From Leptospiraceae bacterium (GTDB taxonomy: Bacteria; Spirochaetota; Leptospiria; Leptospirales; Leptospiraceae), in NCBI GenBank assembly GCA_015075105.1, contig JABTUZ010000002.1:1164001-1228000 (forward strand): a stretch of DNA of 64,000 bases, in the 5' to 3' direction. The notes under the pieces are model-generated. The model saw only the letters and a list, made by a program, of their open reading frames with translations, was not told where the DNA came from and searched no databases. Numbering within the stretch: position 1 is the first letter of the stretch; each line of letters starts with the position of its first letter. The position numbers and the translations under genes are program-made. This document shows positions 1-64,000 of this stretch, piece after piece.

Positions 1-922
1 CTATTCCTCGCCCTGCTACATCTGTAGCGATAAGAATTTCTACACGACCACTCCTAAAGCCTCTCATCACTTTATCACGTTGATTTTGATTCATATCTCC
101 GTGTAATCCTTCAACAAAATATCCTCGTGCTTTTAAAACTTCAACCAGACTATCTACTTGAATTTTTGTATTACAAAAAACTAAAGCCAACTTTATTTTA
201 TAAAACTCAATTAATCGAGCCAAGGCTTCTGATTTTGAATGCTCTTTAATATCATAATAGACTTGTTCTATTTTTGGCGTACTCAATTTCTGATGAGAGA
301 CATCAATTACCTTAGGGTTTTTCTGATATCTTTTCATAAGATTTAAAATTTCATTGGGCATAGTAGCCGAAAACATAATAGTCTGTCTATCTTCTGAAGT
401 ATTTTTTAAAATGAATTCAATATCTTCACGAAATCCCATATCAAGCATTTCATCGGCTTCATCCAAAATAACCATTTGAATAGAATCCAACTTCATAGAT
501 TTTCGTTTGATATGATCAATAGTTCTACCGGGTGTGCCTATTACAATTTGAGGATTTTTCTTTAGTGCTTTCAACTGTCGTCCGATCTCTTGCCCACCGT
601 AAACCGGTACAACACTAAGATCAGTTCTATACTTCAATAGTTTACGAAACTCTTCCGAAACCTGTATCACAAGCTCTCTCGTCGGACACAATATAATTGC
701 TTGCAAACTTTTATTGTTACTATCTAAATTCTCTATCGTTGGAATAGCAAATGCAGCAGTCTTTCCTGTTCCTGTTTGTGCCTGCCCGATCAAATCCATC
801 CCTTTCAAGATCAATGGAATTGCCTCTGACTGAATGGGAGAAGCCTCTTCAAATCCCATATCTGAAATCGCTTCTTTGACCTCTTGAGATATATCTAATT
901 CTGTAAAACTAATTTTTTTCAT
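1..922 (-). CDS. DEAD-box ATP-dependent RNA helicase (3' end outside window)
   Basis: The first about 307 residues of a DEAD-box RNA helicase, which unwinds short RNA duplexes in ribosome assembly or mRNA decay. Visible in order are an N-terminal Q motif (F6 to Q31), Walker A AQTGTGKT at 48-55, PTREL near 80-84, TPGR near 130-133, DEAD at 154-157, SAT near 186 and the start of the second RecA lobe ending at TDVAGRGI. Motif VI and the C-terminal tail lie beyond base 1, so CsdA/DeaD and RhlE types cannot be separated. The ATG at 920-922 is the first start before the Q motif. The gene reads out of the window. Confidence 0.93.
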   Translation of the reverse strand, partial: MKKISFTELDISQEVKEAISDMGFEEASPIQSEAIPLILKGMDLIGQAQTGTGKTAAFAIPTIENLDSNNKSLQAIILCPTRELVIQVSEEFRKLLKYRTDLSVVPVYGGQEIGRQLKALKKNPQIVIGTPGRTIDHIKRKSMKLDSIQMVILDEADEMLDMGFREDIEFILKNTSEDRQTIMFSATMPNEILNLMKRYQKNPKVIDVSHQKLSTPKIEQVYYDIKEHSKSEALARLIEFYKIKLALVFCNTKIQVDSLVEVLKARGYFVEGLHGDMNQNQRDKVMRGFRSGRVEILIATDVAGRGI

Positions 923-979
923 TATTTTCCTAGTGCCATAACTAGGAAAATAAACTCCCCAAATTAAAGAAGACTTAAA

Positions 980-1510
980 TTATTTTTTGTTTTCGATTCT
1001 TTCTTCTATCAGTTTGTTTAAAGCCTCTGCAAGATCTTTAAACTCATCTGTTTTACGAAGCCGAATCCTTTCGACCTTCTCACCGGCTAATAACCTATTG
1101 ATTGATTTTTTAATATTATGAATAGGGCCGGCCATTCTATGAGAATTAAAAATTGTAAAGATTGCAAGTATTACCAAGAAAAGACTGGACAAGACTACAA
1201 TGGCGTTCACTTGAATGTGAAACCTGTCTAACTTATGATCATAGTCTGGAAGAAAGATTTCTTTTTCGATAAACTTTTCTACTTCGACTCCATTCACTTC
1301 TTCAAAACCTTTTTGATAAACCTTGATCGGGTCTTGTCTAAGTTTGAATACTGCGCCACCTTCGTATTTAGTTTCATTCACCCAATACAAAACCCCCAGT
1401 GTAACCAAAACGCCAAGAATCAAAATAATTGAATTGTGCAATAAAAATGCGAGCTGAAACTCTTTATCAATAATATAACGGATACGGAATTTTTTTTTCT
1501 CAGAAGACAT
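980..1510 (-). CDS. HAMP-domain membrane protein, function unknown
   Basis: A 176-residue inner-membrane protein. A basic N-terminus (MSSEKKKFRIRYIIDKEF) leads into a membrane helix at about residues 24-45. A periplasmic stretch of about 55 residues follows, then a second helix at about 101-121 and a C-terminal HAMP-like segment with the 'RMAGPIHNIKKSINRLLAG' pattern. HAMP domains normally relay signals to kinase, cyclase or chemoreceptor modules, but no output domain follows here. It may work with a separate partner or be a stand-alone membrane sensor. It lies 57 bases downstream of the helicase start, on the same strand. Confidence 0.8.
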   Translation of the reverse strand: MSSEKKKFRIRYIIDKEFQLAFLLHNSIILILGVLVTLGVLYWVNETKYEGGAVFKLRQDPIKVYQKGFEEVNGVEVEKFIEKEIFLPDYDHKLDRFHIQVNAIVVLSSLFLVILAIFTIFNSHRMAGPIHNIKKSINRLLAGEKVERIRLRKTDEFKDLAEALNKLIEERIENKK

Positions 1511-1642
1511 AACGCTTTCCTCTCAATGTATGTAACATCGTATTTAAGAAACTATTTTTTTGTCAAAAGTATTTAAAGTAAACTGAAATATATTTTTTAT
1601 TTGAGTGCTATGATAGATTGCCCTACTCAATACGAAAAAGCA

Positions 1643-2734
1643 TTAGTTTAAATTGGACACTTCTATAACCTTAGTTCGGTCGATTCTGATTTCTCCCTTT
1701 GTAGTGTGAATCAACATCGAACTGTCGTCCATATCTATAATAACTCCTCGAATCACAGTATTATCGTCTAAGATGATTTTTTCTAGTTTATCGTATTCTT
1801 CCTTTAATTGAGTTTCTGTTAATGGACCGGTGATCCTTTTTTTGGCTACCTTATCTATAAAAATAGTATCTATTTCAGAAAATTCAGATTTCTCGGTTTG
1901 AGTCAAGCGAGATCTTTTAAATCCTTCTAAGGACATTTCAATTTTCTGACCGGGTTCTATCACCTGCTCGCCTACAGGCTCGACTTTTACTTGGTTTTGA
2001 ACTATTGATAAAGCTACTCTTCCCTCTTGTACACCGACCTTAACTGTATTTCCAGATTTATTCATATCTGACTCGAAATAAAACTTAGTCCCTCTGACCC
2101 CTGCAATTGCAGTGGGGGAAACAATTTGAAAATTTGACTTCTTTTGATTTTTGTGAACATGGGCAAACAGTTTTCCTTTTTCTGTGTAGAGCTCTGCCGT
2201 ATTGTCCTCCCCTTGAATCAATTTTTTCAAAACCACTTCTGAATTTTCCTTGATTCGAATACTCGTGCCAACAGAAAGCCAAATATCTACCTTAGATTGA
2301 CCCTTAGTGATAATAGTTTGGTTTTCGTATATCTCTGACCCATTTTCCAATTTTACAAAATCCTTAGTAGCCGAAGACTTTAAATATACTTCCCCTGTTA
2401 AAAAGGTAACCTTTGCCGAAAATACTTGTTGAGGCTTACCTTCGTTTTGAAACCATGAGTATTTCACGGCAATAGCAATCATCGCAGCAGCACCAAGCCC
2501 AATTGCCATATTTTTAAAATTCAATATATAAAAAGTATTTTTTGTTTTCTTATTTTGTAAGATCGCTGAAAAATTTTCCGGAATAGAAATACTTTTTTGT
2601 TTCTCTTTGGTGATTTTCTTTTGGATAGATCGAATGGACTCAGACAACTCATTCTCTTCGTTTTGAATTACGGAACGAAAAACCAATCTTTCTATTTCTG
2701 AAAATTCTTGAAAATCTTTGTCTTCAATATTCAT
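1643..2734 (-). CDS. FecR-domain protein, probable anti-sigma regulator
   Basis: A 363-residue single-pass membrane protein. The first about 75 residues are cytoplasmic and charged, a membrane helix follows at about 75-90, and the periplasmic part carries an FecR-type beta domain at about 110-240 (GEVYLKSS, GTSIRIKENSEVVLKK and TAIAGVRGTKFYFES blocks). The last 100 residues are charged and of unknown role. Its start overlaps the stop of the upstream ECF sigma factor by four bases, the usual arrangement of a sigma/anti-sigma pair. No TonB receptor or transport gene is adjacent, so the sensed signal is unknown. Confidence 0.85.
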   Translation of the reverse strand: MNIEDKDFQEFSEIERLVFRSVIQNEENELSESIRSIQKKITKEKQKSISIPENFSAILQNKKTKNTFYILNFKNMAIGLGAAAMIAIAVKYSWFQNEGKPQQVFSAKVTFLTGEVYLKSSATKDFVKLENGSEIYENQTIITKGQSKVDIWLSVGTSIRIKENSEVVLKKLIQGEDNTAELYTEKGKLFAHVHKNQKKSNFQIVSPTAIAGVRGTKFYFESDMNKSGNTVKVGVQEGRVALSIVQNQVKVEPVGEQVIEPGQKIEMSLEGFKRSRLTQTEKSEFSEIDTIFIDKVAKKRITGPLTETQLKEEYDKLEKIILDDNTVIRGVIIDMDDSSMLIHTTKGEIRIDRTKVIEVSNLN

Positions 2735-3225
2735 AAGCTCATACCGTTTTCTTTTGCGTATTCAACCAAATTGGCCAATCCCTTTGTAACGAGTCTTGAC
2801 GCAGTAGAAATGGAAATATCCATAATCTCTGAAATTTGCTGCAACGTCATGTCTTCCATACTTTTCAAAATTACCGCAGTTTTTTGTTCTTCTGGTAATG
2901 TGGATAAATGAGAATACAATTTCTCTTCCATGTCTTTTAATTCATAATTCTTTTCTATAGAAAGAGAATCACTTTTGTACTCAATTTTTTCGTAAGGATT
3001 CTCGTTCTTTGTAGAAAATTTCTTTGAATAATTAATCGAGTTATTCCTCGCAATCGTATAAAGAATCATTAGAGATTTATCTAAAGAGAATTCATCTTTT
3101 GAATAATATTTATAATAGCTTAGAAAAGTTTCCTGCATTAGATCCAACGCCACTTCTTCATTATTTGTAAACTTATACAAAAAATCGAAAATTCGTTTAT
3201 GATTTTTTTTATAGATCATTTCCAT
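2731..3225 (-). CDS. ECF-type RNA polymerase sigma factor
   Basis: A 164-residue sigma-70 family factor of the ECF group. Region 2 is visible near the N-terminus (HKRIFDFLYKF, then ALDLMQETFLSYYKYY). The region 4 helix-turn-helix is near the C-terminus (LPEEQKTAVILKSMEDMT, then QQISEIMDISISTASRLV). I chose the ATG at 3223-3225; a TTG one codon earlier is possible. The stop overlaps the FecR-domain gene in an ATGA-type junction, so the two are probably translated together, with the FecR protein controlling this factor. Confidence 0.9.
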   Translation of the reverse strand: MEMIYKKNHKRIFDFLYKFTNNEEVALDLMQETFLSYYKYYSKDEFSLDKSLMILYTIARNNSINYSKKFSTKNENPYEKIEYKSDSLSIEKNYELKDMEEKLYSHLSTLPEEQKTAVILKSMEDMTLQQISEIMDISISTASRLVTKGLANLVEYAKENGMSL

Positions 3226-3389
3226 CAAAGGGTTTTATCTTCCACAAATCCAATAACACTTCTAAAAATAAAACTTCAAGTGAAAAAGCCCAAGACCGTA
3301 TAAAAAACGAAAAAACAGATTTTCAATTTTGTTCAACCTTAATATTCTTAACAATCGACCACTCCCATTTTTGCAAAACAGAGAAATTT

Positions 3390-4787
3390 TTACAATTTTG
3401 AAAGAGCATCCATTGCCGCATTTTTGTATGCACCGCTAAGCGTAGGATAGTTAAAAATATGTCTCGTAAAATAATCCAATTCTCCCTTTAAATTGACTAC
3501 AGCCTGACCCAAGGCGATAAGCTCTGTAGCCCTGTCCGACACAATATGTACACTCAATAAACGCTTGGATTTCTTTTCAGCGATGAGCTTTAACAATCCC
3601 CAAGTATCCCCTGAAATCTGTGACCTTGTAATTGTATCAAAATTAGCCTTGCCTACCACGTATTCTATTCCTCTGTTGTTAAGCATTTCTTCCGTAGGAC
3701 CAATCATTGCAATCTCAGGAAGAGTAAAAATTCCAATCGGCAGGTCGTCCATTTTTAGAGAAATGGGGTCATTGGAAAAAATATGCTTTGCGACTTGAAT
3801 TCCTTGATACATTGAAGTAGATGCAAGAGCAGGAAAACCAATCACATCACCTGCAGCATAAATATTTGGCACGATAGTCTTGTAATTCGCATCTACAGGA
3901 ATGAGCATCCTATCTGTAGGAATGATTCCTACATTTTCAAGCCCCATTCCATGGATATTTCCTACCCGGCCACGAGAAATCAAGATTTGGTTTACATGGG
4001 TAGTATCTCCATAATCGGTAAATATATCAATCCCTCCAGATTTTCTTAAATACTGTTTAATTTTTGTTCCAAGGTGTAATTGAATCCCTGAAAGCCTCAT
4101 ATAGTGTTCAATCGAAGAAGAAACCTCCCCATCTAAAAAGCTTAAAACTCTCTCCGAGTTATCAAATAAATGAATCTTTACTCCAATATTTGCAAAAATC
4201 GTGGCATACTCGCAGCCAATAATTCCAGCGCCTACAATACCCATAGAGCTTGGAAGATTTTCTATTTCAAAAAGACCATCACTGTCGTACACAAACCCTG
4301 TTTCAAAAGGAATTCCTTCATTCTCCGGACGACGAGGTCTAGTCCCTGTAGCTATTAGAATATAATCTGTTTCAAAGATTTCCTCTCCCATGGAATTTTG
4401 GACTTTTACTCTGTTTTTATCCAAAATAGTCCCCCACCCGGTGAGTATTTCTGCCCCACTCTGTAAAACTTGGTCTCTTGCTACTCTCTCTTCTTTCTGA
4501 ATTACAGCTCCTGCCCGATACATCAGCTCTTTTAGAGAGATTTTCTTAGAGATATTGGTATCAAAACCGTGTATATTTTTCTCAGAAAGCCTCTTAAAAA
4601 ACCGGCTGGTCTCCTGCAATGACTTAGAAGGAATTGTCCCTGTGTGGACACAACCTCCCCCTAATTGCTCTTCTTTTTCAATAATTAACGCTTTTTTCCC
4701 TAAATTGGCAGACTGGATCGCAGCTTTTTGTGCTGCGGGACCCCCACCGATTACAATAATATCAAATTTTTTTACTTTTGATTGCAT
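3390..4787 (-). CDS. sthA: Soluble pyridine nucleotide transhydrogenase
   Basis: A 465-residue flavoprotein of the disulfide-reductase superfamily, about the length of E. coli SthA. It moves reducing equivalents between NADPH and NAD+. The N-terminus has the FAD motif IGGGPAAQKAA. The redox-site segment reads GGGCVHTGTIPSK, so Cys46 is kept but the second Cys is Thr51, as in transhydrogenases and unlike dihydrolipoamide dehydrogenase. An NAD-binding GAGIIGCEYA motif lies near 186, and the C-terminal FNYPTLSGAYKNAA block resembles the SthA version rather than the HxxP of lipoamide dehydrogenases. It is monocistronic, divergent from the STAS gene. Confidence 0.88.
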   Translation of the reverse strand: MQSKVKKFDIIVIGGGPAAQKAAIQSANLGKKALIIEKEEQLGGGCVHTGTIPSKSLQETSRFFKRLSEKNIHGFDTNISKKISLKELMYRAGAVIQKEERVARDQVLQSGAEILTGWGTILDKNRVKVQNSMGEEIFETDYILIATGTRPRRPENEGIPFETGFVYDSDGLFEIENLPSSMGIVGAGIIGCEYATIFANIGVKIHLFDNSERVLSFLDGEVSSSIEHYMRLSGIQLHLGTKIKQYLRKSGGIDIFTDYGDTTHVNQILISRGRVGNIHGMGLENVGIIPTDRMLIPVDANYKTIVPNIYAAGDVIGFPALASTSMYQGIQVAKHIFSNDPISLKMDDLPIGIFTLPEIAMIGPTEEMLNNRGIEYVVGKANFDTITRSQISGDTWGLLKLIAEKKSKRLLSVHIVSDRATELIALGQAVVNLKGELDYFTRHIFNYPTLSGAYKNAAMDALSKL

Positions 4788-4855
4788 TCTTTTCTCGACT
4801 TTCTGGATAATATAAATTTATGTTCTGATTTGAGCAATATTTTTTGGATTTGTTC

Positions 4856-5170
4856 ATGATTGAAATTAAAAAAGAAGATTCAACTATAAAAATTAGTTTC
4901 CAGAAACCGGAGTTTGATATTGGTGATGTCAAAGAGCTGGAAGGAATAGTCACATCTTTGATAAATCAAAGCTATGTAAAATTAATATTTGATTTTCAAA
5001 CTGTAAAATTTATCAACTCCACTACAATGGGGCAAATTGCAAAATTAATTCAAGACGCAAAAAACAAAAATGCCAAAATTTTCTTTAATGGAGAGATCGA
5101 TCCATTCGTTTATCAACTTTTTTCCATCTCCGGCTTAGAAGAATATTTGAATAATCGAGAAGACGACTGA
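4856..5170 (+). CDS. STAS-domain protein, anti-sigma factor antagonist-like
   Basis: A 104-residue single-domain protein with the STAS fold: alternating strands and helices around 'KLIFDFQTVKFINSTTMGQIAKLI', where the Ser after FIN matches the position phosphorylated in SpoIIAA/RsbV proteins. Such proteins bind anti-sigma kinases and are reset by PP2C phosphatases; a SpoIIE-type phosphatase is encoded at 12586-14049, but a link is only a guess. I prefer the ATG at 4856. An in-frame TTG four codons upstream (4844) is possible, and neither has a clear Shine-Dalgarno. Confidence 0.8.
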   Translation: MIEIKKEDSTIKISFQKPEFDIGDVKELEGIVTSLINQSYVKLIFDFQTVKFINSTTMGQIAKLIQDAKNKNAKIFFNGEIDPFVYQLFSISGLEEYLNNREDD

Positions 5171-5242
5171 TTCCATGCTCCGCAACAAACTATGCGGCAA
5201 ACCTTTCACCTATTTTCTATTCATTACAATTAGAGACAATTT

Positions 5243-6295
5243 ATGAACCACACATTTTTTAGAGCTTACTACCTATTTATACCTGTTGTACTTTTTTTTA
5301 CGCTATTTCTTTTTGATAAAATTTTTGGTACAATGCCAATTAGAAAACTCACAGAGACTAGAATTGAATTTTCATTTTACGATGAAAAGAAAAATTTATT
5401 GACTCAAATAAAAAAATACAATTCAGAAAGAACCAAAGACGATTCTCTTCTGGTGCTCTTTGGTACTTCGCACATGGGAGAGTTTTCAACTCAATACATA
5501 TCTAAAAAAATCAAGGGATTAACAACGTACAATTTTTCTGCCCCCATGGCCAGTCCTTCGTTTCTTTATTATTGGTTTCAAAAACTGCACTCAGAGAAAA
5601 TTCATATAGATTATGCAGTTCTCGAAATTGTTCCCGAAATGTTTACAGATAACGCAAATAATTATGCACTGAAGTTTTCCTACGATTGGAATTTTATGTT
5701 CCGACATAGAGATTTTTTTACTCTAAAAGATTTAGAAAGTTTTGCAGTTGCCAATCTATTCGACTCTATTCGTTTTCCATTTCACGGAATGACGGCTATT
5801 GAAAGAATAAAATCCTCTGGAACTACAAATCAGTTAGAGTTTTTACAATCTATGGTGCATTTGGCAACTGTAAAAAATAATGGAGGTATCCCAAACCCTA
5901 TTTTGCACGAGGTACCGGAAACTTATTTAGAAAGAGAATCTAAAGACTACTTCAAGAAAAATTTTACAAATTTTAAAACTTCAACTACTCAAGATAAATT
6001 CTATTCAGAATTCCTAAAGTTTGCATCTGAAAATAATATCAAGGTACTAGTTTATAAGCCTCTTGTTTCTCCTTATTTGCAAGCCATTCTGAATTCAGAA
6101 AAATTTTATTCTGACTGGGAGAATGAAAAATATAAAATAGCAGATACATATAAAATGAGAATTTTAAATCTTAGCGAAAAAGAAAAAAATATCCAATGCA
6201 AAAAATTTGTAGATGTACACCACCTTAGCGGTGGATGCTACAATGAAGTTACAGATATTTTGCTAAGTACAATTTTTCCAAAGAAAAACCAATAA
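5243..6295 (+). CDS. Membrane-anchored SGNH-like protein, DUF1574-like
   Basis: A 350-residue protein with one N-terminal signal-anchor helix (about residues 8-27) and an extracytoplasmic domain. The blocks 'LLVLFGTSHMGEFS' (GDS-like, with Ser), 'NFSAPMASPS' and, near the C-terminus, 'DVHHLSGGCYNE' (Asp-x-x-His-like) fit an SGNH-hydrolase fold, as in DltD/AlgJ-type partners of O-acyltransferases. The overall pattern resembles the leptospiral DUF1574 family, from memory. It is related in design to the protein at 9500-11020. Substrate is unknown. Confidence 0.75.
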   Translation: MNHTFFRAYYLFIPVVLFFTLFLFDKIFGTMPIRKLTETRIEFSFYDEKKNLLTQIKKYNSERTKDDSLLVLFGTSHMGEFSTQYISKKIKGLTTYNFSAPMASPSFLYYWFQKLHSEKIHIDYAVLEIVPEMFTDNANNYALKFSYDWNFMFRHRDFFTLKDLESFAVANLFDSIRFPFHGMTAIERIKSSGTTNQLEFLQSMVHLATVKNNGGIPNPILHEVPETYLERESKDYFKKNFTNFKTSTTQDKFYSEFLKFASENNIKVLVYKPLVSPYLQAILNSEKFYSDWENEKYKIADTYKMRILNLSEKEKNIQCKKFVDVHHLSGGCYNEVTDILLSTIFPKKNQ

Positions 6296-6346
6296 GAAAT
6301 TTACTTGCATTCGATTACTGGTAATTTTCCAGATTAGGAGAACTCA

Positions 6347-7114
6347 ATGAAAGCGGTTCTATTCACAATTCAAAACGCTTACGCTTATTTAGATAAACTA
6401 GGTCCTAAAAAATCTATTCAGATAGTCAATAAACTTGGGTTAGATAAAATTTACTCAATTTCAAAAATTATTCCAAAGAATAGATTAGTCGCTCTGGCTC
6501 AAAATCTATCAGTAGAAAAAATTGTAGAAGCAATAAAAACAATTGAAGAAAATACTTTAGCTGAGTTAATTGAAAACCTAAACGACGAGACTCTACTCTA
6601 TTTCCTGCAAAACATCCCTGTAAAAGAAATTTCTGAATTTGTCGAAAAAATTTCTGTAATTGAAATTCGATTTCTCATAGAAAAAATAGGGAAGGAAATT
6701 GCCGCAATCCTCATATTAGAAATCGGAGTAGAGAAATCTGCAAATCTTTTAAACCTAGTCGGCTCAAAAACAATGACAGACCTTATCATTACAACCGGTT
6801 ACAAAGAGATTGTGATTCTTGTAAAAAGTCTAACTCTAAAAGAATCAGAAAAGTGGATCAAAGAATTTGGTGTGAATGACATTCCTATACTTATTCAAGG
6901 GTTAGGGGCAAAAAATATGCTCTCTATTATAAAAACTTTGGGTTTAGATAATAGCATGGAAACCGTAAAAATATTGGGATCGAATAAATCTGTAGAAATA
7001 GCAAAAAACATTTCTAAAATGAAACTACCAAAAAGCTCTACACCCATTTCAAAAAAGAAAAAAACAAAGAAAAAATTAGTCCCTAAAAAAATTAGGTCGA
7101 AAGCGGGAGCCTAA
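6347..7114 (+). CDS. Helical-repeat protein with lysine-rich tail, unknown
   Basis: A 255-residue cytoplasmic protein without signal peptide. Residues 1-220 are a chain of short amphipathic helices, with a repeating unit of roughly 22-24 residues rich in Leu/Ile and often containing a 'LG' or 'IG' turn. This suggests an alpha-solenoid, somewhat like the N-terminal helical repeats of MgtE. The last 30 residues are very Lys-rich (KKKKTKKKLVPKK), a likely nucleic-acid or membrane-binding tail. A good ribosome site (AGGAG) precedes the ATG. The stop overlaps the 3' end of the convergent kinase gene by 23 bases. No family recognised. Confidence 0.75.
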   Translation: MKAVLFTIQNAYAYLDKLGPKKSIQIVNKLGLDKIYSISKIIPKNRLVALAQNLSVEKIVEAIKTIEENTLAELIENLNDETLLYFLQNIPVKEISEFVEKISVIEIRFLIEKIGKEIAAILILEIGVEKSANLLNLVGSKTMTDLIITTGYKEIVILVKSLTLKESEKWIKEFGVNDIPILIQGLGAKNMLSIIKTLGLDNSMETVKILGSNKSVEIAKNISKMKLPKSSTPISKKKKTKKKLVPKKIRSKAGA

Positions 7115-9320
7115 TCGTAAATACAGATCCTTTCCCCGGCTTACTATCCAATAAAATCACACCCCCCATTTTCTCTAACAAAGTTTGTGTAATAGCAAGC
7201 CCAAGTCCTGTGCCTCCGATTTTTTTATTATGAACAGAAGGCACTCTGAAAAATCTCTCAAAAATAGAAATGCTATACTCCGGATCGATTCCTATTCCGG
7301 TGTCTGCAACTGTGATGATTGCAATATGATTCTCACTTCTTTTTAGGGTAATTGTAACACTTCCGACTTCTGTGTACTTAATAGCATTGTTAAGTAGATT
7401 TCCAATGATTTGTGAAAATTCGAATTTGACACCTTCAATAAATAAAGACTCTTCAAGATTCAAAACAATTTGTAACTTTTTTTCTTTTGCTAAAGGACTG
7501 TATGTATCTGCAATATCTCGAATCACATACGCAGGGTCAAACTTTTCTAAATCGTCTTTGGAATCTAAAATATTTTTTTGCTCCAATTTTAATAAATTTT
7601 CTATTAAGTGGTTCATTCGTTTAATATTTTTATCTATTACTTTTAACATATCCAACTCGTCTGAAGTAAAGCGAGTCAAATTCATATTCCCGCTAAGAAG
7701 CTGAAAATATCCTTGGATGTTAGTCATAGGAGATCGTAGCTCATGGCTGATATTAGAAATAAATTCATGCTTGAGTCTTTCATTTTCTTTTTTTTCCGAA
7801 TTATTAACAAATTGAATCTGATATTTTCCAGACAGCCTTGATATAGAGCTAATATTCAAATCCACATCCAAAGAAATCTGATCTTTTCTGATTAATTCAA
7901 AATCGGAAAAATATATTTCTTGAACTGAATCATTTTCGTTCTCTTTCAAAGATGCAATTTTCTCATTATGCCCAACCATATCTTCAAATTCTAACTTTGC
8001 CAAATCACTTCTGGAATAGCCTGTAATTTGTCTGAATTTCATATTGGAGTCTATGATATTACCGGAATATATGTCTATAATAATTGATGGATCGGTAGAA
8101 TACTCAAATAAATATCTATACCTTTCTTCTGAAAATTGTAAATCAATAAAGCTCCGATCTAATTTGATTTCCAGAACAGAATTTAAGTTTTCTAATTTTG
8201 TAATTTCATATTGTAGATAATAAATTTTCCATACGAGTTGATCTACGATTTCATTAAAATAAGTTCTTGCTACAAGGCTATAATCTTTGATCTCTTCAAG
8301 CCTAAGTCTGGAATCAAAATTCTTTTCTGAAATATCCAACAAAAGCAGATTTAAGTCCTTGATCAACTTTAAACCAAAGCTCTTTTCATAACTAATAGTT
8401 TTTTCGTTATTAGAAACTTCTCTCAAAACAGATCGAATATTATTCAAAGGGCTAAATATGTTTGAATACCTTTTTTGACGAATGGTCTTCCCGTCATTGG
8501 CAAATACATAGGGTCGTATTTTTTCCAAATCTTCTTCATAAGGACCATAAGAGAAAAATTTATTTTTTCTGGTTGAATTCATTAAAAAAATTTTCTTTAT
8601 ATCTTGATAGCTGTACTCCGGGAAATTCCCGGATGAATAGATCGTGTCGATCAATTCAGAATTTTCGTCCGGGTTTGTCTTCGCCAATAAATCTATTGAT
8701 TGCATGATGGATTCAATTATCTCAAGAGAAAGTCTTTTTTTTTCATGGAAAAATATTCCACTAAACACCAAGATATTTGTAGGTAGAGTGATTTCCGGAA
8801 ATTCGTTTATTTCAAACGCTGAATTCAAAGCAGGGAACATAAAACGATTTCCCGCCATACCCAAGCAATCACTCTGATGAAAATATTTTTCTAGTAGATG
8901 AAAAGGCGTTTCCTGAAATCGAATCTTTAATCTGTGAAATTTTTTACTTTGGAAGTAATACTCTACGACATAGCGCTCAATCGAATTTACGTGGGTCACC
9001 GGAATTATATATTCTTTAGAGTAGTCTAAATTTGAAAAATTTATATTCATAGAAGAATAAAATTTATAAGATATGTTGGTTAAAATAGCTCCCGGATACA
9101 AACTCTTGAATGGAGTTTTCTTTAAACGATTCTCTCGTAAAAAGTAGCTAAACGGAACTTCTCCCGCAGCTGCCCTTCCCTCTCTCAATAAGTAAATAAT
9201 CCCAGAATATGCGTTATGCGATTCAGTGACTAAGGAGGATGTATCTTTTGGAAAGAGTCCTTTTTTTTCAGCAAGCACAATAGGAATAGAAGACAAAGTA
9301 GAAGAAATCAGTATTTTCAT
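7092..9320 (-). CDS. PAS sensor histidine kinase with substrate-binding-like N-terminus
   Basis: A 742-residue kinase. Residues 1-245 resemble an ABC-type periplasmic binding protein of the NMT1/SsuA/NrtA kind (opening 'MKILISSTLSSIPIVLAEKKGL'), yet there is no signal peptide or membrane helix. A PAS domain covers about 395-505. The HisKA segment has the phospho-acceptor in NISHELRSP at His526. The ATPase domain shows the N box (N644-N645), DTGIGI at 673-678 and GGTGLGLAI at 702-710. The whole kinase therefore looks cytoplasmic, sensing a small molecule directly. No response regulator gene is adjacent. It follows the SGNH/MBOAT genes on the same strand. Confidence 0.92.
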   Translation of the reverse strand: MKILISSTLSSIPIVLAEKKGLFPKDTSSLVTESHNAYSGIIYLLREGRAAAGEVPFSYFLRENRLKKTPFKSLYPGAILTNISYKFYSSMNINFSNLDYSKEYIIPVTHVNSIERYVVEYYFQSKKFHRLKIRFQETPFHLLEKYFHQSDCLGMAGNRFMFPALNSAFEINEFPEITLPTNILVFSGIFFHEKKRLSLEIIESIMQSIDLLAKTNPDENSELIDTIYSSGNFPEYSYQDIKKIFLMNSTRKNKFFSYGPYEEDLEKIRPYVFANDGKTIRQKRYSNIFSPLNNIRSVLREVSNNEKTISYEKSFGLKLIKDLNLLLLDISEKNFDSRLRLEEIKDYSLVARTYFNEIVDQLVWKIYYLQYEITKLENLNSVLEIKLDRSFIDLQFSEERYRYLFEYSTDPSIIIDIYSGNIIDSNMKFRQITGYSRSDLAKLEFEDMVGHNEKIASLKENENDSVQEIYFSDFELIRKDQISLDVDLNISSISRLSGKYQIQFVNNSEKKENERLKHEFISNISHELRSPMTNIQGYFQLLSGNMNLTRFTSDELDMLKVIDKNIKRMNHLIENLLKLEQKNILDSKDDLEKFDPAYVIRDIADTYSPLAKEKKLQIVLNLEESLFIEGVKFEFSQIIGNLLNNAIKYTEVGSVTITLKRSENHIAIITVADTGIGIDPEYSISIFERFFRVPSVHNKKIGGTGLGLAITQTLLEKMGGVILLDSKPGKGSVFTIRLPLST

Positions 9321-9503
9321 TTATAAATGGTGCACCTGCAAAAAGTTTTTCTTGAGAATAGATTCTCCCAAATATTCAATAAAATCCACAATTAATAGAA
9401 ACCTCATCTCTTGCAAAACAAGGATAGGGCAGAAATGCCATAAATGCACATCTGTAAAAAATTTTTCTTCATAGTATATATTATAAAGTTTCAAGCGTCT
9501 CAT
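9321..9503 (-). CDS. Small ORF between SGNH-like protein and kinase (uncertain)
   Basis: A 60-codon frame that starts in an ATGA overlap with the stop of the SGNH-like gene and ends directly before the kinase ATG, filling the gap exactly. The product (MRRLKLYNIYYEEKFFTDVH...) is hydrophobic in the middle (FCPILVLQEMRFLLIVDFIEYLG) and ends QVHHL. No family recognised. The junction spacing is what makes it credible; it could equally be a spacer that couples translation to the kinase, or a non-coding gap. Confidence 0.35.
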   Translation of the reverse strand: MRRLKLYNIYYEEKFFTDVHLWHFCPILVLQEMRFLLIVDFIEYLGESILKKNFLQVHHL

Positions 9504-11020
9504 TTATTTCCTATTTGTTTTAAAATAGCATCCCCATAAGTAGAATTCATCTTTACCATACCCGGATAAGTGAAATGGTGAAAATCACTAAAGTCTTGCA
9601 TCGGTAGAAAATTTTTAAAATCTACAAAATGAATACTTCCGCCAGAAATTGAAATCAAAAAATCAAGGTGGGCTTTATACCAAGTAGATTTTGAATACCA
9701 CTCCATAGAAATCGGATTTTCCGGATTATTCACAACTATAACTTTTTGGTTGTAGTGTTGTGCTTTTTCTGCAAATAGTTTTAAATATTTCATTTGCAGA
9801 GTAGGTAAAAATTTTTCATCTACTACTTTTAGCTTTGCATTTTTTAAAGCGTGAAGATAGGCAATTCCCGGTCTATTGGCAAAATCATCAAGCAGTCTAT
9901 ATTCAAAATATTTTTGATATTGTGCATCGCTCATCCCGACATACCTAAGGTCTTCGCTTCTTTCTTCACGAACATACTGCATGTCCCTCAAAGGCTCTTC
10001 TAATCCAAAAGTTTGTTGCAACCGGACTCCCACATCATCATTAGAGTGATCAAAGCGATCTTCTTTGGCATTTTTAGGTCTCCAAGTATCAGAAAGTGTT
10101 ACGGTGACTTGTTCCTTTGATAAGAAAAATTTTTCGTCTAAATAAATCTGAATCCACCCGGATTTGGTAAACTCCAAGATTTGAGATTCTTTCTTTGCGT
10201 TTGTGATTTCTAAGATAAGCTTTCCGTTGCGAAATATTTCTGGAACCAATTGAATAAAAAATCCTTCATGCTTCATTTTCTTTGTCGGGAAAAAGGTGAA
10301 ACTCTTTCCTGTCCAGCCAAGTGAGCTTACTCTTTCAGGAATTTGCACACCTGCATACCCGTGATAGCTCGTATTCCTTCCCATTCTATGATTGTATAAA
10401 TTTTTCAGATTTTGGAAATATATTTCACGATAACGATAGAATCCAAAAAGACTTGAAGATAAATACTCAAAATTTTTTTCCAACTCCAATACATTCCAAA
10501 AATTTTTTAGAGTCGGAAAAGGGAAGCTATACCTTGATTGAGGTGCTTCACTAAAATTCAAAGCATCTCGAATCAACTCCTTTTCGCCTGACGCATTCAA
10601 GGAAGATGGGTTTATAGCATACGCTCTATGAATTCTATAATCAATAAAATTGACCGGAAACAAAATGATCTCAGGGTTTAATTCTCGAATAGAATCAAAG
10701 CATAAATATGCGTCTAATGGAGTCATACCTGCATAAGAAAAATATTCTATATCAAAATCTTTTCCGGTTTTCTCATGTAAATATGTCTTTAACAACTCTC
10801 TGTCCATAGAGTAATAGGCAATACTGCTACCTACAATTAGAATCCGGGGAGCTACTTTTTTTTTAGAAGATATTCTTTTTCGTTCATACTCAAAATTAAA
10901 AAAATGATTAGTACCCCAAGGAGATTCATTTGGAAGTTTCCAAATCAAAACCTTAAAAAAAAGAAAGTCTATGACTACCACAAACGAAAAAATTGTAAAA
11001 ATATTCTTTAATAATTTCAT
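9500..11020 (-). CDS. SGNH-like partner of MBOAT O-acyltransferase
   Basis: A 506-residue protein with an N-terminal signal anchor (MKLLKNIFTIFSFVVVIDFLF) and a large extracytoplasmic region. 'RILIVGSSIAYYSM' gives a GDS-like Ser and 'DFSDFHHFTYPGMVKM' near the C-terminus supplies a likely catalytic Asp/His, as in DltD, AlgJ and AlgX proteins that accept acyl groups from an MBOAT enzyme and pass them to a polysaccharide. I start it at the ATG at 11018-11020, one base after the MBOAT stop; a longer frame would overlap that gene by 56 bases. Resembles DUF1574 proteins. Acceptor polymer unknown. Confidence 0.8.
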   Translation of the reverse strand: MKLLKNIFTIFSFVVVIDFLFFKVLIWKLPNESPWGTNHFFNFEYERKRISSKKKVAPRILIVGSSIAYYSMDRELLKTYLHEKTGKDFDIEYFSYAGMTPLDAYLCFDSIRELNPEIILFPVNFIDYRIHRAYAINPSSLNASGEKELIRDALNFSEAPQSRYSFPFPTLKNFWNVLELEKNFEYLSSSLFGFYRYREIYFQNLKNLYNHRMGRNTSYHGYAGVQIPERVSSLGWTGKSFTFFPTKKMKHEGFFIQLVPEIFRNGKLILEITNAKKESQILEFTKSGWIQIYLDEKFFLSKEQVTVTLSDTWRPKNAKEDRFDHSNDDVGVRLQQTFGLEEPLRDMQYVREERSEDLRYVGMSDAQYQKYFEYRLLDDFANRPGIAYLHALKNAKLKVVDEKFLPTLQMKYLKLFAEKAQHYNQKVIVVNNPENPISMEWYSKSTWYKAHLDFLISISGGSIHFVDFKNFLPMQDFSDFHHFTYPGMVKMNSTYGDAILKQIGNK

Positions 11021-11021
11021 A

Positions 11022-12482
11022 TCAAAACACAAAATAAATAAACGGTTTAGTATTCCCAGAAAGTAAAACTCCCACAATAATAATTACAGAAACAAGAAAA
11101 GAACGAAATACAGTAAGATTTTCAAAAATATCCAAAATTTCAGAATTCCAAAAAGTTCCGGCTAAATGAGCCAAAAAAGAAAAAATCACCACAAGATAAA
11201 AAATATTTAACATACTATAAGAAGGCTCGATTCCCTCTCTCCAAAAAAGAATATTTTGAAATAGGGTTGTTGCAGTACTTATATCTTTCGATCTGAAAAA
11301 AATCCAAAGAATACAAACCAAGATAAAAATACAAATAGAATAAAATAGACCTGCATAGATTTTTAAATATTTATTCTTTTGAAAAATTTCTTTTCTATAC
11401 TCTCCTATTTTTGACTCCGATACCATTCTTTCTAAGCCCAACCAAAAACCGTGCAAGCCTCCCCAGATAATAAAATTCCAACTTGCCCCATGCCAGAGTC
11501 CCCCAAGGAGCATTGTCAAAAAAAGATTTCTATATGTAAATACTTTAGAAATTCTATTTCCTCCAAGAGGGATATACAGATAAGACTTCAACCAAGACGA
11601 AAGAGATATATGCCATCTTCTCCAAAACTCTGTTAGGCTTTTTGAAAAATAAGGAAGATGAAAATTTTCCGGAAGCTCAAAACCAAGAGCATAGCCTGCC
11701 CCTCTTGCAATATCTGAGTAACCACTAAAGTCGCAATATATTTGTATAGAATAAGAGACAACCCCACAAAGAGTAAAAAACCCGGAAACCTGTTCGGGAT
11801 ATCCAAAAACAAAATCAGATACGACAGAAATCTGATCTGCAAAGACAGATTTTTTTAAAAAACCCAATAGAAGAAAATAGAAAGATTTGCCTGCTTGAAT
11901 ATCAGAAAATTTATGCAAGGTGCGAATCTGAGGCAGAAAATCCTTTGCAGACACAATAGGCCCAGCAACCAACTGAGGAAAAAAAGATAGAAATAGAGCA
12001 TAACGTAGAAAACTCTTCTCAACAGAAATAACCCCTCTGTATAAATCTATAGTATAACTCATCGACTGAAAAGTAAAAAAAGATATTCCCGCAGGAAGGA
12101 GTATTTCTAATGCCGAAATATGGGCAGTGAGATGCAGCATTTCTGCAAGATGCCCGACATTTCCCAAGAAAAAGTTAAAATACTTAAAAAATCCAAGAAT
12201 CGTTAAATTTATAACAACCGACAAAATCAGAAAAGCCTTTTTCTTAAGTGGGAACTCCACCATCAAACGTCCTGCCGAATAGTCCAAAATTGTAGTAAAA
12301 AGAATTAAAAATCCAAATCTCCAATCCCAACTCATATAAAAATAGTAGCTAAAAAAGACTAAGATCAAATTAGAAAAAAACAGATTTTTTTCAGGGTTGG
12401 CCTTGAAAAAAAAAGAGACAGCCCATCTCAAAGTAAATACAAGTAAAAGGAAGAAAAAAAATAATGGAGTCGTAAAGTTCAT
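11022..12482 (-). CDS. MBOAT-family O-acyltransferase (AlgI/DltB-like)
   Basis: A 486-residue polytopic membrane protein with about ten hydrophobic helices. The MBOAT signature is clear: 'LTEFWRRWHISLSSWL' with His291, then 'YIPLGGNR', then 'LLGGLWHGASWNFIIWGGLHG' with the catalytic His331. The order and length fit AlgI, which moves acetyl groups across the membrane for O-acetylation of a surface polysaccharide. The next gene is its likely extracytoplasmic partner. It diverges from the SpoIIE phosphatase gene across 103 bases. Confidence 0.92.
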   Translation of the reverse strand: MNFTTPLFFFFLLLVFTLRWAVSFFFKANPEKNLFFSNLILVFFSYYFYMSWDWRFGFLILFTTILDYSAGRLMVEFPLKKKAFLILSVVINLTILGFFKYFNFFLGNVGHLAEMLHLTAHISALEILLPAGISFFTFQSMSYTIDLYRGVISVEKSFLRYALFLSFFPQLVAGPIVSAKDFLPQIRTLHKFSDIQAGKSFYFLLLGFLKKSVFADQISVVSDFVFGYPEQVSGFFTLCGVVSYSIQIYCDFSGYSDIARGAGYALGFELPENFHLPYFSKSLTEFWRRWHISLSSWLKSYLYIPLGGNRISKVFTYRNLFLTMLLGGLWHGASWNFIIWGGLHGFWLGLERMVSESKIGEYRKEIFQKNKYLKIYAGLFYSICIFILVCILWIFFRSKDISTATTLFQNILFWREGIEPSYSMLNIFYLVVIFSFLAHLAGTFWNSEILDIFENLTVFRSFLVSVIIIVGVLLSGNTKPFIYFVF

Positions 12483-12585
12483 TTTATGTCAAAATCCAAA
12501 AAAAGGGGCATGAGCCATAGAAAATAAACCCAAAGAAGAACTCATCCTGAAAATCAAAAATTCAATCGAAAAAATTCCAGAAAAT

Positions 12586-14049
12586 ATGGTAGGAGAGCTG
12601 AATTTTGAGGTAGAAATGTTTTTATCCAAACTCTCTCTTCTTGAAGTAAAATCAGAGACTACAGGAATCGAGCTAACTATAAATAAAAAACTAACAAGAG
12701 AAAATTTATACGAATTTCTCAAAGATGATCTCATATTTTTTCTTCAAAAAATCCTATCAGGAGCAAAAATCAGCGATTCTTTCCCCGATATATCTACAAT
12801 CCACAAAGATATCATACAAATCCTAAAAGAATTAGGAGTGTATGTATATTACCCTGTAGGGAAGGATTTCGCAAAAACCTCTATTATCGAAAGATGGTAC
12901 ACTCAATTAAGCAAAACCAATGCTTTAACCCTACCTAAAATTATCAATTTTTTTGATATTTATAGAAATAGACTCTATTCTCTTACAGAAAAATGCCCTT
13001 ACGAATTCAGCGATTTAAACAAAATAGTCCGAAAAATGCTAAAATCCGAGAATTATGAGATTAGTTTTGAAGAAATTTACAGCGCAGAGCACCTTTTAAG
13101 AGACGAAATTTTATTTGCTCTTTTACGCCAAATTGCCCCAAACAATAGGTTAGAATACTTGGTCGGAAAAGAAATTATAGTCGATTTATCGAACCAATTT
13201 ATCAAAATATTGCACCAAGAATTTTCGGACGATTTAAAAAAGGACTTAAATGAACAAAAAATTGTAGCAGATGAAATTATCAAAGAAAAAGAAACTATCG
13301 ACACCGAATTCAAATTAGCCAAAAAGTTGCAAACGAAAACCCTCCAAAAACTGCCGGAAACTGACGAAAGAATACATTTTTCCTTATGGTATTCGCCACT
13401 AATTCACGTGGGAGGAGATTATTACAGCGTAAATCAATTCGACACTAACGAATATTCGCTTTTTTTGGCAGATATTTCAGGGCATGGAATCAGTGCAGCC
13501 ATGCTCTTAAATACGGTAAAAATTAGCTTTGAAAAGTATTTGGCAACCTATAAGGATAGACCGGAAAAGCTCATCCGAAAAATGAACGATGAGTTGTATG
13601 GGAAAATCGGGGATAATTTTGTAACGGCGATCTATGTGTATATAAATCTTAAAAAGAAAATTATTCGCTATTGCAACGCCGGACATCCAAAAGCATTTCT
13701 CTATCCGTTGACCGGATCTCGTCCTAAGGTGCGTTTTTTACGACAAACTGGAAAAGTGCTTGGGATTTTTCAAAAAGCTAATTTTAGAGATGAAGAATTG
13801 AAACTCCAAGAAAAAGAAAGATTGATAATATATACAGACGGTATATCGGAAACTTTCAATCATAGCAAACAGATGTTTGGAGAAAGAGGAATACTGAGAG
13901 CTTTTTCAAACTCTGATTCAAATAATGGAGAATTAGCCATTGAGCAGATGAAAGATAACCTAAAAATATTTCAAGGAAATTATCCGGTAGAAGATGACAG
14001 ATGCTTAATTTTGTGCGATATAAATAATCAAAAATTTACTGAAAAATAA
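12586..14049 (+). CDS. SpoIIE/RsbU-type PP2C serine phosphatase
   Basis: A 487-residue soluble protein. Residues 1-240 are an unassigned helical sensor region ending in a coiled segment (ADEIIKEKETIDTEFKLAKKLQ). The phosphatase domain follows, with VGGDYYS near 275, LADISGHGISAAML near 292, 'KIIRYCNAGHP' near 360 and IYTDGISE near 416, which supply the metal-binding Asp residues. The role is probably dephosphorylation of a STAS antagonist such as the one at 4856. The frame stays open 24 codons upstream of the chosen ATG without ATG/GTG/TTG, and the ATG has no clear Shine-Dalgarno, so the start is uncertain. Confidence 0.88.
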   Translation: MVGELNFEVEMFLSKLSLLEVKSETTGIELTINKKLTRENLYEFLKDDLIFFLQKILSGAKISDSFPDISTIHKDIIQILKELGVYVYYPVGKDFAKTSIIERWYTQLSKTNALTLPKIINFFDIYRNRLYSLTEKCPYEFSDLNKIVRKMLKSENYEISFEEIYSAEHLLRDEILFALLRQIAPNNRLEYLVGKEIIVDLSNQFIKILHQEFSDDLKKDLNEQKIVADEIIKEKETIDTEFKLAKKLQTKTLQKLPETDERIHFSLWYSPLIHVGGDYYSVNQFDTNEYSLFLADISGHGISAAMLLNTVKISFEKYLATYKDRPEKLIRKMNDELYGKIGDNFVTAIYVYINLKKKIIRYCNAGHPKAFLYPLTGSRPKVRFLRQTGKVLGIFQKANFRDEELKLQEKERLIIYTDGISETFNHSKQMFGERGILRAFSNSDSNNGELAIEQMKDNLKIFQGNYPVEDDRCLILCDINNQKFTEK

Positions 14050-14526
14050 GCGATTTAAAGCAAAAAATATAGCTAAAAAATAAACAATTTTAAGTATTTT
14101 ATAGATTAAAATTAAGCAGTTTGCATTTTTACTTTTTGCTACCGCTAGACCAAGTATTTTTATATATCGCAAGGTGCTCCCACCTATAAAAAACTTTCTT
14201 AGAAATATATACCAAATATTCAGGGAATTTGTTTTATATTAGCTGACTCAGCTCTTACTAAAATATATATATTAGATGAATGAAGAATATAGATTAAATT
14301 TAAGCAAATTAACGCATATATTTTTATTATTTCGTGAATAAAAATATGCCTAAAAACACTGAAATTAAAACGAAAATAAAGTTAAAATTAAGCATTTTTA
14401 TAAAATAAATAAAACTACCGCCTAAAAAGAAGTGTGCACAAACATATTTTCAAATGCAGGAGAAGAAAGGAATTATTGCTTACTATTAGGCATATTCATG
14501 CCTAATATAAACCTTATTATCGCTTA
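14050..14526. other. AT-rich gene-free stretch with hairpins and repeated TTAAGCA motifs
   Basis: No credible coding frame is seen in these 477 bases. They hold a short palindrome AGCTGACTCAGCT at 14241-14253, a strong hairpin at 14484-14507, and copies of a (G)TTAAAATTAAGCA-like motif at 14104, 14292 and 14381. The composition is more AT-rich than the flanking genes. Possible remnants or regulatory DNA at the edge of the accessory region. Confidence 0.5.
14484..14507. repeat. Perfect inverted repeat, 10-base arms, 4-base loop
   Basis: TATTAGGCAT and ATGCCTAATA flank the loop ATTC. It lies 20 bases beyond the stop of the small Cys-rich gene at 14527-14781, so it may end or stabilise that transcript, although no T-run follows on that strand. 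Confidence 0.55.
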
Positions 14527-14781
14527 CTATAAAGTGTATTTGCATTTAACTCCACAGTGTGGGCAAGTGCATGATATTTCTGCCTTAACAGACCTGCCTT
14601 TTGCGGTTTCAACTTTCCCGATTGCTACAAAATCAAAATCTACACCCTCTGGAACATAATGCCCCGATCCGTATTTTGCAGACCCCTCGATTTGATTAGT
14701 GCAAGCGTGGCATTTTACTCTTAACTTTATAACTTCAGCCATTTCTTCAGTAGATAGCAAATCAGCCCTAAAAGCAACCAT
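14527..14781 (-). CDS. Small Cys-rich (zinc-ribbon-like) protein, unknown
   Basis: An 84-residue protein with two CxxC-type knuckles, VKCHACTNQ near 26-30 and CTCPHCGVKC near the C-terminus. These could bind zinc in a rubredoxin-like or zinc-ribbon fold. The middle (GSGHYVPEGVDFDFVAIGKVETAKGR) is soluble and beta-like. No family recognised. It is isolated in a gene-poor stretch and has an inverted repeat on each side (14484-14507 and 14793-14838), giving it a cassette-like look. Confidence 0.65.
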   Translation of the reverse strand: MVAFRADLLSTEEMAEVIKLRVKCHACTNQIEGSAKYGSGHYVPEGVDFDFVAIGKVETAKGRSVKAEISCTCPHCGVKCKYTL

Positions 14782-14792
14782 TTTTTCGTTCT

Positions 14793-14838
14793 ACAAAAAT
14801 GGCATGTGAGTGAAAAAATTATACACATGCCATTTTGT
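14793..14838. repeat. Long inverted repeat upstream of the Cys-rich gene
   Basis: The arms ACAAAAATGGCATGTG (14793-14808) and CACATGCCATTTTGT (14824-14838) match except for one extra A, around a 15-base loop. It begins 11 bases upstream of the ATG of the Cys-rich gene. It could be an operator, an mRNA hairpin controlling translation, or an element end. Confidence 0.6.
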
Positions 14839-15452
14839 CAGTGTTTTCGATATTTGTATATCTTTTCTTATCTGATTGCTGGACTATTTTTTTAGTTATA
14901 GGTTTCCAAATCCCCGGATGCCCATTTATTGCCTGCTATCGCGGCAAAATACAGAGTCTAAATTCTCAAGGTCACCTTTGCTTTATAATAGAGTCTATTT
15001 TCTCTTTTTTCCGAAATCTTATCTCACCCATCCCTCCCCTTGAAATTTATTTCTCAATCTATAACCGCCGAAATATCGGCACTTATTCTTTTCTATTATC
15101 TACTTAAAATTTTATATAAAAATCTTTACTTGAGATTGACTTTTAGCCTTACAAAACAAATTGATTTCATTCTATTCCACCTAACCTTATTCAGATTTAA
15201 GCGGAAAACACTTCAAGCTAACACATGCTCAAAAACAAGCAATGCCGAGATTTAAGCAGTATTTTTATCTTGCCCATTTTTAGAGACTTTTTTCCACTCA
15301 TATAAAAGAACTGTCCAAATAATAGCATGCAATACCAGAATTATGTCACTTAATGCCAAAAATTCGTCTTTTTCTGCCCATTTCCCCCTGTATGTACTAC
15401 AGTAAAAATTTTCTAATTTTCTAATATACGTCTCTGTAAAATTAGTAATTCT
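14839..15452. other. Gene-free stretch
   Basis: About 610 bases without a frame I trust. Short frames exist on both strands but lack ribosome sites and family character. Two AGATTTAAGC motifs (15193 and 15248) belong to the dispersed TTAAGCA repeat family discussed in the findings. Otherwise I see nothing definite. Confidence 0.45.
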
Positions 15453-16073
15453 ATGCAACTTCAAGAATGCAGCTTAATCTCCTTGGATTTAGAAACAAAT
15501 GGATTAAGCCCGAACAATTCGGAAATTTTAGAAATCGGTTTAATAGAATTTTCAAAAAGTCAAATTCTGAACACTTTCAATACCTATATTAGACCAAAAG
15601 TTATTCAAAATCTAGCCTTCTCTATCAATGGAATAACCGAAGATATGTTGAAGAAAGCACCTACTCTCGAAGAAATTTCTAAAGACCTGTCTTCCTATTT
15701 ACTAAACAAACCGCTCATTATACAAAATGCAGAATTTGACCTATCCTTCCTACTAAAAGAAAATTCGATTCAAGACGGGTTCACCAACCAAACACCGGTA
15801 TATTGTACTGTTCAATTTGCCAGAAAATATTTTCCAGAGCTAAAATCTTATTCCCTCGCAAATTTAAGAAAAGAATTTCAGATTTCTGATTACCAAAAAC
15901 ACAGAGAAGGAAACGCACACGAAGCTATAGATGATTGTTACGCTGCAATGAAGGTTTTTATAGAATGCGCAAACAAAGGAGAGTTGTGGAAAAAAGATTA
16001 CCTAAATATAGCGTACCACCAGAAAAATTTAGTAACTATTTCAGATTATAGAAAAAAACTTATTTCGACTTAG
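15453..16073 (+). CDS. DnaQ-like 3'-5' exonuclease
   Basis: A 206-residue DEDD-family exonuclease like the proofreading epsilon subunit of DNA polymerase III or an RNase T relative. The three Exo motifs are present: SLDLETNGLS (Asp12, Glu14), 'IIQNAEFDLSFLL' with the second Asp, and 'GNAHEAIDDC' with the His and last Asp (DEDDh type). The core is family length with a short C-terminal extension. The 3' end overlaps the convergent gene at 16060 by 14 bases. It could be the main epsilon subunit or an accessory exonuclease; no polymerase gene is nearby. Confidence 0.88.
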   Translation: MQLQECSLISLDLETNGLSPNNSEILEIGLIEFSKSQILNTFNTYIRPKVIQNLAFSINGITEDMLKKAPTLEEISKDLSSYLLNKPLIIQNAEFDLSFLLKENSIQDGFTNQTPVYCTVQFARKYFPELKSYSLANLRKEFQISDYQKHREGNAHEAIDDCYAAMKVFIECANKGELWKKDYLNIAYHQKNLVTISDYRKKLIST

Positions 16074-16407
16074 TGCGTACTAACTTAATAGAATCAGGAT
16101 ACAAAACTCTTTTTTTTTCTGAGCTTTCTCCGTCTGAATAGAAATGCTTATTATTGCCCGATTTTTCGTTTCTTTTTACCATGTAGATAAAGTGTCGAAC
16201 ATATTGAGTGTAAGGCTCTGGAATTTCTTTAGGCTCGAATTCGACCGGATTTTGAAGAAGACTTCTAACTGAATTCAAGTTCAAATCTTCCTTACTGGTT
16301 TGCATTAAAGTTTCAAAACGCCTGCAAATTTCTTCGTCATTGACTTCGACGCTTAACTTACGCATTGCGTTTAGCAATTTATTGAATGCTGCTGCGGATC
16401 TCCCCAT
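16060..16407 (-). CDS. Hypothetical protein, last gene of regulator operon
   Basis: A 115-residue soluble, basic protein (MGRSAAAFNKLLNAMRKL...) with no recognised domain. Its start lies 37 bases inside the 3' end of the upstream 334-residue gene in another frame, which suggests translational coupling. The C-terminus (EKKRVLYPDSIKLVRTKSK) is Lys/Arg-rich. It closes the leftward four-gene set that starts at 19815. Confidence 0.6.
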   Translation of the reverse strand: MGRSAAAFNKLLNAMRKLSVEVNDEEICRRFETLMQTSKEDLNLNSVRSLLQNPVEFEPKEIPEPYTQYVRHFIYMVKRNEKSGNNKHFYSDGESSEKKRVLYPDSIKLVRTKSK

Positions 16408-17375
16408 ATATTGCCATTATTATATGAAAGGCACTGTAAACAACTATAACTTTGTTTCAGGCATGACCCAACCTGAAAAATGTCGAAATTGATAATGTTT
16501 GAGTTGTTATTTTTCTGATTTAAAACTGCATACAAACCAGATAAGTGCATTTTCAATCTATTCCTTAAATTTGGATTTTTGCTATACTCTGTATTCCATT
16601 TTCGGTCTAAACCAATTCTCACATTATTTAAAATTTTTCTTTTCGTAAAATTATGCAATAAAGAAAAATATTCATCAATGAACGCCTTTACTAAAGCAGA
16701 AGATTGTTTCTCCGAGAAGTTTCTTTCTTCACAACTCTCTTCTTGAAATAAAGAAATGGCCGGCTCAAAGTAAACTAATTTAGAATTCCAATCGAATCCA
16801 TAGCAAATTTGAGAATTCTTTTTACCCGCAATTTTGCTGTTTTTACTTTGCGAAATGAGGGTATTTCCCTTTTGTACAAATTTTCCAAAAAATATTAAAT
16901 CCTCAGAATGATAGAAAGGAAAAGTTTTACTTTTCAGTTGTAGTTTTTCAAAGTCTAAATTCGTCATTCCAGATTTTTTATCTACTGAATAAGATCCAAA
17001 AAATTGAAACGCAACGGATAGATTTTCTTGGTATCTTTTTTGAATTATTGGTTCAGAAAAACCAAGTAGAGTTATTTTAAATTCTCTGAGAAATTGCTCC
17101 TTAGAAATTTTTTCATTCTTTTCTAAATTCAAAAATTGAAGTGGAGCTTCTTTCGTTTCTTTCTTCTCACCGACAGAAGCGAGTTTCTCAGAGCTACCAA
17201 AGTGAACGACTTGGACTTCCAAGGATACCGAAACAAAATTATCGTTCTCGATTATAGAATGGACTTCGCTTTCATGAATATCCAAAAGACTGTCTTCCGC
17301 AAAAATCGGACAACTACAGATAGCTAAGATTATCAAAAATCGTGCCAAATTTTTATGTAATTTTGAAAAAATCAT
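16371..17375 (-). CDS. Exported hypothetical protein
   Basis: A 334-residue protein with a clear signal peptide (basic start, hydrophobic LARFLIILAICSCPIFA, probable cleavage before EDSLL). The mature part is beta-rich and unassigned. Several late Cys residues (GSCLKQSYSCLQCLSYN) could form disulfides. It is the third gene of a leftward set, 111 bases after the 333-residue gene. That gap contains a CAAAATAG/CTATTTTG inverted repeat (17388-17413). Confidence 0.7.
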   Translation of the reverse strand: MIFSKLHKNLARFLIILAICSCPIFAEDSLLDIHESEVHSIIENDNFVSVSLEVQVVHFGSSEKLASVGEKKETKEAPLQFLNLEKNEKISKEQFLREFKITLLGFSEPIIQKRYQENLSVAFQFFGSYSVDKKSGMTNLDFEKLQLKSKTFPFYHSEDLIFFGKFVQKGNTLISQSKNSKIAGKKNSQICYGFDWNSKLVYFEPAISLFQEESCEERNFSEKQSSALVKAFIDEYFSLLHNFTKRKILNNVRIGLDRKWNTEYSKNPNLRNRLKMHLSGLYAVLNQKNNNSNIINFDIFQVGSCLKQSYSCLQCLSYNNGNIWGDPQQHSINC

Positions 17376-17486
17376 AGTTATTTAACCCAAAATAGCAGAA
17401 TTTCACTATTTTGTCTAATTTTTTTTGTGCTTTTTTGAAATTTTTTAGAAAAAAAACACGAAATTCTAAAGCTAAAAATTTTTGAT

Positions 17487-18488
17487 CTAAGCGGCAACCA
17501 TCCTCTTAGTCCGATACTTCCACTCCCAAAACATAATCCCATCTTCTTCGTTTGTTGTCTCTTCTTGACTTTTTTCCAATAATGCATAAATCATATTTGC
17601 AACTTCCTTAGAAAAGCCTTTATCCAATTCAACTTCAAACTCCAAAACTTCTTTCTGAAAGATTAATATAGCCAATCTAAATATTTCATCCAAGATTTGA
17701 ATTTTTTCTTTGTTCGCTCGAAGCTCTTCTTTGTTATTTTCATTCTTTAACATTACTGTAAGGAATGTTCGAATAAAAACTACATCTTCCTGAGTTAATT
17801 TAAAATCTAAAAGTATTTGTCTGACTTTATCCAATTCCATATTCCTAAGGTGAATACGAGCCAAAAATACCGGGTTTTCAGAATACATATTCAAATTGGA
17901 GCCGCTTGCAATGATATCGGTTGCACGCACCTTATCCGAGTTTACTACATCTTTTTCTGTAGTTACGGAATTCTCTGCCGATGAATCCTTAGCCTGTGCA
18001 ACGATTTTTCTTTTAATAATCAAAATATTCAATGTAGGAAAACGAATCTTCAAAGAAACCATTTCTTGCCGTGGAAAATCTTCATCTATTACCAAATGAT
18101 GAAACTCATTATTTAACTCTGACCCAACTATAAAATCTTGAGTTTTCTTAAAATGATAAATAATAATCGGTAAAATATCGCTCCCACTTCCAGAGTTTAG
18201 AAAAATCGTTTTGACTTCCTTAGAGCCTCCGTGCTGATAAGGAATTACCATTTTCCCTGCTTTTACAGACACAAAACTTAATTCCCCTGTATGAAAATGA
18301 GACAGGTCAAAATCTTCTCCCAAAAAAACAATCCTTGGTACAGGCACTATAATTGAGTTATTTTTTGATCCTTTTGGAATCTCCGGTCCCCTAGAAGTAA
18401 ATACAACATAAGTCATTTTGGCTAATCTGACCTTGACTAAAAATCCGGCAGGGGTCTTTTTTTCTTCGTAAAGAGGCTCTTCTTCCAT
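17487..18488 (-). CDS. Hypothetical protein in regulator operon
   Basis: A 333-residue soluble protein with no family I recognise. The N-terminal half is beta-rich (LVKVRLAKMTYVVFTSRG, IIVPVPRIVFLGEDFDL) and the C-terminal third is helical and acidic (KVRQILLDFKLTQEDVVFIRTF, EIFRLAILIFQKEVLEFEVEL), joined by a polar linker near 180-205. It begins one base after the stop of the NtrC-like regulator, so the two are surely co-transcribed and may form a regulatory or effector pair. Confidence 0.7.
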   Translation of the reverse strand: MEEEPLYEEKKTPAGFLVKVRLAKMTYVVFTSRGPEIPKGSKNNSIIVPVPRIVFLGEDFDLSHFHTGELSFVSVKAGKMVIPYQHGGSKEVKTIFLNSGSGSDILPIIIYHFKKTQDFIVGSELNNEFHHLVIDEDFPRQEMVSLKIRFPTLNILIIKRKIVAQAKDSSAENSVTTEKDVVNSDKVRATDIIASGSNLNMYSENPVFLARIHLRNMELDKVRQILLDFKLTQEDVVFIRTFLTVMLKNENNKEELRANKEKIQILDEIFRLAILIFQKEVLEFEVELDKGFSKEVANMIYALLEKSQEETTNEEDGIMFWEWKYRTKRMVAA

Positions 18489-18489
18489 T

Positions 18490-19815
18490 TTATAATAACT
18501 CCATTTTCTTCATTTTGTATTGCAAAGACCCTCTGGAAATTCCAAGAGCCTTTGCCATCCGAATTTGATTCCCGGAAAACAACTTATTGGCCAAAAGAAT
18601 TTTTTGTCTCTCCAGTGCAAGTACGCAGCGCCTGATATTCATATCTTCTATATCCTGGCTCCCTATCGTTTTCAATCCGGATTTTGAGCTAAAAGAGACT
18701 TCCTCTACGCCTATTTTTTCAGATTTTGCAGACAACATAGCATGCTCCAAAACATTCCTCAACTCTCTCAAATTTTGCTGATAATTGCCCAATTTCAAGA
18801 CATTTATTGCTTCCTCGGTTAAGATATAATTTCTTTTCTGGTGGCGATACAAAACTTCCCTAAACATGCTTTTCAATACTTCCACGAATAAAGCTTTCTC
18901 CATTGAATCTAAATCGGGTAAATTGACTAATCTTTGGTTTAAATACTCCCAAAATGGAGGGTAAATCTCATTTTTCGGAAGTTTTGAGTCCAAAAAAATC
19001 ATGGTGCAAGTAGTATTTTCAGAAAACTTCTCAAAGAAAAATCTCTGTTGTCCGAGCGAAAATCCATAGATATTTTCAAACACCAAAATGCCGTTACTGG
19101 ATAAATCGAGCCACTCCTCTAAAGATTTTTCTAATTTAACAATTTGCTCTGGAATAGAATTTAAAATAAGAATTTTTTTTGAAGGAAAATTTACAAAATT
19201 GTAGTACTTGGAAAAAGTCTTCTTTCCTACCCCGACAGACCCTGAAACTAAAAAGTATCTCCATTTCAAAGATTCTTGAAATTTCTCCGATAGCCCGGGA
19301 GTCATTTTCACTATATTTTCCATTGCCTCAAACTGCACAGAATTTACGGAATTACCCAAAAAAGGTTGATTCCCAAAAGACAATTTAGAATAGATTTTAT
19401 CTCCAAAAAGCAACATTACCACAGAATAGATATCTCGCTCTTCTCCCGAAAATTCCCAAAGAATAAACCCCCTGAAATCCTCCTGACTTCCAATCCTTAA
19501 AACCATAGCAAAAGCAGAATCTTGGTTATACAATGAGTATGTATTAGACGAAAACTGACACGGGTATTTTGAAGTCCTGACTAATTCAAATTGGCTACTT
19601 TTCCCGGATAAAAAAGAATAAAAAAATCCACCATCTTGATAGCCAAAGCCGGCTACTTCATCGTAAGACTCGGAATTTTCGATTTTCAAAACGACCACAC
19701 CACACAAAGCACCTACACTCAAGGAAACTTCTTCAAATAATTTGGGCAAAACCGAAGGCACAAAATCCCCACTATGAAAATCATCAGAAAACAAATATTT
19801 GAGGGAAGTATCCAC
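18490..19815 (-). CDS. NtrC-type AAA+ regulator lacking GAFTGA, with Fis-type HTH
   Basis: A 441-residue protein. Residues 1-150 form an unassigned sensor. An AAA+ domain follows with a P-loop variant GSVGVGKKT near 195, a Walker-B-like 'GILVFENI' near 240 and the lid region up to about 370. The C-terminus is a Fis-type helix-turn-helix (NQIRMAKALGISRGSLQYKMKKM). The order is that of sigma-54 activators, but the GAFTGA loop that contacts sigma-54 is absent, so it is probably a sigma-54-independent regulator. First gene of a leftward operon; its promoter region faces parA and contains two palindromes. Confidence 0.8.
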   Translation of the reverse strand: MDTSLKYLFSDDFHSGDFVPSVLPKLFEEVSLSVGALCGVVVLKIENSESYDEVAGFGYQDGGFFYSFLSGKSSQFELVRTSKYPCQFSSNTYSLYNQDSAFAMVLRIGSQEDFRGFILWEFSGEERDIYSVVMLLFGDKIYSKLSFGNQPFLGNSVNSVQFEAMENIVKMTPGLSEKFQESLKWRYFLVSGSVGVGKKTFSKYYNFVNFPSKKILILNSIPEQIVKLEKSLEEWLDLSSNGILVFENIYGFSLGQQRFFFEKFSENTTCTMIFLDSKLPKNEIYPPFWEYLNQRLVNLPDLDSMEKALFVEVLKSMFREVLYRHQKRNYILTEEAINVLKLGNYQQNLRELRNVLEHAMLSAKSEKIGVEEVSFSSKSGLKTIGSQDIEDMNIRRCVLALERQKILLANKLFSGNQIRMAKALGISRGSLQYKMKKMELL

Positions 19816-19850
19816 AAATTAAAAGTGTTTAAAATTAAGCACAGTGTCAA

Positions 19851-19878
19851 CTATTTTGTCGGATATCCGACAAAATAG
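19851..19878. promoter_or_regulatory. 28-bp perfect palindrome, probable operator or parS-like site
   Basis: A perfect palindrome centred between bases 19864 and 19865. The core TTGTCGGATATCCGACAA is extended on both sides by CTATT/AATAG-type arms. It lies between the regulator gene (19815) and parA (20070). A second copy of the core, GTCGGATGTCCGAC, is exactly 60 bases further on. Likely bound by ParB, ParA or the NtrC-like protein. Confidence 0.7.
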
Positions 19879-19900
19879 AATTCTTTCTATAAAAATTTCT

Positions 19901-19906
19901 TATACT
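19901..19906 (+). promoter_or_regulatory. Possible -10 box (TATACT) between the two operators
   Basis: TATACT sits between the two palindromes and points toward parA. No convincing -35 is seen. Its position would let proteins bound at the palindromes control parA transcription. Weak evidence. Confidence 0.25.
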
Positions 19907-19917
19907 AATTCTCGATA

Positions 19918-19931
19918 GTCGGATGTCCGAC
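19918..19931. promoter_or_regulatory. Second GTCGGA-TCCGAC palindrome
   Basis: GTCGGATGTCCGAC has the same 6-base arms as the site at 19858-19871, with a TG centre instead of TA. The centre-to-centre distance is 60 bases, near six helical turns, so a dimer or bridging protein could hold both sites. A half-site-like TGTCGGACAT recurs at 22169 inside the replication-like gene. Confidence 0.65.
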
Positions 19932-20069
19932 AATTAAAAAAGATTATCTCTTTTAGGGAAAAATAATAAAATTTTGCAAAATTCCCTTTTTTTTATAAAA
20001 TTAGATAAAATATTGAAGTTTCTTACGCTTTACCGTGAATAGAAAAAACAGGGGCTACAAAATAAAATT

Positions 20070-20822
20070 ATGGAAATTATAGCAATCACAAATCAAAAAG
20101 GAGGCGAAGGAAAAACTACAACATCTTTAAACCTCTCAGAAGGTCTTGCCAGACGAGGACTGAAAACGCTTTTGGTTGATATAGACCCTCAGGCGAATTC
20201 CAGCGGGATCTACCTGTCACCTGAAAAATTAGAGAAATCTATGTACAACGTCTTCAACTCTTCTCTAAAACTAAAAGATATTATAGTTCCAACTTCCAGA
20301 AAAAATCTTTTCTTAGCTCCTTCCAAACAAAACCTCGCAGAGATGGAAGTAGTCAGCAATAATAGCGTAGAAGCCCCTTACATTTTAAGAGATGCGCTTC
20401 AGACCATCCCTGATTTTGAATTCATCGTAATAGACTGCCCTCCGAGCCTGTCCATTTTCACCATCAACGCCTTGGTGGCCTCCAAACATATTATCATCCC
20501 TCTTCAAGCCGAAAAATTTTCAGTTGATGGGATTCTTGGATTGCAACAAACTATAAACAGCATCAAAAAAAGAATCAACCCAGACTTAGGTGTATTAGGG
20601 GCACTGATCACCCAGCTAAAACCACAGACATTACTGACTAAAACTATACTGCCTGTATTGGACAAATACTTCAAAATTTTTGAGCATTCCATTAGCGATG
20701 GGGTTGCAGTGGGCGAAAGTCATCTTGCTAAAAAGTCAATCTATGACTACAATAAATCGAGCAGACAAGCTCAGGAATACGAAGGCTTTATTGAGGAGAT
20801 TTTGCATGAGCTCAAAAAGTAA
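20070..20822 (+). CDS. parA: ParA-family partition ATPase (first par module)
   Basis: A 250-residue ParA/Soj-type ATPase without an N-terminal DNA-binding extension (type Ib/chromosomal size). It shows a deviant Walker A NQKGGEGKTTT near residues 8-18, 'LLVDIDPQANSS' with the A' Asp residues, and 'FIVIDCPPSL' as Walker B. It positions replicon copies together with ParB and its parS sites. The parB start lies 17 bases inside its 3' end. Upstream palindromes suggest autoregulation. Spot-checked coding sequence is C-richer than the plus-strand genes further right. Confidence 0.93.
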   Translation: MEIIAITNQKGGEGKTTTSLNLSEGLARRGLKTLLVDIDPQANSSGIYLSPEKLEKSMYNVFNSSLKLKDIIVPTSRKNLFLAPSKQNLAEMEVVSNNSVEAPYILRDALQTIPDFEFIVIDCPPSLSIFTINALVASKHIIIPLQAEKFSVDGILGLQQTINSIKKRINPDLGVLGALITQLKPQTLLTKTILPVLDKYFKIFEHSISDGVAVGESHLAKKSIYDYNKSSRQAQEYEGFIEEILHELKK

Positions 20823-21606
20823 GCGATTAGGTAGCCTCGCAGATGTTTTCCAAGCAGAAAATCTGGAAGGAACAGTCCGAAAAATCAAGATAGATAAAAT
20901 CCATCCAGCAGAAAATCAACCAAGACAAGAAAGACAAAAGGGAATCGGAGAATTAGCAGAAAGCCTAAAACAAGACGGGCTACTCCAACCCATAGTTGTG
21001 ACAAAAAAAATATCAGACGAATTTTATACCATCATTGCAGGAGAAAGGCGGTACCACGCTGCAAAACTACTTGGGTGGAGCGAGATAGAATGCAAAATCT
21101 TGGATAGAGACAAAAAAGAAACCTACAGAATTGCGATCATCGAAAACCTTCAAAGAGAGAACCTCTCTCCTTATGAAGAAATCGAAGCGATTAGCTATTT
21201 AAAAAAACAATATCTTTACACAGATCAAGAGCTAGGAGGAATTTTCGGAAAAAGCCGAAACTATATGACAGAAATACTCAGCATCTCTTCTCTAAGCCCG
21301 GAAGAAATCAAGATCTGCAAGGACTTGAAAATAGACAATAAAAATCTATTAATTCAAGCAGTGCTTTCTTCAAAAAAAGGGGTGTTCCATGAATTCATCC
21401 AGATGTTTTCTAATGGTCAAATTTCAACCGTAAAAGAAGCAAAAAATTTTAACAAAGAAAAAAAGATACAAAATCCTATTTTAAAAAATACAAATTATGA
21501 TATCACTAAAAAAGAAAATACGATTATCATAAAATCCGACGACAAAGAATCCCTTAACGAAATATATAAGTTTGTCAAAAAAGAATTAGCCAAAAATTAT
21601 CCGTAA
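20806..21606 (+). CDS. parB: ParB-family partition protein (first par module)
   Basis: A 266-residue ParB. The N-terminal nuclease/CTPase-like domain has 'HPAENQPRQERQKGIGELAESL' and the nucleotide-binding 'IIAGERRYHAAKLLGW', followed by 'AIIENLQRENLSPYEEIEAI'. The central helix-turn-helix ('TDQELGGIFGKSRNYMTEIL') would read parS. The short C-terminal part is Lys-rich and helical. I start it at the ATG at 20806, which has GAGGAG upstream and matches the ParB N-terminal pattern; a longer frame starting at 20680 would lie inside parA. Confidence 0.92.
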   Translation: MSSKSKRLGSLADVFQAENLEGTVRKIKIDKIHPAENQPRQERQKGIGELAESLKQDGLLQPIVVTKKISDEFYTIIAGERRYHAAKLLGWSEIECKILDRDKKETYRIAIIENLQRENLSPYEEIEAISYLKKQYLYTDQELGGIFGKSRNYMTEILSISSLSPEEIKICKDLKIDNKNLLIQAVLSSKKGVFHEFIQMFSNGQISTVKEAKNFNKEKKIQNPILKNTNYDITKKENTIIIKSDDKESLNEIYKFVKKELAKNYP

Positions 21607-22137
21607 ATTTTTCACCAATAATAACTCTAAAGCAGGTTTGCACCTATAGTAAATAGCGATCTCCCTTGGTTTTTTAAGCGTATTTATTTCCAAGATTGAC
21701 TTTTTACAAGTGTGGCATTTAAAAAAACACACTACAACTAAAAAAAAATTAAACTATTCAAAAATTTACTACTTATTTGTAAAGATTGATATTTGTAAAA
21801 AATATTAATCCAATCCATTTTTTCAATCAACCTATCCACAATGATTATAAATCTACTTTGAATAAGGTTATAGCCATAGAAGTACGAAAAAAATTCGCTA
21901 CAATTCTTGACAAAACAAGTGCAAGGTCTATAATGTGACATAATTTAGTAAACGAAGATTAAGTACTAAAAAGAAGAATTAATAAAAAAATAGAAAAAAA
22001 ATATCCTCCACTGGCGGCAACCAATGGAGGCGGGTTTCCCCGAAGGAATGTTGTTGGATGAGACATAATAAAACTTATGTCAAAAAATGTCAACTCCTTT
22101 AGATTTTTTTTGCTTAAAATTAATTACTGGAGGAGAA
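21607..22137. other. Gap between parB and rep-like gene, candidate origin DNA
   Basis: 531 bases with no convincing gene. Most is very AT-rich (A-runs near 21720-21760 and 21960-22000). An abrupt GC-rich hairpin sits at 22005-22041, and an ACATAA/TTATGT inverted repeat at 22063-22080. A TGCTTAAAATTAA motif (22111) belongs to the dispersed TTAAGCA family. Its position between partition and initiator-like genes makes it a candidate replication origin or control RNA region. Confidence 0.5.
22005..22041. repeat. GC-rich hairpin upstream of rep-like gene
   Basis: CCTCCACTGG and CCAATGGAGG form a 10-base stem with one mismatch around a CGGCAA loop, followed at once by a smaller CGGG-TTT-CCCG hairpin. 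It contrasts sharply with the A-rich flanks. It could be a structured leader, an antisense-RNA target controlling the initiator gene, or origin structure. Confidence 0.5.
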
Positions 22138-23037
22138 ATGACAGAAGGTCATTCCTATATAAAATTAATGTCGGACATAATAGATTCCGGCACTTGGGGC
22201 GAATTATCTTCTGCCGCAAGGTCACTATACCCTGTTCTGCTTAAATTTAGTGACCAAAATTTTAAACCAGTTTGGCCAAACACTGAAACTCTTATGAGAC
22301 TAACTGGCTTTAAATCAAAAAAATCAATAATAGAAGGAAAGCGCGATTTAGCCCAAAAAGGACTCATCCAATTTAAATCAGGAACGGGACACAGCAGTTC
22401 AAAATATTTCTTTTCTTTTGCTTACAAAAACTCCAAAATCGAACCTCAGGGGTGGAAAAATGGATACCCCGGAGGTGGAGGGGGGTCCGCCTCAGAGGCG
22501 GAAAAAGAAATCTCCATGGAGTCCCCAGGAAGAAACCCGAACAACATAAATATAACCATAACTAATAACCAGAAAGTACCCTATTTAAAAGAAAAAAATA
22601 GCGAGAACAAGCTTTCAGCAAATTCACTAATAGATGAATTTGGATCTCAAATATTTGCAATAGCAACTGAAAAAGCACAGGCAAAAGGATTAGAAAAAAA
22701 TTATGCATATATCCAAGCCATCTGCAAATCCGAATTGGAGAAATCGCTTAAATTTAATCAAACAAAAAAAGAAGAATCCCCTCAACCTATTATAGCTCCT
22801 TCTTGGGAGGGCTTTTTAGAATGGGCTAAAAAATATTTACCAAATTCTTCCATAAACTATTTTAGAAATTTAGATATTCATTTTGAGGGTAGAACTATAT
22901 TTATAAAAGGCGAAGTGCCTGTTTTTCAAAAACAAATATTATATAAATTTTTTACTGAAGAAGTTACTCCTTCTATATTAGTAGTATTTTCGGATAGTTT
23001 TGAAAAAAAAGAAAATCGCTTGGAATATTTTCGATAA
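22138..23037 (+). CDS. Helix-turn-helix replication-initiator-like protein
   Basis: A 299-residue protein. Residues 1-115 look like a winged-helix domain (AARSLYPVLLKFSDQNFKPVWPNTETLMRLTGFKSKKSIIEGKRDL), the kind found at the N-terminus of plasmid and phage replication proteins. A Gly/Pro/Asn-rich linker follows (about 125-165), then a helical C-terminal region unlike anything I recognise. I start at the ATG at 22138 because GGAGGAG lies just upstream and an earlier in-frame start at 22087 has no ribosome site. Its place after parA-parB supports a replication role, but the function is inferred. Confidence 0.7.
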   Translation: MTEGHSYIKLMSDIIDSGTWGELSSAARSLYPVLLKFSDQNFKPVWPNTETLMRLTGFKSKKSIIEGKRDLAQKGLIQFKSGTGHSSSKYFFSFAYKNSKIEPQGWKNGYPGGGGGSASEAEKEISMESPGRNPNNINITITNNQKVPYLKEKNSENKLSANSLIDEFGSQIFAIATEKAQAKGLEKNYAYIQAICKSELEKSLKFNQTKKEESPQPIIAPSWEGFLEWAKKYLPNSSINYFRNLDIHFEGRTIFIKGEVPVFQKQILYKFFTEEVTPSILVVFSDSFEKKENRLEYFR

Positions 23038-23054
23038 AAATAAAGGAATAAAAA

Positions 23055-25559
23055 ATGCCAGACACATCCATAAGAATCAGTCATTCTCAATTACAAAAAA
23101 TTCAAAAAATTACCGCAAAGGGCAAATACAAATTGCACGAGGGTGTTTTAGAGAGCTACATTGAAGATTCGGAAAATCCCGACAACTCTGTAGTTATTTT
23201 TAATTTTTCAGAAGAGGTTTATTTTAACTCTATTCAATTTTCAATCACTGAAAACGACAAAAAATACTCTCCCCATTTTTTCCGATTTGAAATTTCAAAA
23301 GACGGAATAGTATGGGAGCCTATTATCCAAGAAGTTGATTTTAGGAAAAATGCAAAATCCAATAATATTTGGACATTTTCTTTAGTTAGTGCAAATTACA
23401 TAAAGTTTATCTCAAAATTAAATTTAAGCTCTGAAGAAAAAAAGTATAAAATTAGTTTTTCTAATTTAAAAATCATGATTTCTGGAGCAGTAAAATTAAC
23501 TGCAAGCTCCGAAAATGACAGACTATGGGTAAAAGAAAATTTAATTGACGGAAGAAAAGATTATGGTTGGTCATCTAAGGAAAAAGATTCACCGGGTGAA
23601 GAAAGTTTTACATTAGACTTAGGATCGGTAAATAAAATTAATGAACTCCGCTTATTAACAAGAAATTCAACAGAAACTAACTTCCCGGAACATTTCTCTC
23701 TATTTTATAGTGAAGATGATTTGTCTTGGTTTCAACTTATGGAAGAGCCAAAATTTTTCTCAGAACCCGGTATGTGGTACAGATGGCGATTTCTTCCTGT
23801 GAATTTTCGATTTTTGAAATTCGTTTCTTATGAAGAATTGCGTCATAATAAAAAACAATACGTTAGTCAAGTTGTGGAAATTGAGCTTTATGCCGCTCCT
23901 GATTTTATTGACTTGTCTAAAAAAGAAAAAGCAGAACCCCTACCCTATGCATCTATTCTAAGATCTGGCTTAGTTCGCTTTGCGACCGAGGGTGAGGCAA
24001 AAAGTGGTGTAGCCGTACAAGCAAGTGACCCAAGACTAAGAGACGCTACAATAGAATTTAAAGGAATCGTAGAGCTTGCCTCTGATGGTGAAGAAAAACC
24101 GGGAGTAGTTGTTCAGGGAAATGATAAAAGACTAAAACCAGCAACAGATGAATTTAGAGGATTAGTACGATTTGCGAAGAATGGAGAAACTAGAACCGGA
24201 ACCGCAGTTCAAGGAGATGACGATAGATTAAAACCGGCAACTACATCTGATTACGGAATTGTAAAACTTGCAGAAGATGGCGAGACCCGATCCGGGGTAG
24301 TTGTTCAAGGAAACGACAATCGTTTAAAAAAAGCTACAAAAAAGAATTACGGGTTGGTAGTACTTGCAGATCACGAAGAGTCATCTCCTGAAAAAGTTGT
24401 GACCTCTGATGACCCAAGAATCAAAAATGCAAATACAGAAAAAACAGGAATATTGAGATTTGCATCGAATGGAGAAGATTCTTCGTTTGCCGCAGTTCAA
24501 GGAAATGACAATCGTTTAAAAAAAGCTACAACTGAAAGTTATGGAATAGTCGAACTTGCCTCTGACGGTGAAGCCAAGCCTGAAAAAGTTGTACAGGGCA
24601 ACGATAGAAGATTGAAGTTAGCTACGACCAATGAGCCCGGTATCGTACTATTGTCTGAACACGGATCTACTACTTCTAATAAAGTAGTAATTGCCGACGA
24701 TCCTCGTTTGTGTGATAAAAGAGAGCCTGTTCCCCATACACACGAGTATTCAATGATTGGGCACGATTTTAATTCGCATTCGGGGTTGATTAAGCTAAAT
24801 GGCAAAGAATCAAACCAACAAAAATCAATCGTGTCACCTTCTATAAATCAAGGAGTTATTTTTGGAAAAAATGAATCAGAGCAAGGGTCAGGGATTGTAG
24901 GAGTTGGTGGAGAGGAAGGAGTATTAGGGTTTAGTCCTCACTATGGGGTTAGCGGTTATAGCAATGGAAAAGAAAATTCTGCGGGTGTATTGGGTGTATC
25001 ACATTTTTCACATGGAGCTATTTTTATTTCTCAAAGAGAGTATGCGTTATTTGCAAACGGCAACGGACTCAAATCAAAAGACATTCAGGGTAGTGGAAAA
25101 GCAATCCTTGCAGAAGGTGATTCTCTATTCAAAGGTCTTGTGCAAATTCAAACAAAAAATGGAAATGATTGCATAGCACGATACTTTCCTATTGTAAAAG
25201 GAGACGTGATTGCAGAGGGAGATTTACTCGTAACTTCTTCTGAAGAAGGCAGGCTCTCAAAGTCCAAGACTGCCTATTCTACTCGAGTTATAGGAGTGGC
25301 GATTCAATCTGAGTCTTTGGTGTTAGGTGAAAAAATTGAAAATTCTATGGCGGTAGGGATGTTTGGAGTTGTTCGATTGAATGTAGATGCATCGGATGGA
25401 GAAATTGTGCCCGGAGATATTTTGGTTTCGAGTATAAGTCCGGGTCATGCAGTGAAAGCAGATTTAAACAAAACTAAAATTGGTATGATTGTAGGGAAAT
25501 CTTTAGGGTATTGCAAAAAAGGAAAATCTACTATTCAAGCCATGGTCAGTATCGGATAA
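23055..25559 (+). CDS. Tail-fibre-like repeat protein with discoidin-type domains
   Basis: An 834-residue protein. Residues about 30-140 and 150-285 resemble two F5/8-type-C (discoidin-like) domains (e.g. 'LWVKENLIDGRKDYGWSS', 'FTLDLGSVNKINELRL'). Residues 304-555 are eight tandem copies of a 32-residue unit with the consensus 'G-hydrophobic-V-x-LA-x-DGE ... VVQGNDxRLKxAT', the kind of repeat seen in phage tail fibres and collars, ending in 'DDPRLCDKREPVPHTHEYS'. The C-terminal 280 residues contain 'GDLLVTSS', 'PGDILVSSISPGHAVKAD' and Gly-rich turns, as in trimeric structural proteins. No signal peptide. It lies 17 bases after the rep-like gene, as if in one transcript. Confidence 0.75.
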   Translation: MPDTSIRISHSQLQKIQKITAKGKYKLHEGVLESYIEDSENPDNSVVIFNFSEEVYFNSIQFSITENDKKYSPHFFRFEISKDGIVWEPIIQEVDFRKNAKSNNIWTFSLVSANYIKFISKLNLSSEEKKYKISFSNLKIMISGAVKLTASSENDRLWVKENLIDGRKDYGWSSKEKDSPGEESFTLDLGSVNKINELRLLTRNSTETNFPEHFSLFYSEDDLSWFQLMEEPKFFSEPGMWYRWRFLPVNFRFLKFVSYEELRHNKKQYVSQVVEIELYAAPDFIDLSKKEKAEPLPYASILRSGLVRFATEGEAKSGVAVQASDPRLRDATIEFKGIVELASDGEEKPGVVVQGNDKRLKPATDEFRGLVRFAKNGETRTGTAVQGDDDRLKPATTSDYGIVKLAEDGETRSGVVVQGNDNRLKKATKKNYGLVVLADHEESSPEKVVTSDDPRIKNANTEKTGILRFASNGEDSSFAAVQGNDNRLKKATTESYGIVELASDGEAKPEKVVQGNDRRLKLATTNEPGIVLLSEHGSTTSNKVVIADDPRLCDKREPVPHTHEYSMIGHDFNSHSGLIKLNGKESNQQKSIVSPSINQGVIFGKNESEQGSGIVGVGGEEGVLGFSPHYGVSGYSNGKENSAGVLGVSHFSHGAIFISQREYALFANGNGLKSKDIQGSGKAILAEGDSLFKGLVQIQTKNGNDCIARYFPIVKGDVIAEGDLLVTSSEEGRLSKSKTAYSTRVIGVAIQSESLVLGEKIENSMAVGMFGVVRLNVDASDGEIVPGDILVSSISPGHAVKADLNKTKIGMIVGKSLGYCKKGKSTIQAMVSIG

Positions 25560-25563
25560 GAAA

Positions 25564-26433
25564 ATGAAAAAAATTTCAGATATATTAAAACAATCCAATA
25601 CATGTTTATTCTCCTTTGAATTTTTTCCACCTAAGACAAATGAAGGTGAAATAAAATTTTTTCAAACTCTAAAAGAAATATCTAAGCTAAACCCTGCGTT
25701 TGTATCGGTTACTTACGGTGCAGGTGGAAGTACGAAAGAAAAAACAATTGAGCTGTCCGAAAAAATCAACAAAGAAAATATGTTTCCGGCGATGTGTCAT
25801 TTTACTTGTGTGAGTGTAAATTCAGAACAGATTGAAAAAACTTTACACGAAATCAACAGTAAAGGGATTTCTAATTTAATGGCGTTGAGAGGAGACCCGC
25901 CTGCTGGGGAAGGTATATTCCAAAAAACAACCGGTGGATTTTCTAATGCAACTGAATTGATTCAGTTTATTAAAGAAAAAAAGTTCAATTTTTCTATAGC
26001 AGGAGGGTGTTATCCAGAGAAGCACCCGGAAACAAAAACTATGGAAGAAGAAATTTTTTTCTTATCGAAAAAAGTTGAAGCCGGAGCAGAATTTTTAATT
26101 ACACAGTTATTTTTTTCTAATCCTGTGTTTGAAAAATATAGAGAACTTGCAATTCGTTCTAATGTAGAAGTTCCAATTATTCCGGGGATTATGCCGATTA
26201 CGGATTTTAAGCAAATTGAAAGATTTAAAAAAATGACCGGCTGCAATATCCCTGAAAATTTTGTAAGTCGTTTAGAAAAATTCAAGGAGAATCCGGATGA
26301 TTTTTTAAAAGTAAGTTTAGATTTTACGACTCACCAATGTTTGGAATTAATGAAAAGTGGCGTAAAGGGATTACATTTTTACACACTGAATCAATCCAAA
26401 ACGAGTTATGAAATCGTAAAAAACTTAACTTAA
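25564..26433 (+). CDS. metF: Methylenetetrahydrofolate reductase
   Basis: A 289-residue FAD enzyme close in length to E. coli MetF (296). It reduces 5,10-methylene- to 5-methyl-tetrahydrofolate for methionine synthesis. Characteristic blocks are 'FSFEFFPPKTNEGE' with the catalytic Glu, 'FVSVTYGAGGSTKEKT', 'NLMALRGDPPAGEG', 'AEFLITQLFFSNPVFEKY' and 'PIIPGIMPI'. It starts four bases after the tail-fibre-like gene. It ends four bases from the convergent mqnD stop, leaving no room for separate terminators. Confidence 0.95.
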   Translation: MKKISDILKQSNTCLFSFEFFPPKTNEGEIKFFQTLKEISKLNPAFVSVTYGAGGSTKEKTIELSEKINKENMFPAMCHFTCVSVNSEQIEKTLHEINSKGISNLMALRGDPPAGEGIFQKTTGGFSNATELIQFIKEKKFNFSIAGGCYPEKHPETKTMEEEIFFLSKKVEAGAEFLITQLFFSNPVFEKYRELAIRSNVEVPIIPGIMPITDFKQIERFKKMTGCNIPENFVSRLEKFKENPDDFLKVSLDFTTHQCLELMKSGVKGLHFYTLNQSKTSYEIVKNLT

Positions 26434-26437
26434 AGGT

Positions 26438-27283
26438 TTATATCTCTTGATCTAAGAAAAGTTGCAAGGATTTGTTTTCTTTTGCAACTCCACTTTCAAT
26501 AGCCTTTCGGTAAAGAGTTTGAACTGCTCCCCTTCCCTTTTCTCCTAAATTTTTTGTAAACTGGTTGACGTATAAATTGATATGTTCGTTTACCACTTCT
26601 TCAGAAATACTTTGAGAGTGCTTTAGTATATACTCTTTGGTTTTACTCGGATATTTCCATGCAAATTCTAAACTATTTCTTAAAGCCTTGTCAACTTGGT
26701 TTTGAATATTTTTAGATATACTTCTTTTTATAGCAATAGCTCCAAGAGGGATCGGGCAATTGGTTTCTTTTTCCCACCATTCTCCAAGGTCTATTAATTT
26801 TTCAAACCCTCTTTTTTCAAAGGTAAATCTTTCTTCATGAATAATTACACCGAGTGAATAGTTCTCCTGTTCCATTTGTGGAATAATTTTATCGTAGCGA
26901 ATAGGTATGGGAGTAAAATTATTTTTTAAATAAAGTGAAAGAAGAAGATTGGCAGTAGTGTTTAGACCCGGAACTAAAATGGATTGACCAACTGGATCAA
27001 GAGTTGAGCTATCTTTTTTTTTAATTAGTATCGGTCCACAATTTTGACCTAAGGCAGAGCCGGTATTTAAGAGTATATATTTATCCATTACTTGAAAATA
27101 TTTTGCAAAAGAAAGTTTTGTAATATCGTATTTGGCTATTTCTGCACTTTTGTTCAGCTCTTCTACGTCGTGCAGCTCTTCTATAAATTTTAAAAAATCG
27201 GATTGCAATTCATGGATTAAATGAAAAAATAAAAATGTATCGTTTGGACAGGGTGAATAGGCAAGAGTAAGTTTTTGTTGCAT
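26438..27283 (-). CDS. mqnD: 1,4-dihydroxy-6-naphthoate synthase, menaquinone (futalosine route)
   Basis: A 281-residue protein of the MqnA/MqnD periplasmic-binding-like fold. The opening 'LAYSPCPNDTFLFFHLIH' is the MqnD hallmark. 'GSALGQNCGPILIKKK', 'LVPGLNTTANLLLSLYL' and 'LGVIIHEERFTF' with the catalytic His, then 'WWEKETNCPIPLGAIAIKR', follow the family. It converts cyclic dehypoxanthine futalosine to 1,4-dihydroxy-6-naphthoate. No other menaquinone gene is in the window, so the pathway genes are scattered. Confidence 0.9.
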   Translation of the reverse strand: MQQKLTLAYSPCPNDTFLFFHLIHELQSDFLKFIEELHDVEELNKSAEIAKYDITKLSFAKYFQVMDKYILLNTGSALGQNCGPILIKKKDSSTLDPVGQSILVPGLNTTANLLLSLYLKNNFTPIPIRYDKIIPQMEQENYSLGVIIHEERFTFEKRGFEKLIDLGEWWEKETNCPIPLGAIAIKRSISKNIQNQVDKALRNSLEFAWKYPSKTKEYILKHSQSISEEVVNEHINLYVNQFTKNLGEKGRGAVQTLYRKAIESGVAKENKSLQLFLDQEI

Positions 27284-27376
27284 AACCTTTTTTTGTGTTT
27301 AGCTTTTTAGTAGTCAAATACTTTACATTGAACACGATGATTTTTACAGAACAAAAATTCAAGTAAAGGAGAAAGT

Positions 27377-28108
27377 ATGTGCACCTCTGTAATCTATCGT
27401 GATCTTGAAAACCAAAGTATTTTTTTAGGGTTCAACAGAGACGAATCTGTAAAAAGAAAGAAAGCGATCTCTCCTTCGATTGAAAAAATAAATGATGTAG
27501 AAGTTCTCTGCCCAAAAGACGGCGATTACGGTGGGACTTGGATCGGGGTGAATTCAACTGGAGAAATATTTGCGATATTGAATTTTTATGAAGCGCAGTT
27601 GAAGATTCTCAGAAACCCTGTTAGTCGAGGATTACTCCTTCGCTCTGTACTCTTCAAGGAGATTGCGTTAGACGGTATAGATGCTCAGGGTCTCGTAAAA
27701 TACTATCCTTTCAGAATTATAAAAATTAATTATTCAACTGTAATGCTTTTTGAATGGAATGGAGAATCTATACACACTCAAGAGGATGCCGGCAAGTGGC
27801 AAGTTTTTGGCAGCTCATTTACCCTTGGGAAAAAAGCAGAAATTGAAAGGAGAAGATTATTTGAAGAAAAATTTCTCCCGGACATAAAAAATTTTCAAGA
27901 TATGGAAAATACGTCTATTCGATTTTTAACCAGCCATATTCCTGAAGCCGGAGCACTCTCCCCTTGCATGCACAGAAGAGAAGCAAGAACTGTGTCTCAA
28001 ACTTTGATCACCCTAAGAAAAAATGTAGTTTCTATGAAGTACAAAAATTCCCCTCCTTGTGAAACAGAAGAGTTTGAAAATTTTTCTATGCCGATTGTTG
28101 GGCACTAA
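27377..28108 (+). CDS. NRDE/TANGO2-family protein
   Basis: A 243-residue protein of the TANGO2 (NRDE) family. Cys2 follows the initiator Met (MCTSVIYRD), a possible N-terminal nucleophile, and 'FLGFNRDESVKRKK' gives the NRDE motif. 'GGTWIGVNSTGEIFAILNFYE' is also typical. Bacterial members have no firmly known reaction; the eukaryotic relative has been linked to lipid and haem handling. GGAG lies just upstream of the start. It diverges from mqnD across 93 bases. Confidence 0.88.
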   Translation: MCTSVIYRDLENQSIFLGFNRDESVKRKKAISPSIEKINDVEVLCPKDGDYGGTWIGVNSTGEIFAILNFYEAQLKILRNPVSRGLLLRSVLFKEIALDGIDAQGLVKYYPFRIIKINYSTVMLFEWNGESIHTQEDAGKWQVFGSSFTLGKKAEIERRRLFEEKFLPDIKNFQDMENTSIRFLTSHIPEAGALSPCMHRREARTVSQTLITLRKNVVSMKYKNSPPCETEEFENFSMPIVGH

Positions 28109-28130
28109 CGCCTTCTTCTAAATTGTGAGT

Positions 28131-28307
28131 TTATTTTCTAATAGAGCATTTTGCACACGCCTCAGAATAGGAGGAAAGTTTTCTATTCTGCATTGATTTT
28201 GGTTTAAACAAAAGAAAAAATACGCTCTTTAAAGTAGGAAAGATTAGATACAATATAGCCAAACTTACAACGAAATAAATAATTTTGTCTTGAAATTCTA
28301 TATTCAT
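28131..28307 (-). CDS. Small membrane protein with C-terminal CxxC, coupled to MFS gene
   Basis: A 58-residue protein: one membrane helix at about residues 9-33 (YFVVSLAILYLIFPTLKSVFFLLF), then a basic loop and the C-terminus EACAKCSIRK with a CxxC pair. The ATG lies in an ATGA overlap with the stop of the MFS transporter, so the two are translationally coupled. It resembles in design the small FeoB-associated Cys proteins, suggesting metal or redox binding at the transporter, but this is inference. Confidence 0.6.
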   Translation of the reverse strand: MNIEFQDKIIYFVVSLAILYLIFPTLKSVFFLLFKPKSMQNRKLSSYSEACAKCSIRK

Positions 28308-29533
28308 TTTGAAGCCTCTTTCATTTTTTTGTATAACGGAAAAGTAAGCAACACCACTAAAACTTCTAACCCACCAAAGAAGGTAGATAAAAATCCAAAA
28401 TTGTGTTCCGAGGAAATATTCGTGTTCAAATAATTTTCTAAAAATACAGAAACAAGAGGTCCAAGCATAAACCCAATCGACCCTACTCCCGTAAATCCTG
28501 ACATCACACTTGCGTTGTAACCTTTCGGTGCCATAAGCGAGGCAGACATCATAGAAGGTACAAACATGACTCCGGCTCCTATGCCACACAATAGAAGCAC
28601 AGGAAGAATTAGCTTAGGGTGGTTTAAATAGCCTGCAATGGATAGACTCACTCCATATAAAAAAGACCCTGCAAGCATTAGTGGGAATGTTCCGACTTTT
28701 TTTGATAGTCTTGCAAACGGATAAGATAAAAGGCTCATCGGTATGAGAACTGCCGCCAGAAAAAATCCTACTTGTCCTGAATTCAAAGAAAGAGATTCTC
28801 TTAGGTGAATATTGAAAGTAGTTACAAAAAATCCGACCGTGAATCTATCAATAAAATTATAAATATAAGGAATCAGAAAATATTTATTTTGAGAGAGGGC
28901 TTTTTTCCATTTTGCAAATGTTACTTTTTCGTGAAAATGGATCGGGTGGTCTTTTAAGTAGATAAAGGAAATTATACCAATTGCAAACATTATTCCTGAG
29001 GCTGTATAAATTGGGATATATGGGTTTTGTCTTCCAAGAATTCCGAGTGGTGAGCCGATCCCTACTCCGAGAGACAGAAGCATCCCGGCAAGCCCCATGA
29101 GTATTCCTTTTTTATAGTGGGTTGGATTTGAGTTATCATTCTCTTTGTCAGTGATGGAGGAGAGCAAAAGCCCGATAACGAAAATATGACAGATCCCTTC
29201 AAAGAATCTGGCAAACTGAAGAATGGTGATTTCTCTTGTTCCTCCGAGAATTAAAAAACAGATTCCGTCTAAAATTGCAAAAATCGAAATAAAAGTCCTT
29301 CTATTCTTAAACTTATCAGAAAAAAACCCGGCTATAGGGGAAAACAAAAACGATCCAAGCATGGCGATGCTCATAAATAGAGAGACCATAAAGTTGTTTC
29401 CGCCATGAATATCTTTTATAATATCTTTGAAAACCGGCACAATCATAGTAACCGGAAGCATTGTAAAAAAAATCAGGAATAAATGAAGAAGCGGGACTTT
29501 GTTTGGGTCTGAAAAATAATTTTTCTTCATCAT
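28304..29533 (-). CDS. MFS transporter
   Basis: A 409-residue protein with about 12 membrane helices in two halves. The loop after helix 2 carries 'GFFSDKFKNRRTF', the MFS signature between TM2 and TM3, and the second half has a matching 'PFARLSKKVG'. The helix pattern is that of drug or sugar exporters of the DHA type, but substrate cannot be read from sequence. It runs leftwards into the 58-residue Cys-containing membrane protein, its only close partner. Confidence 0.88.
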   Translation of the reverse strand: MMKKNYFSDPNKVPLLHLFLIFFTMLPVTMIVPVFKDIIKDIHGGNNFMVSLFMSIAMLGSFLFSPIAGFFSDKFKNRRTFISIFAILDGICFLILGGTREITILQFARFFEGICHIFVIGLLLSSITDKENDNSNPTHYKKGILMGLAGMLLSLGVGIGSPLGILGRQNPYIPIYTASGIMFAIGIISFIYLKDHPIHFHEKVTFAKWKKALSQNKYFLIPYIYNFIDRFTVGFFVTTFNIHLRESLSLNSGQVGFFLAAVLIPMSLLSYPFARLSKKVGTFPLMLAGSFLYGVSLSIAGYLNHPKLILPVLLLCGIGAGVMFVPSMMSASLMAPKGYNASVMSGFTGVGSIGFMLGPLVSVFLENYLNTNISSEHNFGFLSTFFGGLEVLVVLLTFPLYKKMKEASK

Positions 29534-29617
29534 AATCCCAGTAAATATACTTAAATCAATCAGTCAATTGATTTTGATTCTCAAATAGAAACTGAATTAG
29601 TTTATTCGCAAGTTTGT

Positions 29618-30178
29618 CTATTTAGTTTCTGTTGGGTGGCTTTCAGTTTTAGAGTCAAAAATATTGTCTTTTTTGAAAATTAACTCCATCTGAAATGGAG
29701 CTTGCACATATTTAGACGGGTCTGTTTCATAAGAAATATAAGCCAAGTATTTTTGAAACTTTATAATGTACATGTATTCTTTATAGGGCAAGTAACCAAG
29801 AACATCTTTGATTCCGCGAACCCAAATACTTTCAGGAGTGACTTTTTCGTATTGAACAGATTTTGCGGTAATCTGAGGGAGTAAGTCTTTGCAAGCAGGG
29901 TAGTCTCTTTTATTAATTTCTGTTTTGAACGTTTTAATAAGATTAAATTCTAACTTTTCTTTTTTGAGTTTTGCAGAATCAGGAAGAGTAGTAAAATAAT
30001 ATTCGTAGTATTCCTTATCCATGACCGTAGCTTGATCAGAGTCTTTTTTTTGCTCTTTAGGTTGATTGTTTTCCGTAGAATTGGAAGGTTGATCTTTTTT
30101 TTCGTTTACAGTCGCATTTTGCTTGTCTTGAGCAAATATTCCAATTGAAATAGCTAAAAATAAAAGAGTTGTTCTCAT
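29618..30178 (-). CDS. Exported hypothetical protein
   Basis: A 186-residue protein with a short signal peptide (MRTTLLFLAISIGIFA, cleavage before QDKQN). A Lys/Gln/Asn/Ser-rich linker covers about residues 20-55. A compact domain follows with Tyr-rich stretches (DKEYYEYYFTTL, YKEYMYIIKFQKYLAYISYE), and the C-terminus is polar. No family recognised. Probably periplasmic or surface-associated. It is followed 84 bases later by the MFS gene on the same strand. Confidence 0.72.
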   Translation of the reverse strand: MRTTLLFLAISIGIFAQDKQNATVNEKKDQPSNSTENNQPKEQKKDSDQATVMDKEYYEYYFTTLPDSAKLKKEKLEFNLIKTFKTEINKRDYPACKDLLPQITAKSVQYEKVTPESIWVRGIKDVLGYLPYKEYMYIIKFQKYLAYISYETDPSKYVQAPFQMELIFKKDNIFDSKTESHPTETK

Positions 30179-30303
30179 ATCTACCTCATATTATCGGCTT
30201 ATACTGCAATAAAATAAAATACTTGTAAAGAATTTTATTTTTTTTGTTCGACGAAATTTGAGCATAAATATATCGTATTTTAAAAACTGAGTGCAAAATC
30301 TAA

Positions 30304-30810
30304 ATGTTTGGCAAAGATTCGAAAATATTAAACGTAGGTATCGCAGAGATAAAAATTGGTAAAAGTCCCGATGTGCTTAGGACTACCTTAGGGTCTTGCA
30401 TTGGGGTCGTTTTGTATGAGCCTGTAAAGAAAATAGGAGCAATCTCTCATATTATGTTGGCTAAGGATCCTACCGGAAAGGATAGTTTAAAGACCCCCGG
30501 AAAATACGGAGAAACTGCTCTACCCTTGGTGATTAAAGCTATGGAGGGGGAAGGTTGCAAAATCGGTACATTTTATGCTCGGATTTTTGGCGGAGCATCC
30601 ATGTTTAAGGGGATTAACTCAAATTTTTTACAAAATATCGGTGAAAATAATATCCAGATAACCAAAGAAATTTTGCAAAGTAAAAATATACCTATTATTG
30701 TAGAGGATATCGGCGGGCACGATGGAAGAACTATTAGTTTGTATTTGGACGATGGAAGGATTCTGTTAAAAAAAGGTGGAGTGGAAAAATATTTATATAA
30801 AGTAAAATAA
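30304..30810 (+). CDS. cheD: Chemoreceptor glutamine deamidase CheD
   Basis: A 168-residue CheD: '[14 protein letters not shown]' gives the catalytic Cys32 and 'GAISHIMLA' the catalytic His49, with the 17-residue spacing typical of the family. '[12 protein letters not shown]' and '[10 protein letters not shown]' also match. It deamidates glutamines in chemoreceptors and can pair with CheC/CheY. It is followed three bases later by an HDOD gene in the same operon; no che genes other than this are in the window. Confidence 0.93.
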
Positions 30811-30813
30811 ACG

Positions 30814-31665
30814 ATGAAAGAAAAAATTGATGCAGTTCTGAGCGATGTAAATAAATTACCATCTATTTCTAATGTAGTTATTAAAGTAATGGAAATGGTG
30901 AGAGACCCTGCGGTGTCTATACAGGATCTTGCTACTGAAATATCTAAAGACCCTGCGATTACTGCAACTATCATTAAGCTTTCTAACTCAGCTTATTATA
31001 GAGCAAGTAAACCAATTAAAACAGTACAAGAATCACTTATGACTCTTGGAATCAAAGTTGTAAAAGAAATTATTTTAGTTACAGCCGCTAAGGGTATTTT
31101 TTATAAAGATGTACAAGGGTATCAAATTGAAGCAGAGGCAATGTGGTTGCATTCTTTAATTGTAGCCGAGCTTTCTTTTAGAATTTCCCAGCACAAAAAA
31201 TTGACCTTACCGAAAGACTTAGTTTTCACTGCGGGTCTCTTGCACGATGTAGGGAAAATGATTATGGCTCAATTTTTCCCATCAGTTTTATTTAATATAA
31301 AAAATGAGGTAAAGGATTCAAAAGAGCCGTTCACTGAATTAGAAAAAAAATATTTTGGTTACGACCATCAAGAAGTAGGAAAGAAAGCTCTTGAGAAATG
31401 GAATTTTCCTGAAGAGTTAATCGAAGTTATTGCATATCATCACAACCCCGAGGAAGCTAAAAAATTTCCTTTACTCACAGCAGTAGTCCATATTGCAAAT
31501 ACCATAGCCATAGTGTCTGGAGTAGGGATTGATATTGGCGGGATTTCTCAGCCATTGTCAAAAGTAGCCTTGCAAGTCACAGGTGTTACTGAAAAAGATC
31601 TTCAAGATTATTATCTAATGATTCCTGATTTAGAAAAGAGTCTTGCAGAGTTAAAATCTATTTAA
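30814..31665 (+). CDS. HDOD-domain signalling protein
   Basis: A 283-residue protein filled by one HDOD domain: 'LPSISNVVIKVMEMVRDPAVSIQDLATEISKDPAITATIIKLSNSAYY' is the family start. 'GLLHDVGKMIMAQFFP' retains an HD pair, and 'IAYHHNPEEAKKFPLLTAVVHIAN' follows. HDOD proteins act in regulation and chemotaxis-like signalling, usually without proven enzyme activity. Three bases separate it from cheD, and aroK starts two bases after it. Confidence 0.9.
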   Translation: MKEKIDAVLSDVNKLPSISNVVIKVMEMVRDPAVSIQDLATEISKDPAITATIIKLSNSAYYRASKPIKTVQESLMTLGIKVVKEIILVTAAKGIFYKDVQGYQIEAEAMWLHSLIVAELSFRISQHKKLTLPKDLVFTAGLLHDVGKMIMAQFFPSVLFNIKNEVKDSKEPFTELEKKYFGYDHQEVGKKALEKWNFPEELIEVIAYHHNPEEAKKFPLLTAVVHIANTIAIVSGVGIDIGGISQPLSKVALQVTGVTEKDLQDYYLMIPDLEKSLAELKSI

Positions 31666-31667
31666 AA

Positions 31668-32207
31668 TTGAATATTGCGTTAATTGGTCCAAGAGGGGCA
31701 GGCAAATCCAAGATTTCTAGAAAGCTAACAAAAATTATCGGTAATCCAGTTGTGTCAACAGACATGATTGCAGTTTATGAATCCGGTGGTCATTCGATTG
31801 AAGAGCAAATCAGAGAAGCAAATGGAGATTGGAAGAATTTTAGAGATTTAGAATTTAGAATTTTAGAAAAAATCTCAGAAGCAAAAAATATCATTTTAGA
31901 TTGTGGTGGAGGGATTATTTTTGATGTAAATGATCTTGGTGAAGAAATTGTAAGCGAAAGAAAAGTACGGTTACTAAAATCGTTTGCTAAAATAATTTTT
32001 GTGTATCAAAGCAAAGAAAATCTATTACAAAAAGTAAAGAATGATTCCAATCGCCCTACTCTTAGCCAGATTAATTCTTACGAAGAAATATTGAACAGAA
32101 GAATGCCGGTATATTCAAAAATTGCAGATTTGCAATTGAATTTAGATGGTAAAAAACCGGAAGAAGCAGCAAGTGAAATTCTACAATTATTAAAAGGAAA
32201 GTTCTAA
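31668..32207 (+). CDS. aroK: Shikimate kinase
   Basis: A 179-residue P-loop kinase that phosphorylates shikimate at the 3-OH in aromatic amino acid synthesis. 'IALIGPRGAGKSKISRKL' is Walker A, 'STDMIAVYESGGHSIEEQI' holds the substrate-binding Asp, 'NFRDLEFRIL' the conserved Arg/Glu, and 'ILDCGGGIIF' the Gly triplet. Start is a TTG two bases after the HDOD stop. The last 18 bases overlap the convergent gene at 32190. Length is normal for AroK. Confidence 0.9.
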   Translation: MNIALIGPRGAGKSKISRKLTKIIGNPVVSTDMIAVYESGGHSIEEQIREANGDWKNFRDLEFRILEKISEAKNIILDCGGGIIFDVNDLGEEIVSERKVRLLKSFAKIIFVYQSKENLLQKVKNDSNRPTLSQINSYEEILNRRMPVYSKIADLQLNLDGKKPEEAASEILQLLKGKF

Positions 32208-33596
32208 CCCAAGTGAAGTTGCATAATCAAAAGTCACTTGAGATAGTATAGGGATCTGGAATGGACCAAGATTAGAATAAACTGTATCCTTGGAATAGTA
32301 GTTCCTAAAGTTCACGAATAGTGTAGTATTGGAAGATTTTGGTTTTCCACGAAAACTTGCAGAAAAGGAGGACATGCTCGGAGAATTCATTTGAGAAATT
32401 CCTCCTAAGTTTAAGTTGAACGAGCTTGGAAAAAGAAATGGATTTAGTAGATTTTGCTGAGATATTTCACTTCCACCGGAGCGATTCATAATATTGGAAT
32501 AATTTCCACCAACATAGAATGAGTAATTTTTATTATTATCCAAGAAAATTGTCAAACCTACCGCAGCAGAATCTGCCCCGTGTAAGTTTGTAAAATTATA
32601 ATTGAATTGGTTTTTTTGTGGGTCAGTGGTGTTCAAATAATTGTATCTTAAATTGAATGCAATGTTTTTGATATTTAAGAGCACAGATAGTCTTCCTCCA
32701 TCGGGTGAACTGAAATTAATTGAATTGTCTTTTCTTGAATTAAATAGAGCCGCTTGGATCTGTAAGTGTTGAGATGGCACAAAATTTGTTTGCAATTCGA
32801 GGAGCTTATCTCTTGAGCCGGATCCATACAAATCACGATCTATAAAGCGATTTGTTAGGGTAGAAACAGGTATGTGAGATTGAAAAATATAATTATTTAC
32901 ATTTGAAGTATAAGTATTTCCAGCAACGATTTGTGTGGAAAAGAATTCATTTCCTTGCAGATTAATTCCGGCAAAGGCAGTAGTTCTTTCTTTAAATCTG
33001 TCTCCATAATCAGAGCTGATTGTTCTCATTACCGCAGAAACACTGGAACTAATCGAATAATCTATTTCCATGTTTCTAAGTAATGGTTGATTGCGACTGA
33101 CTGGAGTAAATCCTTTGTCTATATTGGTAAAAGGAATTTTAGGGGCCATTATAGAGTGAACTGTAAGTCGATTGTCTTTATAATTCAAGAAAGTCTCTCC
33201 TTGAACCGGTGCGGTATAAAGCATTTGGTTTAAGGACAATGAATTTGGACTTACCGAGTGGGTTATTGAAAACTCATTGTTTGATTTGTCTAAATCTTGG
33301 TTTAAAGAAGGGTTTAGCTTTAGAAAATCATTTTTCTTAGAGTTTGCATCGTTGGATTTCGCAGAATCATTTTCTGATTGTGAGGAATTTTGGTTCGATG
33401 AAATAATATTTTCAGAAATAGAAACCAACTCATCACTTGGGCCGTGTAGAGATTTTGTGTTATTCAGAGACTGAAAATAGCTACGCCCTGACTTCTTGAG
33501 TTTTACGGGTGTGAATGCAAGGATTGCGACGAATCCGGCCCCGGAAAGAACAGAAATCAGAATAGAAATTTTTGGGTTTATTGTACGATAAAGCAT
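32190..33596 (-). CDS. Hypothetical protein, probable outer-membrane beta-barrel
   Basis: A 468-residue protein with an N-terminal hydrophobic anchor or signal (ISILISVLSGAGFVAILAF). A Ser/Asn/Lys-rich low-complexity stretch covers about 40-110. The rest is a long region of alternating-hydrophobic strands (IAFNLRYNYLNT, NYSFYVGGNYSN, TTLFVNFRNYYS) ending in Phe (TSLGLELSF), as is common for outer-membrane barrels. No family recognised. Confidence 0.72.
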   Translation of the reverse strand: MLYRTINPKISILISVLSGAGFVAILAFTPVKLKKSGRSYFQSLNNTKSLHGPSDELVSISENIISSNQNSSQSENDSAKSNDANSKKNDFLKLNPSLNQDLDKSNNEFSITHSVSPNSLSLNQMLYTAPVQGETFLNYKDNRLTVHSIMAPKIPFTNIDKGFTPVSRNQPLLRNMEIDYSISSSVSAVMRTISSDYGDRFKERTTAFAGINLQGNEFFSTQIVAGNTYTSNVNNYIFQSHIPVSTLTNRFIDRDLYGSGSRDKLLELQTNFVPSQHLQIQAALFNSRKDNSINFSSPDGGRLSVLLNIKNIAFNLRYNYLNTTDPQKNQFNYNFTNLHGADSAAVGLTIFLDNNKNYSFYVGGNYSNIMNRSGGSEISQQNLLNPFLFPSSFNLNLGGISQMNSPSMSSFSASFRGKPKSSNTTLFVNFRNYYSKDTVYSNLGPFQIPILSQVTFDYATSLGLELSF

Positions 33597-33658
33597 CTCT
33601 ATTTTATTATACGCCTGAATTTAAAAAAATCAGACGTTACTTTGAGATTTTTATGAAT

Positions 33659-35404
33659 TTAATCTTTGTCAATTTCTTTTTTTCTATCCACCCTGTCTTC
33701 TATTGCTCTCATTAGACTGTTTTGGGTGTATTTTCCGTCTTTTTCAATTTTACCAATCTGTAACTTCATCAGTTCCGGTATCAGGTCTATGATATGGGAA
33801 AAGGTCAAAATTCGAAACTTGTCTTTTTTCATGGATTCACGAATCTCTTCAGACAAGATTAGGTCTTTGCTGTTTGCAACCGGAATGTAAACAGAATAGG
33901 TCTCTCTTGCACTGCCCATAATCTGGCATATATCAAACCACGCTTCTATTTTCTGGTTGATCGCCCCTACCGGAAGAATTTCTCCGTATTGGGTTACAGA
34001 GCCGGAAACCGCAACCGTAGAAGATATTTCTATATCGGAAAGTGCAGAAAGAATTGCCAAAAGCTCTCCGGCACTCGCAGAATCACCGTCCACTATGTAT
34101 TGGTTTTGTTCAAACATAATGGATGCGTCTAGGGCAAATGAATTTAGGTGAGAGAAAAATCCTTTGATATAGGATTGTAGAACAAACACTCCCTTATCAT
34201 GAATGTCCCCGGACAGGTTTACTTCTCTTTCTATATTGATAAAGTTTCCGCTACCGATTACGGCTCTTGCAGAAATAGTGTTTACTTGCCCATAATCCGG
34301 CATGTAGTTATTTTGGGGAGAGGCTATTATGGATAGACCGTTGATCCTGCCTACTCTTTTTCCTGTCAGGAAGATATTGTACGAGCCGTTTTGAATATCT
34401 TCATAGTATTTTTTTCTGTGGAGAGAATTTCTTTTGTCGATGTTTGCGATCCCTGCTTCAATTTCAGCATCGGTGATTTCTTTTTTTGCTTTACCGAGAG
34501 CTAAAGACTCTTCAAACACTTTTTTGATTTCTGTGAGCCTTAGAGAAAATTTAGACTGGCTGTCGTTTAGTTTTAATGCGTATTCCAATAGCCTTTTCTT
34601 TGCTGAAGGAACAGGTTTCGGATAATCTTCCATGACCCAGTTGTCAATTAGAAGAGAGAAGCGATTGATGTTTTTCTTACTCAACTCTGCTTCATAGTCC
34701 AATTCAATCTTGATCCCAAAAGTTTCACGGAGGTCGCTATCTTTTTTCATTAGTTGCTCATAGAGATAGTCTTCTCCTATTAAGATAACTCTAAGCTGAA
34801 GAGGGAATTGCGGTAGCGCTCTGTCGAAAGACTGAAAAAAACTTACTTCGGGTAAATTTGCGAAATCTAATCTTTCTGTGACAAGGCAAGACTTTAGCAC
34901 ATCGTATAGATAGGGCTCGTTTAATAATTTAAACATAGGTAATACCAAGTAGCCACCGGTAGCCTTGATTAAGTTCCCCGGTTGGTATCTTTTTTCTGTA
35001 GGAACTCCCATTAAGCCCATTACGCTTGGAGTAGGATCATAAACTATGGAAGTAGTCTCTATATCCGGATCAAAGAGTGCTACCAACCCTTCTTTATAGT
35101 CCGGATCTTCGATAATCGAATTATTTTTACGGAAATAGTAGTATTTGGTATAAGTATTTTTTGTAATGTATTCCTTTTTTAAAAGGGATAAAATTCCGCT
35201 TCTTTTTCCGATTCCCTCAGAGCCTGTAATTACAAAGTGTGGAAAAATTTTTGGGTTGTCCAAGGCAAAACGAATCTGCTTTAAAGCGTCGCTTTGGAAT
35301 AGAAAATAGTCCGGATGGATTTCTTTTTCTTTTAGCTCGTTTTTCCCGAAATCGGCTTCCTTTATTTCTACTTTTACGTCAGAATTTGTTAATTTTTTTA
35401 ACAT
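33659..35404 (-). CDS. Lon-like ATP-dependent protease
   Basis: A 581-residue protein of the Lon-related (LonB/LonC-like) group. The N-terminal AAA module has a degenerate P-loop (VITGSEGIGKRSGIL). The C-terminal peptidase domain has the Ser/Lys dyad: Ser442 in VDGDSASAGELLAI and Lys485 in 'VGAINQKIEAW'. Their spacing of 43 residues is as in archaeal LonB. There is no membrane segment. It probably degrades unfolded or regulatory proteins. Confidence 0.88.
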   Translation of the reverse strand: MLKKLTNSDVKVEIKEADFGKNELKEKEIHPDYFLFQSDALKQIRFALDNPKIFPHFVITGSEGIGKRSGILSLLKKEYITKNTYTKYYYFRKNNSIIEDPDYKEGLVALFDPDIETTSIVYDPTPSVMGLMGVPTEKRYQPGNLIKATGGYLVLPMFKLLNEPYLYDVLKSCLVTERLDFANLPEVSFFQSFDRALPQFPLQLRVILIGEDYLYEQLMKKDSDLRETFGIKIELDYEAELSKKNINRFSLLIDNWVMEDYPKPVPSAKKRLLEYALKLNDSQSKFSLRLTEIKKVFEESLALGKAKKEITDAEIEAGIANIDKRNSLHRKKYYEDIQNGSYNIFLTGKRVGRINGLSIIASPQNNYMPDYGQVNTISARAVIGSGNFINIEREVNLSGDIHDKGVFVLQSYIKGFFSHLNSFALDASIMFEQNQYIVDGDSASAGELLAILSALSDIEISSTVAVSGSVTQYGEILPVGAINQKIEAWFDICQIMGSARETYSVYIPVANSKDLILSEEIRESMKKDKFRILTFSHIIDLIPELMKLQIGKIEKDGKYTQNSLMRAIEDRVDRKKEIDKD

Positions 35405-35748
35405 ATTTACCTACTTTATTATATAATATCGTTTTTTCTTGGATTTTGCATAAGAAAGAATCTTTTCAAAAACCCATAAATCCCTTATATTGCAAGAGTT
35501 TCAGGGGTTTTATTTCCTGCAATTCAGATAATTTCCTTAGGGTGATTTTTGAGCCAAAATAGACCCTAAGTTAAGTGAATTAAGAAGATGAAATTACCGA
35601 AAAACCCTTTTGGATTTTTGCAAAATAGCAGGTTGAGAGTGATTCTTTTTGAATTTTAACAAATTTTAATTTAGAGAAAAACTAAACTTGAATAAATTGA
35701 GTTATGTAGGTTGCTGGAATAAGTATAGTTAAATTCAGGAGACAGATT
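35405..35748. other. Intergenic region between divergent Lon-like and aspS genes
   Basis: 344 bases with no credible gene. It must hold the promoters for the Lon-like protease (leftwards) and for the long aspS cluster (rightwards). TTGAAT and TATAGT-like boxes occur near 35688-35730 but not at an ideal spacing. Possible Shine-Dalgarno CAGGAGACAG lies just before the TTG start of aspS. No hairpin of note. Confidence 0.4.
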
Positions 35749-37551
35749 TTGTCAGATTGGGCAAAGAAAAATTATAAAAATAGAAAGTGGGCAGGAGAGC
35801 TTACAGAAAAAAATGTAGGTGAAGAAATCTGTGTTTATGGCTGGGCGTTCAGGCTAAGAGATCAAGGTGGAGTAATCTTTATCGATCTAAGAGACAGATC
35901 GGGTATTATCCAAGTTGTAGCCAGAAAAGAAATCATTGGAGAGGAATTTGCTAAGGTAGATCATATTCGGTCTGAGTTTGTGATTGGTATAAAAGGGAAA
36001 CTTCAAAAAAGAGACAAGGAGTCTATTAACCCAAAAATTCCTACTGGAACAATTGAAATTATCATAGAAGAATTAGAAGTACTCAATTCTGCAAAGACTC
36101 CTCCGTTTTCTCTTGATGAATTTGACGATACGGGAGAAGAAGTTCGTTTGAAGTATCGCTATTTAGAGTTTAGAAAAAATGAACTAAAAGAGAGGATGAT
36201 TCTTCGGCACAAATTTATTTTTGCAATTCGGAAATTTTTAAATGAGAAAGGGTTTTTAGAAATCGAAACTCCTATCTTGAATAAATCTACTCCTGAAGGT
36301 GCGAGAGACTTTCTTGTTCCTTCAAGATTGAACCCGGGAAGTTTTTATGCACTACCCCAGTCCCCTCAAATTTTTAAGCAAATCTTGATGGTGGGTGGAA
36401 TGGACAGATACTTTCAAGTTGTAAAATGTTTTAGAGATGAAGATCTTCGCGCAGACAGGCAACCCGAATTTACACAATTGGATATGGAATTTTCTTTTGT
36501 GGATGAAGAAGATATACTTAGAGAAATTGAAGTGATGATTTCACACGTATTTAGTGAGGTATTTGGAATAAAATTGAATTCCCCTTTTCCGAGAATGAGC
36601 TACGATGAAGCGATGAATTCTTACGGCTCGGATAAGCCTGACCTTCGATTTGGAATGAAGCTGCATAACGTATCTGATATTGTAAAAAATTCTGACTTTC
36701 AGGTGTTTACTCAAGCAGTCCAAGCAGGAGGAATGGTAAAAGCGATTTGTGTAAAAGGCGGGTCTGTAATATCCAGAAAGGAAATAGAGGATTTGACTTC
36801 TTGGTTGAACAAAGACTTTAAAGTAAAAGGGTTGGCTTATATGAAGCACACTCCTTCCGGTTTAGAGTCAACGATTACAAAGAGATTTACAAAAGAGGAA
36901 TTGGAAGGAATTTCCAAAGCAGTAGATTCCAAAGAAGGCGATATGGTTTTCTTTGTTGCGGATAAGACAGATATTGTGCATGCAGGACTTGGTGCTTTGC
37001 GTTTAAAATTATCGGAAAAGTTTGAAACTCCAAGAGACGATGAAATTAATCTTACTTGGGTCTTGAATTTCCCTATGTTTGAATTGGATGAGAAAGGTGC
37101 GTTAGGCGCTATACACCACCCTTTTACTTCTCCCACAGAAGATTGTATTTCGTATTTTGATTCTATGGAGAAATTGAAAGAAAATCTCTCTAAGTTGAAA
37201 TCTAAGGCTTACGATTTAGTATTGAATGGAACTGAAATTGGGGGTGGAAGTATCAGAATCCATGATAAATCAATACAGGAAAAAGTTTTTCGTGCGTTAG
37301 GTATAGATGAAGAGGAAGCAACTGAAAGGTTTGGGTTTCTTTTAGAGGCTTTGCAGTTTGGTGCTCCCCCTCATGGAGGCATAGCGTTTGGCATTGATCG
37401 AATACTCATGCTTTTATCGGGAGGGAAATCAATTCGTGATGTTATTGCATTCCCAAAAACTCAGAAAGGATTATGCTTGATGAGTGAGTGCCCTACTCCT
37501 GTCGATGACAAGCAATTGTCTGAATTGAAAATACGAACAATCAAAGTCTGA
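35749..37551 (+). CDS. aspS: Aspartyl-tRNA synthetase
   Basis: A 600-residue class II synthetase of bacterial type. An OB-fold anticodon-binding domain ([28 protein letters not shown]) is followed by class II motif 1 '[22 protein letters not shown]', '[51 protein letters not shown]' (motif 2), the bacterial GAD insertion, and motif 3 '[16 protein letters not shown]'. It charges tRNA-Asp. Start is TTG with a GGAG upstream. The final TGA shares its A with the ATG of phoH. First gene of a long tightly packed cluster. Confidence 0.96.
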
Positions 37552-38552
37552 TGGTGAAAAAAGAAAAGCAAAACAAAAAAGATAAGGCTCAGTATTCTTT
37601 TCAGGATTATTCTTTGTATTTGAAAATTTGCGGGATCAATGATTCCAAGATAAAGGATCTTGAGAAAAATCTATCTATTGATATTATTCCGAGAGGGAAC
37701 ACCCTCCTTTTATCCGGAAGTCAAAAAAAAATCACAGGGGCATTAAATTTTTTTTCAAAGCTGGAGGAGAATTTTCGATTGAGACCGGATAAAGAAAATG
37801 TGGAATTTGCTGACATTCAATATATGATCGGGATTAACGAAAAAAAACAAGTGAAAGATTTAGTGGGAGACAAGATAAACCCTCTTTGGAAGCCTTCTGA
37901 AAAAGTATTTACTACATACCGAGGAAAAACAATTTTTCCAAGAACCTACAACCAAGAAATTTTCTATAATAGCTTGAATGAAAATATGATTACGTTTGCG
38001 ATTGGTCCTGCCGGTACAGGAAAAACATTTTTATCTATTGCTACAGCGTGCAAGATGCTACAAACCGGTGAAGTAGAGAGATTGGTTTTAACAAGACCCG
38101 CAGTTGAGGCAGGAGAGTCTTTGGGATTTTTGCCGGGTGACCTTTCTCAAAAAGTGGATCCTTATCTTCGTCCGATTTACGACGCACTGTATGAATGTAT
38201 AGGGTACGAAAAAGTGCAAGAGCTTTTGAGTACGGGGAAAATCGAGATTGCTCCGATTGCATTCATGAGAGGCAGGACTCTTGCAAATTCTTTTATCTTG
38301 TTGGACGAGGCTCAAAATTGTACGATAAACCAACTAAAAATGATTTTGACAAGGTTAGGTAGAAATTCTAGAATGAGTCTATCCGGAGATATTACGCAAA
38401 TAGATTTGGAATACGGTAAATCCGGTTTAGATAGAGTTGTATCTTTGTTTCAGGATACAGAGGGGATCGGTTTGGTTATTTTTGGAAAAGAAGATATAAC
38501 AAGGCACCCGTTGGTAGAAAAAATAGTTCGTAAATTTGAAGAACTTAAATAG
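37551..38552 (+). CDS. PhoH-family ATPase
   Basis: A 333-residue PhoH protein. An N-terminal KH-like segment (about 20-80) precedes the ATPase domain: '[18 protein letters not shown]' (Walker A), '[37 protein letters not shown]' and '[11 protein letters not shown]' (Walker B). PhoH is probably an RNA-linked ATPase or helicase that acts with YbeY in rRNA processing, and ybeY is encoded two genes downstream. Its ATG shares one base with the aspS stop. Confidence 0.93.
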
Positions 38553-38565
38553 GCGGGTTGAATAT

Positions 38566-40932
38566 TTGAAAAGAATATTTGAAGAAATAGAAAACGTTAT
38601 GACTAGATTAACGGAAATTCTGACTCGTATTCGACCGGCAAGTTTTGTAAAAAAACTCCAGCTAATCCTGATTCTGATTACTCTATCTATGGTGACGTAT
38701 TTTTTAGCTGTGCCTTTTTTGGGACAAGCCAAATTAGACCTTTCAAAAGATGGAGTTTTTGCACTCGGACAAATTTCACACGATACGATAGCTTCTACTA
38801 AAGAGATCATCTACGACGACGAGGAAAAAACGAAAGCCGAAAAATCCAGAGCCTATCAATCGGCAGCCTTTTTTTTTGATAGAGACTCTTCGACTCTTAC
38901 CAATGATATAAATAGATATATCGAAGAAGATTTTGAAAATCTAAAATCATTGTCCGGGCAAGGACACTCTGCAAAAATTTATTCCATGTTGATCGACAAG
39001 AATCCAAGATGGAGAAATCGAAATAAGGAAGACTTGGATGTGCTTATTTCTTATCCTCGAAAAGATAGAATTCGAGAGATGGTGGAACAAGCAGTTAGTT
39101 TGATTTTTTTGAGTCATTGTGTTTGTAAAGATATTCCATTCGATAGAAACCTATTGCGTGGCTCAGGAGCAAAAGTAAGGAGTAAAGGTGGGAAAGAAAA
39201 TATTTCAGTTCTTGAGGGAAGTTTTGTAATCGAAAGGACAGAAATGTACGGAAATCGCATTGTCTCTGAAAGATTGAATAAAATATTAGAAGAGAAATTT
39301 TCTAATTCTAATTTTTCACTTTTGCCTATCGTAAAAAAATTAAGTTATTCGTATATATATTCTTTTCCTGCCTGTGTGTTTAATAGTCAGGAGACGGAAA
39401 ATGAAAGAAAGTCGGCAATGGATAAGGTTGCATCTATCAAGAGTAAGATTAATGCAAATGAAATTATTATTAAATCGGGAGATCTCGTAACACCTGAAAT
39501 TCGTTATCGTCTTGAAATGCTGAACAAGTATGCGACACGAGCAAACGTAACGTCTATTATTTCTATCTTACTCATACAACTTGTATTTTTAGGAATTATA
39601 GTTGTTTATTTAAAAAAATACGATCCAAAACGATTGAATGATGTATCGAGTAATGTAATTGTTTTTTCTTTGATATGGATATTTGTAATTTTTTCTTTTA
39701 TAAGCTCTAAGTTTTTCTATCTTCCTGAAACAAACTACGATTCGATTTATTATTTTGGCTTATTTGTTCCTGTTGGAATGATTTGTTTGATCTTAGCTTT
39801 TATTTATGACGAACAATTGTCTATAGCTATTGGTTTTTATTTATCCTTTTTTGTATTTTTTGCTTCCAGAAACAATTCTACTTCTTTTCTTATCGCATTT
39901 TCCGCGACGATTGTATCTGCATACTATGCAGGCAAGGTGAGAAAGAGGATCGACTTTATCAAAGCAGGATTTCTCATAACGTTTATTCAGATGATCATTT
40001 CAACCAGTGGTTACCTTTTTGATTCAAGGGTGTATTGGGTGACAGAGCCGAGTGGATCTTTTTTTAGAGACCTCACTAGATCTAACGTATTCAAATTATA
40101 TACAACTTGCTTTATCAATGGTTTTGTATGCTCTACGATGACTCAGTTTTTACTGCCCATATACGAATATATTTTTAATATCCCGACCAGATTCAAATTG
40201 CAAGAACTTGCAGACACTGGACATCCTCTGTTACAAGAAATGTTGACAAAAGCTCCTTCTACATATACTCATACTTTTTTGGTGAGTGCGTTATCCGAAA
40301 GAGCTGCGCAAAATCTTGGGCTTGATTGGCTGTTGACTAGAGTAGGAGTATATTTCCATGATATAGGGAAGATTCCGAATGCAGGATTTTTTGTAGAGAA
40401 TCAACACCTCATTCCTAAAAAAGAAAATATAGATAGGAACAATCCCGGTCTTGCAGCAAAAATTGTAATCGATCACGTTTTAGACGGGATTGAAATGGCA
40501 AAAAAAGCTCGATTGCCAAGAGAGGTAATCAATTTTATTCCAGAGCATCATGGTACGAGCACTATGGCTTTTTTCTATCACAGGGCATTGGCTGATTTGT
40601 CTTCTTCTCAGAGAAAGAAGGTCAGAAAGCAGGACTTTATGTATCCGGGCCCGAAACCTCAACGAAAAGAAACAGCGATTGTGATGATTGCAGATTCTGT
40701 CGAAGCCGCAAGTCGCTCTATGGAAGAAGTTAATTCTCATGCGTTAGACGAATTGATTCAGAAAATCATCAATATTAAGTTATCGGAAAATCAACTCGAT
40801 GAGAGTGGGCTTACGATAGGCGATCTTTTTGTCATCAAATCTTCTTTTAAGGAAGTTTTGTTATCCAGTCTTCACCAAAGACCTAAATATCCAAGTGAGG
40901 AAGAAACTAAGAGATTAGAAAACCGCTCATGA
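38566..40932 (+). CDS. 7TMR-HD family phosphohydrolase (PgpH-like)
   Basis: A 788-residue membrane protein. An N-terminal helix (about 27-47) and a large extracytoplasmic domain lead to a seven-helix region (about 335-550) and a cytoplasmic HD domain with '[19 protein letters not shown]', '[15 protein letters not shown]' and '[14 protein letters not shown]'. This layout matches PgpH, which hydrolyses cyclic di-AMP. I chose the TTG at 38566 because AGGCGGG lies eight bases before it. An ATG at 38599 or an earlier TTG at 38536 is possible. Its end overlaps ybeY by four bases. Confidence 0.9.
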
Positions 40933-41387
40933 TGGAAGTTATTGAAGTTTCTACTTTAAGTAAGCTCCCTTCCCCTCTCAATAGAGCAGATATAAAAAAG
41001 CAAATACGAAAAATTTTAAACTACCTTATAGACAATATATCCTATGAGATTTCAGTTATTATAACAAGCGACCTTGAAATTCAAAATTTAAATAAAGAAA
41101 AGAGAAATAAAAATAAACCTACCGATGTTTTGTCTTTTCCTGCAGTTCTGGCAGAACTGCAATTGCCTTACTTGGCTTTGGGGGAAGTTGTTATTTCAAT
41201 CGACACAGCAAAAAGCCAAGCAAAAAAAATTGGGCATAGCTTAAGAGAAGAATTTTATAGATTGCTTGTTCACGGAATCTTGCATTTATTAGGTTACGAT
41301 CACGAAAAAAGTCAATACCAAGCAAAAAAAATGAGAAGAAAAGAAGACGAATGTCTATCTATAATTTTTAAAAAATCATGCCTCTAA
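40929..41387 (+). CDS. ybeY: Endoribonuclease YbeY, rRNA maturation
   Basis: A 152-residue YbeY. The zinc-binding signature '[15 protein letters not shown]' (H-x3-H-x5-H) is intact and '[16 protein letters not shown]' matches the family. It trims the 3' end of 16S rRNA and takes part in ribosome quality control. Placement after phoH and pgpH is the widely conserved order. Start overlaps the pgpH-like stop and its own end overlaps recO by ten bases. Confidence 0.94.
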
Positions 41388-42142
41388 AAAAAGAAACAGG
41401 AATAGTATTGAATATGAGGACTTTTTCAGATGTGGATGCGCTAATAACTGTCTTGGGAAAAACTCAACCAAAAGCAAAATATATTCTGAAAGGAATTAAA
41501 AAGAGTAAGAATCGCCCGATAGTCGCCTCTGAGATTTCAACTCAAATCCAGTTAGATTTTTATAGCCATGAAAAAGACGAGACCAGAATCGTGAAGGAAG
41601 TTAGTGTTGTCAATAGGTTTGAAAAGATAAAATCTTCTTTTGGAGGTTTTGTGTTACTCGGGTACACTTCTGAACTATTAGATCAATTGCTTCCCGATGG
41701 AGAGTCTCACACGGCAATCTATAAACTGTATTTAGAATTTTTAAATACTATAGATGAGAATGGGTACTCACCCTTAATCATGCCTTTTTTCAAAATTAAA
41801 TTATTAGCAGCGGTAGGTCTTTTTAGTGGCGAGTTTCGTTGTATTTTTTGCAATATGGATGTGTTGGAAAAAAAATCTGCATTTATAAATTCAGAGAACT
41901 GGGAGGTTACTTGCGGGGATTGTCAGAATATTCAAAAAAATACTATAAATGAAATCAGGTTGTTCAATGCAATTATGAAGAATCGATACTTGAATTTAAA
42001 AAATAAGTCGATTCCTCTGCCGCAAATTATAGAAATTGACTATCTTTTGAATTCTTATTTAAAAATATATATTGGAAAGCCGTTAAAAAGTGCTAACATT
42101 TTGTATAAATCATTAAAGGAAAACTATGAATTTCTTTATTAA
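41378..42142 (+). CDS. recO: DNA repair protein RecO
   Basis: A 254-residue RecO. The N-terminal OB-fold (ETGIVLNMRTFSDVDALITVLGKTQPKAKYILKGIKKSKNRP) is followed by a helical domain and a zinc-finger-like Cys cluster: CIFC near residue 160 and CGDC near residue 183. It helps load RecA onto SSB-coated DNA with RecR. Both ends overlap neighbours, so it is translated within the cluster. Confidence 0.9.
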   Translation: MPLKKETGIVLNMRTFSDVDALITVLGKTQPKAKYILKGIKKSKNRPIVASEISTQIQLDFYSHEKDETRIVKEVSVVNRFEKIKSSFGGFVLLGYTSELLDQLLPDGESHTAIYKLYLEFLNTIDENGYSPLIMPFFKIKLLAAVGLFSGEFRCIFCNMDVLEKKSAFINSENWEVTCGDCQNIQKNTINEIRLFNAIMKNRYLNLKNKSIPLPQIIEIDYLLNSYLKIYIGKPLKSANILYKSLKENYEFLY

Positions 42143-42371
42143 AAGTATAAGTTTTTTATTTATCTTAAATTTTGTGATCTCACTTTTAGTTTTAAATATT
42201 CAGTGGGGAAGAAAGACTTTCGTATTGAAGAATTCCGAGAAAACAAAACAAGCCCTGCGTACAGAAAGCAAATCCGTATTTGTGAGATTGTTTGAATTAA
42301 AAAATAGCGTATTTATAGAATTGAATAAAGATTTCGAGAAGAGAAAAAAAGTAAGATTGAATTATGAATGA
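42126..42371 (+). CDS. Small single-pass membrane protein, unknown
   Basis: An 81-residue protein with one N-terminal membrane helix ([22 protein letters not shown], about 4-25) and a charged, helical C-terminal part ([36 protein letters not shown]). The design recalls FtsL/FtsB-type bitopic proteins, but no signature is visible. It overlaps recO by 17 bases and argS by 8, which supports its being a real gene. Confidence 0.65.
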
Positions 42372-44136
42372 AAAAGATTTATTGAAAAATAGAGTAAAGA
42401 AAAAATTAGAAGAAGGAATTCTAAGGTATTTCGATAAAGAAAAAATTGATACAAAATTGGAGGATTGCAGAATTCGAATAGAGTATTCCAGAGATGAAAA
42501 ATTTGGAGATTATTCTACCCCTTTTGCATTGGAAAATAAATCCATTTTATCGCGAAATCCAAAGGAGATTGCAGAGGGAGTTATTTTATATTTAAGAGAA
42601 GAATCAATTTTTGAAAAGGTTGACTTTACTTTTCCTGGGTTCATCAATTTTAGAATTCAAAAAGATTATTTAATTGAGTATATTTCCAATATGCCTATTT
42701 CGCCTAACGCATTATTTCCAAAAGTAGAATCCCCGAAAAAAATACTATTTGAGTTCGTGAGCGCAAATCCTACAGGCCCCTTAAATATTGTGTCTGCAAG
42801 AGCTGCGGCTATGGGTGATTCTATATGCTCCCTATTGGAGAGAGTCGGGAATACAGTTAGTCGTGAATTTTATGTAAACGATTACGGGAATCAGGTTTTT
42901 TTATTGGGCGTTTCTTGCCTTGCGAGGATTCGAGAAACTTTGGGTGAGCCTATTCAGATTGAAGCAGATGATTCTGAAAAATCTATAGAGGAATTGTTTA
43001 ACGGGAATTTTATTCCTAAAGAAGGGTATCGAGGAGATTACATAAAAAATCTTGCAGAAAAATTTTTAAATAACCCGGACAAAAAAAAACAAATTTTAGA
43101 TCATCTGGTGGGAAAAAAATACAAAGAAATTTCTGAGTTCTTGTCTCTTTGGTGTGTAGAAGAAAATTTATCTGGACAAAAAAAAGATTTAGAATCGTTT
43201 GGGATTCATTTTGATAAATTTTTTAGCGAGAAGTCTTTACACGATTCGGGCGAAGTCGAAAAAACTCGTATATTATTGGAAAAGTCAGGAGATGTTTTTA
43301 CTGAAGACGGAAAATTATTTTTTCGTTCCACAAAATTTTTAGACGATAAAGACAGAGTTATCGTAAGAGAAGACGGGCGGCCTACCTATTTACTTGCAGA
43401 TATAGCCTACCACACAAATAAGATGCAAAGAGGATTTGATGTGATGATCAATATTTGGGGGCCGGATCACCACGGTTATATCGCAAGACTAAAAGGTGCG
43501 ATGAAATCTCTTGGCTATGCGGATGAATCTTTTCAGATATTGATCGCACAACAAGTAAACCTTTTGTCTAAAGGTGAAAAGGTAAAAATGAGTAAGCGTT
43601 TGGGGTCTTTTCAAACAATGTCTGAATTGTTAGAATACCTCGGAACAAACTCAAAAGATGTAGGAAGATATTTTTTTGAAATGAGATCGTTAGATGTACC
43701 TTTGGATTTTGATTTAGATTTAGCGAAAGATGAATCCGAAAAAAATCCAGTGTTCTATTTGCAATACGCTCATGCGAGAATATGCTCTATATTCAGAGAG
43801 GTCGGAGAAGACTTTGACTTGCAGGCGTTAAAAGAGTTGGAGATGACCTCCGAAAGAGAGAGGCTGCTATTTTGGTGTGCGAGATTTCCCGAAGAAGTCT
43901 TGGACTCTGCAAATTCTTTTGAACCGCACAGGCTTGCAAACTATTTACAAAATTTAAGCAAAGTTTTTACAAAGTTTTACTCGGCTAAGGAAAATAGACT
44001 AAAAAACAGTGAAGGGAGGGTGCGTCATGCGCTATCCTTTCTATGTCGGACTACTGCTGTTTGTTTGAGAGAGGGATTAAAGATCCTCGGAGTGAGTGCT
44101 CCTGAAAAAATGAGTAGAAATTCTGACAATGAGTAA
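42364..44136 (+). CDS. argS: Arginyl-tRNA synthetase with altered HIGH motif
   Basis: A 590-residue class I ArgRS. The N-terminal additional domain, the catalytic core ([12 protein letters not shown], '[12 protein letters not shown]', '[22 protein letters not shown]'), a KMSKS-type loop '[12 protein letters not shown]' and the C-terminal DALR anticodon-binding domain are all present. The position of the class I HIGH signature reads N141-I-V-S144 after ANPTGPL, where most ArgRS have HxGH. The enzyme may still be active, because other class I residues are kept. Overlaps the small gene before it and cinA after it by eight bases. Confidence 0.93.
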
Positions 44137-45382
44137 ATCTCTTTTAAGCATAACTGTAATCTCAACCGGTTCGGAGTTTACTTCCGGAAAAAGTATTGAT
44201 ACAAATTCTTCGTGGATAGCAAATGAATTATTTACACTTGGGTTTCAAGTGAATAAATTTTTAGTATTGCCAGATTCGCTTGAGGTATTGAAAGAGAACA
44301 TTTGTAATGAGTTATATCAAGAGAAAAATACTCTTGTGATTATGACTGGCGGACTTGGTCCTACAGAAGATGACTATACGTTAGACGCAATTTGTGCAAT
44401 TTTAAAAAAGAAGCCCCTTCGTAACGAAAAGGCTTTTCAAAGATTAGAAAATTTTTTTCAGAAAAGAGGAAAGGATTACCAGAAGTTAATTCAGGAAGTA
44501 GAAAAACAGACAAGAATCCCAGAAGGCTCAACTCATTTAGAAAATTCAGTTGGTATAGCAGCAGGGTTTTTTATTTCTACTGAAAATAATACTCACCTAA
44601 TTGCGATGCCGGGTGTTCCGGCAGAAATGAAACCAATGTTTTGCAAAGAAGTAGTTCCGATTTTAAAAAATAATTTTCAAAGTAAGAATTTATATTACGA
44701 TACAAGGTGGGTTTGGGGAATTGGTGAATCGTATTTTCAAAGTAAATTTATTTCTAACTACAAGGACTTGCTCTCCAATATAACGTGGGGAGTTACAGCA
44801 AAGTCTGGCTATATTCAAGTAAGTTTTTGTTCCGAGAAAATGGAAAATATTTCTCCTGTTGTCAAAGCAATAGAAAAAGAGTTTGAGCCAAATGTGTCGA
44901 TAGATATATTTCAGGAAATTCATAAGTTTTTGACATTACACAAAATGAGTCTTGGAACTGCGGAAAGTTGTACCGGGGGGTTTATTGCAAAAAAAATTAC
45001 AGATCTTGCAGGAGCTTCTGAATATTTTCTTGGCTCTATCGTCTCTTATAGCAATAAAATAAAAATGAAAATTTTGGGTGTTGAGGAAGAGACTCTTAAA
45101 AATTTTGGAGCTGTGAGCGAAGAAACCGCAAAAGAAATGGTTATCGGTGCAGAAAATAAGTTGAATTGTGAATATTCTATATCAATCACTGGGATTGCAG
45201 GGCCCGGGGGTGGAACAGAAACTAAAAAAGTAGGTTTATGTTATATAGCTGTGAAAAAGAAAGGCAGATCTCCGATTGTTGAGAAGTTTCATTTTCCATT
45301 TACCCGTGAACTTTTCAGAGATTACGCATCGAATATGGCTCTTTTTTGCTTGTATAAACTTATTCAAACAAAAAATCTGTAG
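44129..45382 (+). CDS. cinA: CinA-family protein (NMN amidase / damage-inducible)
   Basis: A 417-residue two-domain CinA. The N-terminal MoaB-like domain starts '[25 protein letters not shown]' and contains '[16 protein letters not shown]'. The C-terminal amidase domain has '[21 protein letters not shown]', '[12 protein letters not shown]' and '[18 protein letters not shown]'. The pair hydrolyses nicotinamide mononucleotide and ADP-ribose-type metabolites in NAD salvage. Eight-base overlap with argS. Confidence 0.92.
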
Positions 45383-45384
45383 AA

Positions 45385-46452
45385 GTGTATTTCTATTTTT
45401 TTTCTTCTATCCTTTTTTTTCTATTATTCTTTTTTGTATTAGGAAATAAATATTCTTCGTCTGCGTTTATTCAAAATAATTGGGTCTGGGAGAAGCATAC
45501 CGAAGATGGGATGTCGCATGACGTACGCTTTTCTGTGAACCCTTTTACTCATTTAAACGGGTATATAAACGAGAATAGGTATTTTGCATTTCAGACAAGG
45601 CAAAGTCACGCTTTGAAACCGGATTTTCTTTATCAAATTCCAATTATTGGAAGAGGATTTATAGAGTATGAAAAAATCGGTAAAAAAGTTTCTTACTTCT
45701 CTTCAAATCAAGAAATTCTTTGGCAGAAAGATTTTATGAGTTATCCAAAACCGAGCTATGAAGGAAATTTAATTCTACTGGCTTCGGGGGACAATAATCG
45801 GGTTTTCCTTTCTGATCTCAACGGGAATTGGATCGGAGAGAAGGTGATAGACGGAAGATTTCTCTCTGATTATTCTTTTGCACAAAATAACGGTGGGGCT
45901 ATTCTTTTGTTTTCAGGGGGAGAGGTAGTTCGGTTAAACGAAAAAGGGAATCGTGTGTTTTATAAAGATTTTAAAAAGAAAACATTATCGTTTTATAAAA
46001 GTATAGCTATTTCGCCTAACGGACAATTTTCTGCTATTCATTATTTGAACGAGGACAAGGATTTTATTTTGTTGTTGGATCAAGCAGGAGATGAGGTTGC
46101 GACTCTTCTTTTGCATAAAGTGTATCCACATAAAGTATTTATGGCGATTGGGAATTTAGGGAATCTACAAGTCAATCTACCCGATAGTATTTTTCTATAC
46201 GAAAAGTCTGGAAAGTTGTTGAGGCATATACAAAAAAAGAAGCGATCTGATATTTACCAGCTTTCCTTCCATACCGGTGAATATTTTGTAGCATCCAATG
46301 TAGAAGATATTTATTTTTTTGATAACGATGCAAATATTCTGAAAATTCAAAAAGGGATTTCATTTCCGGTCAGAGCCATTCCTTCTAAATCTTCTAAAGA
46401 AATATTTTTAGAAACAAAAAATGAGATATTCCAATTTAGTTTATTCAATTAG
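45385..46452 (+). CDS. Membrane-anchored beta-propeller-like protein, unknown
   Basis: A 355-residue protein with an N-terminal hydrophobic anchor (FFSSILFFLLFFFVL) and an extracytoplasmic region of repeated short beta units ('LILLASGDNNRVFLSDLNGNWIG', 'AILLFSGGEVVRLNEKGNRVF', 'FLYEKSGKLLRHIQ', 'IYFFDNDANILKIQ'), like PQQ/WD-type propellers. Start is GTG three bases after the cinA stop. No enzyme motif is seen. It may be an envelope assembly factor. Confidence 0.75.
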   Translation: MYFYFFSSILFFLLFFFVLGNKYSSSAFIQNNWVWEKHTEDGMSHDVRFSVNPFTHLNGYINENRYFAFQTRQSHALKPDFLYQIPIIGRGFIEYEKIGKKVSYFSSNQEILWQKDFMSYPKPSYEGNLILLASGDNNRVFLSDLNGNWIGEKVIDGRFLSDYSFAQNNGGAILLFSGGEVVRLNEKGNRVFYKDFKKKTLSFYKSIAISPNGQFSAIHYLNEDKDFILLLDQAGDEVATLLLHKVYPHKVFMAIGNLGNLQVNLPDSIFLYEKSGKLLRHIQKKKRSDIYQLSFHTGEYFVASNVEDIYFFDNDANILKIQKGISFPVRAIPSKSSKEIFLETKNEIFQFSLFN

Positions 46453-46469
46453 GAGAATTTAACACACAA

Positions 46470-47615
46470 GTGATAGAAAAACCGATAAACGAAAAGTCTG
46501 TAGCAAAATTAAGTCTCTTTTATAGATTCGTTGTGTGGCTTATAGCATTTACGAGTAGATATGTATTTCACGGAATTCGTTACTACTTTCCAGATCAAAC
46601 TAAAATGATTCAATTGACTCATCCTGTGGTGGCTTTTGCAAATCATGTAGATGAAAGAGATGTGCCTTTGCTCGCTTCTATTCATCCTTATTTAAGCCCA
46701 AAATCAAAATACTCTCTTCCAGTAAGAAGAGATATAATGGAAAAAAATTTCTTGATTAAGGAGTTTCGTCCAAAAGGAATCGCAAAATTTATTTTTCATA
46801 TAGTGGATGTTACTAATGTCATCCCAAAACTTTTTAAGTATGTTGGTGGAATTCCAGTTGCAAGACCTTTTAGAGACGATGCAAAAGAATTATTGAGGGC
46901 GGGAAAACTTAGAGATATTGTGAATGAGCAGTGGGATGTATTATTGAAAGGAATTCAAAAAGGAAGGAAACTATTTCTATTTCCTGAAGGCACTCTTTCT
47001 TCAGACGGATCCATTGGACAAATTCGCAAAGGGGTATTTTTTTTACAGGAAAGAATTCAAAATTTGAATTTGTTGCCTTTTACATTGACTTATGATTTTC
47101 TGACCGATAAAAAACCTTTAGCTCACGTCGGTTTTGGAAAAATGTTTCAATTGAAGTCTGGACTCACAGAGCACGAAGTTGCTATGGAGTTAAAAAAGGC
47201 TTTAAACTCCTATTTTACGCTAACCTCGGGAAATTTATTTTCTTTTGCAATTTTAACTGAGGATGTTCGTGCAGGGATTGGCAGACATTTTTTATTTTAT
47301 AAAATGAAAAAATTGGCAGAAGAGTTAGATAAAAAAGGAATCATCTATATAGCCAAAGAGCTTTTAGTAAAATCCTATAACGAGCTTTTTGCAGAAATTT
47401 TAGCAAAAGCAAAGCAAGAAGGATTCATTGAGTTTACTTCTGAAAAAAAATATCGTGGGACTGAAAAATTATATTCAATGGTGGCGACTGACGCACCGAA
47501 TACAGGGAAGAGGCGGTTAAGGAAAGTGCACCCGTATTTGTACCATTTGAATCAGTTGAAGGGATTTCACGACACGATTGTAGAAATTTGGAACAATATT
47601 GAGGTATATGATTGA
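46470..47615 (+). CDS. PlsC-type glycerolipid acyltransferase
   Basis: A 381-residue acyltransferase. The catalytic NHxxxxD is 'FANHVDERDVPLL' and the phosphate-binding FPEG block is 'LFLFPEGTLSSDGSIGQIRKG'. An N-terminal helix (LFYRFVVWLIAFTSRYVF) attaches it to the membrane. The C-terminal 150 residues have no known motif and are longer than in simple PlsC. It probably acylates (lyso)phosphatidate or a related lipid. Start is a GTG; an AGGAG lies about 15 bases upstream, farther than usual. Its TGA overlaps the start of the next gene. Confidence 0.85.
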   Translation: MIEKPINEKSVAKLSLFYRFVVWLIAFTSRYVFHGIRYYFPDQTKMIQLTHPVVAFANHVDERDVPLLASIHPYLSPKSKYSLPVRRDIMEKNFLIKEFRPKGIAKFIFHIVDVTNVIPKLFKYVGGIPVARPFRDDAKELLRAGKLRDIVNEQWDVLLKGIQKGRKLFLFPEGTLSSDGSIGQIRKGVFFLQERIQNLNLLPFTLTYDFLTDKKPLAHVGFGKMFQLKSGLTEHEVAMELKKALNSYFTLTSGNLFSFAILTEDVRAGIGRHFLFYKMKKLAEELDKKGIIYIAKELLVKSYNELFAEILAKAKQEGFIEFTSEKKYRGTEKLYSMVATDAPNTGKRRLRKVHPYLYHLNQLKGFHDTIVEIWNNIEVYD

Positions 47616-48505
47616 ATATGGAATTAAAAGATAAGATAAAAGAATTTTTAAATAATTCGGAGAAATTAGAAAGAACAATCGGATCTGCAATAGATTGTAT
47701 TTTCTTTTCAGAGATAAATAATTTACTTCCTGAAAAAATTAACATTGATTTACAAGCCTTATCGCTTCTCTCAAATAAAAATAGCGAACTCGATAAAAAG
47801 ATAGGCACTCTCGAGCATGAAAAAATTATCACTGTGAATTCTTTTCATAAATTGATTAATGAAGAGTCGCTACTGAGTATAAGTGAGTTGGCATCTGTTC
47901 CCGGCTATGAGCCCTCTAAAGAATTTTTATTAAAAGTGCTAAATCAAAAACCAATTGTCGAGTTATTGGCAGGAATTATTGAAAGTGCAATCATTGAATT
48001 TAATAAAAAAATTAATCCTTTTTTTGGTGCAATACAAGCGACTGGATTAGACAAACAGATTAAATTATTTGTTTACCCATTTTTACCGGGGTTGCTATCC
48101 AAGATTGCAGATTTTATTTTTAATTCTCCTAAAGGTGAAGAAGGGAGAGAGTTGATTAGAAATACAATTAAAATATTTTTGACTGCGGAGTTTTCTGAAT
48201 TTAAGTCCCCTACCCCAAATGAGCTTGAAGAAATCAAATCTAACTTTTTAGTATTGAAAGAATCTATTTTGAAGGATTCTGTTTTTACAGATTCGATGCA
48301 AAATATTTATACATCTCTCAGGCAGCACATTTTGCAAGGATCAAAGTCTAAAAATTTACGCGAGTTTCTTGGAATGAGTGAAGATGATTATTCTCTTTTT
48401 AGAACAAATCTTGCAAAACAATTGGCGAAAAATATTATTGATTTCAAAAATCGTGAATCTTTAGAACAAACAATTTTTTTGGTTGTTTCTGAAATTGTAG
48501 GGTGA
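47612..48505 (+). CDS. Hypothetical helical protein
   Basis: A 297-residue, mostly helical soluble protein (e.g. 'LKDKIKEFLNNSEKLERTIGSAIDCIFF', 'LRQHILQGSKSKNLREFLGMSEDDYSLFRTNLAKQLAKNIIDFKN'). No family recognised. A TTG start at 47612 has GAGGT at good distance; an ATG two codons later is the alternative. Last gene of the rightward cluster that begins with aspS, directly after the acyltransferase. Its stop is six bases from that of the convergent membrane protein. Confidence 0.7.
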   Translation: MNMELKDKIKEFLNNSEKLERTIGSAIDCIFFSEINNLLPEKINIDLQALSLLSNKNSELDKKIGTLEHEKIITVNSFHKLINEESLLSISELASVPGYEPSKEFLLKVLNQKPIVELLAGIIESAIIEFNKKINPFFGAIQATGLDKQIKLFVYPFLPGLLSKIADFIFNSPKGEEGRELIRNTIKIFLTAEFSEFKSPTPNELEEIKSNFLVLKESILKDSVFTDSMQNIYTSLRQHILQGSKSKNLREFLGMSEDDYSLFRTNLAKQLAKNIIDFKNRESLEQTIFLVVSEIVG

Positions 48506-48510
48506 TGGAA

Positions 48511-49749
48511 TCAAAGAAAGACATTGAATGGCATTTCTTTTTTTATAAGTACAATTCGTAAAATTAGTAGTAACAAAATACATAAGCCGGTTGTCATAAC
48601 CGCTTTGAAACGAAAAGTATTTTTTTCAGAGTAGAGGAATATAGAATAAGGAAGCGAGAGTGCGTACATTCTGGAGATATTGTCAAACGCTCTCCAATAC
48701 CCTTCTTCTGCAATAGCGATTTGTAATAAAGTGAAAAAGATGGGAGAGTAAAAAATCAAACTATTCAGTGACCATTTTTTGCCTACAAGAGAAATTAAAA
48801 ATATAAAATAGAAAAGAAGTGGAATTTTGATAAGCTCGCGAATAATTCCCTTAGAGTCATTGGGTGTATCAAAACTTTTTAACAGTCCGAAAAATGGAAG
48901 ATCACTAAGCTCTAAAAAATTTAAGGGATTTGTGCCCGGATGAGTGCCTGAAATTGTTTTTGTGTATTGAGTAAAAGAAATATAGGAAAGGATAACAAGG
49001 AAAAATACAAGGACTGCACTCCACTTTTTTTGTAAAATGCTGTAGAGAATAAAAGGTGCAATTAAAAATAAAGCTCCTTCTTTAACGAAAAGCGAAATTC
49101 CAAAAAGAAATATAGAAAGATACAGATATTTTTTTTTGATAAAATTTTGATTGGATAAAATTTGAGACCTGATAAAAAAATACAAACCAATAATTAAAAA
49201 GGAAACCATGAGAGAGTCAGCAACTAATAATAAATCAGAATTTAAAGAGAAAGGAGAAAAAAGATAGAAAAGTGAAAAATATTTCTTATCAGTTTCGCAT
49301 AACGCTTTTAATGAATAAAAACTCAACAGATGGAAAAGAGTCAATAGAGTGGAAAGTACGAAGGGATAGATTGAAACTCCAAATATTTTTATAAATGGAA
49401 AAAGAACAAGACTCAGTCCGATTCTGTGAAATCTCAAATAAAAGGAGTCAAGAATCGGTAAAGAAATATTTTCGGTAACAAGATACTTTGTAATAAGATA
49501 GAAAAATTGCCCGTCGTATCCACCATTTTGAAATACGATAATACCTTTACAGAAATATTTCGGGTTTAATTTGAAAAATCCGTCCCAAATTCCAACAAGC
49601 GACCAGAGATTATAGTTGTAAGGTTTGATTAGAAAAACTATTAAAAGAATTTTTAAAGCAATGTACATAGCCACAAAATACTTTATCGGCAATCGTTTGA
49701 GCTTTTCTATAAAAGGATGAAATAGATTTCGGAAGTGAGTTTTTAGCAA
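48511..49749 (-). CDS. Polytopic membrane protein, GT-C glycosyltransferase-like
   Basis: A 412-residue protein with about 10-11 membrane helices. 'NGGYDGQFFYLITKYL' after the first helix and 'LFGISLFVKEGALFLIAPFI' further on resemble GT-C enzymes that transfer sugars from polyprenyl phosphates, including those with a YDGQFY motif. The substrate is not visible. It sits seven bases downstream of the PTS enzyme I gene on the same strand. Confidence 0.72.
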   Translation of the reverse strand: MLKTHFRNLFHPFIEKLKRLPIKYFVAMYIALKILLIVFLIKPYNYNLWSLVGIWDGFFKLNPKYFCKGIIVFQNGGYDGQFFYLITKYLVTENISLPILDSFYLRFHRIGLSLVLFPFIKIFGVSIYPFVLSTLLTLFHLLSFYSLKALCETDKKYFSLFYLFSPFSLNSDLLLVADSLMVSFLIIGLYFFIRSQILSNQNFIKKKYLYLSIFLFGISLFVKEGALFLIAPFILYSILQKKWSAVLVFFLVILSYISFTQYTKTISGTHPGTNPLNFLELSDLPFFGLLKSFDTPNDSKGIIRELIKIPLLFYFIFLISLVGKKWSLNSLIFYSPIFFTLLQIAIAEEGYWRAFDNISRMYALSLPYSIFLYSEKNTFRFKAVMTTGLCILLLLILRIVLIKKEMPFNVFL

Positions 49750-49756
49750 TGTTGTA

Positions 49757-51502
49757 TTATACGAGATTATTGAGCAGGTGTTTGTTGAAAAGGTAAGATT
49801 CGATTTCTAAATATTTCTCTTCTTCTGATAGTTTCATTATTTCTTTGGCGAGTTTTTTTGCTTGACTGATTTCAATTACCTGAATGATCTTTTTTACTTT
49901 TGGTACGAGTGGCAGAGAAACAGAAAATTCTCTTAATCCAAGTCCGATGAGTAAAATTGTAAAGTTTGTATCACTTGCAATTTCTCCACAAATTCCAACA
50001 GGAATGTTTTGTTTTTTTGCTATTTGGATTGTATTAACAAGTAGGCGAAAAAAAGATATATGGTATGGATTGTATAGGTCTGAAATTACAGAATTATTTC
50101 GATCGACTGCTACAGTGTACTGCAATAAATCATTTGTTCCAATCGAAAAAAAATCACACTCTTTTGTGAATACGTCAGGCGATATTGCAACTGCTGGTGT
50201 CTCTACCATAATCCCGATTTTTACTCGCTTGTATGGAACATTCGCACTTTTCAATAAATCTTTGGATTCTTTTAAAAGCTCTTTCGTTTCTATAATTTCT
50301 TGGATAGACGTTACCATCGGAAGCATAAGAGAAAGTTCTCCATACACAGAGGCTCTGAGTATGGCTCTTAATTGTTTTTTGAACCAGTTTTTATTTTGCA
50401 AACAGTAGCGGATTCCTCTTTTTCCTAAGAAAGGATTTTCTTCTTTTTCGTTTTCAAATTTATCTGCACCAAGATCAAATGTGCGAATGATTACCGGTTT
50501 ATTTTTCATTCCTTCTACAATTTTCTTATAGGCGTGAAATTGCTCGTCTTCGGTCGGGTTGTTTGAAGGATGCTCTAAAAATAAAGACTCGCTTCTATAA
50601 AGACCGATTCCATCTGCTCCATATTTTAGTGCTAGATCGCAATCGCTTTCTGATTCGAGGTTGGCTTTTACTAAAATTCTTGTCCCATCTCTTGTTTCTG
50701 CAATTTTTTTTGGTTTGAATTTTGAGTCGCCAAAATCTGTTTTAGAGGAAGCACCAAAAAGTTTAATTTCATTCAAAGAAGGATTTTGAATGATGATTCC
50801 TTCGTCAGCGTCTATAAAAATATATTCATCTTCGGAGATTTTTTCAGTAATATCAATCAACCCAACCACTGCGGGAATATTGTAATTTTTTGCAAGAATC
50901 GCCATGTGCCCCGTTTTTCCCCCGGTATCGGTTGCAATTGCTTTTACTTTATTTTTATCTAAGTGAATGATTTGAGAGGGAGTTAAAACATGAGCCACTA
51001 AAATTACTTCTTCTTTTAAATTTTCCAAGAAAGTGTAGTCGCTTCTTTTCCCGACAAGATTTGCTTCTATTCTTTCTCCTATATCGCGAATATCAACTGC
51101 TCTTTCGCTTAAATACCCGTCTCCCAAAGATGATAGTCTTTCAGCAATTTCTTCGATTGTGTTGTGAACTGCGAGAGGTGCGTTTTCTAACTTTTTCTGA
51201 ATTCTTTCTTTTACGTTTTGAAGGAAGATGGGGTCTTCGAGCATTAATATTTGTGAAGATAATATTTCCACAAGCTCCTTTTTTAACTCTTTTGAAAATT
51301 TTTGAATAGTGGATTCTAATTCTTGTTTAGTTAAGTAAATTGTATTTTCAAATTTTTCAATTTCGTGATGTACTTCGTCTTCAGAAATATGTATTTGTAA
51401 AATCAGATGCTCTCCGGAAAGAATTTTTAAGCATTTGCCGTAAAATTTTCCGGAGGATGCACTGATTCCTTTGTGGATAATTTTTTTTGAATTGTTCTCC
51501 AT
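49757..51502 (-). CDS. ptsI: PTS phosphoenolpyruvate-protein phosphotransferase (enzyme I)
   Basis: A 581-residue enzyme I of normal length. The phospho-carrier His199 lies in 'TDTGGKTGHMAILAKNYNIPAVVG', with a Gly where the motif usually has Ser (GGxTSH). The C-terminal PEP-binding barrel shows 'LGADKFENEKEENPFLGKRGIRY', 'MLPMVTSIQEI', 'IMVETPAVAISPD', 'FFSIGTNDLLQYTVAVDRNN' and 'VGICGEIASD'. It takes phosphate from PEP and passes it to HPr. No HPr or sugar permease gene is near, which suits a regulatory or reduced PTS. Confidence 0.93.
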   Translation of the reverse strand: MENNSKKIIHKGISASSGKFYGKCLKILSGEHLILQIHISEDEVHHEIEKFENTIYLTKQELESTIQKFSKELKKELVEILSSQILMLEDPIFLQNVKERIQKKLENAPLAVHNTIEEIAERLSSLGDGYLSERAVDIRDIGERIEANLVGKRSDYTFLENLKEEVILVAHVLTPSQIIHLDKNKVKAIATDTGGKTGHMAILAKNYNIPAVVGLIDITEKISEDEYIFIDADEGIIIQNPSLNEIKLFGASSKTDFGDSKFKPKKIAETRDGTRILVKANLESESDCDLALKYGADGIGLYRSESLFLEHPSNNPTEDEQFHAYKKIVEGMKNKPVIIRTFDLGADKFENEKEENPFLGKRGIRYCLQNKNWFKKQLRAILRASVYGELSLMLPMVTSIQEIIETKELLKESKDLLKSANVPYKRVKIGIMVETPAVAISPDVFTKECDFFSIGTNDLLQYTVAVDRNNSVISDLYNPYHISFFRLLVNTIQIAKKQNIPVGICGEIASDTNFTILLIGLGLREFSVSLPLVPKVKKIIQVIEISQAKKLAKEIMKLSEEEKYLEIESYLFNKHLLNNLV

Positions 51503-51540
51503 TTACTCAACAAGATTTATTGTTTGATGATTGAAGAGAT

Positions 51541-53808
51541 TCATTTTTTATTTTGCTCTTTAATTAAATTCAAAGCTCCACCTGCCTTGAACCATTCTAT
51601 TTGATGCTCATTGTAAGAATGGCTAACTTTGATTTCTTCACTTTTCCCATCCTTGTGATGAAGTGCAAGAGTCAAAGGGATACCGGAGGAAAAATTTGTC
51701 AGTCCAAGAATATCAATAGTATCATCTTCTTGAATTTTATCGTAGTCCTCTTTGTTCACAAAAGTCAAAGCAAGCATTCCTTGTTTTTTTAGATTTGTCT
51801 CGTGGATTCTCGCAAAAGAGCGTACGAGAACTGCCCTTACTCCAAGAAATCTTGGCTCCATAGCAGCGTGTTCACGAGAAGAGCCTTCTCCATAATTTTC
51901 GTCGCCTACTACAATTGAGCCGATTCCTTTTTTTTTGTAGTCTCTTTGGGTTGCAGGTACCGGACCATACTCATCTGTGAGTTGATTTTTTACGTTGTCT
52001 GTCTTGTCGTTAAAAAAGTTTACAGCCCCAATGAGCATGTTGTTGGAAATATTGTCCAAGTGTCCTCTGTATTTTAACCAAGGTCCCGCCATAGAAATAT
52101 GGTCTGTAGTACATTTTCCTTTTGCTTTGATTAAAAGTTTTAGTCCTTTTAAGTCAGTTTTTTCCCAAGGTTTAAAATTGTCCAATAGCTGCAAACGATC
52201 TGAATTTGGGTTTACAACGATTTCGATTTTTTCTCCGTCTTCGGCAGGTGCTTGATAACCCGGATCTTTTACGTCAAATCCTTTTTTAGGAAGTTCATCT
52301 CCACTCGGAGGATCTAATTGAACTTTCTCGCCTTTTTCATTGATTAGAGTGTCTGTAATCGGGTTGAAAGTAATGTCTCCTGCAATAGCAAGTGCAGTAA
52401 CAATTTCGGGAGAAGCAACAAAGGCGTGTGTGTTTGGGTTTCCGTCTGCACGTTTAGCAAAGTTTCTATTATAAGAATGCACTATTGTGTTCTTTTCTTT
52501 TTTTTCTGCTCCAGCTCTCGCCCACATACCGATACAGGGGCCGCATGCATTGGAGAACACTCTTGCACCGATTTTTTCAAAAGCATCTAAAAAACCGTCT
52601 CTCTCTACCGTATAACGTATCTGCTCTGAGCCCGGGTTTATCATAAACTCTGCTTTGGTTTTTAGGTTTTTATCGGCTACTTGTTTTGCTAAACTCATGG
52701 CACGAGATAGATCTTCATAGGAAGAATTTGTGCAAGAGCCGACTAAACCTACTTCAACTTTCAGAGGCCATCCATTTTTATTGGCGACTTCTTTCATTTT
52801 AGAAATAGGAGTCGCAAGATCCGGTGTAAACGGGCCATTCAAGTGAGGCTCTAACTCGGAAAGATTGATTTCAATTACTTGATCAAAATAATCTTTTGGA
52901 TTAGAATAAACTTCCGGGTCACCGGTTAAGTGCTCTTGGATTGTGTTTGCTAAATCTGCAACGTCTTTTCTGCCGGTAGATCGTAAATATCTGTCCATAC
53001 TTTCATCGTAACCGAAAGTAGAAGTAGTGGCTCCAATCTCTGCGCCCATATTGCAAATTGTACCTTTTCCGGTGCAAGAAAGAGATTTGGCTCCTTCTCC
53101 AAAATATTCTAAAATACTACCTGTCCCTCCTTTTACCGTAAGAATTCCAGCTACTTTTAAAATTACGTCTTTAGCGGATGCCCAACCGTTTAGTTTTCCA
53201 GTCAGATGAATTCCGATGAGTTTTGGAAATTTTAATTCCCAGGGAAGTCCTGCCATAACGTCCACAGCGTCTGCCCCCCCTACTCCGATTGCAATCATTC
53301 CCAGACCGCCGGCGTTTACAGTATGCGAATCTGTGCCTATCATCATTCCACCGGGAAAAGCATAATTTTCGAGAACAATCTGGTGTATAATCCCTGCACC
53401 CGGCTTCCAAAATCCGATTCCGTACTTATTGGAAATCGAAGATAGAAAATCATAAACTTCTTTATTTCCTTTTTGAGCAACGCTAAGGTCTATAGAGGCT
53501 CCCTCTTTTGCTTCTATCAAGTGGTCACAATGGACAGTGGAAGGAACTGCAACTTTCTTTTTACCGGCTTGCATAAATTGCAATAATGCCATCTGTGCGG
53601 TTGCATCCTGCATGGCGACTCGGTCGGGTGCAAAGTCAACATAAGAGCTACCCCTTTGAAAAGGGCTTTTAGGCATACTATCGAATAGATGGGAATATAG
53701 AATTTTTTGTGTAAGTGTCAGAGGGCGACCTACTAATTTTTTTGCAGCAGCTACCTTTTCCGGTATCATTGAATATACCTTGCGAATCATTTCTATATCA
53801 AAAGCCAT
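51541..53808 (-). CDS. acnA: Aconitate hydratase
   Basis: A 755-residue aconitase of the mitochondrial-like type, with a 4Fe-4S cluster that isomerises citrate and isocitrate. Cluster Cys residues are in '[17 protein letters not shown]' and '[16 protein letters not shown]'. Other blocks are '[15 protein letters not shown]', '[29 protein letters not shown]', '[12 protein letters not shown]', '[38 protein letters not shown]'. A purine-rich AGGAAGGAAG precedes the ATG, and a short AAGATATTATCTT palindrome lies 23 bases upstream (53831-53843). Confidence 0.96.
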
Positions 53809-54128
53809 TTTCTTCCTTCCTGTTTCTTAAAAGATATTATCTTAAATCAATAGTTGAATACTTTTCCAAAAACCGTAAAAAGTCAAGATAAGATTTATTT
53901 TCAAAAATTTTTTAAGTGAATAAAAATCGTACTAAAAAAAGGAAGTTCTGGAATTTGAGGCATAGTCATTGGACTTTTTTGTTTTTTTAGTGTAGCCGAA
54001 TCGAGTCTTTTTAAAAAATAGTTATCCTACCCTTTTTTAATAGGATTGGAAATAAAAATAAGCACTGCAAAAAAAATAGATCGACTTACAGGTGTAGTAG
54101 TTTAGAAAGAAATTTCTAAAATTTGAAA
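53809..54128. other. Intergenic region upstream of acnA and the DUF3108 gene
   Basis: 320 bases with no credible gene. It holds the acnA leader with a 13-base AAGATATTATCTT palindrome and, further right, a weak ATCCTA/TAGGAT stem near 54025-54048. T-runs around 53980-54010 are unremarkable. Divergent promoters must lie here, but I cannot place them with confidence. Confidence 0.4.
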
Positions 54129-54941
54129 ATGAAAATTTTTTTTACCTTCTATTTACTTTTACAGTTTTCTTTGTCGGCAGAGCCGTTCCAAGTCGGAGAA
54201 TTACTTCGTTACAAAATAGTGTGGAAGTTTATGACGGTTGGCTATTCTACTATGGGAGTTCCCGGAACTATTCCTTGCGGGAAATACAATTGCTATATTT
54301 TTTTATCTACTGCAAAAGGTACTTCTTTTATCGATAAATTTTTTCCTGTTGAGGATCGGATCACCAGTTTTTGGATTCCAGAACTTAAAAAACCGGTTTG
54401 GACAGAAAAAAATTTGAATGAAGGTAATTTTCACAAAAAATACAATGCGGCTTTTCATTTAAAAGAAAAAAAAGCTACTTGGACATTGGAGCAAATTTCA
54501 GGGAATTCGAATCGGCCTAAAATTAAAAGAAAAGATGCTGTCTGGAAATACAAACATGGAACTACATACTCTCTTCCAGATGATTTTCAAGATATTTTGT
54601 CGGCGGTATATTATATGAGAGGATTCGACACAAAAAAAGATTTAGGACAATCTTTTGAGATTCAATTATTTGATGACTTGAAATTAAGTGTACTGAAAGT
54701 TAAAATTATAAAACAAGAAGAGCTGAAATTAGTGGTCAACGGTAAAACTAAAATTTACAATTCAATTGCGACAGAGCCATATTTTCATACGTCAGGAGTT
54801 TTTCAGTCTGCGGGGAATATTCGGCTTTGGATTAGTACTGATTACAGAAGAATCCCGTTAAGAATTCAAGCAAAAATTCCTTACATCGGCAGTATTCTTG
54901 TTGAATTGGAAGAGGATAACTTACAGAAAATTGAAAAATAG
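54129..54941 (+). CDS. DUF3108-type exported protein
   Basis: A 270-residue protein with a signal peptide (MKIFFTFYLLLQFSLSA, cleavage before EPFQ). The mature part begins 'FQVGELLRYKIVWKFMTVGYSTM', the usual opening of DUF3108, and continues as a beta-rich domain with 'DFQDILSAVYYMRGFDTKKDLG', 'FDDLKLSVLKVKI' and the end 'IWISTDYRRIPLRIQAKI'-like block. DUF3108 proteins are periplasmic, lipid-binding-like in fold, with unknown function. I use the ATG at 54129 rather than a TTG two codons earlier. Confidence 0.82.
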   Translation: MKIFFTFYLLLQFSLSAEPFQVGELLRYKIVWKFMTVGYSTMGVPGTIPCGKYNCYIFLSTAKGTSFIDKFFPVEDRITSFWIPELKKPVWTEKNLNEGNFHKKYNAAFHLKEKKATWTLEQISGNSNRPKIKRKDAVWKYKHGTTYSLPDDFQDILSAVYYMRGFDTKKDLGQSFEIQLFDDLKLSVLKVKIIKQEELKLVVNGKTKIYNSIATEPYFHTSGVFQSAGNIRLWISTDYRRIPLRIQAKIPYIGSILVELEEDNLQKIEK

Positions 54942-55680
54942 AGTTCACAGTATTTCTATCATAAATTCGATTACTTTTACTTTTGGTAAGTATTTGGTTT
55001 TTTTATTTTTGATTTGCGTAACTCACTGCATATCTTTGTTTCCGTATAAAGGAACAGGGTATGTATCGGTTTTGGATTTTGAAGGAAAAAAAATTGCAGA
55101 GTTCCCTAAAGATTCTAAGTGGATCGGATTTGATGAATCAAAATATTTTCCATTGAGCGAATTAAACAAATTCCCTAATTTAGAATCTTTAGAAATCAGG
55201 TCTCCAAAGTTTACCGATTTGAACGATCTTTCTATGTTTTCTAAATTACGATATTTAAATTTAGATGGGACTTCTATCATACACACCGACTTTTTAAAAA
55301 ATTTACCGAATTTGGGAACCCTTGTTTTGAATAATACAAATGTTCAAACTATTTCTATCCCAGTTTCTAATAATACAATTTCTAAATTGTATTTGTATAA
55401 AACAAAAATTCAGTCACTAAAATTTTTAAAATATTTTACCGAGCTTCGGCACCTCGATTTGAGAAAAACAGAGATATCCGATTTGTCAGAGATTTCTAAT
55501 TGTAAGAAATTGATGGATTTACAAATAGGAGATACGAAAATTAAAAATTTACACTTTGTTTCTACTCTGAAAGATTTACTTTATATTGATATAGATGGGT
55601 TGGAAATTTCAAAAGAAGAATTAGAAAAATTGAGAATTACCAACCCCTATTTAAAAATAGTAAAAAGAAAATATTATTAG
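54898..55680 (+). CDS. Leucine-rich-repeat lipoprotein
   Basis: A protein of up to 260 residues. A hydrophobic stretch 'YLVFLFLICVTHCISLFPY' looks like a lipoprotein signal of the loose spirochaete type, with lipidation at the Cys of THC. Six or so leucine-rich repeats follow (e.g. 'NLESLEIRSPKFTDLNDLSMFSKLRYLNLDGT', 'LRHLDLRKTEISDLSEISN', 'LMDLQIGDTKIKNLHFVS'), a short solenoid for protein binding. The frame opens at a TTG inside the DUF3108 gene; a later start is likely but no better codon with a ribosome site is evident. Confidence 0.78.
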   Translation: MLNWKRITYRKLKNRVHSISIINSITFTFGKYLVFLFLICVTHCISLFPYKGTGYVSVLDFEGKKIAEFPKDSKWIGFDESKYFPLSELNKFPNLESLEIRSPKFTDLNDLSMFSKLRYLNLDGTSIIHTDFLKNLPNLGTLVLNNTNVQTISIPVSNNTISKLYLYKTKIQSLKFLKYFTELRHLDLRKTEISDLSEISNCKKLMDLQIGDTKIKNLHFVSTLKDLLYIDIDGLEISKEELEKLRITNPYLKIVKRKYY

Positions 55681-55703
55681 CGTTATCATGTAAACTCAAT
55701 AAT

Positions 55704-57353
<1,650 letters not shown>

Positions 57354-57370
57354 TTAGTGAAATATTTTAT

Positions 57371-57462
57371 TCTCCGTTTTCCTACGCTGGAATTATCCAG
57401 ATCAGGTTCCGGGGAACTCTCTCAGCCTAAGGCATATAGCCATAAACACCCCCAACGGACTG
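57371..57462 (-). promoter_or_regulatory. TPP (THI-box) riboswitch upstream of thiC
   Basis: Read on the minus strand, the leader contains the thi-box landmarks in order: GGGGGTG, then GGCTGAGAGAG, then CCTGATCTGGATAATTCC and AGCGTAGG. These form the P2-P3 and P4-P5 arms of the aptamer that binds thiamine pyrophosphate. It is about 55 bases before the thiC start, so it probably controls translation or transcription of thiC by product feedback. Confidence 0.93.
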
Positions 57463-57499
57463 ATATTTAGACTTTCGCTTTAAAAGAAAATGTCAAGTT

Positions 57500-58498
57500 T
57501 TATTTTGAAGAGGAAAGTTTTTTCATTATAGATAGATCGTAAAAAAATTCTTTTGTGTTTAGATAATATGAATACTTTCCGGCATAGTTAGACAAGATAT
57601 CATTAAACGAGTTTCCTCCTTTTGTCGTAAAATACCCTGATTGAAAAAGCCTGTGTCCAGTGTGACTGAATCGGAATAAAATGCTATCTGAGAGCCTATA
57701 ATAAATTTCACCTTTGTATTGAAATCCGAATCCCCCCGACTCACCATTGAAGTTCATTGCTCTCCAATAATGGAAGTCTTTGAATTTATTAACACCATAT
57801 ACTATGTCAAATGAAAACTCCAGCGTTAAGCGATCTTTGGAGACCTTGTATCCAAGTCCAATCGGGAATTCTAAAACAGAATTTGCATAGGAAAGTCCCT
57901 TTCCTATGGGTTTGTATGTTATTGGGTTGGTAGCGACAAACTGGATTACGTCATAGATATAGTATTTGAAGTAGGAATACCTTAACCCGGTGGAAATAAA
58001 AAATCCATCGGAAGGTTTCCAGAAATCTGGTGACGCATCTCCAAAATAATAACGAATGTTCGGTTCGATTTTATATTCAGAAACTGTGGATATCCCTTTT
58101 CCATCGGCAAAATTTTGAGTTCCCGAAAATACGTAAGCCGAGTCGTGCAGAGACCATTCTCTTGTTGCTATTTTAGTTCCGTTTTCCGGTGAATTTGCCC
58201 GTAGAAAAAAGTCTTCATCTCTTGCTTCTCCAGAGTTGACAAAATTTCCGGTGGTTATAAATTTTCCGCTTAAAAGAAAGCGATTGTACACTTGTGAAGC
58301 TTGAATTCCAAGAGAGTTGAAATTTCTTGGGTAAGTGATTCGTGAGCCTCCTTTTAAACCTGAAAGATTATCGTATTTGTTGCCAGTTTCAAAAATATGC
58401 TCACCATTATTTCTTTCTGCAACCAGAGCAAGGGTGGTTTGTGAAAAAATTTTTACCTGAAAAAAAAGTAGGATGAAGAGAAAACTAAAAAATCGCAT
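57500..58498 (-). CDS. Exported protein, probable outer-membrane barrel
   Basis: A 332-residue protein with a good signal peptide (MRFFSFLFILLFFQVKIFS, cleavage before QTTLA). The mature part is rich in strands with aromatic girdle residues (YNRFLLSGKFITTG, FFISTGLRYSYFKYYI, LTLEFSFDIVYGV, EIYYRLSDSILFRFSH) and ends 'FFYDLSIMKKLSSSK'. No family recognised. I start at the ATG at 58498 because the signal peptide begins there. A perfect 39-base palindrome lies only six bases upstream and there is no usual Shine-Dalgarno. Confidence 0.75.
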   Translation of the reverse strand: MRFFSFLFILLFFQVKIFSQTTLALVAERNNGEHIFETGNKYDNLSGLKGGSRITYPRNFNSLGIQASQVYNRFLLSGKFITTGNFVNSGEARDEDFFLRANSPENGTKIATREWSLHDSAYVFSGTQNFADGKGISTVSEYKIEPNIRYYFGDASPDFWKPSDGFFISTGLRYSYFKYYIYDVIQFVATNPITYKPIGKGLSYANSVLEFPIGLGYKVSKDRLTLEFSFDIVYGVNKFKDFHYWRAMNFNGESGGFGFQYKGEIYYRLSDSILFRFSHTGHRLFQSGYFTTKGGNSFNDILSNYAGKYSYYLNTKEFFYDLSIMKKLSSSK

Positions 58499-58504
58499 TT
58501 GTAT

Positions 58505-58543
58505 AATATTTATAGGGTGAAATGATTTCACCCTATAAATATT
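58505..58543. repeat. 39-bp perfect palindrome with GGGTGAAATGATTTCACCC core
   Basis: Arms of 19 bases mirror each other around the single base G at 58524. The central 19 bases recur exactly at 60851-60869 inside parB. It lies between the barrel gene and the DUF1564-like gene. It is a likely parS or operator for the second par module, or a very stable hairpin in the leader of the barrel gene. Confidence 0.75.
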
Positions 58544-58608
58544 GGAGAAATCAATGACTTTGCTATGCCTGTTATTTTTAGTTTTTAATGGTTTTGGTTT
58601 TTGTAAAG

Positions 58609-59148
58609 TCAGTTTATTTGAGTTGTTTGTTTTTCTCGCCTTTTCCCCTCTTCTATTGCTCGGTAGTACTTGTGTTGCTTTTCTGATTTGATTAGTCCCA
58701 GCATGCATCGCAGTACACTTTCATTAAAATTTGTAGGAGTTCCTACACTCAGGGACTTTTCTATATCGGGGTTTTTGCCTTCTAATATTTCCAGCTTTAT
58801 AGAAAGGAGAGTGAAGAAAAAAAGGCATCGAGAGTCACCAGTACCATTCGACAATATCGAAAGTTTTATCCAATCATCACCTATTGGTCGAAAGCTTTTT
58901 TTGAATAGATTTTGGCCTTCCATTTGATAGGAGCTTTGAATTTTCTTAGATGTATTTTGTTCCTCGTTTAAGGGTAAAATTTTATAGTTTGCAATTAGTC
59001 GATTTAGAATTTTAGGGATGTCTTTTAAACGATAAAATTTACGTAATTTTATCACGGTCTTTTCAGGAATCAACAAGGTCGCAACTTGATTGCTTGCTTT
59101 TAAAGAATTTTTTAAATCGAATTCCGTAAATGTTTGTTTTTTGTTCAT
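58609..59148 (-). CDS. DUF1564-like protein
   Basis: A 179-residue protein that I match to the leptospiral DUF1564 family: 'ATLLIPEKTVIKLRKFYR', 'IPKILNRLIANYKILPL' and 'SYQMEGQNLFKKSFRPIGDDWIKLSILSNGTGDSRCLFFFTLLSIKLEIL' follow the family pattern as I remember it. The family has no known function. It may bind DNA, but this is not shown. Its coding sequence contains one copy of the TGTAGGAACTCCTACA palindrome (encoding VGTPT). It faces away from the second parA. Confidence 0.75.
   Translation of the reverse strand: MNKKQTFTEFDLKNSLKASNQVATLLIPEKTVIKLRKFYRLKDIPKILNRLIANYKILPLNEEQNTSKKIQSSYQMEGQNLFKKSFRPIGDDWIKLSILSNGTGDSRCLFFFTLLSIKLEILEGKNPDIEKSLSVGTPTNFNESVLRCMLGLIKSEKQHKYYRAIEEGKRREKQTTQIN
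58732..58747. repeat. TGTAGGAGTTCCTACA palindrome, copy A
   Basis: Seven-base arms TGTAGGA/TCCTACA around a GT centre, inside the DUF1564-like gene. Identical 16-mers occur at 59284 and, in opposite orientation, at 61053. Confidence 0.75.
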
Positions 59149-59242
59149 ATCCTTTAAGGTAAAATAATAATAAGATAGAAAATTTTTTTTTCTTCTAATT
59201 TCATATTTGAGTTAATTTTTTTCTTTAATATGTAGCTAATGT

Positions 59243-60298
59243 GTGTGTGAAAAAATTCACGATAATCGAAAAATAATAAAAAATGTAGGAGTTCCTACAA
59301 AAAATTTAAGAGACATAATTCTTGACAGGAAAAGAGTCCTATACAAAATAGAGCAAAAAAAGGGCATGAAAAAAATAAGAGCAAACGAGGAAATCACTCC
59401 GGAAGAAATCGGACTGAGGTATGCTGTATCAGATTTGGATTTTTTGTCTTTAGTAAAAGAATATAAAATTCCTATTGAAAAAAGTGGAAATTATAGAATT
59501 TCCATTCTTGATAAATATTTCTCCATCGCTGAAAATAGAAATTTTAATTCTAACATAATTGCGATTACTAACCAGAAAGGTGGAGAAGGAAAAACTACTC
59601 TTTCCCTATGTCTTGCTGAAGCACTTTCACTTGAATCAAAGGTGCTGCTTGTTGATTGGGATGCACAAGCAAACGCGACTCGTTTATTTTTTAATGACTT
59701 AGACACTTCAATATTTGATTGCTTGCATTATAGAGATAAAGAGCCTATGAAAATTCAAGATATAATTCAGAGAGTTTTTGATCGCTATGATCTTGTTCCA
59801 TCTTCTATTCGCCTTGCAAATTTAACTACACCGTATGAGCGAGATGATTTTGAATTATTAAAAGATGCATTGTTGCCTGTTCGGTCTTCTTACGAATATA
59901 TAATCGTTGATTGTCCACCTTCATTGGGCCTTGGATTAGAGAATGCTTTGATTGCTGCAGATTATGTAATTGTTCCGATCCAAGCGAGGGCTTTTAGTAT
60001 TCAAGGAATTCAAGATTTACACAATACCATTGAAAAAATACGCAAAAAAGTGAATCCGAACCTTGAATTATTGGGTGCAATCCTAAATCAATTTGAGGAA
60101 TCTAGGGCTTTATCGGGAATTAGCCAAAGTATAAAAAAATATTTTCCTGTATTCCAAACAGTTATTAATAGAAGAGAAAGTATTCCACAGAGTCAAGTTA
60201 AGCGTAAATTACTTTTTGATTATGATAAAAAAGCATTAAAGAATTTTCAGGAATTAGCTTTAGAAATAAAGCAAAAGATATATGTCCAAGCGAAATGA
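59243..60298 (+). CDS. parA: ParA-family partition ATPase with N-terminal extension (second par module)
   Basis: A 351-residue ParA. Residues 1-105 are an extension absent from the first ParA and may bind DNA or operators, as in type Ia partition ATPases. The ATPase core shows 'ITNQKGGEGKTTLSL' (deviant Walker A, near 110-123), 'LLVDWDAQANAT' and 'IIVDCPPSLGL'. Start is a GTG; a later ATG near residue 42 would drop part of the extension. A TGTAGGAGTTCCTACA palindrome is embedded at its 5' end and encodes VGVPT. parB begins 17 bases inside its 3' end. Confidence 0.9.
   Translation: MCEKIHDNRKIIKNVGVPTKNLRDIILDRKRVLYKIEQKKGMKKIRANEEITPEEIGLRYAVSDLDFLSLVKEYKIPIEKSGNYRISILDKYFSIAENRNFNSNIIAITNQKGGEGKTTLSLCLAEALSLESKVLLVDWDAQANATRLFFNDLDTSIFDCLHYRDKEPMKIQDIIQRVFDRYDLVPSSIRLANLTTPYERDDFELLKDALLPVRSSYEYIIVDCPPSLGLGLENALIAADYVIVPIQARAFSIQGIQDLHNTIEKIRKKVNPNLELLGAILNQFEESRALSGISQSIKKYFPVFQTVINRRESIPQSQVKRKLLFDYDKKALKNFQELALEIKQKIYVQAK
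59284..59299. repeat. TGTAGGAGTTCCTACA palindrome, copy B
   Basis: The same 16-mer as copy A, lying at the 5' end of the second parA where it could act as an operator for autoregulation. Confidence 0.75.
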
Positions 60299-60983
60299 TT
60301 TTGCAGCTATAGATCTCATTACTGCGTATAGTGAGAAAAAAAATGCCCCTGATAAAATTGATATTTCTAGTATTGTATTGGATCAAAACCAACCACGTGT
60401 TTTTGGTAAAAATGAAATTGATGATTTAGTAGAGTCAATGAGAAGACTCGGACTTATTGAACCAATAATTGTTAGAAAGGAAAAATCACAATTTATTATA
60501 GTTGCCGGGGAGAGAAGATACCGGTCTGCGATTCAACTTGGTTGGAAGGATATCCCCGCAATTGTTACTGAGGTAAAAGAAGATCTTTGTTATGAAATTT
60601 CACTCGCTGAAAATGAAAAAAGGAAAAATTTAAACCCGTGGGAAGTTGGGCGAGCCATTCAATATTTACGAAAAGAGAAAAAGAGATCTGTTAAGGAAGT
60701 ATCAGAATTGCTTGGATATACCGAAAGATATATTAAGCAATTGAGTTCAATTGCAAGGCTAGAACAAAATTCTGTTTATGATTTGTTAAAAAGTGGAAAA
60801 GAAGCAAGTGTTAAAAATTTAGAATCTTTGCTAAAATTTAAAGAGGGTAGGGGTGAAATGATTTCACCCAACAAGAAGTTATCCGACATAATTCGGATTA
60901 ACTTGAAGAAATTACCCCAAAAGCAAAAAGAGACTTTTTTCCGCGAACTTAATGCATTAAAGAAAAAGTTCGGACTTTCTTAG
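60282..60983 (+). CDS. parB: ParB-family partition protein (second par module)
   Basis: A 233-residue ParB. 'VLDQNQPRVFGKNEIDDLVESMRRLGLIEPIIV', 'IIVAGERRYRSAIQLGW' (nucleotide-binding GERR motif), 'ISLAENEKRKNLNPWEVGRAIQYL' and the HTH 'SVKEVSELLGYTERYIKQL' are all present. It is only distantly similar to the first ParB and has a shorter N-terminus. Near its 3' end it contains the GGGTGAAATGATTTCACCC palindrome, whose codons read GEMISP. The palindromes here are candidate binding sites of this protein. Confidence 0.92.
   Translation: MSKRNDFAAIDLITAYSEKKNAPDKIDISSIVLDQNQPRVFGKNEIDDLVESMRRLGLIEPIIVRKEKSQFIIVAGERRYRSAIQLGWKDIPAIVTEVKEDLCYEISLAENEKRKNLNPWEVGRAIQYLRKEKKRSVKEVSELLGYTERYIKQLSSIARLEQNSVYDLLKSGKEASVKNLESLLKFKEGRGEMISPNKKLSDIIRINLKKLPQKQKETFFRELNALKKKFGLS
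60851..60869. repeat. GGGTGAAATGATTTCACCC palindrome inside parB
   Basis: A 19-base palindrome with a G centre, identical to the core of the 39-base palindrome at 58505-58543 and 2,336 bases from it. It lies in coding sequence, as parS sites often do. Confidence 0.75.
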
Positions 60984-61052
60984 CTCTCAGCAGTAATCAT
61001 TTTCGCCTATTAATGTAATTTAGTCTTTTTATGCACCCCTTTGACTCAAAAT

Positions 61053-61068
61053 TGTAGGAACTCCTACA
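61053..61068. repeat. TGTAGGAACTCCTACA palindrome, copy C (inverted)
   Basis: The reverse of copies A and B, widened here to 12-base arms (AAAATTGTAGGA and its mirror). It contains the TAG stop of the gamma-carbonic-anhydrase-like gene and lies between it and the convergent parB, so it could also serve as a terminator for both. Confidence 0.75.
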
Positions 61069-61645
61069 ATTTTAGTTCTTTTAGAATTGAGCCGGCTTTC
61101 ATGAAAAACTCTTTTGTTTCGTTTTCAGAGAAGGGAGCAAAAAACTTATTGAGGAATCTTTTAGAGGACTCAACATATTCTAAAGAAGAGGCAATAATCA
61201 ACTGAGGTCTGGATTTATTTTCATAAATTTTTAACTCGCCATTTTTTTGAATTACCATTGCCTTAGGAGGAATTTTTGTGTTGCCGCGAATTAAACACCC
61301 TGCAGAAATCATTGCACCATCTCCAATTACACAATTCTCCAAAATGATACTGCCGATTCCAATTAAGCAAGCCTTACCGATGGTGCTGCTGTGGATTACA
61401 ACATTGTGCCCGATAAGAGAATAATCACCGATAGAAGTGCTGTATGTTGAATCTACGTGGATGGTGGAGTTATCTTGAATATTGACTGCTTTACCGAGTT
61501 TGATAAAATTTGTGTCTGCACGAAGAACAGCACCGGGCCAGATAGAACAATCATCTTGCATTTCAACTAAACCATAAACAGTTGCAGCTGGGTGGATGAA
61601 ACAATTAGGAAATAAATTTTTTTGTTTAGCCGCAGTTTTTTTCAA
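61064..61645 (-). CDS. Gamma-carbonic-anhydrase-like hexapeptide-repeat protein
   Basis: A 193-residue left-handed beta-helix protein of the gamma-carbonic-anhydrase/PaaY/YrdA group. 'FIHPAATVYGLVEMQDDCSIWPGAVLRADTNFIKLG', 'NIQDNSTIHVDS', 'LIGHNVVIHSSTIG' keep the three His residues that bind metal, followed by more hexapeptide turns. Enzyme activity in this group is often unproven. Start is TTG, overlapping the end of the MarR gene by 20 bases, so the two are co-transcribed. Confidence 0.87.
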   Translation of the reverse strand: MKKTAAKQKNLFPNCFIHPAATVYGLVEMQDDCSIWPGAVLRADTNFIKLGKAVNIQDNSTIHVDSTYSTSIGDYSLIGHNVVIHSSTIGKACLIGIGSIILENCVIGDGAMISAGCLIRGNTKIPPKAMVIQKNGELKIYENKSRPQLIIASSLEYVESSKRFLNKFFAPFSENETKEFFMKAGSILKELKL

Positions 61646-62090
61646 AATTTTCTATCCCCAGTTTTTTACATATACGACTTAGGTCTTCTTGTTCAGCTTT
61701 AGATAGTTTACTCATTTCTTCTGTGATGATTTGGACTTGCCTTGGAAAAATTTCAGAAATAAATTTTTTCCCTGAGTGAGAGAGATGTACACTTATGTAC
61801 CTCTTATCTTTCGTTTCGCGTTTTCGCTCAATCCAGCCTCTCTTCTCTAAATTGTTAAGAACCATTGTGATGTTTCCCCCACTTTTCAGAAGTTTTTTTC
61901 CAAGCTCATTTTGGCACATAGGACCGAGGTGAAAAAGTGATTCTAATACACCGAATTGGCTTGGGCTTAGACCAATTTTGTTGATATATTTTCCTGTTCT
62001 GTAGTTTACAGATTCAGATGCTCTCATTAATTTGATAAAGCAATCAAGTGCTTGAATTTCTGTTTGGCTGCCTTTAAAATGAGTACCCAT
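61626..62090 (-). CDS. MarR-family transcriptional regulator
   Basis: A 154-residue winged-helix regulator: 'LSPSQFGVLESLFHLGPMCQNELGKKLLKSGGNITMVLNNLEKRGWIERKRETKDKRYISVHLSHSGKKF' is the full MarR DNA-binding region with the D-x-R wing (KDKR). The helical ends make the dimer. It probably represses its own operon and senses a small molecule. It leads the gamma-carbonic-anhydrase-like gene. Confidence 0.9.
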   Translation of the reverse strand: MGTHFKGSQTEIQALDCFIKLMRASESVNYRTGKYINKIGLSPSQFGVLESLFHLGPMCQNELGKKLLKSGGNITMVLNNLEKRGWIERKRETKDKRYISVHLSHSGKKFISEIFPRQVQIITEEMSKLSKAEQEDLSRICKKLGIENFEKNCG

Positions 62091-62254
62091 ACAATTCTAA
62101 AATATAGAGTATAAATAAAGAGTTCTTATTGCAAGTGTAATTTTCGCTAGCTTTGCAAAGTCTAATTGTAATTTTAACTGTAGTTTTTTACCTATCAACC
62201 GAAGATTAAAGTAGAAATCCTTAAAAACAGAATATATAGAATTTAAAAGAGAAT

Positions 62255-62839
62255 ATGATGAATAGAAATTTACGATTTAACAATTTTGAAGAAGCAGTGA
62301 GCGAGCTAAAAAAACTCGAAAAGGAAAAAGTGAGCACAACAAAACTATGGAGTTTTTTTCAGATACTTGATCATTGTGCTGATTCGATAGAATTTTCAAT
62401 GACAGAGTATCCTAAGGTAGTGCCGAGTTTTATTCGTTTAACTATAGGAAAATTTATATTTAATAAAATGATGAAAGATGGGTATATGAGGACAAATGCT
62501 CCGAATCCTTCCGCTCCAAAAGTAAGGGAAGAAGGAGATGAAAAATTTGCACTTTAAAGACTTTACAACGCTATCTCTGCATTTAAAGAATTTCAAGGAA
62601 ATTTAGCTGTTCATCCTGTTTTTGGTAAGTTAAAAAAAGAAGAGTGGGAAAAACTCCACGTCTATCATATAGCCAACCATTTGGGGTTTGTTGATGTTGA
62701 TAAAAATAAAGAATTAAAACCGGTACCAAGACCTTCTAAGGTAAAGAAATCTTTATCAGTAAAACCGAAATCAAAAGCAAAGTCTTCCGTAAAGAAAAAG
62801 CCTTCAGTTGCAAAATCGAAAAAGAAAAAATCTCGCTAA
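62255..62839 (+). pseudogene. DUF1569-like gene interrupted by in-frame stop
   Basis: A reading frame that would give 194 residues of a DinB-like DUF1569 protein but has a TAA at 62555-62557, after 100 codons. Before the stop it reads 'FFQILDHCADSIEFSM' and 'PNPSAPKVREEGDEKFAL'; after it, in the same frame, 'RLYNAISAFKEFQGNLAVHPVFGKLKKEEWEKLHVYHIANHLGFV', which is the family's C-terminal metal-site block. A Lys/Ser-rich tail of about 40 residues follows (SKSKAKSSVKKK-like). So it is a nonsense-mutated gene, a sequencing error, or read-through. The end overlaps the convergent acyltransferase gene. Confidence 0.75.
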
Positions 62840-63978
62840 TTGAAGAATATTTTTCTTAGCTTTTGAAAACTGATCCATAAAAAAATCGGAATTATTATAT
62901 TGAGTAATAAAAAGAAAAAGAACCCGGAAACTTTTCCACCAAAAGAATATGGGTCTCTTCCGAAACTCAGATGTATTAAAATGGGGTGAATCAAAAAAAT
63001 AGATAAACTCATTTTTCCGATGAAAGAAAAAATAGAATAGATTTTTTGTAAAATATTAGAAACAGATTCTTCTAATTTGATTCCTATAGAAAATAAGAGT
63101 ATAAACATGGCTAATGGATAAAATATAAAATGGTTAGACAGTTCCGGTAATTTTTTCATTGATAAATATCCAACAAAAATTAAATAAAAAAGTAGGCTAA
63201 TGACTAAACTGAATAAAAAAATCTTTCCTGTTAAGATTGTATTTTTAAAATTACCCGAGTCTTTGAAAATATTTTTTGCAGAAAATCCTACTAAGAAGAA
63301 AAATACAAAGTTTCCAAAAAAAGCCGGAATAAGCCCGTTGATATACAAGTTTGTGCTTTGAAACCAATCTAAGTTAGAAAAAATATTTAGTACAAAAGAA
63401 ATCCATAGCACAATATAGATAGATTTTGTTTTTTCAAATCTTCGGACAAATAGAGCATAAATTAAATAGCATTGAACCATGAGAGGAACAAAATAAAAAG
63501 GAGCCATGATAGTTCCTGAAAATATTTTGTAAATATAATCGAATATTGTGTATATTGATTCCAACGGATATTTCAAAATATAAGCAATTGTACCGATGAT
63601 CAGATAGGGCATAATTAGGTTATTCCATTTAGATAGCCAGTATTCTTTTGGAGACTTATAGTTTAAAAAAAATGCTGAAGAAATAATAAATGCAGGAACG
63701 CTAAATCTGGAGGCATTCGACAAAAAAAATGTAATATTGGAAAAAGAATCGTTCGGGTGATAATATCGAAAATAGGAATCGAGGTGAATGATTACAATTC
63801 CAATAATAGATATTCCTCTAATAAAATCAATTATAGAGCTTCTTTTTTCTATAGCCTGAGGTGTTGTTTCAAATTTTGGAAAGAAAAATAATTTCCTGAA
63901 ATTAGAGAAAAGTAAAAATAAGAAACTGCACAGTATTAGTCCAAAAATTTCAGCAGAGTAGGAATTTGTCAGTGTCAT
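62836..63978 (-). CDS. Acyltransferase-3 family membrane protein
   Basis: A 380-residue protein with about ten membrane helices. 'RSSIIDFIRGISIIGIVIIHLDSYF' carries the family's R and catalytic-like His in the first helix pair, and 'FSVPAFIISSAFFLNY' follows. Such enzymes (OafA, NodX-type) move acyl groups onto polysaccharides or glycolipids. The N-terminus has an extra helix (AEIFGLILCSFLFLLFSNFRKLFFF). Its substrate is unknown. It overlaps the broken DUF1569 gene by four bases at their 3' ends. Confidence 0.85.
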   Translation of the reverse strand: MTLTNSYSAEIFGLILCSFLFLLFSNFRKLFFFPKFETTPQAIEKRSSIIDFIRGISIIGIVIIHLDSYFRYYHPNDSFSNITFFLSNASRFSVPAFIISSAFFLNYKSPKEYWLSKWNNLIMPYLIIGTIAYILKYPLESIYTIFDYIYKIFSGTIMAPFYFVPLMVQCYLIYALFVRRFEKTKSIYIVLWISFVLNIFSNLDWFQSTNLYINGLIPAFFGNFVFFFLVGFSAKNIFKDSGNFKNTILTGKIFLFSLVISLLFYLIFVGYLSMKKLPELSNHFIFYPLAMFILLFSIGIKLEESVSNILQKIYSIFSFIGKMSLSIFLIHPILIHLSFGRDPYSFGGKVSGFFFFLLLNIIIPIFLWISFQKLRKIFFN

Positions 63979-64000
63979 GGGGATTCTCCAAATAGAATAG

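Follow-up and report, generated by a model that had tools for sequence, protein, structure and literature searches.

A probable chromosome II origin module in a Leptospiraceae bacterium, with a candidate origin inside rep, a candidate dedicated parS and a predicted antisense RNA

The parA-parB-rep module described here is very probably the site from which an independent, circular chromosome II (CII) of about 340 kb is replicated and segregated. From its divergent regulator through parA-parB-rep-discoidin-metF it is, by sequence comparison, orthologous to the CII origin of Leptospira interrogans and to the Turneriella parva plasmid pTURPA.01. It lies at a skew minimum, and its palindrome, antisense gene and iteron array are conserved class-wide. 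Both the module and the second chromosome are of a known kind, an assignment which is well supported. The parAB-rep origin of Leptospira CII has been known since 2008, and the searchable literature holds no definition of its exact origin, centromere or control element. In the literature outside subscription papers, neither iterons in rep, nor a dedicated parS, nor an antisense RNA was found for Leptospira CII; going by that literature, the putative origin inside rep, the candidate parS specific to CII and the predicted antisense RNA are new, and their class-wide occurrence has strong support from sequence.

The window, i.e., the whole stretch analysed (64,000 nucleotides), comprises bases 1,164,001-1,228,000 of contig C2 (1,410,425 b), in a genome of 3.42 Mb that is 99.97% complete and assembled into four contigs. 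Some 30 relatives were compared; the named ones are metagenome-assembled Leptospiraceae/Leptospirales and Turneriella-like genomes.

Table 1. Features of the module, in window coordinates
Feature	Position	Strand	Details
Divergent regulator	18490..19815	-	Pfam HTH_8 (Fis-type HTH) and AAA_lid_14 (AAA+ lid); by synteny, conserved parA neighbour
Candidate CII parS, copy 1	19857..19872	.	TGTCGGATATCCGACA; palindrome core
Candidate CII parS, copy 2	19917..19932	.	AGTCGGATGTCCGACA
parA	20070..20822	+	Pfam AAA_31; 74% identity to L. interrogans CII ParA
parB	20806..21606	+	Pfam ParB_N, HTH_ParB; PDB relatives Spo0J/Noc
parB-rep gap	21607-22137		531 b
Predicted rep promoter	21907..21934	+	TTGACA-16-TATAAT; 12/12 consensus match
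Predicted antisense RNA against rep leader	21994..22058	-	terminator stem 22030-22005
Predicted antisense-RNA promoter	22065..22093	-	TTGACA-17-TATTAT; 11/12 match; kept in relatives
rep	22138..23037	+	winged-helix N-domain, disordered linker, putative DnaA-domain-I-like C-terminal domain
Iteron 1	22442..22452	+	AACCTCAGGGG
Iteron 2	22465..22475	+	TACCCCGGAGG
Iteron 3	22488..22498	+	CGCCTCAGAGG
Iteron 4	22511..22521	+	TCTCCATGGAG; most degenerate, weak in this genome
AT-rich tract, candidate unwinding element	22540..22605	+	low GC; encodes conserved NNINITI motif
Discoidin-domain protein	23055..25559	+	tail-fibre-like repeats; adjoins rep throughout the class
metF	25564..26433	+	53% identity to L. 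interrogans CII metF, equivalent place

Assignment of the module to chromosome II

Every element named in an earlier, sequence-only reading of this DNA is present, namely the palindromes (operators in that reading), parA, parB, the gap and rep (Table 1). The start of rep is more likely at 22138 than at 22087, as given in the list of open reading frames, because GGAGGAG stands before the former. The tendency of genes to read away from the module, also described in that reading, is roughly upheld among ORFs of at least 100 aa, with 11/16 leftward on the left side and 24/38 rightward on the right (Fisher p 0.04). The GC skew, which had been proposed as a check, changes sign at the module, and the cumulative minimum of the window falls at 22,802, no more than some 300 b from the iterons in rep.

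The CII of L. interrogans (350,181 b, filed as a plasmid in PLSDB) has the same gene order, with the regulator on the minus strand, then parA, parB, rep, discoidin and metF, followed by mqnD on the minus strand, and its Rep is 47% identical to the one encoded here. The order from regulator to mqnD is likewise that of the CII origin region in L. biflexa, and around parA-rep it is retained class-wide, even in the T. parva plasmid of 25,287 b. In L. biflexa CII, a partition operon and downstream rep occur at the skew minimum, and the published placement of the Leptospira CII origin uses skew alone (PMC2229662); the copy number of L. biflexa CII is about one per chromosome (PMC13342612). A comparison of CII with the present genome yields 144 reciprocal best hits, about 115 of which form one 335-kb block at C2:1,075,004-1,406,977, with none in C2 between 0.9 and 1.075 Mb. 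The two ends of the block match adjacent CII positions, at about 124 and 139 kb, and thus suggest a circle that was opened at one point. The block contains core metabolic genes (asd, pyk, acnA and metF, all reciprocal best hits). In two near-complete relatives (G014 and G011), a separate contig, 184 kb long in one and 250 kb in the other, bears the module. Of the possibilities raised by the sequence-only reading, a second chromosome that has its origin and partition genes here is therefore the best supported, by the orthologues and gene order shared with Leptospira CII, by the minimum in skew and by these separate contigs.

The same reading had offered an integrated plasmid or LE1-type phage replicon as another option. 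Rep does match PHROG initiator families, its C-terminal part resembles the Reps of LE1 and of Leptospira plasmids, and its neighbour bears tail-fibre-like repeats; but the likeness to LE1 Rep spans only 22-29% of the query, in part of the C-terminal region, rather than its full length. Moreover, the module is embedded in 335 kb of CII-orthologous genes, the metabolic ones included, and its gene order is identical class-wide, such that an integrated replicon of either type is hardly credible.

The joint between the two chromosomes on contig C2

Contig C2 also carries dnaA (C2:486958), dnaN and canonical parS, 700 kb to the left of the module (C2:1184-1187k). The sequence-only reading had named the same gene order as an island inside chromosome I of relatives, with oriC elsewhere, as an argument against its own proposal; with dnaA on the contig of the module, such an arrangement is nominally observed, but the joint between chromosome I (CI) and CII appears chimeric. 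It lies at C2:1,070,68x, inside a dispersed repeat of ~125 bp with about 25 copies. The end of C2 consists of the 5' part of a repeat copy with the flank ATGAAT, while C2:1,070,682-744 starts mid-repeat and finishes with the 3' part plus this flank, shared by just one copy beyond these two halves. Since the halves (C2 end versus C2:1070682-1070744) have 62/63 b in common together with the flank, they are read as a single copy, whereby CII would close upon itself at 339,681 b. A joint at a dispersed repeat of ~900 bp (C2:1051k) had been considered, and was abandoned once the halves of the 125-bp repeat were found.

In three relatives (G002, G007 and G005), the CI genes tgt, STAS and X, which lie left of the joint, are followed by nadC and relA. 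In the present genome, nadC and relA are located at the end of C1, reversed, and the reversed C1 end opens with another, diverged repeat copy, seemingly whole when read by eye. Joining C2:1-1,070,680 to the reversed C1 produces arms of 1.543 and 1.535 Mb from dnaA to the C1 skew maximum. The joint is best read as a false join, an assembly chimera, because it splits a repeat copy, the flanking CI genes are adjacent in relatives and the arms are equal after re-joining. CII, as judged from the assembled sequence, is most likely a separate circle of 339.7 kb.

A true fusion of CII into CI would create a single chromosome of 3.42 Mb in which origin and partition system each occur twice. It would explain why dnaA and the module share one 1.41-Mb contig, and since relatives have nadC next to the CI genes on the left side of the joint, CII could indeed sit between them. 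Yet a fusion is highly improbable in view of the single repeat copy divided at the joint, the apparently whole CI copy at the C1 end, the matching arms of CI once CII is removed and the occurrence of the module on separate contigs in two relatives.

Candidate origin, predicted antisense RNA and the Rep protein

The origin of CII is probably located inside rep itself, where four iterons are followed by the AT-rich tract. Words resembling CCCCTCAGGGG occur in the rep genes at -98, -75, -52 and -29 from the NNINITI codons, with the tract next to them; its GC content is 0.22, compared to values of 0.34 in rep and 0.49 over the 150 nt that precede the tract. The iteron period is exactly 23 bp, which is no multiple of three, and the word consequently falls in differing codon phases. 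The array is also present in order-level relatives, in a shifted register, and L. interrogans CII carries the in-rep iterons as well as the palindrome and the antisense RNA gene. The codons spanned by iterons and tract overlap a disordered region of the Rep model (112-155).

In a synonymous recoding test, all 29 loci gave p < 0.05; when the linker's own codons were permuted, 24/29 still surpassed the shuffles, and among periods of 15 to 34 the best was 23 in 25/29 loci. The consensus iteron had been picked by eye before these statistics, and a leave-one-out scan is the cleaner test. With a matrix built from the other genomes and a search space of C2 (minus two masked 5-kb blocks) and about half of C1, the rep array scored 53.3 bits and the next independent place 11.2. 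In L. interrogans CII and in pTURPA.01, too, no place scores higher than the rep array.

Plasmid origins are often found in gaps adjoining rep, and the parB-rep gap is AT-rich and partly structured, such that the origin might be sought there, with the repeats in rep a mere by-product of coding. This is very unlikely: gap length ranges between 149 and 1377 b across relatives, the predicted rep promoter and antisense RNA gene explain what the gap contains, and the array in rep keeps a 23-b period that is not in step with the codons and outscores synonymous shuffles. The search of 21607-22137 that the sequence-only reading had suggested revealed no iterons and only weak DnaA-box-like sites. Its description of the gap as structured stands in part, yet the structure probably reflects an antisense-RNA gene and not an origin.

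The gap is predicted to encode an antisense RNA of 60-70 nt facing the rep leader, ending in a terminator at 22030-22005 with an 11 bp stem and a T-run. Most relatives, including L. interrogans and T. parva, share its plan of promoter, conserved CATCCAACAA-type 5' end, G+C hairpin and U-run, and in seven loci the promoter pattern had no clear match. The consensus terminator stem exhibits two-sided changes at 6/6 pairs (19 sequences, two of them identical). When folds were compared with shuffles, the antisense copy of this genome reached z -3.97, and the L. interrogans copy alone, at z -0.65, was no better than shuffles. At E up to 1, Rfam has no family for any part of 19000-24000, the predicted antisense RNA included.

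The Pfam profile of Rep is limited to HTH_36 in 24/24 homologues, with no match to the RepC family nor, at E up to 1, to RepA_N (PF06970) in these 24 members; a sequence search of Rep against the PDB provided no significant match. The top fold matches of the N-domain are RepA_N plasmid initiators (4pql, 4pt7 and 5kbj; Z 7.7-8.8; at best Z 8.8, rmsd 3.1, 91 aligned, 14% identity), with scores near the level of unrelated winged-helix proteins. When the C-terminal domain is folded by itself, its top three matches are all structures of DnaA domain I (Z 6.8, 6.0 and 5.5), while a profile comparison with the N-terminus of the genome's own DnaA detected no similarity. At most, the fold comparison suggests a DnaA-domain-I-like C-terminus.

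Candidate centromere, proposed working and known systems

Two 16-bp palindromes stand in front of parA, the first as the core of a perfect 28-bp palindrome at 19851-19878. The word TGTCGGAYRTCCGACA is a candidate CII-specific parS, to which ParB would bind. It has 45 exact sites in 27/47 genomes, every one beside the module's parA or regulator gene; 35 share a contig with rep, and the ten others, on further contigs, adjoin parA or the regulator. The same word read backward, as a control, has 0 sites in the 47 genomes. TGTCGGAYRTCCGACA is found upstream of parA in 28/28 loci covering that region, including L. interrogans CII and pTURPA.01, and, with one mismatch at most, the core occurs in the present genome only at both module sites and at an imperfect third site on CII (C2:1136043). 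The canonical parS, TGTTTCACGTGAAACA, is absent near the module; its only two sites, C2:481721 and 482857, lie close to the CI parB, which suggests that the CII ParB requires another site.

The position of the palindrome, mostly between two divergent genes and 40-240 b from parA, would also suit an operator of the regulator or of the par operon instead of a centromere. This is unlikely, since six loci on the Turneriella side have a second exact site 1.3-1.6 kb away, within a coding gene beyond the regulator, which fits a centromere better than an operator; the restriction of the canonical parS to the vicinity of the CI parB argues in the same direction. Operator and centromere roles of a palindrome are not mutually exclusive.

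The steps by which the CII module may work are inferred from these sequence features. ParB would load at the two candidate parS palindromes, which ParA would then segregate. Transcription of rep would proceed from the predicted promoter at 21907-21934, and the antisense RNA may restrict Rep synthesis by acting on the rep leader. The winged-helix domain of Rep would bind the four iterons, spaced at 23 bp in the part of its own gene that codes for the disordered linker, whereupon the neighbouring AT-rich tract may open and the DnaA-domain-I-like fold may aid in recruiting the replisome.

The repABC replicons of the Alphaproteobacteria comprise ParA and ParB, with an antisense RNA encoded where parB gives way to the initiator gene; the latter contains oriV and an AT-rich region, and parS is sometimes upstream of repA (PMC3155836). 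The CII module resembles them in its parAB genes, antisense RNA (predicted here) and in-gene origin (for which sequence evidence is given here), but its Rep is unrelated by Pfam (HTH_36, no RepC), its rep has its own predicted promoter, and it has four iterons, whereas the repC of p42d has none. RepA_N plasmids (e.g., pSK41 and pTZ2162) have an origin inside the rep gene with semi-palindromic direct-repeat iterons, and pSK41 is under antisense control (PMC3155836, PMC7145576). The CII module parallels them in its candidate in-gene origin, its iterons and its predicted antisense RNA, and the N-domain of its Rep, which has these initiators as best fold matches (Z 7.7-8.8), may have a similar fold; the CII Rep differs in lacking a Pfam RepA_N match, in its putative DnaA-domain-I-like C-terminus and in its host phylum, the Spirochaetota.

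On balance, it is somewhat more likely than not that a single replicon type was kept vertically across the class, from the 25-kb Turneriella plasmid to the Leptospirales second chromosomes of 180-350 kb, that it evolved its repABC-like layout independently of the plant-associated, unrelated bacteria which carry repABC, and that it has a parS orthogonal to that of the main chromosome. If true, this would be a second, unrelated way for a plasmid to turn into a permanent chromosome. Given the likeness to repABC, a compact arrangement of parS, partition genes, antisense RNA and in-gene origin within one short segment may be a route that plasmids take more generally towards becoming chromosomes. 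The predictions are exact to the base and are present in cultured L. interrogans (CII) and T. parva, both of which were checked, with L. biflexa expected to match; replication and segregation of Leptospira CII are thus directly testable.

The origin of phage lambda likewise lies within a gene, O, beside an AT-rich tract. Its initiator O binds four iterons (PMC3985674), the same number as in CII, although the lambda repeats are of 19 bp and the CII period is 23 bp, and the CII origin would serve a chromosome with ParABS.

Assembly and skew of chromosome I

In the public assembly of the genome under study, chromosomes I and II are likely joined chimerically on contig C2, and any study of this genome at the level of its replicons would be led astray by such a joint. 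On chromosome I, the right replichore has a stretch of ~290 kb in which the skew is reversed, resembling the aftermath of an inversion, and the cumulative minimum falls at 768k, not at dnaA.

Partition and rep genes

Chromosome II carries another parA/parB-like pair, 38 kb away from parA/parB of the origin module. This second pair has no copy of the candidate parS nearby and shares 61-62% identity with the L. interrogans chromosome II pair at 317041-318658. A discoidin-domain protein with phage tail-fibre-like repeats is encoded adjoining rep, and this gene is conserved there class-wide, including on the 25-kb T. parva plasmid. The relative G040 has two rep genes on separate contigs (C22 and C102), and both genes are accompanied by candidate parS sites of their own.

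Dispersed repeats

A MITE-like repeat of ~125 bp (about 25 copies) has matching flanks of ATAAAT type and a 3' hairpin that differs in some copies. A second, large family (~700-950 bp, dozens of copies, roughly 70-95% similar) carries an ORF of ~155 aa (MNPEKFERTQSS...).

Coordinates of the features discussed
Feature	Location
Likely chimeric joint	C2:1070682-1070744 and C2 end
Reversed skew	C2:560000-850000
Second parA/parB-like pair	window 59243-60983
Discoidin-domain gene	window 23055-25559
~125-bp repeat, example	C2:1084711-1084837
~700-950-bp repeat, examples	C2:1008834-1009696, C2:1024386-1025223, C1:1002-1850
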